From: Gammaproteobacteria bacterium
GTDB taxonomy: Bacteria > Pseudomonadota > Gammaproteobacteria > Pseudomonadales > Azotimanducaceae
NCBI GenBank assembly: GCA_027297435.1
Contig: JAPUIA010000222.1
Location: 1-34,529, forward strand
Reading direction: 5' to 3'
Length of the DNA stretch: 34,529 nucleotides
Shown: in pieces, positions 1 to 34,529 of the stretch
Position numbering within the stretch: the stretch's first letter is position 1
Layout of the letters: each line of letters begins with the position of its first letter
Notes under the pieces: generated by a model
Database searches by the model: none
Told to the model about the DNA's origin: nothing
The model's input: only the letters and a program-made list of their open reading frames with translations
Made by a program: the position numbers and the translations under genes

Positions 1-440
1 GGCCGCTCATCCTCAGCGCGTTGAAGGTCCAAGCCGCGGGCGACACCGATGCCGGCGCCTCTTTCAGACGACAGCCCCGTCCGCAGGCGCTCTTCGTCGG
101 CCTCTGACAGGTCTTCACCGGCGGCGTCTTCAACACGGATATTGCGCAACACCTCGATATTTTCAGGGGCATCGAGTTCGGAGACGCGAAAAAATACGAC
201 GTCCCGGTATGAATCGAACTGTTGGAAGACGATCCCCAGGGCGGAGACGGCCACTACCGCCGCCGCTATTCCGCCGGCCCAGCGTCGGTCGCGAAAACGA
301 TTCGGAACGTGTTCAACGGTTTGTGCGTCGCGAACGTTTTTGAGCGTGTCCTGCACCAGGCGTTCCGACGCGTCCTTACGCGCGAGACCTTCCAGCGCCC
401 TGTCGATGCGATCCAGGTTTTCGTCGTTACGTTCAGTCAT
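1..440 (-). CDS. Putative anti-sigma factor / single-pass membrane protein (partial, 3' end off window)
   Basis: The frame opens with ATG at 440 and stays open to the window edge (146 codons visible). The start overlaps the stop of the upstream ECF sigma gene by eight bases, so the two are translationally coupled. Residues 1-50 are charged and helical with no zinc-binding HxxxCxxC motif. Residues 54-72 form one hydrophobic segment after an Arg-Arg-Trp cluster, and the rest (acidic, Glu/Asp-rich) would be periplasmic. Cytoplasmic N-domain, one membrane pass and coupling to an ECF sigma factor is the usual architecture of membrane anti-sigma factors. The assignment rests on position and topology only, because I see no recognisable anti-sigma domain sequence. 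It could equally be another membrane protein of the same regulon. Confidence 0.6.
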   Translation of the reverse strand, partial: MTERNDENLDRIDRALEGLARKDASERLVQDTLKNVRDAQTVEHVPNRFRDRRWAGGIAAAVVAVSALGIVFQQFDSYRDVVFFRVSELDAPENIEVLRNIRVEDAAGEDLSEADEERLRTGLSSERGAGIGVARGLDLQRAEDER

Positions 441-1047
441 CGGAGCCTCCGTGGCTCTGTCCCGCTGCTTCGTGCGCCGCGAGCATGTCGGCAAGTTTCA
501 ATCGCGCCCTGCGTAGGCGCGTCTTTACGGTGTTCTGGGAGACCTTGAGGATGGCGGCAACTTCCTTGAGTGGCAGGCTTTCAAGCGTCACGAGTACCAG
601 CACTTCCCGCTGGGAAAACGGCAACTGCATGATCGCCTTGTCCACCCACGCTTTGGTTTCGGCAATCACCGCACTTTCGTCGGCCTTAGGCTTGGGGTCC
701 GGTGGATCGGGCAGTTCGTCCGGCGCGAAGAACTGCCGGTAGCGCTGCCGATCGCGCACGTGATTACGCAGGGTATTGGCCGCGATGGTGAATACCCACG
801 GGCGTAACGGCCAGGCGGCCCGGTAGCTGGCGGCCGAGGTGTGGATCTTCAAAAAGATGTCCTGGAACAGGTCCTCGCGCAGCTGCAGACTGACGCCGCA
901 ACGCGCCAGGTAGTTCCAGACCGGTGCCCGATAGGCGTCCATCAACGCTGGAAATGCATCGGCGTCGCCCCGAGCGTGCCGTGGTAGCCATTGGAGCTCC
1001 TCCAGATGCACCACCCGGAGCGCGTGCCCTGTACGGTCACGGTTCAT
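433..1047 (-). CDS. ECF-family RNA polymerase sigma factor
   Basis: 204 aa from the ATG at 1047, chosen over upstream ATGs in the same frame (1098, 1083) because an AGGTGAG Shine-Dalgarno lies about 7 nt before it. Region sigma-2 is seen around 'DAFPALMDAYRAPVWNYL', 'LREDLFQDIFLKIH' and 'RPWVFTIAANTLRNHVRD', the core-binding and -10-melting helices. Region sigma-4 follows with 'LPFSQREVLVLVTLESLPL' and the recognition helix 'VSQNTVKTRLRRARLKL'. The linker between them is Pro/Asp-rich and variable, and region 3 is absent, as in all ECF factors. It recruits RNA polymerase to a small set of stress or envelope promoters. The following gene overlaps its stop and is the probable anti-sigma partner. 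Its regulon is not visible here. Confidence 0.93.
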   Translation of the reverse strand: MNRDRTGHALRVVHLEELQWLPRHARGDADAFPALMDAYRAPVWNYLARCGVSLQLREDLFQDIFLKIHTSAASYRAAWPLRPWVFTIAANTLRNHVRDRQRYRQFFAPDELPDPPDPKPKADESAVIAETKAWVDKAIMQLPFSQREVLVLVTLESLPLKEVAAILKVSQNTVKTRLRRARLKLADMLAAHEAAGQSHGGSDD

Positions 1048-1228
1048 CGGAACTCTCACCTGTATCCGGCTCAAAGTATCCATATAAAGTCTGTACACCG
1101 CACCTGGGGAAAAGTTTCAACGGTTGAACAACAAGGCTCTCGGATACCGATTCGACGGTGGCTGGTTGAGCCTGGCCCCGGACCCGATCCCCTTTATCCC
1201 ACGCCGGTCTCTCCCTAAGCTAACCCGC
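1048..1228. other. Divergent intergenic region
   Basis: 181 bp between the sigma factor (minus) and the FG-GAP protein (plus). On the minus strand a GAAACTT at about 1115-1121 lies upstream of an AT-rich TTATAT near 1082-1090. This could be part of an autoregulated ECF promoter, but the spacing fits no consensus well enough to call. No hairpin or RNA gene is seen. Confidence 0.3.
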
Positions 1229-2761
1229 ATGAATAACGATGAAGCAAAACCATTTTTCGAACGATTGACTCAGCGTATCCGGAAAGCTCGAACCCGCCGG
1301 GTTCTAGCGGGCGTCGCGTGGTTGGTATGTGCCCTGCCCGCTGCCGCGGAATTTACGTTCGAGCACTACGAGGTGGCCACCGGCTTGGCGAAACGCCAGA
1401 CCGTGTTGCCGGGATTTCTGCTCGGCGGCGCTTTCGCCGATATTGCCGTCGTGAGCATCGACGAGAACGACGACCGCCGCTTGTGCATCTACGCGTTCGG
1501 CGACGGCACCTGGGTACCGATAATCAACGCAACGCTCGGTCCCGAGGTATTGTTCGTCGACGTGGCCAACATCGGCGGACGCGACCGGCTGATCACGTAC
1601 GAGCGCGGCCGCCTGAACTGGTTCGATCCCGAATCGGCGACCGAACGCGCGCTGGTAGCGGTTACTTCCATCTATAATGCGCCTCTCAGAGACGAAATCC
1701 CCCATGTGGACGTCACCCGGGACGTGAACGACGACGGCCTAGACGACTTGTTAGTCCCGGACTTCGATGGCTTCTGGCTCTTCATCCAGATGAGCGACGG
1801 CGCGTTCGCCGATCCGGTGAAGCTCGGCCCCTCCACCGAGATGGGTATGACCGTCGAGAGCCACCCCTGGTATCAGGCGCGACCCGTTCACCAGCTGGAC
1901 TACAATAGAGATGGTCGCAGCGATCTGGTGTTCTGGAACGAGGACCACTTCGAAGTTCATCACCAGGACGAGCGTGGATTGTTCGTCCCGGCGGCCAAGA
2001 CCTTCACTACCGACGTGGCGTTCGACACTGACGGGTTCTACTCGATCAGCTTCGGCGACGGCAGCAACGAAGAGAACGCCAAGCAGCAGGTGCTGCACTC
2101 GTTGAGCGACCTGAACGGAGACGGTGTCGCCGATCTGGTCACCTTCTCGTTGGTGGGCGCGAGCCTGTTCGGGAAACATTCCATCTACGAAGTGCATTTT
2201 GGGACGCCAACACCCGACGGCGGCACCGTATTCGCACCGGACGTCGACACCGTAATCCGGTCGGACGGCATCCAGTTCGAGATGCAGCAGCACGATTTCG
2301 ATCGTGACGGGCAGATGGACGTCATGGTCACGTCCTTCGAATTCGGGATCGCCAAGATCATCGGCGCCCTGCTGACCGGGTCCACCTCGCTGGATCTCGA
2401 GTTCTACCAGATGGAAGGCAGCGTATACCCCAAAAAACCCAACGTTACCCGCAAAATCACGGCGGAGTTCGACTTCTCCACCGGAGACGCGTTCTTCCCG
2501 TCGGTGATGATCGCGGATGTGAACGGCGACGGACGCTCAGACCTGCTGGTGCAGGAGGACCGGGAAGAACTGCGCGTCTTCATCGGCGTGCCGGGGCCGG
2601 ACTTGTTTGCCAGGCGACCGCAAAAGGTGGTGGTCGCCATGCCCGATGACGAGGAATATACCTGGCTGGTGGACCTCAACAAGGACGGCAAGCAGGACAT
2701 TCTGATGCATCACCGGTCCACCACCGAGCCGCACCGTGTGACGATGTTGATCGCCCAGTAG
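1229..2761 (+). CDS. Secreted FG-GAP/VCBS repeat beta-propeller protein
   Basis: 510 aa from the ATG at 1229. An upstream in-frame TTG at 1124 would add 35 residues of non-signal-like sequence and is rejected. After a basic stretch (residues 10-24) a hydrophobic segment ending 'CALPAAAEF' is a Sec signal peptide with a rather long n-region. The body carries at least six calcium-binding loops of the integrin-alpha type: DVNDDGLDD, DYNRDGRSD, DLNGDGVAD, DFDRDGQMD, DVNGDGRSD and DLNKDGKQD. These are spaced as in FG-GAP/VCBS blades, so a calcium-stabilised seven-bladed-type propeller outside the cytoplasm is expected. No enzymatic motif or C-terminal sorting signal is visible. Function is unknown, and binding of a surface polymer or protein is the usual inference. 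The Shine-Dalgarno is weak. Confidence 0.85.
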   Translation: MNNDEAKPFFERLTQRIRKARTRRVLAGVAWLVCALPAAAEFTFEHYEVATGLAKRQTVLPGFLLGGAFADIAVVSIDENDDRRLCIYAFGDGTWVPIINATLGPEVLFVDVANIGGRDRLITYERGRLNWFDPESATERALVAVTSIYNAPLRDEIPHVDVTRDVNDDGLDDLLVPDFDGFWLFIQMSDGAFADPVKLGPSTEMGMTVESHPWYQARPVHQLDYNRDGRSDLVFWNEDHFEVHHQDERGLFVPAAKTFTTDVAFDTDGFYSISFGDGSNEENAKQQVLHSLSDLNGDGVADLVTFSLVGASLFGKHSIYEVHFGTPTPDGGTVFAPDVDTVIRSDGIQFEMQQHDFDRDGQMDVMVTSFEFGIAKIIGALLTGSTSLDLEFYQMEGSVYPKKPNVTRKITAEFDFSTGDAFFPSVMIADVNGDGRSDLLVQEDREELRVFIGVPGPDLFARRPQKVVVAMPDDEEYTWLVDLNKDGKQDILMHHRSTTEPHRVTMLIAQ

Positions 2762-2838
2762 GGCATAGCCCAGAATGGCCTTGTTGTTGACGCCCTTTCT
2801 CTCTGCACGCGTCACCACGAGTAATAGGAGGGATCTCC

Positions 2839-4053
2839 ATGGAACTCAACAAAGAACAGCTCGCGTTCCAGGCAGAGGTCCGCGAATTGGCCCAAGGGCC
2901 GATTAAAGACCGCGCCGCCGAGGTAGACCGGACCGAACAATACCCTTGGGACAACGTCGAGGCCCTCAAGGAAGCCGGTTATCTAGGCATGACACTGCCT
3001 CGTAAGTACGGCGGCCGCGACGCCAGCTGGCTGGACGCGGTGGTGCTGATCGAAGAGCTGTCCCAGACCTGTGCAGTAACCGGTCGCATCGCCGTCGAGA
3101 CCAACATGGGTGCAATCAGCGCCATCATGGCTTACGGCACCGAGGAGCAAAGGAAGCTCGCGGCGGACATGGTGCTCGGCGGAGACAAGCCGGCCATATG
3201 CATCACGGAACCCGATGCCGGTAGCTCCGCTGGCGACATGACCACTCGGGCAGACCGACGTGGCAACCTCTACGTGATCAACGGCCGCAAACACTGGATC
3301 ACCGGCGGCGGGGTGTCGCGCCTGCATTTGATCTTCGCTCGGGTGTTCGACGAGCAGGGCCACGAAGAAGGCATCGGCGGCTTTCTGGTCATACGGGACG
3401 AAACGCCCGGATTGAGGATCGTCAAACGCGAGCCAACGATGGGACTACGCGGCATACCGGAAGCCGAGCTTGCCTTCGAGGAAATGGAGGTACCACCCTC
3501 CGCGCTGCTCGTGCCGCCCCGGGGTTTGGCGAAGAGTTTCGCCGACCTCATGGCCGCCTACAACTCGCAGCGGGTGGGCGCCGCTACCGTGGCGCTTGGG
3601 CTAGCCCAGGGCGCCTACGAGTTGGCGCTCGCCTGGTCTGAGGAGCGCGAGCAGTTCGGACGGCCCATCAGCGAGTTCCAGGGCCTACAATGGAAGCTCG
3701 CCGACATGAGCATTCAGTTGGCGGCAGCCCGCGCGCTGGTCTACCGGGCCGCCGAGAGCGGCACCGGCGGTTTTCCCGACATGTTGATGGCGGCTCAGGC
3801 CAAGGTCTTCACTTCCGAGAGCGCCATCCGGGTAGTCAACGACGCGTTGCAGTTTTTCGGCGCTCGCGGTTACTCCCGCAACAATCCGCTGGAACGCATG
3901 GCGCGCGACGTACGCATGTTCACGATCGGCGGCGGAACGGCGGAGATGTTGCGCAACCTGGTGGCCGGCCAGGTTCTCGGTAAGAAGTTGCCACAGACCC
4001 GCGACGGATACGTCAGGCTGGCGGAGCAGAACGCCCGCAACAAACCGGGTTGA
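2839..4053 (+). CDS. Acyl-CoA dehydrogenase
   Basis: 404 aa, normal length for the family, with a strong GGAGGG Shine-Dalgarno 8 nt before the ATG. The N-terminal helical domain (1-115) is followed by the FAD/substrate motif 'CITEPDAGSS' (121-130) and 'GRKHWITGGG' (149-158) in the beta domain. The C-terminal helical domain has 'REQFGRPISEFQGLQWKLADM' and 'QFFGARGYSRNNPLERMARD'. It should oxidise an acyl-CoA thioester at C2-C3 and pass electrons to electron-transfer flavoprotein. The catalytic loop reads 'FTIGGGTAEM' (361-370), so the glutamate of the usual YEGT motif is Gly365. The alternative base position used by isovaleryl-CoA dehydrogenase aligns with Gln244. The base must therefore lie elsewhere, or the reaction is atypical. 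Substrate cannot be inferred. The TPR gene starts 25 bp downstream. Confidence 0.92.
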   Translation: MELNKEQLAFQAEVRELAQGPIKDRAAEVDRTEQYPWDNVEALKEAGYLGMTLPRKYGGRDASWLDAVVLIEELSQTCAVTGRIAVETNMGAISAIMAYGTEEQRKLAADMVLGGDKPAICITEPDAGSSAGDMTTRADRRGNLYVINGRKHWITGGGVSRLHLIFARVFDEQGHEEGIGGFLVIRDETPGLRIVKREPTMGLRGIPEAELAFEEMEVPPSALLVPPRGLAKSFADLMAAYNSQRVGAATVALGLAQGAYELALAWSEEREQFGRPISEFQGLQWKLADMSIQLAAARALVYRAAESGTGGFPDMLMAAQAKVFTSESAIRVVNDALQFFGARGYSRNNPLERMARDVRMFTIGGGTAEMLRNLVAGQVLGKKLPQTRDGYVRLAEQNARNKPG

Positions 4054-4078
4054 ATCGAAACAGACCGAGTTCTCACAG

Positions 4079-5470
4079 ATGCCACAACTCCAAGACTGCC
4101 GCGGCGTTCCACATACCGCGGCCAATCAGGACGCCCTGGATGCCTACGACAGGGTCATCAAAGCCTATATGGGTTTCCGAGTGGACATCGGCGATCGCCT
4201 GAAAGAGGCGCTCACCGCCGATGCCGACATGCCCATGGCCCACGTTCTACGTGGTTACTTATTCCAGCTGATGGGCCTCAAGCCGCTGAACGAGCGCGCC
4301 AAAAAAACTGCCGAGCACGCCAGAGCGCTGACTGCTGAGGGCAACGAGCACGAACAGCTGCACGCGGCCGTCCTAACTTCGTGGGCCAACGGCGACACGA
4401 AGGGCGCCGCGGTGATCCTGGAACAGATCCTGCTGGACCATCCCCTGGATCTGCTCGCCATCAGAACCGCTCACTACCTGCATTTCTACAGCGGCGACAC
4501 CACTGCCCACCGCGATTCCATCTCGCGGATCATGCCAGCCTGGGACGAAGAGGTTCCAGGGTACAGCTACCTGATGGGCATGCGCGCTTTCAGCCTGGAG
4601 GAGGCCGGTCACTACGACGAAGCGGAAACCGCCGGACGCGTGGCCGTGGACCTAGACCACACAGACACCTGGGCCATCCATGCCGTGACTCACGTGATGG
4701 AGATGTTGGGCCGCCAGCAGGAGGGCATCGAATGGGTGAACAGGCATGTGGACGAGTGGGACGGCGTGGTACACCAATTCGCCAACCACCTGTGGTGGCA
4801 TCTGGCGCTGTTCCACCTGGCTTTGCGCCAGCATGACGAGGTCCTCGACGTTTACGACAAGCGTATTTGGGCCGCGCCGAGCGAGGACGGGCTGGACATC
4901 TCCAACGCCACCTCCATGCTGATGCGGCTGAGCTTTCGAGGCTTGGACGTGGGCGATCGCTGGCAGGATCTTGCTGAGCAGGTGAGCGGCCGCTTGCACG
5001 AGCATCTGCTACCGTTCAACGATGCGCACTTCATGATGCCGTTGGCCATGCAGCACGATGAGCCGCGCGCCGCCGGTTACCTGGCATCCATGCGGCAGTA
5101 TGTAGACACCAACGACAACAGCATCAGCGAGGTCATGGGCGATGTAAGCGTCAATCTGGCCGAGTCGATCTGGGCTTTTGGACAGGCGGACTACGATCGC
5201 ACCGTTGCTTTCATGCTGCCCATCCGCTATCGGCTGCACGGGATCGGCGGCAGTCATGCCCAGCGGGACGTGTTCCACACCATGCTGGCCGTGGCGGCGG
5301 TGCGCGCGGAGCGCACGGCTCTCGCCCGCGCTCTGTGGGCAGAACGCATCGACCGGCAGAAAAACTGTGCCTGGTCCTGGCAGTGTTACGCCGATGCCCT
5401 CGGCGCGGCGGGTCACTCCAAGGCTGCCGACGAGGCCCGAGAGCGGGCTACCGCGATCGCGTCCGTGTGA
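4079..5470 (+). CDS. TTC38-like tetratricopeptide repeat protein
   Basis: 463 aa, cytoplasmic (no signal peptide or membrane segment). Helical-pair repeats run through the whole protein. Characteristic features of the tetratricopeptide-repeat-38 family are the opening 'YDRVIKAYMGFRVDIGDRLKEAL', the 'HPLDLLAIRTAHYLHFYSGD' repeat, 'MRAFSLEEAGHYDEAE' and the His-rich 'THVMEMLGRQQEGIEW'. Another is 'FANHLWWHLALFHL' near residues 235-250. The family is widespread in bacteria and in eukaryotes, where it has no settled biochemical role, and repeated His/Trp residues suggest a ligand-binding groove. It is 25 bp behind the acyl-CoA dehydrogenase on the same strand and probably co-transcribed. The Shine-Dalgarno is poor, which fits coupling. 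Confidence 0.85.
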   Translation: MPQLQDCRGVPHTAANQDALDAYDRVIKAYMGFRVDIGDRLKEALTADADMPMAHVLRGYLFQLMGLKPLNERAKKTAEHARALTAEGNEHEQLHAAVLTSWANGDTKGAAVILEQILLDHPLDLLAIRTAHYLHFYSGDTTAHRDSISRIMPAWDEEVPGYSYLMGMRAFSLEEAGHYDEAETAGRVAVDLDHTDTWAIHAVTHVMEMLGRQQEGIEWVNRHVDEWDGVVHQFANHLWWHLALFHLALRQHDEVLDVYDKRIWAAPSEDGLDISNATSMLMRLSFRGLDVGDRWQDLAEQVSGRLHEHLLPFNDAHFMMPLAMQHDEPRAAGYLASMRQYVDTNDNSISEVMGDVSVNLAESIWAFGQADYDRTVAFMLPIRYRLHGIGGSHAQRDVFHTMLAVAAVRAERTALARALWAERIDRQKNCAWSWQCYADALGAAGHSKAADEARERATAIASV

Positions 5471-5501
5471 TATTGATACCTTCGAAAGGGTTTCAGAACG
5501 G

Positions 5502-5530
5502 ACCGGCAGCCAAGGCTACTTGCTGCCGGT
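5502..5530. terminator. Hairpin between convergent genes, overlapping the lyase stop codon
   Basis: A perfect 9-bp stem, ACCGGCAGC (5502-5510) with GCTGCCGGT (5522-5530), and an 11-nt loop that contains the TAG stop of the minus-strand lyase. It sits in the 45-bp gap between convergent genes and could stop transcription from either side, though no clean U-tract follows on either strand. It is a terminator candidate only. Confidence 0.45.
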
Positions 5531-6226
5531 AAAGAAAGGTCCCGATTTACCCAACTCCCCGAACAAGACTTTGGCGAAGTCTCCCCGATACTCCTTTGCG
5601 TGGCTCAGATAGTCTGCATCGAGCCGTCGGCGAAACATGCGTCCGGCAAACACCTTTGCCCAATCTTCCATCGGCATGATGGCGTCTTCAGAAGCGGGGT
5701 CGTATAGCGACCAGTTCTTGACGTGCTCTTCCGACCGGAAGAGATTCATACGCATTCAGTTGAAGGAGGACGTGACTTCGCCCCACTTGGTGAGCGGCAC
5801 GTTGAAGTGCGCAACCATTGTGGAAGGCTGCTTCTCCAGCAGTTCTTCGTCGGAAAAACGCAGCAGCATAGGCTCACCGCAGTCGAGGCAGCGTATGTCG
5901 ATGCGAACTTCCTTACCCGGAAACAGCCAGCGGACCGCCAGCGCTTCGAGTCCTCATTGCCCGTACCACTTCTGTATCCCGTCCACACTAATGAGATATT
6001 GGGTGGGTATGTTGGAGAACGGCGCCCAGGATTGAATGTAGTCGGTATCCGACGAGATCCAGCAACCGGCCGCGGCGGCAGCAGCCGATGCCTGCAGCTC
6101 TTTGGCATCGTCAGGCGTGGTGCCGAGAAATTGTGCCAGCTCCGTGTGGTGAGGGGCGCGGCCCGTCTCGATCACATGCTCGAGAATGGTCGTATAAGCT
6201 TTCTGAACCTGGTCCAACTCGGCCAT
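5516..6226 (-). CDS. MerB-like organomercurial-lyase-family selenoprotein with two in-frame UGA (Sec) codons
   Basis: One continuous frame of 237 codons from ATG 6226 (Shine-Dalgarno GGAGGA, 7 nt spacing) to TAG 5516-5518. It is interrupted only by UGA at 5954-5956 (codon 91) and 5756-5758 (codon 157). Read through, the 236-aa product has the MerB layout. A small winged-helix-like N-domain (about 5-50, 'HTELAQFLGTTPDDAKEL') comes first, then 'YGQ-U91-GLEAL', which matches MerB 'YAWCALDTL' around catalytic Cys96. Next is 'RCLDCGEPMLL' (C113, C116), like the MerB structural-Cys strand. Last is 'TSSFN-U157-MRMNLF...VKNW', which matches MerB 'QSFCCHVHFF...EDW' around Cys159. The MerB Asp99 position is Glu94. 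Both UGAs are followed by SECIS-like hairpins, and coding character continues after each. MerB cleaves carbon-mercury bonds in the cytoplasm; the substrate here is unproven. The alternative, a pseudogene with two nonsense codons, is much less likely. The MerB comparison is from memory. Confidence 0.88.
5726..5743 (-). promoter_or_regulatory. Bacterial SECIS element for the second UGA (codon 157)
   Basis: On the minus strand, 12 nt after the UGA at 5756-5758, CTCTTCC pairs perfectly with GGAAGAG (7 bp) around a GGTC tetraloop. The loop begins 19 nt after the UGA. Bacterial SECIS elements, read by SelB, lie inside the coding region with an apical loop about 16-37 nt after the UGA. The E. coli fdhF element also has GGUC at its apex. 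Both criteria are met. Confidence 0.85.
5926..5942 (-). promoter_or_regulatory. Bacterial SECIS element for the first UGA (codon 91)
   Basis: On the minus strand, GCTGGCG pairs with CGCTGGC (7 bp, two of them G-U wobbles) around a GTC triloop preceded by G, so the apex again reads GGUC. The loop starts 18 nt after the UGA at 5954-5956, within the range for SelB-dependent recoding. It matches the element behind the second UGA in distance and apex despite an unrelated stem sequence. Confidence 0.83.
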
Positions 6227-6347
6227 GACACGTTCCTCCGATTAATGAGTATGCGCTGCGACACCTAATGTAACTCTCGACCTACCTCGCACACAATCGA
6301 GCACCGGCTCAACGTACGCGCTCAGCCCGTTTTTCGTAGCCTTAGCT

Positions 6348-7763
6348 CTATGCAGCAAGCCCTGCCTCCGTGAGCTGTGCCTGAGCTTCATCAACCTCAG
6401 AACGCCGCAACCGAATCCCCAGGCTCAACAAAAAGGCCAACGCGAACGGAACACCGGTGCCGGCCATCATGTAGAACTTGAGAAGTTCCTGTGTTTCAGC
6501 TGTCTGTTCGGGCGCCAAGCCTTCGAACCCGGTCATGGCCAACAGAAACATTGTCAACGAAGGGGCCAATAGATACCCGGATTTGAACGCGGCGTTGTAC
6601 ACGCCCACAAAGGCACCCTCTCGCCGGCGTCCGCTTTTCACTTCATCGATGTCACACACGTCAGCCACGATAGAAAGCGGAAGGATCTCTATCATCGTGT
6701 TGCCTATCGGCAATGCCAGGGCATGAAACACAAAGTAGAGGTAGGGCTGTTCGGGATCAAAGCTGAACAGCGCTGCCACCGGCACCAGCAGGCTCAAACC
6801 CATGCAGATTTTCATCAGCCGTACCTTCTCAATGGTTTGGCCGAGACGGCGGACCAACAGATTGAGGCCCATACTCGCAACCACGCCGAGCACGGTCGCT
6901 TGAAACAGAAGCGTAGCGAAGGCTTCTTTATCGCCGTCGTAGATCACATAGGTGATCAGGTACGCTGCAAAACTCACCGAAAAGTACTGACCGATGCCGT
7001 ATATCAGCACGGTAAGCACCAGAAAAATGAAAGGTCGGTTACTGAGCGTAATCTTCACGGCCTGCATGAGGGGCATTGGCGGATTTCGCTGCGAGCGTAC
7101 GTGCTCTTTCGTGCCTAGCGCTGTGACCATTCCGGTGGAAATGATGATGATGCCCACGGCTAGCATCACCACGGCTATGCCGGTCTGTTCATCCGGAAAC
7201 AGATCAGGATTGGTTGCGAGCATGTAGGGTAGCGTCGCGAGGATAACGACCGGCACACCGATCATGTGGCGCCACGCAACAATTCGCGTGCGCTCCTGGT
7301 AGTCAGTCGAGAGTTCAGCGCCGAGAGCGTAGTACGGCACGACGGCTACGGTGTGGGATATGTAGTAAAGGAACTTGAAAACAAGAAAGTAAACGAAGAT
7401 GGAAACGACCGTTGGCGCCGCATCCCAGAACATCACAAACTGTGGCATCCAAGTCATCGGAAAGACGATGCCAAGCGCAAGGGATCCCCACAGAATCCAT
7501 GGGCGACGCCGACCCATCTTCGATTGCGTACGATCCGACCACTCTCCCACCAGTGGATCGGTGGCGACATCCAGAATTTTGACCAGCGGTTGACCGATCG
7601 CGATCCACATCGGGTTGACACCAAGCGTGGTGGTGTAGAAGAAGAACAGGTATTTGCCGATCAGGTTTTTTATCAAGAGATCGGCACCGTTGAAAACGCT
7701 ATAGGCGACCCGTTCTCGGGTTGTGAGTAAGCGTTCTGGGGCGTTATCCACGCCGAGCGGCAC
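6348..7763 (-). CDS. MFS transporter, GPH (glycoside-pentoside-hexuronide:cation symporter) type
   Basis: 471 aa with about 12 hydrophobic segments, in the inner membrane. The GPH/MelB signature is clear near the N-terminus: 'LIKNLIGKYLFFFYTTTLG', then 'ILDVATDPLVGEWSDRTQSKMGRRRPWIL', which carries the conserved Asp pair and the loop 2-3 motif. Later 'IEILPLSIVADVCDIDEVKSGRRREGAFVGVYNAAFKSG' matches the corresponding C-half motif. Family members move sugars or other organic solutes with Na+ or H+, and substrate cannot be told from sequence. The start is uncertain: GTG 7763 gives the longest frame, with a second GTG at 7751 and no good Shine-Dalgarno for either. It lies 64 bp after the dioxygenase and 121 bp before the lyase, all on the minus strand, so a shared transcript is likely. 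Confidence 0.88.
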   Translation of the reverse strand: MPLGVDNAPERLLTTRERVAYSVFNGADLLIKNLIGKYLFFFYTTTLGVNPMWIAIGQPLVKILDVATDPLVGEWSDRTQSKMGRRRPWILWGSLALGIVFPMTWMPQFVMFWDAAPTVVSIFVYFLVFKFLYYISHTVAVVPYYALGAELSTDYQERTRIVAWRHMIGVPVVILATLPYMLATNPDLFPDEQTGIAVVMLAVGIIIISTGMVTALGTKEHVRSQRNPPMPLMQAVKITLSNRPFIFLVLTVLIYGIGQYFSVSFAAYLITYVIYDGDKEAFATLLFQATVLGVVASMGLNLLVRRLGQTIEKVRLMKICMGLSLLVPVAALFSFDPEQPYLYFVFHALALPIGNTMIEILPLSIVADVCDIDEVKSGRRREGAFVGVYNAAFKSGYLLAPSLTMFLLAMTGFEGLAPEQTAETQELLKFYMMAGTGVPFALAFLLSLGIRLRRSEVDEAQAQLTEAGLAA

Positions 7764-7827
7764 CGCGCGGGACAGCGCCTTCGCGGCAGATCACGGGGAC
7801 CCCACTTGGCTATCTAATCTCGGATGC

Positions 7828-8715
7828 TCAGCACATCGTGCTGAGCTGGCGCATGAAACGCGGCTGCTTGGCGTCCCACGCGTCGCGACGATGCATCGCG
7901 CCAAAGGTGTCGAACATGACGAGATCACCCACCTGCCAATCGTGGCCGTAGACCAGCTCTGGCCGCGTCGAATGTGCATGCAGCTCATCGAGCAACGCAT
8001 CGCTCTCATCCTGCGGCATGCCGACTATGTGGCGTGTAATGCCCGGGCTGACGTAGAGCACCTCACGACCCGAATCAGGATGCCGAAGAATGACCGGGTG
8101 TATCGCTTCCGGAATCTGTGAGCGCTCGATGCCCAATCGGGCGTCGCGCTCACGCTTGGCCCGGTAGCCAGCGTCCATGTCGCTCTCCGCCTCGGGGTCG
8201 ATGTTTTCCCGATCGACGAAGCCCGAGATGCTGTGAAACGCGCGTAAGGGTCGGAGCATCTCCACCGTCGCGCGAGGCAGGGTGTCGAGCGCTACGTACT
8301 GGTTGCAAAAGCACGTCTGCGGCGGTTGCTCCGGGAGCTCGACCGCCTCGAGAAAGCTCTCCTTGCCGACACGCTCGACATACGAGTAATCGGCATGCCA
8401 GGCGAACTCGACCGAGCCGCCGGTGCCTTTGGGGATCTCGTCATCTCCAACGATGTTGGTAATCGGCAGGATCTCGGGAAACTCCACCATGTCGCCGAAC
8501 CATTCCGTGCCTTTCACCAGATCGCCGAAACAGCCCGCAAAACGCACGAACGCTTCGTCACTGGGAGGACGATGGCCGCGAAAGACCAAAACCAGGTGTT
8601 GACGGAGCGCCTGCAGGATTACCTCGCGGTCCTCGGAGCGCAGCGCCTCTTCGGCATTCCAACCTGTCAAGGTTGCACCCAGCGGTGCGGGTAGTGGGCG
8701 GATTTCAAGTTTCAT
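7828..8715 (-). CDS. TauD/TfdA-family Fe(II)/2-oxoglutarate-dependent dioxygenase
   Basis: 295 aa, typical length. The iron facial triad is visible as His107-x-Asp109 in 'EFAWHADYSYV' and His275 in 'FGAMHRRDAWD'. Arg286 or Arg289 in 'RFMRQL' is placed to bind the 2-oxoglutarate carboxylate. The N-terminus 'LEIRPLPAPLGATLTGWN' and 'HLVLVFRGHRPPSDEAFVRFAGCFGDL' are typical of the family. It should hydroxylate a small substrate, often releasing sulfite, an aldehyde or a phenol, while decarboxylating 2-oxoglutarate. TauD itself uses taurine, but the family also takes herbicides, alkyl sulfates and carnitine precursors, so the substrate is open. It starts 57 bp after the sulfite-oxidase-like gene, and the pairing of a possible sulfite producer with a sulfite-oxidase-like enzyme is suggestive. 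The Shine-Dalgarno is weak. Confidence 0.9.
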   Translation of the reverse strand: MKLEIRPLPAPLGATLTGWNAEEALRSEDREVILQALRQHLVLVFRGHRPPSDEAFVRFAGCFGDLVKGTEWFGDMVEFPEILPITNIVGDDEIPKGTGGSVEFAWHADYSYVERVGKESFLEAVELPEQPPQTCFCNQYVALDTLPRATVEMLRPLRAFHSISGFVDRENIDPEAESDMDAGYRAKRERDARLGIERSQIPEAIHPVILRHPDSGREVLYVSPGITRHIVGMPQDESDALLDELHAHSTRPELVYGHDWQVGDLVMFDTFGAMHRRDAWDAKQPRFMRQLSTMC

Positions 8716-8772
8716 CGTTGTGGTGTATACGTTTACTCGTCGCCGGACGTGCTCGAGCGGCGTGTTGACGCT

Positions 8773-9930
8773 CTAAGAGATCATTACCGTTCTGGGAAAC
8801 TGTCCCGGATTTTCCCAGTACGTCGCCTTCTCGGCGACTTGATGCGCCTCCGGCTGGATGTTGCCATCGATGTCAATGGCTCTTGAAACCAGCGTGTGTT
8901 CGCCCGGTTTTGCATCGCGCCAATCGTAGGTGAACATCTTCCACGAGTATCGCGACGAACGACTATCGATGCTCGCCGGTTGCCAGGGCCCTTCGTCGAT
9001 TTTCACCTCGATGGCTTTGAGGGGTGTGCCATCATTCAGTGAGAATCCCAAAATCTTGTGCGTGTTCGCCGTTCGAGCCACGCGGACGATGACCGACATC
9101 AAATTCATTCGCGTAACGGATTCCTCCGTCCAGCGTTCTACGCCTCCAACTTCATACTTGCGCAGCGTGACGTAATCGCGCCCCATGAATCGCCCCATGA
9201 ACCGGTCGTCCTGGACGTGAATCTGCGTCAGCCATTTTACGTTGGAGACACCGAACCAACCTGGTACGACAAGGCGCAAGGGCCTTCCGTGATAGAGCGG
9301 CAGCGGCTCACCGTTCATCTCAAAGGCCAGCAGGTTTTCGTCTCTCAGCGCATCTTCGATCGACAGACTGCGTGCAAAATTTTGTTTGACTTCCTTGTTC
9401 CTGATCTTCTCGGTTCCTTCGTCGGCGCCGAAAAAGACGACCTCTTTCCCTTCGGGTCTCACCTGGCTTTCTTTCAGCAGCGCGCTGAGGCTTACACCGG
9501 CCCAACGCGCATTACCGACGAGACCGTACAAGAGCCGCTTCGCATTGCCGCCGCACTCGAATCCAGCGTCCAACTCGACAACCGTCCGGGCTCTAATTTC
9601 CTGGAGTGTCAGCTCCATCGGTTTGTCGACGAGTCCCGTTATTCTGAGTCTATAGTTGGACAGATCCAAATTGGGTTGATCGTAATGTTGAACGATGTAG
9701 AAGTCGTCGTTGGGTGTGTAGAAGCTGGAAATGGTTCGTGTGTCCAGGAAGTGAATTGCACCCGGTTTCGGTGGCCCGGGTTTGAAAGACGCCGGTATAT
9801 CGGTGAATGGAACAAGGCGCTCGCCTTGCGCCAAGGCCGGTAGTGGCCATTGCGCACTGGCAAGTGCGGCGAGACCTGTCAGGACGAGTCCTTTTTTGAG
9901 TACTTCCCGTCGCCCGATGTCGCTTTCCAT
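8773..9930 (-). CDS. Tat-exported sulfite-oxidase-family molybdopterin oxidoreductase
   Basis: 385 aa with a strong GGGAGGG Shine-Dalgarno 7 nt before the ATG. A twin-arginine signal (Arg7-Arg8 in 'GRREVLKKG', then hydrophobic 15-34 ending 'ALAQG') predicts folded export to the periplasm. The molybdenum-ligating cysteine is Cys126 in 'FECGGNAK', matching the family motif FECxGN. 'PLYHGRPLRLVVPGWFGVSNVKWL' forms the rest of the cofactor pocket. The C-terminal third ('VARTANTHKILGFSLNDGTPLKAIEVKIDEGPWQPA', then 'SWKMFTYDWRDAKPGEH') is the Mo-co dimerisation domain. It resembles sulfite dehydrogenase SorA or sulfane dehydrogenase SoxC. No cytochrome partner gene is adjacent, so the electron acceptor is unknown. 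It is probably the first gene of the minus-strand cluster ending with the lyase. Confidence 0.9.
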   Translation of the reverse strand: MESDIGRREVLKKGLVLTGLAALASAQWPLPALAQGERLVPFTDIPASFKPGPPKPGAIHFLDTRTISSFYTPNDDFYIVQHYDQPNLDLSNYRLRITGLVDKPMELTLQEIRARTVVELDAGFECGGNAKRLLYGLVGNARWAGVSLSALLKESQVRPEGKEVVFFGADEGTEKIRNKEVKQNFARSLSIEDALRDENLLAFEMNGEPLPLYHGRPLRLVVPGWFGVSNVKWLTQIHVQDDRFMGRFMGRDYVTLRKYEVGGVERWTEESVTRMNLMSVIVRVARTANTHKILGFSLNDGTPLKAIEVKIDEGPWQPASIDSRSSRYSWKMFTYDWRDAKPGEHTLVSRAIDIDGNIQPEAHQVAEKATYWENPGQFPRTVMIS

Positions 9931-10225
9931 CGATCATCCCTCCCGAGGCTATTTCGCTACGGTTTATGCACCTACTTAAATATTAAATCAACCGATCCGA
10001 TGCGCCGCAGGGCATCCTTCGCATGGACTACACGTGCAGCAACGTCAAGATAATTCGATTGATTTAATCGACAAGCGACCGCGGGTGTCACCGCCCGACT
10101 CGCCAAGATACTTCAAGCCAGATACTTCAAGAAAGAAGCGCTGCCGTAGAGCGATGCTTGGCTGACATCGATTTCCGACAGGGGTATAGACAATGCATCC
10201 ATACTGGATTTCAGCGTAAGCAGTT
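9931..10225. other. Intergenic region upstream of the molybdoenzyme gene
   Basis: 295 bp without a gene. It holds an inverted repeat TCGATT (10055-10060) / AATCGA (10066-10071), a plausible operator for the minus-strand gene at 9930. It also holds a direct repeat AGATACTTCAAG at 10106-10117 and 10120-10131. An AT-rich stretch near 9975-9990 could hold a promoter, but no clear -35/-10 pair is seen. Confidence 0.4.
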
Positions 10226-11140
10226 TCAGCTGCGAAAAGTGGGCAGCACGGCTTCGGCCAGTAGCCGCTGGTTCTCCAGCATGTAATCGGCGGGGCAGGC
10301 CGAGTTCAGGATAACGGTGCGGGCGCCCGCATCGATGTACTCCCGCAAGCGCGCAATGCAATCATCGGGACTGCCCGCAAGCGCATATTTGCCCACGAGC
10401 GCGGAGAAATCCTGGTTGTACTGCGCCGAGAGACGTTCCGCCGCCATCTGCAAGCCGCGCTCGCCGTCCTCGTGCACGGCAAAGAACATGAAGAGTCCGG
10501 GTTTCACGGAATCTTCGCGGCCGACTTCGCTGGCATGAGCGTCGATGGTCTCGATGCTCTGGGCCAGTTTTTCCGGCGTGTACAGGTAGGGCAGCCAACC
10601 GTTACCGAACCTTGCGGCCCGACGCATCGCAGCATCGCTGCGCCCGGAGATCCACACCGGCGGATGCGGCTCCTGGATTGGTTTCGGCATCAGGGTCACA
10701 CCGGAGAGCTTGGTGAATTTGCCTTCGAACGATACATTCTTCTCCGTCCAGAGGCGTTTCATCACTTCGAGCGCTTCGTTGGTGCGAGCCCCTCGCTCGT
10801 TGACGGGCACCCCGCACGCCTCGAACTCTTTCGCGAACTCGCCGCCAACCCCGACCCCAAGGTTGAAGCGCCCGTTGGACACCATGTCCAATGCCGCCAC
10901 TTGTTTGGCGAGGAGAGCAGGTGGGTAAAGCGGTACCAAGGTGATGGTACTCATCAATTTGATGCGCTCCGTGGCGCCGGCTGCGGCGGCCAACGAGATC
11001 AATCCGTTGCCCGTCGGCCCGTGAAAAAAAACGTGTTCACCCGTGGTAATGAATTGATAACCGAGTGCCTCGGCCTCGCGCGCCTCGGCTGCTATGTCGT
11101 CCAACCGCCGGAACCCGATACCGAACTCGATCTCGCTCAT
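10226..11140 (-). CDS. LLM-class flavin-dependent oxidoreductase (F420-type subgroup)
   Basis: 304 aa forming one luciferase-like TIM barrel. Landmarks are 'AEALGYQFITTGEHVF' near the N-terminus, 'IKLMSTITLVPLYPPALLAKQVAALDMVSNGRFNLGVGVG', 'GARTNEALEVMKRLW' and 'PPVWISGRSDAAMRRAARFGNGWLP'. The last corresponds to the cofactor-binding loop of LLM enzymes and recalls the probable-F420-dependent subfamily (TIGR03619-like). Members oxidise or monooxygenate small organic substrates using reduced FMN or F420. Most gammaproteobacteria lack F420, so FMN is the safer guess. It lies 79 bp downstream of the amidohydrolase on the same strand, with another LLM enzyme upstream, suggesting one degradative pathway. 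Substrate unknown. Confidence 0.88.
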   Translation of the reverse strand: MSEIEFGIGFRRLDDIAAEAREAEALGYQFITTGEHVFFHGPTGNGLISLAAAAGATERIKLMSTITLVPLYPPALLAKQVAALDMVSNGRFNLGVGVGGEFAKEFEACGVPVNERGARTNEALEVMKRLWTEKNVSFEGKFTKLSGVTLMPKPIQEPHPPVWISGRSDAAMRRAARFGNGWLPYLYTPEKLAQSIETIDAHASEVGREDSVKPGLFMFFAVHEDGERGLQMAAERLSAQYNQDFSALVGKYALAGSPDDCIARLREYIDAGARTVILNSACPADYMLENQRLLAEAVLPTFRS

Positions 11141-11219
11141 CCTGCCTCTCGCCCGCTATCTCGAACTCTGAAGCCGAGCGTCTCGCTAACCGCGCCGCGG
11201 CGCACAACGTGCGGGCTCG

Positions 11220-12659
11220 TCATGCCTTCGCCAACTCCGCGCGAGCTTCATTTTCGATGCGCGTGCCGTCGAAGAAGCCGGGATTGGGGCCTGCGTAAAG
11301 CTGCACCGAATAGCGGAACGCGAAGTTTCTGAAGTCGGCTTCGTCGATCAACCCGTCCTCCAGCTGCTCGTAGGCTTCGGCGGCCGCGCGATTCATGTCG
11401 GTGACGTCCCAGTGGCCGAGATCGAAGCTCATGATCGCCCGCACTTGCTCCGCGAACGGATTCGCCTTGCGGTTGAAGGCGACGAACGCCAACGGGTCAT
11501 CGGTCTCACAGCCGAAGTAGAAGTTCGGGATGAAGCGGTCCCGTATGTCCTCCGGGCGCGTGATGGCCATCTTGGCGAAGTCGTCTCGAACATCCATGGG
11601 CACATTGCCGCGGCCGATGCCCAGCGTCTCTTCGAGCTGGTCGATGGAAGCAACGGTGGCGTCGTCGCCGTATTGCAGAAACAGCTCGCGGGCTTTTTCA
11701 CGGTCGATGTTGGCGGGGTTCAAGTTCTCCAACGCCTCGACATTGCGTTTCTTCCAGCGGCTGTAGATATCCGTGTACAACCGTGAGCCGTTCACTACGC
11801 CACCTTCCAAGAGCGCCACACGCAGCTCTGGAAAGCGGTGTGTTACGCCGCCCATCAGAAGGCTCTTGGCTAGCACCTCGCCTGCGGCGGCGAAGTGCCC
11901 CATGTGGTTGTACATATACGTGGACATGGAACGGCGGTCGTCGAAGCCCATGCCGCCGGAGTGAGCGGCGACGGCGAAGCCGAGCTCTACGCACTTGGCC
12001 CAGAACGGGTCGTAGTCGTGCTCGCTGTCGATGGCGTAGCTGTCGAGCCAGGTGATCTGCTTCGCAACCTCCGGGTGCTCTTCGGCAATGCGCGGAACGG
12101 GACGGCGAACGAAGGATGGAATCATGGCCACCTTGAGCCCAAGGGACTTGGCATGCTCGAGCTCTTTGATGCCTTCTTCCGGCGTGCTGAGCGGAACGAC
12201 GGCAGCAGGCGTCATCCGATCGCCGTAGTCCGCGTAAGACGCCGCCGCGTACTCGTTGTAGGCGTAACACGCAAGCTGGCGAAATTCGTCGTTCGCAAAA
12301 CTATGAAAGCCGAGTGCCATCGTTGGATACAGCACCGCGTAGTCCAGGCCGAAATCATCCATACGCTCGTGATAGAGCTTCGGCAGCATGGCCGTGCAAC
12401 GATCAAAGGTATTTTTTGTCGGCAGCGCCCACCATGGCGCACGCATGGTGCGGTGGTAACGCCGCTCGTCGTCAGTCATCTGGTACCAGCCCGCGGCGCG
12501 GCCGCCGCGCATCTGACCGCCGAAATCGGCCACGGCCTGTTCGCCGCCGGCGGCTTTGAGATGCTCCATCAAGACCGGCGTGTATTCAATTATGTGGGAA
12601 TCACCATCGATCAGCGGATGGTCGAGCTTGGCGCGAATTCGGGCAGATTCAGTGGTCAT
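11220..12659 (-). CDS. Amidohydrolase-family (ACMSD-like TIM barrel) metal-dependent hydrolase or decarboxylase
   Basis: 479 aa with AGGA Shine-Dalgarno 7 nt before the ATG. The first metal motif reads 'LIDGDSHIIE' (16-25), the D-x-D-x-H variant common in the amidohydrolase_2 group. His233 in 'VAAHSGGMGF' is the barrel metal ligand. 'FPELRVALLEGG' and 'IMSFDLGHWDV' (Asp near residue 420) complete the active-site pattern. The group includes aminocarboxymuconate semialdehyde decarboxylase and other non-oxidative decarboxylases as well as hydrolases, so the exact reaction is undetermined. The protein is longer than the usual 330-400 aa through a helical insertion around residues 300-370. It sits between two LLM monooxygenases on the same strand, consistent with a catabolic cluster for a carboxylated or cyclic compound. 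Confidence 0.87.
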   Translation of the reverse strand: MTTESARIRAKLDHPLIDGDSHIIEYTPVLMEHLKAAGGEQAVADFGGQMRGGRAAGWYQMTDDERRYHRTMRAPWWALPTKNTFDRCTAMLPKLYHERMDDFGLDYAVLYPTMALGFHSFANDEFRQLACYAYNEYAAASYADYGDRMTPAAVVPLSTPEEGIKELEHAKSLGLKVAMIPSFVRRPVPRIAEEHPEVAKQITWLDSYAIDSEHDYDPFWAKCVELGFAVAAHSGGMGFDDRRSMSTYMYNHMGHFAAAGEVLAKSLLMGGVTHRFPELRVALLEGGVVNGSRLYTDIYSRWKKRNVEALENLNPANIDREKARELFLQYGDDATVASIDQLEETLGIGRGNVPMDVRDDFAKMAITRPEDIRDRFIPNFYFGCETDDPLAFVAFNRKANPFAEQVRAIMSFDLGHWDVTDMNRAAAEAYEQLEDGLIDEADFRNFAFRYSVQLYAGPNPGFFDGTRIENEARAELAKA

Positions 12660-12775
12660 GATCTTTCCTGTACTTGTCTGCGGGCGACGCCCGCATCCTA
12701 ACAGCGAGCGTCGTCAGACGCCTGCGTTCTCCCAACGGAACTAAAAGCAAGCACGATCCTTCGTTTTGACGCTTC

Positions 12776-12945
12776 TATCAGCGTGTTGAAAAACACGCTG
12801 ATAGCGTCTGGCCAGGCGTTTGCGTAGCGAACGGCCGATGGCACAAGCGCAAATCGAGCACGTAAGTGCTTGATTTGTCGTTGGGTCCCATGGGCCACGG
12901 ACGGCCCGTGGGTGAAAAATGATTCGTTAGAATCATTTTTCAACA
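12776..12945. repeat. Hairpin array, MITE/REP-like intergenic repeat
   Basis: Successive hairpins fill this gap. TATCAGCGTGTT (12776-12787) pairs perfectly with 12792-12803 around GAAA. CGTTTGC pairs with GCGAACG near 12819-12835. CAAATCGAGCAC (12850-12861) pairs with 12866-12877 with one wobble. CCCATGGGCC (12887-12896) pairs with 12903-12912 with one wobble. TGAAAAATGATTC (12913-12925) pairs perfectly with 12930-12942. TGTTGAAAAA (12784-12793) recurs inverted at 12936-12945, so the array has 10-bp terminal inverted repeats like a miniature mobile element. No transposase is present. An 82-codon reading frame over it on the minus strand is taken as fortuitous. Confidence 0.65.
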
Positions 12946-12952
12946 AGCTCTC

Positions 12953-13945
12953 CTAGTGGTTCTCGGTAAATGACAACCGCGGCAACACCTCATCATTGAA
13001 CAGCTGAAACGTCTCGTGGCTCAGCGGGGCGCAAAGCAGATAGTTGAGCTGCTTTTCTGCCTCGTACCGAAGCAGTAAATCCGCCACCTTTTCCGGGGAT
13101 CCCCACAAGATAACGTCGTCTACGTAGCGCTGGACCGGATCGCGCGCTACTTCTTGCTGCTTCAGCGACAATGAGTTTTTAGCGTAGCTGGCGGTGGTCC
13201 ACTGAGCACCGGATTCGGCTACCCGTCTGGCTTGCTCATCGCTTGGTGCAATGGCAAGAAGCCGCGCGACGGGAATGTCCCGGCCATGGGGATCGAAGCC
13301 GTTCTCAATCAACGTGGTGTCATACATCTGACGCTTCGTGGCGATGTCTTCCATGGAGGAATGGGGATCCATCATGATCGAGAATCCCTTTTCAGCGGAC
13401 CAGCGAATGGCATCGGGGGAGGAAGCCGCCATCCAGACGGGCATTGGATTCTGCAGGGGTTTCGGCAGTACCTCTATGTCCTCGTAGTTGTGGAATTGTC
13501 CGTGGTACGTTAGACGTTCCGCCTTCCACGCGTTTAGAACGATGTCTACGTTTTCGCGAAACCGGGGATAGCGTTCCTTTCGGTCTACACCAAACGCCCT
13601 GAACTCCGTGGGATCGAAGCCGCTGCCTGCACCCCAGTTCACCCGCCCACCGGAGAGCACGTCGAGCAGCGCCACCTCTTCGGCGAGGCGAAGGGGATCG
13701 TAGAACGCCGCCAGGGACACCCCGGTGCCGATCCTCAGATTTTTGGTGTGGGCTGCAAAGTGCGTACCCATCATGTGGATCGAGGGGCACACGCTGTACG
13801 TGCTGAAGTGGTGCTCGGCGACCCAGATGGCGTCATAGCCGTTCTGATCCATGATCTGGATACGCTCCATGGCGCGCGCGTACACCTGCTGCAGGTCACC
13901 TCGGCGGCCCGGCCAACTGAAAAACTGTAGCACGCCAACTTTCAT
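12953..13945 (-). CDS. LLM-class flavin-dependent monooxygenase (bacterial-luciferase-like)
   Basis: 330 aa, GGGAG Shine-Dalgarno 6 nt before the ATG. The opening strand 'MKVGVLQFFSWPG' and 'MDQNGYDAIWVAEHHFSTYSVCPS' are the classic luciferase-like start, with the EHH motif lining the flavin site. 'TKNLRIGTGVSLAAFYDPLRLAEEVALLDVLSGGRVNWGAGSG' follows, then 'PMPVWMAASSPDAIRWSAEKGFSIM'. Such enzymes insert one oxygen atom using FMNH2 supplied by a separate reductase. No reductase gene is adjacent. The hairpin repeat separates it from the amidohydrolase that follows on the same strand, and a REP-like hairpin lies just upstream. Its divergence from the second LLM protein at 10226-11140 indicates different substrates rather than a recent duplication. 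Confidence 0.9.
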   Translation of the reverse strand: MKVGVLQFFSWPGRRGDLQQVYARAMERIQIMDQNGYDAIWVAEHHFSTYSVCPSIHMMGTHFAAHTKNLRIGTGVSLAAFYDPLRLAEEVALLDVLSGGRVNWGAGSGFDPTEFRAFGVDRKERYPRFRENVDIVLNAWKAERLTYHGQFHNYEDIEVLPKPLQNPMPVWMAASSPDAIRWSAEKGFSIMMDPHSSMEDIATKRQMYDTTLIENGFDPHGRDIPVARLLAIAPSDEQARRVAESGAQWTTASYAKNSLSLKQQEVARDPVQRYVDDVILWGSPEKVADLLLRYEAEKQLNYLLCAPLSHETFQLFNDEVLPRLSFTENH

Positions 13946-13960
13946 GTTTCTCCCTAATGG

Positions 13961-13998
13961 GGGTCGGAGAAAAAACGCTTCGAGTTTTACTCCGACCC
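13961..13998. repeat. REP-like inverted repeat
   Basis: GGGTCGGAG (13961-13969) and CTCCGACCC (13990-13998) form a perfect 9-bp stem. Inside it AAAAC and GTTTT can pair again, giving a long hairpin. The GGGTCGGAG / AAAA pattern resembles the REP units I know to be mobilised by RAYT-type tyrosine transposases. No such gene is in the window. It sits 15 bp upstream of the minus-strand LLM gene. Confidence 0.5.
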
Positions 13999-14216
13999 GA
14001 ATCAGTTTGCCTTCGATTGGCTTCCACGTGAAGGGCCCGGCAAGCCTGGGTCGACCAAGGCGTACATAGCCTCAGACGGTATAAAGGAATCACCCAACCG
14101 TGAGATCGATCGCCGCGACTGCAGTTTGATCGTAAGTCGGACAGCGGTTTCTATACAAAATCCCCACCCTATCGTAGGCTCGATACTCCAGTTGCCTGAT
14201 TTTGGGGGCACACCAG
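13999..14216. other. Upstream region of the MoxR/VWA operon
   Basis: About 218 bp between the REP-like hairpin and the first gene of the large plus-strand operon. The operon promoter should be here. TATACA at about 14152-14157 is a fair -10 hexamer, but no -35 sits at the right distance, so no promoter is called. Nothing else is recognised. Confidence 0.3.
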
Positions 14217-15005
14217 ATGCACTTGCCATCCTTCGTTTTGCTCGCCTTGCTTGCTCATACGGCCTCGGCGATGGAGGTGAACGTCCCCACTGATCTCACG
14301 CTGGTCAACTTGACGCGGGTGGAGTACGACAGCGCCGGCAGCGAGGCGTACTACTGGCATGAGGGTCGGTTGTGGGCCAGGTGGGAAACCGACTACCCGC
14401 AGGCCGAGCACAACTTTGCCAAACGCCTTGGCGAGCTCACCCGGTTGCAGACCGCGCGAGTGCCCATCAAGCGACGGCTCACCGATTCGGACCTCGGCGA
14501 CTTTCCGCTGATCTACATGTCTGATATGGGTTACGCGAGCTTCACTCCGGAAGAGGCTGAGGCGCTGAGGGCGTATCTGGACAACGGTGGTTTTCTCTGG
14601 GCGGACGACTTCTGGGGCGATGCCGAATGGGCGAATTTCGAACGTTTCATGCATCGAGTGCTGCCAGGCAACCATTGGCGCGAAGTACCCATCGTCCACC
14701 CCATATTCCACACCGTTTTCGAACACGAGGAGATGCCCCAGATACCAGCGGAGAATTTCGCTCGGCCCTGGTCCACCACCAGCGAGCCTGCGTGGGTTCA
14801 CCGCCCGCCGGCAGGCTCCCTCGAGCGAGCGAGCATGCGCGGTTACTTCGACGAGGACGGCCGGTTGATGGTCATCGGCACGCACAATACCGATGTTGCC
14901 GATGGCTGGGAGCGTGAGGCCTACGGTCAGTGGTACTTCGAGCATTTCAGCACAAAGTCGTATCGGCTCGGTGTGAACGTTTTCACCTACGTGCTGACCC
15001 ACTAG
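14217..15005 (+). CDS. DUF4159 domain protein, periplasmic
   Basis: 262 aa from the ATG at 14217, which gives a clean signal peptide (residues 1-18, 'LLALLAHTASA'). An upstream in-frame TTG (14202) would only add five residues before it. The DUF4159 features are 'LVNLTRVEYDSAGSEAYYWH', 'DFPLIYMSDMGYASFTPEEAEALRAYLDNGGFLWADDFWG' and 'VHPIFHTVFE'. This fold resembles the GATase1-like beta-alpha domain found in BatA-type proteins. DUF4159 genes regularly travel with MoxR, DUF58 and VWA membrane proteins, as here, but the biochemical role is unknown. It is the first gene of the operon, with the next starting 15 bp after its stop. Confidence 0.87.
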   Translation: MHLPSFVLLALLAHTASAMEVNVPTDLTLVNLTRVEYDSAGSEAYYWHEGRLWARWETDYPQAEHNFAKRLGELTRLQTARVPIKRRLTDSDLGDFPLIYMSDMGYASFTPEEAEALRAYLDNGGFLWADDFWGDAEWANFERFMHRVLPGNHWREVPIVHPIFHTVFEHEEMPQIPAENFARPWSTTSEPAWVHRPPAGSLERASMRGYFDEDGRLMVIGTHNTDVADGWEREAYGQWYFEHFSTKSYRLGVNVFTYVLTH

Positions 15006-15020
15006 CCCGGCTTTGCCGCG

Positions 15021-17270
15021 ATGTGGTTCGACACGTTGTTCAACCATCCCGCCGATGCCTACCGGACCGGCACGTTGCTGTTCGCCAATGTTGTCGAGCC
15101 ACTCTGGTGGTTCATAGGCGCCGGTATCGTCATCACTGCCATCGCCGCGAGCGTAGTGGTCGGTCGGCATACTCAGGCCCTCGCCTGGTGGCAGCGCACG
15201 ATCATCGCCGGCCTGCAGGCGGCCGTGGCGTTGGTTGTGATTGGCCTGCTGGCCGGCCCGGCGCTACAAACCACCACGTTGCAACCTGGCGCCAACAGCG
15301 TCGCCATACTCATCGACACATCCGGCAGTATGGGTTTCCCGAACGTCGCCAGCGATCCTGGGCAGACCCGATTGGACGCCGCCGTTGATCTGCTGCAACA
15401 GCACCTGATACTTAAGTTGTCCGATCTGACGGAGGTGGCGCTGTTTACTTTTGACACCTCGGCCGTGCGCCGGTCTGCAGACGAGGAAACCATTGATGGC
15501 CGCCTGGCAGCGGGCACGGAAACCAACCTCATCGCGTCTACCGCTTCGGTGCTGGATAGTTTCAAGGGTGCGCCGTTGGCTGCGGTGATCGTGCTGAGCG
15601 ACGGCGCCGACAACGGCAGCAACTCGAGCCCGGACATGGCTGCCCTCGCCGCCCATGGCGTGCCGGTGCACACCATCGGCTTCGGGCCCCGCTCTCTGCC
15701 GGGCGAAGTGCAGCTGGCCGACGTGCAACTCGCAGCAGACGCACCTCCTGCGAGCCGGGTAACCGCACATCTGGTCATCGAGCACACCGGTAGCGGAGAG
15801 GCAGTGGTACGCGTGCGCGACGGCGGGACCTTGCTGGCGGCACACCGGGTCCAGCTCCGCCCCGATACGCCAACGGTGAGGACGGAGATCGTTTTCGACA
15901 GCGGCAACGCCGGCATTCGCGAGCTCAGCTTCGAGCTGGAGCCACCGCCAGGCGATGTCCTGGCGCAAAACAATCAGATCCAGCGACTGCTCACCGTGAA
16001 CGAGCGGCGCCGGCGCCTCCTTTATCTCGAGGGCGAACCGCGGTGGGAGTACAAGTTCATCCGTCGTGCCATTGCCGGCGACAAAGTGTTGGAGCTCGTC
16101 AGCTGGTTGCGTACCACCGATCGTAAAACCTATCGTCAGGGCGTTTCCAATGAAGACGAGCTTGTCAGCGGGTTTCCACCGGATCTGCAGACCCTATACG
16201 GCTACGACGTGATCATACTCGGCAGCCTTGCGGCTACCTCGCTCAACCGCCAGCAGCATGAGTGGCTGGAGTCCTTCGTGGCTGAGCGTGGGGGCAGCTT
16301 GCTGGCCCTGGCTGGTCGTCAAGCGCTTACCGATGGGGGCTGGGATGTGCAGCCACTCGCAGCCGCTCTGCCGATAACTCTGGACCGTGAGTCCGGCCCG
16401 ACCTACGGCCCCGCCAGCGGCATCGTCCGCCCTACCCGCGATGGCCTGGTTTCGCCATTGACCCAACTCGCCGACGGCGAGGGGGTGAATGCATGGGCAA
16501 CCTTACCGTCGCTTGGCGATCATCAGCGTCTGGGGGCGTTGAAACCGGCGGCCACCACACTGCTCGAACTGGTCCAGGGAGAAGCGATTAGCCCCCTGCT
16601 GGTGACTCAACCGTATGGACTCGGTACTACGGCGGTGTTAGCCACCGCTACTACATGGCGTTGGCAGATGCGTACGCCACCCGACGATCCGCGCCATGGC
16701 TTGTTCTGGCGCCAACTGCTCCGGCAATTGGCGGAAATGGCACAACGGCAAAAAAACGTAGACCTCGCTAACGACGCGGGTGGCATCGTGGTGCACGTGG
16801 CAGTGAGGAATAAGCTATTCGAACCCGCCACTGACGTATCCGCCAGCGCCGTCATCACCCACCCGGACCGAACGGAGACGCAGTTGAGTCTGGCAGCAAC
16901 CGACGTACCGGGCGTGCTGGGGGCCCGCTATGTACCCGGCGTACCTGGCGTGTATCGGGTGGACGTAGCCATCGAGGACGCCGCCGGCAAGGAAACGATC
17001 ACACGTTTCGTGCGCACCGGCGTTGCCAACCGTGAGTATTTTCGACCGGTGCAGGACGAGCCGCTGTTGCGCCGCATGGCGCAAGCCACCGGTGGCCGAT
17101 TTTGGTCCCCGGAAGACGTCGCCGGCATCACGGCCGCGCTCACCTTTGCCGGCAGCGGCATCCGCGCCGTGGCGCTTTTGCCTCTCTGGAACATGCCAGC
17201 TTGCTTCCTCCTGCTCGTGCTGTTGAAGCTCGGCGAATGGGGACTGCGTCGCCTTTGGGGAAGGCTATGA
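15021..17270 (+). CDS. VWA-domain membrane protein with GATase1-like domain
   Basis: 749 aa. Two N-terminal membrane segments (about 27-47 and 60-80) lead into a VWA domain starting 'VAILIDTSGSM' with an intact MIDAS (Asp99-x-Ser101-x-Ser103). 'VIVLSDGADNGSNS' is the second metal-site loop. A GATase1-like region follows with 'LYLEGEPRWEYKFIRRAI', 'YDVIILGSL' and 'FVAERGGSLLALAGRQAL'. The C-terminus ends with a third membrane segment (about 716-736). Most of the protein would be periplasmic, with the MIDAS binding a divalent metal and a partner's acidic residue. The stop overlaps the next start (ATGA). It resembles proteins annotated as glutamine-amidotransferase-like next to MoxR ATPases, but no amidotransferase catalytic triad is evident. 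Confidence 0.88.
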   Translation: MWFDTLFNHPADAYRTGTLLFANVVEPLWWFIGAGIVITAIAASVVVGRHTQALAWWQRTIIAGLQAAVALVVIGLLAGPALQTTTLQPGANSVAILIDTSGSMGFPNVASDPGQTRLDAAVDLLQQHLILKLSDLTEVALFTFDTSAVRRSADEETIDGRLAAGTETNLIASTASVLDSFKGAPLAAVIVLSDGADNGSNSSPDMAALAAHGVPVHTIGFGPRSLPGEVQLADVQLAADAPPASRVTAHLVIEHTGSGEAVVRVRDGGTLLAAHRVQLRPDTPTVRTEIVFDSGNAGIRELSFELEPPPGDVLAQNNQIQRLLTVNERRRRLLYLEGEPRWEYKFIRRAIAGDKVLELVSWLRTTDRKTYRQGVSNEDELVSGFPPDLQTLYGYDVIILGSLAATSLNRQQHEWLESFVAERGGSLLALAGRQALTDGGWDVQPLAAALPITLDRESGPTYGPASGIVRPTRDGLVSPLTQLADGEGVNAWATLPSLGDHQRLGALKPAATTLLELVQGEAISPLLVTQPYGLGTTAVLATATTWRWQMRTPPDDPRHGLFWRQLLRQLAEMAQRQKNVDLANDAGGIVVHVAVRNKLFEPATDVSASAVITHPDRTETQLSLAATDVPGVLGARYVPGVPGVYRVDVAIEDAAGKETITRFVRTGVANREYFRPVQDEPLLRRMAQATGGRFWSPEDVAGITAALTFAGSGIRAVALLPLWNMPACFLLLVLLKLGEWGLRRLWGRL

Positions 17271-18181
17271 CAAGGGCGCATAAACGTTTGGCAGTCGGCT
17301 GTCTGTTGGCGGGCGTCTGCTCGTTTGTCGCAGGTCACACCCTTGGCGCTGAAACCCGTGTGCTCATCGTCGCGGGGTTGGGCGGCGAGCCCGGTTACGA
17401 GATCCAATTTCAACGCCATGCAAATGCCTCCGCAAAGCGTCTCCGCGAGGTGGCCAACGACGTCACCCTGCTGCTGGGAGAGATGGCGGGTCGCGATGCG
17501 GTGCGCTCGGCGCTGATAGACATCAATCGGCGCACCGCCGCTGACGATGCCCTCGTGTTGATGCTTATTGGCCACGGCAGCTATGACGGCGAGCACTTTC
17601 GGTTCAACGTACCAGGGCCGGACTTCACCGCCGTGGATCTTGCGGGCTGGCTCGAGCCGGTGGCCGCCAAGCGCCAGCTGGTGGTGGTTACGGGTAGCGC
17701 CAGCGGCGCTGTGCAGGCACCGCTGGTGCACGCCGGGCGTACGGTGATCACGGCGACCAGGAGTGGCCAGGAGCGCAACGCCACGGTATTCGCGCGATAT
17801 TTCAGCGAGGCGCTCGGTGCCAACGCCGCCGATGTCGACAAGGACCAACGCATTACCGGGCAAGAAGCCTTCAGCTACGCGTCTCGCGAAGTCGAGGGTT
17901 ACTACGCCTCGCAACAAGAGATGGCCACCGAACATCCGTTGTCCGAAGGGCCGGAGGCGGCGACCGTGCTGGCCCGCTTGGAGAGCTTGCCTGCGTTCGA
18001 GCTGTTCGTAACGCCGGGGTATGCTCGCCTGGAGGCACTCGAGCAGGACATCGCCGCGCTCAGGGCCGACAAAAGCAGTTACGCCCAGGCAGACTACTAC
18101 GCTGAACTGCAACGGCTGTTACTGGAGCTCGTCGTAGTAGAAAGCCAGCTGGAGGAAGTCACCGGGGAGGGCAACCCGTGA
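17267..18181 (+). CDS. C13/caspase-like peptidase homologue lacking the catalytic cysteine
   Basis: 304 aa from ATG 17267, which overlaps the preceding stop (ATGA). Longer in-frame starts lie inside the upstream gene and are rejected. A signal peptide covers residues 1-28 ('LLAGVCSFVAGHTLGAE'). The caspase/legumain fold is suggested by 'RVLIVAGLGGEPGYEIQF', 'DDALVLMLIGHGSYDGEHF' (catalytic His103 in GHG) and 'RQLVVVTGSASGA'. The Cys of the usual CxSG motif is here Ser144, so the site should be inactive or changed. 'DVDKDQRITGQEAF' (189-202) is an EF-hand-like loop. It is probably a periplasmic pseudoenzyme that scaffolds or binds peptides for the neighbouring metallopeptidase and MoxR system. 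The next gene overlaps its stop (GTGA). Confidence 0.8.
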   Translation: MTRAHKRLAVGCLLAGVCSFVAGHTLGAETRVLIVAGLGGEPGYEIQFQRHANASAKRLREVANDVTLLLGEMAGRDAVRSALIDINRRTAADDALVLMLIGHGSYDGEHFRFNVPGPDFTAVDLAGWLEPVAAKRQLVVVTGSASGAVQAPLVHAGRTVITATRSGQERNATVFARYFSEALGANAADVDKDQRITGQEAFSYASREVEGYYASQQEMATEHPLSEGPEAATVLARLESLPAFELFVTPGYARLEALEQDIAALRADKSSYAQADYYAELQRLLLELVVVESQLEEVTGEGNP

Positions 18182-20247
18182 CCGTCCTCAGGCCACGCTT
18201 TACGCCGGGCGTGCGGCTTGCGTGGCTCTTGCTCTCGATCATGCCACCGGCGATGGCGAGCGAGACCGCACCCGCCGCGACCACCTCGCTGGCGCGCTGC
18301 GATGCCGAGGACGATAGCGGTGATCCGACGGCTCGCAACTGCTACCTCGACCTGCTGAGCCGCACCTCTGACGATGCGATACGCGCCGAGGTTCTGTGGC
18401 GCATGGGTAACACCGATGGCGCAAACCGCGCTTTCCGGAGGGCGGCCCGCACCGAACCCGGCAACCCAGACGTATTGGCACGCTGGGGGCTGCTCTATAT
18501 CGAGGTGCACCAGGACGCAGACGCCGAAGCGCTATTCAAGGAGGCGTTGGCCATCGACCCGCTGCACGCGGACGCGCTGCTCGGACAGGCTGAGCTCTTG
18601 GCCAACCGCTTCGAGGGACGCGCCCAGAACCTCATCGGCAACGTGCTGACCCGCGAACCCGACCATCCTCGAGCCAACCTGCTGCTCGCCCGGCTGCATC
18701 TGGAGGTGGGTGATGTGGATACCGCCCGCGCCGTGCTCACTCGGTTGCTCGACGGTCCGAGCGGCACATCGTCTGACAATGCGCTCGACACAACCGACCT
18801 ACTCGATGCCTATGCGCTGCTGGCGGCCGCTGACCATGTCGCGGGCCGGGTACCGAGCCCCTGGACAGTCAAGGCACTGCAAGTGAATCCCGGCTTCGGC
18901 GACATCCACGCGGTACCTGCTCACTTCTACATCATCACGCGCCGCTACACCGAGGCCGTGGCATTGCTCGAGCAAGCCGCACGCACGGAGCCGAACCACT
19001 GGCGCGCCCACGCAGACCTCGGCATCAACTTGTTGCGGCTGAACCGCTTCGACCAAGCTCGCGAGCATCTGGAACGCGCTTACGCCGGTGATCCGTACAA
19101 CGCACGGGTGGTAAACACACTGCGATTGCTGGACAGCCTTTCGAACTTCGACACGCTCTCGTCAGCCAACTTGATACTGCGGGTACACAAGAGCGAATCT
19201 GCCGTACTCGCCCCCTACGTGCGGGAGTTTGTCAACGCGGCGGAAGGCGCAATGGCGGCTCGCTACGGCTACGAGCTCGAACGGCCGATCGTCATCGAAC
19301 TGTATCAGCATCACGACGACTTCGCCGTGCGCACCGCCGGATTGCCGGGGCTCGGTATCCTCGGCGCGACGTTCGGCGACGTGGTGGTGATGGACGGCCC
19401 TTCAGCCAAGAGCGCCGAAGAATTCGATTGGGTCAGCGCCCTTTGGCACGAACTGGCACACGTGATCACGTTGAACGCCACCAACAACCGGGTTTCCCGC
19501 TGGTTCGCCGAGGGTGTGAGCGTGTTCGAGGAGTGGCGCTACGGCCCGAGTGCCAACGCGTCGGTGCCGTTGAGTTTTCTCGAGGCCATAGCCGAAGAGC
19601 GGCTGCTGCCCGTGGCCGACCTCGACGAGGGCTTCATCCGGCCCCGTTACCCCGACCAGATATCCATTTCCTACCTGCAGGCTGGTCTCTTGTGCCTCTT
19701 TATCGCTGACCATTTCGAAAACGGTCTGGTGGACATGCTGGAGGCATACGGTAAAGGTGCGACAACCGTCGCAGCCATCGAGCAGGCGCTGTCGCTCGCG
19801 CCGGTGCAACTCGACGAGGCGTTCGCCGGATATCTCGATGAGCGCTTTGGCAAGGTTGTGGAAGGGCTCGACGCATTGAAGGACGCAACGCGCGAAGCAG
19901 CCGCAGCCATCAAGGCTGAGCGCTGGCTCGACGCGGCTACATCCGCGGAGCATGCGATTGGTCTCTATCCGGAGCATGTAGGGCCCGCCAGCCCCTATCT
20001 GCTGTTGGCGCGCGCGGCCGAGCTGGGGCAGCAGGATGACAAGGCCATGGACGCACTGACGCGTTATTGGCAAGCCGGGGGACGCAATCCCGACGCGCTG
20101 GAAAACCTCGCGCAGGGCTACCATGGCGCCGCCAATCCGATTGCGGCGATCGCGGTGCAAAGCGTGTTGGCCCGGGCCGCCCCGCTGGTGGCCGGCCATC
20201 ACGCCACGCTCGGCGACTGGTTGTCCGCCGTCGGTCGGCACGCTTAG
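18178..20247 (+). CDS. TPR protein with gluzincin (peptidase MA-like) domain, ended early by an amber codon
   Basis: 689 aa from GTG 18178, which overlaps the previous stop and has a GGGGAGGG Shine-Dalgarno. A signal peptide (about 1-28) is followed by TPR repeats (about 65-190 and 240-310). The metallopeptidase domain has 'ALWHELAHVITLN' with zinc ligands His424 and His428 and base Glu425. Glu445 in 'RWFAEGVSVFEEW' is the third ligand, all intact. More TPR-like helices run to the end. The frame stops at TAG 20245-20247 (codon 690), but the same frame continues with a well-formed TPR for 62 codons to a TGA that overlaps the MoxR start. The ancestral gene was therefore 752 aa, and the amber codon is a recent GAG-to-TAG-like change, a sequencing error or a readthrough site. 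The catalytic domain is upstream and would be made either way. Confidence 0.88.
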   Translation: MTVLRPRFTPGVRLAWLLLSIMPPAMASETAPAATTSLARCDAEDDSGDPTARNCYLDLLSRTSDDAIRAEVLWRMGNTDGANRAFRRAARTEPGNPDVLARWGLLYIEVHQDADAEALFKEALAIDPLHADALLGQAELLANRFEGRAQNLIGNVLTREPDHPRANLLLARLHLEVGDVDTARAVLTRLLDGPSGTSSDNALDTTDLLDAYALLAAADHVAGRVPSPWTVKALQVNPGFGDIHAVPAHFYIITRRYTEAVALLEQAARTEPNHWRAHADLGINLLRLNRFDQAREHLERAYAGDPYNARVVNTLRLLDSLSNFDTLSSANLILRVHKSESAVLAPYVREFVNAAEGAMAARYGYELERPIVIELYQHHDDFAVRTAGLPGLGILGATFGDVVVMDGPSAKSAEEFDWVSALWHELAHVITLNATNNRVSRWFAEGVSVFEEWRYGPSANASVPLSFLEAIAEERLLPVADLDEGFIRPRYPDQISISYLQAGLLCLFIADHFENGLVDMLEAYGKGATTVAAIEQALSLAPVQLDEAFAGYLDERFGKVVEGLDALKDATREAAAAIKAERWLDAATSAEHAIGLYPEHVGPASPYLLLARAAELGQQDDKAMDALTRYWQAGGRNPDALENLAQGYHGAANPIAAIAVQSVLARAAPLVAGHHATLGDWLSAVGRHA

Positions 20248-20436
20248 GCACTAACCGAGTATGAGTCCGTGTTGGCACTCGCGCCCCACGACAAGGCCGG
20301 CGCCCACTACAAACTTGCAAGCGCCCTGCATCAGCTCAACCGAATCGAAGAAGCCCGCCGCGAGGTGCTCTACGCCCTCGAGATCGCACCACGTTTTCGC
20401 CCTGCCCTATCACTGTTAGTCGAGATCAGCCAATGA
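20248..20436 (+). pseudogene. Orphaned C-terminal TPR of the gluzincin peptidase, downstream of the amber codon
   Basis: 62 sense codons in the same frame as the preceding gene, directly after its TAG. The translation has TPR spacing and residues ('YESVLALAPHDKAGAHYKLA', then 'ALEIAPRFRPALSLL'). Its TGA overlaps the ATG of the MoxR gene (ATGA), like the other junctions in this operon. It has no start codon with a Shine-Dalgarno of its own. Confidence 0.8.
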
Positions 20437-21458
20437 GTGAGAGCACCCTAGATACCGGAGATACCGAAGCAACCGAAGCGCTGGTAGAGAAGTTCCGTGA
20501 AACCATGGCACGCATCCGCGCCGAACTCGGCAAGGTGATCGTGGGTCAGGACGAAGTGCTCGAGCAGCTCTTGATCACCGTGCTGATTGGCGGCCACTGC
20601 CTGATCACCGGTCTTCCTGGAACCGCCAAAACCCTCATGGTGCAATCCCTGGCCGATGCGCTGGGCCTCAATTTCAAACGCATTCAGTTCACCCCGGATC
20701 TGATGCCTACCGACGTTACCGGCACCGACATCATCGACACCGATCCTGCTACCGGCGAGCGCACCTGGCGCTTCGTCCCGGGACCGGTCTTCACCAACGT
20801 GTTGCTGGCCGACGAGATCAACCGCACGCCACCCAAAACCCAGTCCGCGTTGCTGGAAGCCATGCAGGAGGCGAGCGTAACCATCCGCGGCACCACGCAT
20901 AAGTTGCAACCTCCGTTTGTCGTGCTAGCGACGCAGAACCCCATCGAGCTAGAGGGTACCTATCCGTTGCCCGAAGCCCAGCTCGACCGATTCATCTTCA
21001 ACGTTGTCCTCGACTACCTCGATGCGGACGAGGAAGTCGCCGTAGTCGAACGCAACACGTTGGGCCTGGGAATGCCGGAGATCTCACCATGCACCGATGC
21101 GGCGAGCTTGCTGGATATACAACGTCTGGTGCGCCAAGTACCCATATCCGATGCGATGAATCGCTTTGCCGTAAACCTCACACGTGCAACGCGACCTCAT
21201 GAAGACGCCGCTAGCGAGCGTGTGCGCAGCTATGTCAGCTACGGCGCGTCTGTGCGCGCGGCGATCTTTCTTTCGCTTACTGCCCGTGCCCGGGCGCTGC
21301 TCAATGGTCGTTACCACGTGATACCGGACGACATCCGCACGCTGGCTCTACCCGTGCTACGGCATCGCCTACAACTCAACTACCTGGCAGAATCCGATCA
21401 GGTAAACGTAGACACGCTTGTCACCGATCTACTCGATCGCGCACAGGGTGATGCATGA
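20433..21458 (+). CDS. MoxR-family AAA+ ATPase
   Basis: 341 aa, cytoplasmic. Walker A 'GLPGTAKT' (60-67), Walker B 'VLLADEIN' (123-130), sensor 1 'ATQNP' (166-170) and the 'EAQLDRF' segment (181-187) are all intact. The 'TPDLMPTDVTGTDI' insert before Walker B is typical of MoxR. A C-terminal lid domain follows ('VRSYVSYGASVRAAIFLSL', 'GRYHVIPDDIRTLALPVLRHRL'). MoxR ATPases act as chaperones or metal-insertion motors that work on VWA-domain partners, three of which are encoded alongside. The ATG overlaps the TGA that ends the extended TPR-peptidase frame. The start has only a weak GAG ribosome site, so its translation probably relies on coupling that the upstream amber codon would disturb. Confidence 0.95.
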   Translation: MSESTLDTGDTEATEALVEKFRETMARIRAELGKVIVGQDEVLEQLLITVLIGGHCLITGLPGTAKTLMVQSLADALGLNFKRIQFTPDLMPTDVTGTDIIDTDPATGERTWRFVPGPVFTNVLLADEINRTPPKTQSALLEAMQEASVTIRGTTHKLQPPFVVLATQNPIELEGTYPLPEAQLDRFIFNVVLDYLDADEEVAVVERNTLGLGMPEISPCTDAASLLDIQRLVRQVPISDAMNRFAVNLTRATRPHEDAASERVRSYVSYGASVRAAIFLSLTARARALLNGRYHVIPDDIRTLALPVLRHRLQLNYLAESDQVNVDTLVTDLLDRAQGDA

Positions 21459-22387
21459 GCACCACCACCGCGCCTGCTGCTCCCAGCGTTCGCCGGCGGC
21501 TGATCGAGCCGACAATACTGGCTCAGCTCGCCAACCTGGAGCTGGTGGCGCGCACGGCCGTGGAGGGTATGCTGGTGGGTCTGCACCGCTCGCCCACCTT
21601 CGGCTTCAGTCAGGAATTCGCCGAGTACCGTGCGTACATGCCCGGCGACGACCTGCGCTACATTGACTGGAGCGTGTACGCACGCACCGATAAAACCTAC
21701 ATCAAGCGCTACTTTGGAGACACCAACTGCCAACTGATGGTGCTGCTCGACACGAGTGCATCCATGGATCCGCTCGATACCCCGACCAGCGGAGCGGTCA
21801 CCAAGCTCGACTATGCGCGGTTCTTCGCTGCCGCGCTCGTCTACCTCGCGGCCCGCCAGCACGACGCGGTGGGATTGCTGGCGTTCAACGAAGGCATTCA
21901 CGTTTACCACCCCCCGGCCACGCGACCGGCCAGGGTGCGCATCCTCTACCACGAACTCGACCGGCTCGAAAGCCGCGGCGGTACCGACTGGCGACAGGCA
22001 CTGGAATACGTGCAGACGCGACTGCGCAAAAAAAGCCTATTGGTCGTGCTCTCGGATTTTTACACCGAGCCGGAAGATTTGGCTCACGTATTGCGCGGGT
22101 TTGTCGCACGCGGCCACGACGTGTTGTTGATACACGTGCTGGACCCGGGTGAGCGCGAGGTGCGGCTAAAGCGCGCCGCAACGCTACGCGATGTAGAAAC
22201 CGGGGAGGTCATGGAAGTCTCCCCCGACGAACTCGCAGCCGACTACCCGAAACGCCTGCAGAGCCACGTGGACTCGCTGGAAAGACTGACCTTGCGTATG
22301 GGCGGTCACTACCTGCAGGTCTACACCGACCAGCCTCTCGATCGGACCCTGGCCGGCTATCTGCGCTTCCGGGCGAGACATTTCTAG
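21455..22387 (+). CDS. DUF58 domain protein (VWA-like partner of MoxR)
   Basis: 310 aa, soluble, start overlapping the MoxR stop (ATGA). The DUF58 hallmark 'FAEYRAYMPGDDLRYIDWSVYARTDKTYIKRY' occupies residues 55-86. The VWA-like fold then begins 'LMVLLDTSASM' with MIDAS residues Asp99, Ser101 and Ser103, followed by 'RGGTDWRQAL' and 'LLVVLSDFYTEPEDL'. DUF58 proteins are nearly always next to MoxR and are thought to be its direct client or adaptor, linking the ATPase to membrane VWA proteins. The next gene starts within the final stop codon (TAGTG). Confidence 0.94.
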   Translation: MSTTTAPAAPSVRRRLIEPTILAQLANLELVARTAVEGMLVGLHRSPTFGFSQEFAEYRAYMPGDDLRYIDWSVYARTDKTYIKRYFGDTNCQLMVLLDTSASMDPLDTPTSGAVTKLDYARFFAAALVYLAARQHDAVGLLAFNEGIHVYHPPATRPARVRILYHELDRLESRGGTDWRQALEYVQTRLRKKSLLVVLSDFYTEPEDLAHVLRGFVARGHDVLLIHVLDPGEREVRLKRAATLRDVETGEVMEVSPDELAADYPKRLQSHVDSLERLTLRMGGHYLQVYTDQPLDRTLAGYLRFRARHF

Positions 22388-24417
22388 TGTATCTGCTATC
22401 CGCAGCTTTCCTGGCAGGGCTCGTCTTGCTGGCAGTACCCTGGTGGTTGCACCGGCTGAGTGCTCACGCTGCAGAGCAGCATACGTTCAGCTCCTTGTTG
22501 CTGATGCGTCCCAGCCAAGCGCCGGTGCACATCCGGCGCAAACTGCAGCGCCTGTGGTTGCTGGCGTTGCGGCTATTGTTGCTGTGTGTCGCCTGCCTCG
22601 CATTCACTCAACCGATGTTGAAGCTCGCGGGAAGCGCTGGTTTAAGCGCGATACCGGTGCCCGACAGGGTGATCGTGCTGGACACCTCGTTGTCGATGAA
22701 TCGCTCCGCTGACGGCGGGAGCGGCGAGCGCGCGTTCGCGGAAGCGCAACGCACCGCCCACGCGCTGGTGCGCAGCCTGCCGACAGCCGGGCGCGCTGCA
22801 TTGGTTACCGTGGGTAATAAAATCGAGCTCGAGGCTCCGCTGACCGATGACCGGCCACGGCTCAACACGGCCATCGCAGCCAGCGCCCCGGGCGCTGCAC
22901 GGTTGCGTCTGGATGGTCTGCTCGGCCGCATCGCCAATCTGACCGGCACGTTGGCGTCGCCCGGAGAACCGCTAGAAGTACACCTGATCTCCGACTTTCA
23001 AGCGACGTCCATGCCGGATCAGTTCAATGCGCTGATAGAAGGCTCGATTTGGCCCGTGACCCTACACCCGGTGAGCAGCGACGCCCCGAATTGGGCAGTA
23101 ACGCATCTGGCATTCCGGTACGGGAATCAGCGGCGCACCCAAGCGTCACCGAAGACCGTGGAAGTGACGGTCCGCGGGTTCGCCACCCCGGCACGCGCCA
23201 TCGATGTGATTCTGGAACAGAACGAGCTGCCCGTCGGCCGACAAAATGTGGTTGTTCAAGCTAACGGCAGTACCACCGTGCGATTCGAACTACCGCCCGC
23301 GGGACGCGGTCACACCACCTGGCTCGCACGCCTGGAGGTCGACGATGCCCTCGACGACGACGATACGCGACGCTTGGTGCGAGCCGACCGCGAGCAAACT
23401 CCGTTGCCGGTGATCACTTCTAGCGAGCGGTCTTACGCCTACCTGCGGGCAGCGGTGCAAGCGGCCGCCCCAAACTTTGCACCGGTGAGACAAACGGTGG
23501 CTCGAGATCTCGCCGGACCCGTGGTGGTGCTCGCCGATCCCGGTGTGCTTCTTGGCAGCACCGAGCGTGCGCTAACGCGATTTCTTCGATCCGGAGGCGC
23601 CGTGCTGCTCACCGCAGGACCGGCGACCCGGAGTGCAGGAAGCCTACCGCTTCTGGACACCGCATTGGCGCCGGGTCGCTTCGACCAGACAAGTCGCGGC
23701 ATCGTGGCCATCGACCGCAGCCACCCGGTGCTTACCGGTTTTGGCGCCTGGCGTGACCTGACGGTATTTCAGGTGGTGAAGGCAGCCGCGGGCGCGGAAC
23801 TTGGAACCGGCGAGGTGATCATGGCGTTGGACGACGGCACGCCCCTGCTGGTAGAACATCCGGTGGGCAGAGGGCGGCTGATGGTGCTCACAACCGCTCT
23901 TGATCCCGAGTGGAGCTCGCTGGTGGTGCGTCCCGCCTTCGTCAGCTTCATGGCTAACCTCTTGGGTTACCTGGCGGAAGACCTGTTACCCGCTGAGGCG
24001 TTGGTGGGCCAAGCTTTTGCCATACCGGCGCAATCGGTGCAGCTATTCGACGCGGCAGGAGCGCGCGTGCTCGGTCTTGCGGACACCGTCGGGCGGCCGA
24101 CGGTGAGTGTCGATGTGCCCGGTGTGTATCAACTTCGCACGCCGAGCCGCGCCCGGCCCCTGGCCGTAAACACTCATGTGTGGGAATCGGATCTCCGCCG
24201 AGCACCGGATGAGCTACTCGCGCGCTGGCAGGCCGCAACCGCACACGAAGGCATCGCCCCAAACACGCCGAGTGTCCCAGAGCGCGCCGGTGACACAACC
24301 CATATCCAGGCACTGGGGCCGTGGCTGCTTGCGCTTTTGGCACTGTTGGTGCTTGCCGAACCCCTGCTCGCCAACGGTGGGCCAACGGGTCGGTTACGCT
24401 GGAACCTGCGCACATGA
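22387..24417 (+). CDS. BatA-like VWA membrane protein
   Basis: 676 aa from a GTG start that shares one base with the preceding TAG. The first 80 residues match the aerotolerance-regulator N-terminal (BatA) region, with membrane segments at about 3-20 and 57-75 and the 'WWLHRLSAH' and 'LLLMRPSQAP' motifs. The VWA domain has 'VIVLDTSLSMNRS', keeping the Asp-x-Ser-x-Ser MIDAS. A GATase1-like C-half carries 'FLRSGGAVLLTAGPA' and 'GRGRLMVLTTALDPEWSSLV', and a final membrane segment lies near 645-662. It is likely a MIDAS-dependent partner of the MoxR ATPase at the inner membrane. BatB, BatC and BatD homologues are not recognised here; their place is taken by the other VWA and DUF proteins of this operon. 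Confidence 0.88.
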   Translation: MYLLSAAFLAGLVLLAVPWWLHRLSAHAAEQHTFSSLLLMRPSQAPVHIRRKLQRLWLLALRLLLLCVACLAFTQPMLKLAGSAGLSAIPVPDRVIVLDTSLSMNRSADGGSGERAFAEAQRTAHALVRSLPTAGRAALVTVGNKIELEAPLTDDRPRLNTAIAASAPGAARLRLDGLLGRIANLTGTLASPGEPLEVHLISDFQATSMPDQFNALIEGSIWPVTLHPVSSDAPNWAVTHLAFRYGNQRRTQASPKTVEVTVRGFATPARAIDVILEQNELPVGRQNVVVQANGSTTVRFELPPAGRGHTTWLARLEVDDALDDDDTRRLVRADREQTPLPVITSSERSYAYLRAAVQAAAPNFAPVRQTVARDLAGPVVVLADPGVLLGSTERALTRFLRSGGAVLLTAGPATRSAGSLPLLDTALAPGRFDQTSRGIVAIDRSHPVLTGFGAWRDLTVFQVVKAAAGAELGTGEVIMALDDGTPLLVEHPVGRGRLMVLTTALDPEWSSLVVRPAFVSFMANLLGYLAEDLLPAEALVGQAFAIPAQSVQLFDAAGARVLGLADTVGRPTVSVDVPGVYQLRTPSRARPLAVNTHVWESDLRRAPDELLARWQAATAHEGIAPNTPSVPERAGDTTHIQALGPWLLALLALLVLAEPLLANGGPTGRLRWNLRT

Positions 24418-27400
24418 GCGTCCTTGACGATTATCACCTTGCCTGCCGAACGCGATTGCGACGACGCTTCGTGGCCCGTGGTGCTGCACTGGTGACCTTG
24501 AGCGCGTTGGCTTTGACGGGCTTGTTTGCGTGGATGTTCGTTACTTGGGTACCCGGCAGCGAATTCGTGCTGGCCATCCGCATAATCCTCTATCTCGCTA
24601 CCGCCTTTGGTATCGGCGTGCTCGTCTGGTGGCCCATGAGCAACGACGCCGTAACCCGCCAGGTGGAAGCTCGCGTGTCGGATTTCGACGGCAGGCTCAG
24701 AACTTGGTGGGATGTTAGCCGTCGCGGCGACGACTCCGCCATGCTCAGGCTGCTCACCCGCGAGACGCAAACCCTAGCGGCTGCCAACAGCCATGAGACA
24801 GTGGTGGCTACACGGGAATACGCCGCACCGGCTAGTGCAGCCATCCTCATTCTGCTTGCCCTCGCGACGTTGCTGGTCACCGGCAACGATCCCTGGCAGT
24901 TAGCCGCCAAGCGGTTGTGGACGGGCGACCTCTTCACTGCAGCGGCCCCGCGCATCACGGTCGCTCCCGGAGACGTGGTGGTGCCGCGTGGCGCCGATGT
25001 GGTGGTGGAAGCTCACGTTAGCGGATTCGTGGCCCGCCGCATGGAGATGCATGCGGCATTCGAACACACCGACGGCTGGGAGACGGCGCCCATGGCACGG
25101 CTCGGCGAGAGTAGGTATGGCTTCGTATTCGTCGGGGTGACAGAGCAGGTGGATTACTACGTGAAAGCCGCCGGCCTGAACTCGGAACGTCATGTGATTC
25201 ATGTGGCGGATCTGCCCCGGGTAACCGGTGTTTTGCTGTCCTACGAATTTCCCGATTGGACCGGGTTGCCCGCGGCCGAACGCAACGTAGGCGACGTATC
25301 GGCCCTGCCGGACACCCGCGTGGCGGTGACCGCAACCACCGATCTACCCGTCGAAGATCCAGTGATCGTGGTCAATGGCCGAGCGCTAGAAGCTAGCGCC
25401 AGTGGCTTGGAGACGTCGGGCGCGTTTGACGTAGCCGAAGAAGGCAGCTGGCACATCGCGGTCCGCCATGAAGGCACGCTTGCCCGCATCAGCGACACTT
25501 ACCTCATCAACGTCGTCGAGGATGCCCTACCGGAAGTCGCCTTCAGCTGGCCCGGGCACGATGGCCAGGCTACCGCCATCGAGGAGGTGGCGCTGCGCTT
25601 CCGTTCTCAGGATGACTACGGCGTAGAGTCGCTGGCACTCAACTACTCCGTGAACGGCGCACCCTGGGAGATCGTCGCCTTGGATACCCATGCCGACGAG
25701 GCCGAATATCTAATTTACCTGGAGGACCTCACCGTTACCTCCGGCATGAACGAGCGGGCACTCAAACCCGGCGACATGATCTCGTTTTTCGCCGAGGCCA
25801 AGGATCACAGCCAACGGGCGCGTACCGCCTTGTACTTCGTGGACGTCCGGCCGTTCGACCGCACCTACCGCGAATCACAATCGGCGAGCGGCTCGGGTAA
25901 CGGCAACCCCGGCTTCGAAATCGCGGACCGCCAGCGGGACATCGTCAGCGCTACCTGGAACCTCATCAACAAACAAGCCAACGCCCGGCACGGTGTCGGT
26001 CGCACTGGCGAGGATGCAAGTAAGGCGATGCACGATCAAGCGGACGTGCTGGCCATGCTACAACGCACGCTGAAGGATCAGGTACATACCCTTACCGGCC
26101 GGACTGAGGCCCGGCGCCTGAATATCGACGATGAGGTCGACGCCTTCATCACCGAGCTCGAGCTGGCGGCCGAGTTCATGGAACCTGCGGCACAGAAACT
26201 CGAGGCGAAAGAACTTTCAGCAGCAATCACGCCCGAACAGCAAGCACTGCAGCATCTTCTGGCGGCCGAAGCGAGCATGACCGAAGTGCAGGTGTCGCAG
26301 GCGCGCGCCGACTCGCGCGGTACGTCGGGCCGTTCTTTGTCGGAGCTTTTCGATCTCGAGATGGACCCCGAACGCAATCGCTACGAGGTACCGCAGAGCC
26401 CAACTTTCGGCGACGGTGCCGAGCAGGACGACAGCGACTGGCGCCGGCTGGAGGAGTTGGCTGCGCGTCAGCAACGGCTTGGCGAACGACAGCGGCGCGG
26501 CGACGAAAGCTTAACTTCACGCTGGCAACAAGAACGCCTGCTGAGGGAACTCGAAACGCTTCGCGAACGCCTGGAAGGCGGCCAGGGCAACCGGCAAAAC
26601 CAGGCAGCCATCCAACAGGCCATTGCCGACTTGGACCAGGCCCGCCAAGCCATCGACCGATCGCTCGAACAACCCCATGGCGATCCAACGAGCTCCCGGC
26701 AGGCCACTCAGGCACTACGCCGGGCCGTGGAGCAGCTTCGGGCAAACGAACGCCGCAACCTGCAAGAGCGCCTAGCACGCTCCGAGCGGCAAATCGAGAA
26801 CCTGCTCACCGATCAGCGCACCACAATCGACCGGTTGGACGAGCTGGAGCGCGAAACGTTGGAAGCTTCACGCCGAGGTGAGGGCAATCTTTACTGGAAC
26901 TATGCGATGGAAGCCTATGGCGAACGAAAACGGCGTATGCAGGAAGATCTGGACAACGTGACCCGCAACCTCCGTGAGGTGGGCGATACCGTGGGTGCGC
27001 GCGACCCGGATACCCAACGCGTTCTACAGCGCGCTGTGGATGAGTTGGCCGAGGAACGCGTCAACGAATTATTGGCCGCCTCGGCCGAGGCTTTCGAGAT
27101 GGGCCGGCCGCTCTTTGCCATCGGCAGCGAAGCCGCAGTGGAACGCGCACTGCAGCGTCTCGCCGGACGCGTTGGTCAGGCTCGGCGGCTGCTCGAGAGC
27201 AGCGATGCAGAAGCGCCCAACGACACCCCGCTCGCCCGTGTGCGCGCGCTCCGCGAGGCGCTTGTCGACGCGACCGCGTCCAACAGTGGCGGCAGCCGCG
27301 ACGAGCTGAACGGCATCCTCCGCGCTACCGATGCCCTGGTATTTCGCCTTGGCCAGGAACTCGGCGAGCTGTTCAATCTCGATACGGCGCTCAGCCGAGC

Positions 27401-27602
27401 CAACTACCTGCCGCGAGGCACTGACGACGACAATACGCAAGTGTTGGTCAGCATGACCCGGGATCGGCTGGATCTCATCGAGACGACCCTCTTGAGTCTG
27501 GAAGCACCGCCCATCCACGCGCAGCAACCACGGGACACTGCCAGGGATTCTGGTGCGGCGGCACGCTATTTCCGCAGCCTCAGCGCGCCGGAAGGCGGGT
27601 AG
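24414..27602 (+). CDS. DUF4175-type large membrane coiled-coil protein
   Basis: 1062 aa from ATG 24414, overlapping the previous stop (ATGA). Longer in-frame starts inside the previous gene are rejected. Three membrane segments lie near residues 24-46, 50-73 and 139-157, with a short cytoplasmic loop between the second and third. A long periplasmic part holds beta-rich, Ig-like stretches (about 160-480, such as 'APRITVAPGDVVVPRGADVVVEAHV'). From about 510 to the end it is charged, Glu/Gln/Arg-rich and heptad-like ('RQQRLGERQRRGDESL', 'RSERQIENLLTDQRTTIDRLDEL'), a probable coiled coil. DUF4175 proteins close MoxR/DUF58/DUF4159 operons in several bacterial phyla. Their role is unknown; a structural rod or substrate platform is an inference from shape. 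Confidence 0.85.
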   Translation: MSVLDDYHLACRTRLRRRFVARGAALVTLSALALTGLFAWMFVTWVPGSEFVLAIRIILYLATAFGIGVLVWWPMSNDAVTRQVEARVSDFDGRLRTWWDVSRRGDDSAMLRLLTRETQTLAAANSHETVVATREYAAPASAAILILLALATLLVTGNDPWQLAAKRLWTGDLFTAAAPRITVAPGDVVVPRGADVVVEAHVSGFVARRMEMHAAFEHTDGWETAPMARLGESRYGFVFVGVTEQVDYYVKAAGLNSERHVIHVADLPRVTGVLLSYEFPDWTGLPAAERNVGDVSALPDTRVAVTATTDLPVEDPVIVVNGRALEASASGLETSGAFDVAEEGSWHIAVRHEGTLARISDTYLINVVEDALPEVAFSWPGHDGQATAIEEVALRFRSQDDYGVESLALNYSVNGAPWEIVALDTHADEAEYLIYLEDLTVTSGMNERALKPGDMISFFAEAKDHSQRARTALYFVDVRPFDRTYRESQSASGSGNGNPGFEIADRQRDIVSATWNLINKQANARHGVGRTGEDASKAMHDQADVLAMLQRTLKDQVHTLTGRTEARRLNIDDEVDAFITELELAAEFMEPAAQKLEAKELSAAITPEQQALQHLLAAEASMTEVQVSQARADSRGTSGRSLSELFDLEMDPERNRYEVPQSPTFGDGAEQDDSDWRRLEELAARQQRLGERQRRGDESLTSRWQQERLLRELETLRERLEGGQGNRQNQAAIQQAIADLDQARQAIDRSLEQPHGDPTSSRQATQALRRAVEQLRANERRNLQERLARSERQIENLLTDQRTTIDRLDELERETLEASRRGEGNLYWNYAMEAYGERKRRMQEDLDNVTRNLREVGDTVGARDPDTQRVLQRAVDELAEERVNELLAASAEAFEMGRPLFAIGSEAAVERALQRLAGRVGQARRLLESSDAEAPNDTPLARVRALREALVDATASNSGGSRDELNGILRATDALVFRLGQELGELFNLDTALSRANYLPRGTDDDNTQVLVSMTRDRLDLIETTLLSLEAPPIHAQQPRDTARDSGAAARYFRSLSAPEGG

Positions 27603-27886
27603 CGATGCGACTACGCGGAGCGAGTAGTTAGCGCGTACCTTTTTATTTATCTGTCAATGCAAGTGTATTTACTTTTTAGCGCAAGTTATTTTTTTGAAAC
27701 ACGCACCACAAAGGGGCGCTGATGATGACGATGAGTAAAGTCGGCAATACGTTCCGATTTCCCCGTTGACGCGTGAGTTGTGAGAATGCAGACTTCCTCG
27801 CCGGGGAAGGCTGCGCGCGTGAACTGACGGCGCAGGCTAATCTAATCAACAGCGACCGGTAACAATACCGTCGAGGAGGTCTGACA
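27603..27886. other. Intergenic region after the MoxR/VWA operon
   Basis: 284 bp with AT content clearly above its surroundings between 27640 and 27700, including a T-run at about 27640-27648 preceded by a short ACTAC/GTAGT hairpin (about 27611-27629). This may be the operon terminator, but the stem is weak. The second half should hold the promoter of the cupin gene. No clear hexamers are seen. Confidence 0.3.
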
Positions 27887-28339
27887 ATGGCTGTTTCCGC
27901 AAACGATCCAAAGGGTGAATACATCCAGATGGATGAAATGGACTGGGCACCATTTCCCGAAGCCCTCTGTACTGGCGCAATCCGATGGAAACTTCTGCGC
28001 GTCTCACCGGAGATGGGATCCTGGACGGCACTCTACGATTGCCCGGCAGGTAGCTCGTTCGCCAAGCATATTCATATGGGGCCTGGGGAATATTTTCTGA
28101 CGCGCGGAAAGATGCACGTACGCGGGGGCACTGTCGTGGGCGGCGCCACCGCAATCGCACCCTCTTACGGTTACGAGGGATGCAACGCCCAGCACGATCA
28201 CACCGAGTTTCCGGAAGATAGTGAGTTCTACATGACCTTTCTCGGACCCCTCAACTTTATCGATGACGAGGGAAACACCATTGCTTTAGTGGGCTGCAAG
28301 CAGGTGTTGGAGGCTTGGCAAGCGTCAACCGGGGGCTGA
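27887..28339 (+). CDS. Cupin-domain protein (2,4'-dihydroxyacetophenone dioxygenase / acetylacetone-cleaving type)
   Basis: 150 aa, AGGAGG Shine-Dalgarno 7 nt before the ATG. One cupin barrel: motif 1 'HIHMGPGEYFLTRGKMHVRGG' gives metal ligands His61, His63 and Glu68, and motif 2 has His103 or His105 in 'AQHDHTEF'. The N-terminal 'WKLLRVSPEMGSWTALYDCPAGSSFAKH' matches the ChrR-like/DAD dioxygenase group, small Fe(II) enzymes that cleave C-C bonds of beta-diketones and hydroxyacetophenones. Cytoplasmic, probably a homotetramer by family precedent. Whether it is an oxygenase or only a binding protein cannot be told. It is monocistronic and convergent with the TonB-dependent receptor. Confidence 0.8.
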   Translation: MAVSANDPKGEYIQMDEMDWAPFPEALCTGAIRWKLLRVSPEMGSWTALYDCPAGSSFAKHIHMGPGEYFLTRGKMHVRGGTVVGGATAIAPSYGYEGCNAQHDHTEFPEDSEFYMTFLGPLNFIDDEGNTIALVGCKQVLEAWQASTGG

Positions 28340-28350
28340 TAAGCCCCCGG
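28329..28350. terminator. Bidirectional terminator-like hairpin
   Basis: A perfect 9-bp GC-rich stem, CCGGGGGCT (28329-28337) with AGCCCCCGG (28342-28350), and a GATA loop that contains part of the cupin stop codon. It lies between the convergent cupin and receptor genes. No U-tract follows on either strand, so termination would be inefficient or Rho-assisted. Confidence 0.6.
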
Positions 28351-28363
28351 CGACTTCGGACGT

Positions 28364-30622
28364 TTAGAAGTGGTAGTTGAAGCTGGCGCTGACGAGGCGC
28401 GGCTGGCCGAGGGTGCCAATCACGATATTGTCACCACCGCCGCCCAACCCGAAGAAGAAGTTGGGGAAATGCTGCACGTCAACGTAATAGTCCTCATCCG
28501 TGAGGTTCTCGACGTTCAACGTTAGTTCCCACGTCTCGCCACCGGCCAATCCGATCTGCGCATTTACGAGCGTGAAGTCTGGATTGGTTATCGGGTCAAA
28601 GGCTTGAAGGCCTTCATACTCACCAGAGTGGCTGATCTGTACCCCGGCGATGAAATCGAGCCCTTGCCTTTGACCGATTGGTCGCCGAAAGTCAGCCGCG
28701 ATATTCCAGTTGAAATCCTGGACCCCCGGTGGTGTTTTACCGCCCAGATCAACACCCGCAATGACGGTGCCACTGTTCCATTCGGCATCTACCCAACCCG
28801 CAGCGGCCGAGAGAGTCAACGACTCGTTGACCTGCAGTACCAATTCACCTTCTAGACCGAACTGTTCCGAGTCACCCGCGTTGATAATACCCTCGATAAC
28901 GCTGCCGCTAACCTCAGCCTGAAATTCAATTTGTCGATCCTCATAATCTATGAAAAACGCGGCGAGAGACGCAGTCATGCGCCCGTCCAGCAAGCGGCCT
29001 TTCCAACCGATCTCATAGCTGGTCACCTCTTCAGGATCGAACCCGAATAGGTCGCTTACGCCCTCAAAGTTTGCCAGGTTGAATCCACCCGGCTCGTATC
29101 CAAGCGCTATCGTGAGATACACGATGGCTTCTTCGTTGAGCCGTCGGGTTAGCGAAAAGCGAGGCAGGATCTCGGTATCGTCCTGACTGCTGGAGATGCC
29201 TGTGTCGAGGTTTTCGCTTTCGTTTTTCCAACGGTCGACGCGCAAGCCCAGACCTACCTCCCAATCGTCCCAGCTGTAGGTAGCATTGGCAAAGGCAGCC
29301 AGGTGGCTCTTATCTCGATTTCGTAATTCGAAGGGGGTTCGAACGATATCCATCTCCTGCGCCGCAGTTACCACCTCACCGGTTACAACACCGGAGCAGG
29401 TGGGCATATCCAACGCGCAGCCCAAGAGACCGCTAAAATTGCCATCCACGTCTTCCCGAGCATCGAACCAGATCAGCTCGGAGCGCATTTTTTCTTTGAA
29501 CTTGGAATAGTAAACGCCCCCGAGCCATTGAAGAGGGCCTTCGCCCGTCGACGTAAAGCGAAGCTCCTGGGTAAATACCTCCATGTCTTCAGGACGTTCG
29601 AGATCGAGCATGAACTCCTCCCTGATGTCCAAATCGCTGTAGCGGTTGGTCTCAGTGTCGGTAAAGGAAGTCAACGAAATGACATCCATGTTGTCGAGTT
29701 CCAAAGTCAGTTCGAGCATACCGGCGGTGGTTTCGCGGTCATGCCGGGGATTTGTGCTGGTCGCGACGATATTGGGATGGTCGAGCGAATCGTCCAGTTC
29801 GCGAACCCAGGTATTATTAGGTCCATCCAGATCGTTGAAGCGCAGCGATGCGTATGCAGTCAGGCGATCGCTCAGCGGGCCGGCAATCGATACCCGGGCA
29901 CCCCATTCTTCCACCTTCCCCACGTCACTGCTGTTGTTGGTGGTTAGGCCATTAAGACGAGTTGTGTTCGGGTTTTTTAAGTAACCGTCATCTTCCACTG
30001 AGAACCCAAATAGGCGCATCGCCCATCCGTCGTCACCCAGTGGAACGTTCAAACTTGCTTCCAGATCGACGAGACTCTGTTCACCGGCCCGAGCTTTGAC
30101 CCGCCCGAAAAACTCATCGGGATCGGGTCGGGCACTGACAAACTTTATCGCCCCGCCGATGTTGCTGCCGCCGTAAATGGTACCTTGGGGTCCCTTGAGG
30201 ACCTCAATTCGCTCCAGGTCGCCAAAGCGTGACGACGCATCGGAAAATACCTGTACATCATCCAGGTAGAAACCCACGCCCTGGGTATTACCGAAAGATC
30301 CCACTCCGCGGATCGAGACGTTCGGGTAACCGTCTGCGCGCATCGAAAGGTTGAGGTTGGGTACTGTAAACCCTATGTCTTCAAGGCCTTTTAGATTTTG
30401 CCGTTCGATGGCCTCGCTAGAAATGGCAACCACCGACTCAGGAATCTCCAGCAGGCTCTCCTGCCGCTTACGTGCGGTGACGAAAATCTCTTCTATGACG
30501 TTCTGATTCGCCCCCGATTCCGCGGCATGCACCACGGCAGGCAGTAACAGTGTTGTCATGAGGAACCACACGAGGTACGACAGCCAAATCCGGCCCCTGA
30601 CAGTCAGCGGATTCTTAGTCAT
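28364..30622 (-). CDS. TonB-dependent outer-membrane receptor
   Basis: 752 aa from ATG 30622, chosen over the in-frame ATG at 30655 because GGGAG lies 8 nt before it and it gives a proper signal peptide ending 'LLLPAVVHAAES'. The TonB box region is 'IEEIFVTARKRQESL'. The plug domain follows ('VSIRGVGSFGNTQGVGFYLDDVQ', 'RIEVLKGPQGTIYGGSNIGGAIKFVSARP'), then about 22 barrel strands ending in the canonical terminal phenylalanine ('SASFNYHF'). The TARKR variant is typical of receptors for glycans, steroids or other organic solutes in gammaproteobacteria and sphingomonads rather than siderophores, but the ligand is not identifiable. It is downstream of glyoxalase and an AraC regulator on the same strand, which probably controls it. 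Confidence 0.95.
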   Translation of the reverse strand: MTKNPLTVRGRIWLSYLVWFLMTTLLLPAVVHAAESGANQNVIEEIFVTARKRQESLLEIPESVVAISSEAIERQNLKGLEDIGFTVPNLNLSMRADGYPNVSIRGVGSFGNTQGVGFYLDDVQVFSDASSRFGDLERIEVLKGPQGTIYGGSNIGGAIKFVSARPDPDEFFGRVKARAGEQSLVDLEASLNVPLGDDGWAMRLFGFSVEDDGYLKNPNTTRLNGLTTNNSSDVGKVEEWGARVSIAGPLSDRLTAYASLRFNDLDGPNNTWVRELDDSLDHPNIVATSTNPRHDRETTAGMLELTLELDNMDVISLTSFTDTETNRYSDLDIREEFMLDLERPEDMEVFTQELRFTSTGEGPLQWLGGVYYSKFKEKMRSELIWFDAREDVDGNFSGLLGCALDMPTCSGVVTGEVVTAAQEMDIVRTPFELRNRDKSHLAAFANATYSWDDWEVGLGLRVDRWKNESENLDTGISSSQDDTEILPRFSLTRRLNEEAIVYLTIALGYEPGGFNLANFEGVSDLFGFDPEEVTSYEIGWKGRLLDGRMTASLAAFFIDYEDRQIEFQAEVSGSVIEGIINAGDSEQFGLEGELVLQVNESLTLSAAAGWVDAEWNSGTVIAGVDLGGKTPPGVQDFNWNIAADFRRPIGQRQGLDFIAGVQISHSGEYEGLQAFDPITNPDFTLVNAQIGLAGGETWELTLNVENLTDEDYYVDVQHFPNFFFGLGGGGDNIVIGTLGQPRLVSASFNYHF

Positions 30623-30783
30623 TCCGTTTCTCCCTTGCTCTTGAATGGCAGGCATTCTCTAGAAAAGGCAACATCAAGGCAAACGGGCAACTATCCAGCC
30701 GGTTAATCTGACTCATCTTGAATCCACACGAGAAAACTGGCCACTCCAGGTTCAATGGCCCAATTCACCGGCAGTTGAGCAAG

Positions 30784-31305
30784 TCAGGAGGTTTTGATTG
30801 CCAGTTCGCTGATGAGGTTTGCCGATCCACCCGAGGATAAAATTTCGATCCAATATCCATCCGGATCGCGGATGAAAGCCAAGCCTTTCATTGAACCGTC
30901 GTCCGGTCGCTTGACGAACTCCACGCCAAGACGCTCGAAGCGTTCACAGGCAGCATAAACGTCGGGCACGCTCAGACCGATATGACCGAAGCCTCTCGGT
31001 TCTTCATTGCCGTCATGATAACCGGCAAAATCGCTATCCTCTTCCGTACCCCAGTTATGCGTTAGCTCGATCAACGCCTTGCGTCCGAACACCCACCGGG
31101 CGCGCTCTGTTCGATCCTGCGGCATAGGGCCGTCTGAATCATCCGGATAGCCTAGAAAGTAGAGTGAGAATTTCATCTCCTCAAAGTCATAACCATCGAA
31201 CAGGGTCATCCCCAATACGTCCTGGTAGAACCGCAGTGAGATCTCGGGATCACGAATCCTGAGCATCGTCTGGTTCATCACGTAGTTCGCAGTTTCGTCG
31301 GTCAT
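30784..31305 (-). CDS. gloA: Lactoylglutathione lyase (glyoxalase I), VOC superfamily
   Basis: 173 aa, similar in length to the Zn-type glyoxalase I of human and Pseudomonas. The two VOC halves carry the four metal ligands in the expected spacing: Gln12 ('[11 protein letters not shown]'), Glu80 ('LIELTHN'), His108 ('GFGHIGLSV') and Glu154 ('GYWIEIL'). '[13 protein letters not shown]' is the family signature. It isomerises the hemithioacetal of methylglyoxal and glutathione to S-lactoylglutathione in the cytoplasm. Strong GGGGAG Shine-Dalgarno. It lies 40 bp after the AraC regulator and 161 bp before the receptor gene. Placement with a regulator and a receptor hints that it serves a specific aldehyde-producing pathway rather than housekeeping. 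Confidence 0.88.
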
Positions 31306-31345
31306 TTGCTCCCCAGCGTTTAGGAATTACTCGAAATCAATCGCG

Positions 31346-32344
31346 CTATGCGGACTCAACCGGTTTTTGCACCCTATGACGGTTCAACGGTAGCGACGAC
31401 ATCTCTTTGCGAAACGCCCGGGGTGATACCCCGTATTCCTGTTTGAATCGCTTGCTGAAATGGGTCGCATCGGAAAAACCCCAGAACAAGGCGATATCAG
31501 AAAGTTTTCTATGCTGCATACGCGGGTTCAGCAGATCTCGAGCGCACAAATCCAAGCGCTGGTGAAAAATGTACTGGTTCACCGTTTCGTTGGTCGATTC
31601 AAACAACCAATGCAAGTACCTCGGTGACATACGGCCCGCTTTCGCGATCCTCGTCGGCGACAGGGACGGATCTCGAATATTGGCCATCATGTACTGTTTG
31701 GTGTGATACAACTGCGTGACCCGCAACGGTTTTGGACCGTCTGCGTTTTCGATGTTCAGAGCATTCACAAGCAGGCCTATCGTGGCATCAATCAGAGCAT
31801 AATCGTCCTTGCAGCCACCGCTGAAAACCGACGTAGACAACGACTGAATATGTTCAGCTAGCAAGCGGCCACTATTCGAACGACCGTCAATGTAGTGTTG
31901 TATCGAGAACCATGATCGTGGCAACCAAGAGCGGAATCGCTGCAACGGCAAGACGACGGACACCTTGTGCAGGCGTTCCTGAACCCAGAAGGACATGGGT
32001 TTTGTGCTGTCCCAGATCAGCAGGTCACCCGGCTTCAACGTTATCTTCTCGTCGTCGAAGTCAACATACTCGTGCCCCTGAAGTACCAACTGGATCGTCA
32101 AGGTTTCACGATCATCGGCAACGACGCTGGCACGGTTACGTATTGCCGCGCAGGGATCACACATGCAGTCAATAACCTTCACGATCGTATTGTCGTAGCT
32201 CTTGACGGTCCCGAAAAAATCGGATTTGTCTGGTCTACCCACTTCCCAGCGACCATAGGTCTCATTCAAGACGCTCGTCCAAGCGTCGTATTGGTCACTC
32301 ATCGCTAGCTGGTCGGTTGCCCAAGTACTGACAAACGATTGCAT
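31346..32344 (-). CDS. AraC-family transcriptional regulator
   Basis: 332 aa from ATG 32344, preferred over the in-frame 32446 ATG because AAGGAG lies 8 nt before it. The N-terminal half (about 20-190) fits the AraC-binding-like sensor fold ('LTIQLVLQGHEYVDFDDEKITLKPGDLLIWDS'), with a curious Cys cluster 'IDCMCDPCAAIRNR'. The C-terminal HTH_18 domain has both helix-turn-helix units: 'SPTRIAKAGRMSPRYLHWLFE' and 'LSDIALFWGFSDATHFSKRFKQEYGVSPRAFRK'. It probably senses an organic ligand and activates the glyoxalase and receptor genes just downstream on the same strand. Confidence 0.92.
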   Translation of the reverse strand: MQSFVSTWATDQLAMSDQYDAWTSVLNETYGRWEVGRPDKSDFFGTVKSYDNTIVKVIDCMCDPCAAIRNRASVVADDRETLTIQLVLQGHEYVDFDDEKITLKPGDLLIWDSTKPMSFWVQERLHKVSVVLPLQRFRSWLPRSWFSIQHYIDGRSNSGRLLAEHIQSLSTSVFSGGCKDDYALIDATIGLLVNALNIENADGPKPLRVTQLYHTKQYMMANIRDPSLSPTRIAKAGRMSPRYLHWLFESTNETVNQYIFHQRLDLCARDLLNPRMQHRKLSDIALFWGFSDATHFSKRFKQEYGVSPRAFRKEMSSLPLNRHRVQKPVESA

Positions 32345-32756
32345 CGTATCGACTCCTTTCGTCGCGCGAAGCATGGCTCGAAACGACGACTGTAGAGGGC
32401 ACAACAATCCCAGATATTGCGCCACTCCTGCATCAGTATGTGGCACCCATATATTTTAGTCTACGCACACCCCCCGACAGCCCTGATTGTATAGATAAAA
32501 CGGCTTGTTCCAGCGCTGAGTTGATGGCCACAGAGTCGATTGTTGCAGGATTGCATTGCCGACCATTTTTCATTGCGTTCACGGACATTTTTTCCCTCGG
32601 CGGCGAGAAATACGCTGGAAACCTTACTCACTTTCTTCGCAGGATCGAACGTCGAGCGGCAGCGCAAAACTGTTCAGTCCGCCCCTTTATCGGTGCCTGC
32701 TTGCCAAACCGGGTCTCGTCCGACGGTGGGACACTCACCGGGAAGGAGGAACTTCA
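32345..32756. other. Region without a supported gene
   Basis: About 412 bp. The part next to 32344 must contain the AraC gene promoter, and CATATATTTTAG at about 32446-32457 is an AT-rich candidate. Reading frames of 60-130 codons exist on both strands, but none has a good ribosome site and composition like the neighbouring genes. No repeats or RNA genes are recognised. It may be decayed sequence. Confidence 0.4.
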
Positions 32757-32861
32757 ATGGCGGATCCAGTGGGAGAGTTTTCGCTCGAGCACAAGCGAAT
32801 CGACGTACGGCCTGCTGACGTCGCTCTACTAGCGCCGCCTGCTGGCCGACGCACGACCTAA
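32757..32861 (+). CDS. Possible 34-aa small protein
   Basis: A short frame from ATG 32757 to TAA 32861 preceded by an unusually good ribosome site (GGAAGGAGG, 7 nt spacing). The peptide begins 'MADPVGEFSLEHKRIDV' and is Arg-rich and Pro-rich towards the end. It overlaps the last bases of the minus-strand gene by four. It has no recognised domain and could be a real small protein, the start of a decayed gene or chance. Confidence 0.3.
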   Translation: MADPVGEFSLEHKRIDVRPADVALLAPPAGRRTT

Positions 32862-33259
32862 CGCGGATCCAGCCGAACAATATATCTCGGTGGAAAACCC
32901 GTCAAAATTCGAATAAAGATGCCGAGGCTGTGTTCGCGGTCTACGCGACGATGTTCCTCATCCTCGACAGCCACTGCCAGATAGTCCGCTTTTTCGCCAT
33001 CCAAAGCGACTTGTACCTGTGGGTTCTCTAACACCTGGCTGTACCAGGCACGAGGCCAGTGGTTTACGGCAACGTAGAGTTGGCCGTTGCTTTGAAGTGC
33101 TGACAGGACCCTATCGTTGGTGTTTCCCTCATCATCTGTCGTGGTGATGACCAGCGTGGATTGACCTGCGGGTTGGAAATACCCGAGCAAGGATTCGAAA
33201 ACAACGACGATCCCGACGTAAACGAGGGCCAAGATCACAACAACCTTTACAACCTTCAT
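32858..33259 (-). CDS. Membrane-anchored split-barrel protein, DUF385 / deazaflavin-dependent nitroreductase-like
   Basis: 133 aa from ATG 33259, chosen over the in-frame 33379 ATG because a GGAGG site precedes it and it begins with a clean hydrophobic anchor (residues 4-21). The remainder resembles the split-beta-barrel family that includes F420-dependent nitroreductases: 'STLVITTTDDEGNTNDRVL', 'LYVAVNHWPRAWYSQVLENPQVQVALDG' (the family WxxNLxxNPxVxV pattern) and 'YLAVAVEDEEHRRV'. Proteins of this group bind flavin, F420, heme or nothing. Here the anchor suggests a periplasm-facing or membrane-associated role. The cofactor is not predictable, and F420 itself is unusual in gammaproteobacteria. 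Confidence 0.68.
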   Translation of the reverse strand: MKVVKVVVILALVYVGIVVVFESLLGYFQPAGQSTLVITTTDDEGNTNDRVLSALQSNGQLYVAVNHWPRAWYSQVLENPQVQVALDGEKADYLAVAVEDEEHRRVDREHSLGIFIRILTGFPPRYIVRLDPR

Positions 33260-33457
33260 GGGAGCCTCCCAAGGCGCTTTTCTCAGTTCACGGCTAAAAC
33301 CCGTCGGGGTTCGATTAGACCCATAAGCCGACCTGCACATCAATAGCTGAGAGACACACGTCACGAATCCTGGACGCATCTTGCGGCGCCGCTCAATGTC
33401 TATCTCAGCCAGCCGATAGCGGATGCAACGGACTTCTTAATCAATGGATAGATAACC

Positions 33458-33793
33458 ATGAAAATCGGAACATCAATACTCTTTTGCGTCGTTTTTGGTT
33501 TCGCTTTCAGCAGTTCTGCCGTCGCTGAGATCTGCAAGGGATCGCATCCGGAGCAGTGCATCGAGGACAACTGGCACGATTGGGAAGTGCACCACGAGCA
33601 CATCAAGGAGTGCGTGGACCGGCTGACTGCAGCGGGCGACGAGCACCCGGTAGATGACTGCGCGGTTGAGCACTTTTGCGGCGCGCACGACGGCTCGCAC
33701 GCGGCCTGCGAGAAGGCTGCCTTGGAGTACTTTCACACGCACCCTCAGAAGCATGACGAGGTCGTGGGTTGGCTAGCGGGCGCCGTGCACTAA
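33458..33793 (+). CDS. Secreted Cys/His-rich small protein
   Basis: 111 aa with a signal peptide (1-23, 'VVFGFAFSSSAVAE'). The mature part has six cysteines (26, 34, 52, 68, 74, 84), which could make three disulfides, and thirteen histidines, including clusters 'WEVHHEHIKEC' and 'YFHTHPQKHD'. That composition suggests a periplasmic metal-binding or helical disulfide-bonded protein. I do not recognise the family. A 104-bp gap containing an 11-bp hairpin separates it from a plus-strand outer-membrane barrel whose N-terminus is also His-rich, so both may belong to a metal-related unit. The ribosome site is weak. Confidence 0.75.
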   Translation: MKIGTSILFCVVFGFAFSSSAVAEICKGSHPEQCIEDNWHDWEVHHEHIKECVDRLTAAGDEHPVDDCAVEHFCGAHDGSHAACEKAALEYFHTHPQKHDEVVGWLAGAVH

Positions 33794-33842
33794 CAGCGCA
33801 TAAGTAGCACACCACAGTAATTTGGATTACCGCTAAACAAGC

Positions 33843-33867
33843 TCGATCACGCCTATGGCGTGGTCGA
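33843..33867. terminator. Hairpin between the Cys/His-rich gene and the outer-membrane barrel
   Basis: TCGATCACGCC (33843-33853) pairs with GGCGTGGTCGA (33857-33867) through 11 bp with one G-U wobble and a TAT loop. It lies 50 bp after the upstream stop and 30 bp before the next start. With no U-tract it may be an attenuator, an mRNA-stabilising element or an inefficient terminator. Confidence 0.45.
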
Positions 33868-33897
33868 TACGGATCGAACAATGTTCATGGAGGAATC

Positions 33898-34529
33898 ATG
33901 AAACTCAAAAACACGCTCAAAATACTCTGTGCGTCGTCATTGTCGCTATGCATCGCTGCCCTATCGGCAGGACAAGCAGTTGCCGATGACTCCGACACTC
34001 ACAGCCAATCACTACACCAAAGCAGTGATCACCATGGCTTTTCTTACAATTACACCGAAGCACGCTATCTCAACGTAGCGCTAGACGAAGATGGCGTCGA
34101 CCTCGACGGTACTGGGTTCGAAATCGAAGGGTCTATCGGGTTTGGACAGCACTTTCAAGCATTTGCAGGCTATGAGGACATCGCCTTCGATCACGACGTC
34201 GATATCTCCGAATGGGTAGTCGGCTTTGGTGCACATCGAAGTATCCTGCCGGGATTGGACTTGGTGGCAAACCTTGGATACGTCAGCGAAGACGTTGAAA
34301 CGTCTCACGGAGATCACTCTGACGACGGTTACCTTGCAAACGTAGGAATCCGAAAGAAGGTCGGTGAACGAGGAGAGTTCCTGGCTAAAGTCGAGTTGCT
34401 CGATCTTGATGAAGCGGGTTCAACCACATCGATCGAACTCGCGGGTGAAATGCACGTGACTTCCCAGTTAGCACTTGGCCTTGGCGTAGACATCAGCGCT
34501 GACGTTACGACGTACTTCGCCGAAGCTCG
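33898..34529 (+). CDS. Outer-membrane beta-barrel protein (partial, 3' end off window)
   Basis: 210 codons visible from ATG 33898 (Shine-Dalgarno GGAGGAA, 3-4 nt spacing), still open at the window end. A signal peptide covers about residues 1-29 ('SLCIAALSAGQAVADD'), then a Ser/His/Asp-rich linker. Alternating amphipathic strands follow: 'HGFSYNYTEARYLNVAL', 'GFEIEGSIGFGQHFQAFAGYE', 'ISEWVVGFGAHRSILPGLDLVANLGYV' and 'YLANVGIRKKVGERGEFLAKVEL'. This hairpin pattern is that of small OmpA/OmpW-type barrels with 8 or more strands. Function is unknown. Two His/Asp-rich loops ('HSQSLHQSSDHHG', 'SHGDHSDDG') could bind metal at the cell surface. Confidence 0.8.
   Translation, partial: MKLKNTLKILCASSLSLCIAALSAGQAVADDSDTHSQSLHQSSDHHGFSYNYTEARYLNVALDEDGVDLDGTGFEIEGSIGFGQHFQAFAGYEDIAFDHDVDISEWVVGFGAHRSILPGLDLVANLGYVSEDVETSHGDHSDDGYLANVGIRKKVGERGEFLAKVELLDLDEAGSTTSIELAGEMHVTSQLALGLGVDISADVTTYFAEA

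Follow-up and report, generated by a model that had tools for sequence, protein, structure and literature searches.

A MerB-like gene with in-frame UGA codons at both catalytic cysteine positions, a predicted double selenoprotein of a gammaproteobacterium

A contig of a Gammaproteobacteria bacterium from the family Azotimanducaceae (GenBank assembly GCA_027297435.1, contig JAPUIA010000222.1; the whole stretch analysed, 34,529 nt, is called here the window) contains a frame related to the organomercurial lyase MerB that is interrupted by two UGA codons, raising the question of whether the gene is broken or encodes a protein with selenocysteine (Sec) at two positions. The original prediction described one 236-residue frame broken solely by UGA codons 91 and 157, and this is what the minus strand contains: from the ATG at 6226-6224 to the TAG at 5518-5516 there is no TAA or TAG when TGA is read through, the two UGAs are separated by 65 residues, as claimed, and the ribosome site is present as a Shine-Dalgarno-like motif read directly ahead of the ATG (Table 1). 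The plus-strand reading of 5516-6226 reads differently and contains TAG, and was discarded. In a search of the whole genome, this interval was the sole MerB match (54.5 bits), with two TGA inside.

Table 1. Features of the MerB-like gene computed from the window
Feature	Position	Strand	Remarks
MerB-like selenoprotein gene	5516..6226	-	236 codons plus TAG stop, two in-frame UGA; predicted read-through protein P0001
Shine-Dalgarno-like GGAGGA	6234..6239	-	upstream of ATG
Cys55 codon (GCW motif)	6062..6064	-	invariant in the nine sequences; possible third thiol
UGA codon 91	5954..5956	-	column of MerB Cys96; TGA in window, L017 and L058, Cys in six others
Glu94 codon	5945..5947	-	column of MerB Asp99; Glu in 9/9
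Candidate SECIS of UGA91	5926..5942	-	GCUGGC-GGUCC-GCUGGC, loop 17 nt past UGA; also in L017
UGA codon 157	5756..5758	-	column of MerB Cys159; TGA in 9/9
Candidate SECIS of UGA157	5726..5743	-	CUCUUCC-GGUC-GGAAGAG, loop 19 nt past UGA

The read-through protein matched the Pfam MerB profile (PF03243) over residues 70-191 with an E value of 3.1e-19 and 69.6 bits, against a gathering score of 27. Its predicted fold, aligned structurally with VIA-align, is that of MerB, showing 17-20% identity over the structural alignment to MerB and MerB2 (PDB 3f0o, 5c17), and UGA91 and UGA157 stand, as claimed, at the columns of Cys96 and Cys159. The designation as MerB-like is supported, with a refinement: although a member of the MerB superfamily, the protein is distinct from MerB proper, because it has Glu94 for Asp99 and falls far below the NCBIfam cut-offs, with 34.1 bits against 193 for the MerB equivalog. 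Instead of the Cys96, Asp99 and Cys159 of MerB proper, it has UGA, for the chemical analogue Sec, at both Cys columns and Glu at 99.

Other MerB-like proteins were taken from 369 genomes drawn from the class, where 37 MerB places besides the window's own were found, none of them with an internal stop. Seven of these were left out and 30 used; with L050 and L051 they made 32, and 31 were aligned after dropping L028. The Cys159 column holds Cys in 30 of these 31 proteins and the Asp99 column holds Asp in 27, the residue at the latter being Cys, Glu, Glu and Trp in L025, L032, L033 and L047, respectively. Cys55 occurs in none of the 31. In one MerB-like protein, L046 (G121:C3:15777-16136), the two catalytic Cys are replaced by Gly and Asn; it is probably no conventional lyase.

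Relatives of the gene are few. A pattern search of genome contigs gave 17 matches, of which one was a relative, L017, whose assembly bears the title Gammaproteobacteria bacterium SZUA-228; L017 is 86% identical to the read-through protein over its full length and has TGA at both 91 and 157. No relative was found among 50 pattern matches in viral contigs, and plasmids gave no match. Of the 206 genomes searched in the window's family, 8 contain a match, and every one of these matches is interrupted by one or more TGA; the seven sequences besides the window's own are 46-50% identical to the read-through protein. In a draw of 390 genomes of the order, the four that matched were the window's own, its sister genome G643 and two with canonical MerB residues, and a search of 398 genomes drawn from the phylum with a nine-row profile returned the window's own genome alone. 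Even within the window's own genus the distribution is patchy, as no match turned up in at least eight of its other genomes.

In the alignment of nine sequences (the window, L017 and the seven from the family), column 157 is TGA in all nine, whereas column 91 is TGA in three (the window, L017 and L058) and TGC or TGT in the other six; TAA and TAG never occur at either column. The expectation that homologues would carry Cys or UGA at exactly these columns was thus borne out, and selenoproteins are typically recognised by such Sec/Cys exchange among homologues. The predicted family landmarks YGQ-U-GLEAL, CLDC and SFN-U...VKNW are all present in the read-through protein, but CLDC is not general, being kept in L017 and replaced by DLAT in the other seven sequences. 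Between the window and L017, dN/dS is 0.074 for residues 1-90, 0.084 for 92-156 and 0.075 for 158-236; with dS at 1.05-1.19 these values are rough, yet they are equally low on all sides of the UGAs. Values for other sequence pairs are low but often saturated, and reach up to 0.24 for the pair L054-L058, in the part that covers the unalignable N-terminus of L058.

L058 (G797:C79:9807-10439) is, besides the window and L017, the only sequence with UGA at both columns. Its first 25 or so residues cannot be aligned and its UGA91 is not followed by a GGU hairpin; it may be a decaying copy, an assembly fault or a gene with a divergent start.

In the tree, the nine sequences form one clade (99/96), whose placement next to L025 and L032 is unsure owing to long branches. 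They constitute, on the sequence evidence, a new subfamily of the MerB superfamily, from one genome family plus L017. Cys occupies both columns in the other MerB-like proteins, so the most parsimonious course is a change from Cys to Sec at 157 in the ancestor of the clade, followed by the same change at 91 in the window's branch; given its unalignable N-terminus, UGA91 of L058 may represent a second gain or a decaying copy.

A double selenoprotein requires a host able to decode UGA, and the check for selB, selC and selD found all three over cut-off in the window's genome (97.8% complete): selB with 405.5 bits, tRNA-Sec with 70.9 bits (anticodon tca) and selD with 279.2 bits. The selA gene, directly before selB, is cut by the contig end and reaches 243.4 of 267.9 bits. 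The best SelD match of this genome has no internal stop; the frame around it is 729 codons long and may represent a fusion. Five of the eight genomes that carry the gene have a selB match at E 1e-60 or better, and six have tRNA-Sec; completeness is 77% and 88% in the two that lack tRNA-Sec. G797, from which L058 comes, has tRNA-Sec and no selB at E 1e-60. Because selB is over cut-off in 161 of the 206 family genomes, its presence is necessary, while its co-occurrence with the gene says little.

Candidate SECIS hairpins follow both UGAs. In our first test, which called for a four-base GGU[C/U] loop, UGA157 passed and UGA91 failed, and the loop was then widened to 4-6 bases. The window has 974 TGA triplets, counting both strands; in the widened test, a GGU-loop stem with at least six pairs at 16-24 nt follows only 3 of them, two of which are UGA91 and UGA157. 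The third lies on the minus strand at about 9461, after an out-of-frame TGA within a molybdopterin oxidoreductase gene (8773-9930), and is taken as a chance hairpin. Random synonymous recoding yields such a stem in 455 of 20,000 trials (2.3%) at 91 and in 671 of 20,000 (3.4%) at 157. L017 has both hairpins, and its base changes in the 91 hairpin preserve the pairs; in the other seven sequences the loop after UGA157 is CGUG. We take the GGUC loop to resemble that of E. coli fdhF.

The six-pair stem after UGA157 is formed in 54 of 54 cells over the nine sequences, with one pair changed on both sides; the paired share was reached by 11 of 500 shuffles, and the count of doubly changed pairs by 211 of 500. 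When the 231 eight-codon windows of the gene are ranked by synonymous conservation, the top 12 all overlap residues 153-171. Relative to dinucleotide shuffles, the UGA157 fold has z of -1.97 in the window, -3.58 in L017 and +0.19 in L049, where the best fold over the 39 nt after UGA157 is a different one, and the UGA91 fold is not exceptional (z of -1.36 in the window, -0.85 in L017 and +0.14 in L058). An alternative lowest-energy fold after UGA91 has seven pairs and a GUC triloop, the lowest-energy loop at this site being GUC or GUU in the window and L017.

We also applied the bSECIS model as described in PMC13188914, in which a G stands in the first two loop positions, mostly as G[G/U], at 16-37 nt past the UGA, with a minimum free energy of at most -7.5. 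With G[G/U], it fits UGA157 in all nine sequences, UGA91 in the window and L017 but not in L058, and one of the six Cys91 genes; however, 321 of the 974 TGAs of the window fit the model, 133 of them with G[G/U], making it a weak test alone. Searched over the whole window, Rfam gave no match at gathering scores. SelD, itself a selenoprotein family listed in PMC13188914, provides a comparison in the sister genome G643: its selD gene (L059, G643:C12:295182-296105) has an in-frame UGA followed by AGCUC-GGUC-GAGCU, which we count in support of the candidate SECIS elements.

Together, these results make it highly probable that the gene is translated in full into a selenoprotein of the MerB superfamily, with Sec91 and Sec157 inserted by means of SelB, tRNA-Sec and SECIS elements of its own, and most likely acting in MerB-like cleavage of metal-carbon bonds. 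Both UGAs were confirmed on the catalytic Cys columns of the MerB family and are conserved beyond chance, and the double-Sec reading is supported by the Sec machinery of the genome and by Cys or UGA at both columns in the homologues. Automatic annotation sees two in-frame stops, as in a pseudogene or after sequencing errors, yet such an origin is almost inconceivable for codons that recur identically in a divergent second assembly, that at 157 extend to nine of nine sequences with neither column ever holding TAA or TAG, and after each of which dN/dS stays at about 0.08, a conservation that argues strongly against decay. It is also improbable that UGA157 alone is decoded as Sec, with UGA91 serving as a stop or being misread to give a truncated or leaky product in the window. 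Cys at 91 in six of the nine sequences would agree with this, as would a UGA91 hairpin that fails the strict test and is absent from L058; against it, two organisms have both UGAs under equal purifying selection between and beyond them, and share the UGA91 hairpin, with base changes that preserve its pairs.

Among published families, the best NCBIfam match of the read-through protein is SaoL (NF040728), with 36.1 bits. SaoL is listed in two reviews, PMC13188914 and PMC9312934, as a Sec-containing MerB-like protein, and so shares with the window protein both its superfamily and the presence of Sec. Membership is nevertheless very improbable: the cut-off of NF040728 is 140 bits, its profile matches two of the nine members at E 0.001 against eight of nine for MerB, and the more recent review, PMC13188914, gives SaoL a single Sec within a CU motif; this motif is absent from the window protein, whose two UGAs stand in GQU-GLE and FNU-MRM. 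The 'metal-binding double selenoprotein' MbdU (NF045648), listed with two Sec in PMC13188914, is another family, absent from the NCBIfam matches of the window protein at E 1 or better. Thus, a one-Sec MerB relative, SaoL, is already in print as listed there, while no double-Sec MerB was found in the literature on selenoproteins and organomercurial lyases, judged mainly by titles, and the word "MerB" is absent from the main text of PMC12013277, PMC5029168 and PMC2398784.

MerB proper is partnered by MerA in a mer operon, unlike the window gene: a Pfam scan of ten of its neighbours found no mer gene, and the best MerA match of the genome, 322 bits, is below the cut-off of 454. MerA is over cut-off in two of the eight genomes with the gene. 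The neighbours scanned in the window include genes for an MFS_2 transporter, TauD, a molybdopterin oxidoreductase, luciferase-like monooxygenases and an amidohydrolase. Using mechanical ORF calls and a subset of neighbours at each of the nine loci, we found that few families recur, in two or three loci and none in most: acyl-CoA dehydrogenase (window, L075 and L077), luciferase-like monooxygenase (window and L077), MFS_2 transporter (window and L074) and two more pairs. The neighbourhood was therefore set aside as a clue to function. At L075:2058-2462 (G784), a MerR-family regulator is encoded on the opposite strand and ends near the 3' end of the selenoprotein gene; at L076:3820-9073 (G796), the selenoprotein gene is directly downstream of molybdopterin oxidoreductase and Fe-S protein genes, a set that also contains genes for an ethylbenzene-dehydrogenase-like subunit and a nitrate-reductase-delta-like protein.

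The mechanism that we propose rests on the kept fold and ligands, by analogy with MerB. SelB and tRNA-Sec would insert Sec at UGA91 and UGA157, each served by its own downstream SECIS hairpin; the two selenolates would then grip the metal of the substrate, which could be methylmercury or some related organometallic or organometalloid compound. Glu94, which takes the position of Asp99 in MerB, would use its carboxylate to handle the proton going to the leaving carbon as the metal-carbon bond is cleaved. Selenols bind mercury tighter than thiols and are ionised at neutral pH, properties that could make capture faster but hamper release, with which the invariant Cys55 might help. We tentatively suggest, as one possible version, a diselenol lyase working without MerA, in which the two selenolates and the glutamate would cleave methylmercury, organotin or organolead and keep or hand off the metal as an inert, Se-bound product. 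Organotin and organolead are examples of organometals poorly handled by a thiol MerB, an alternative to methylmercury as the substrate of such an enzyme.

It is unlikely that a protein with Sec at both sites would serve solely as a metal binder or sink, its diselenol holding Hg(II) or another soft metal while no carbon bond is cut. The replacement of Asp99 by Glu, MerA under cut-off in six of the eight genomes and the lack of a mer gene among the ten neighbours scanned in the window point this way, together with a Ser99 variant of MerB described in PMC8261052 as Cu(II)-binding. Conversely, the Glu retains the carboxylate and is invariant in all nine sequences, and both ligand positions are kept along with the MerB fold, in favour of the lyase.

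Discussion of selenium-mercury chemistry usually centres on toxicity or antagonism; here, selenium seems to have been placed by evolution at both of the metal-binding positions of a MerB-type enzyme. The gene adds to the MerB superfamily a subfamily that ordinary annotation would split into fragments, and its natural Cys/Sec and Sec/Sec versions, at 46-50% identity, make the role of selenium at a soft-metal site directly testable. The finding also points to possible organometal turnover in genomes without a recognisable MerA and, if the diselenol lyase proved true, there would be a selenium-based route of demethylation in bacteria with no MerA over cut-off.
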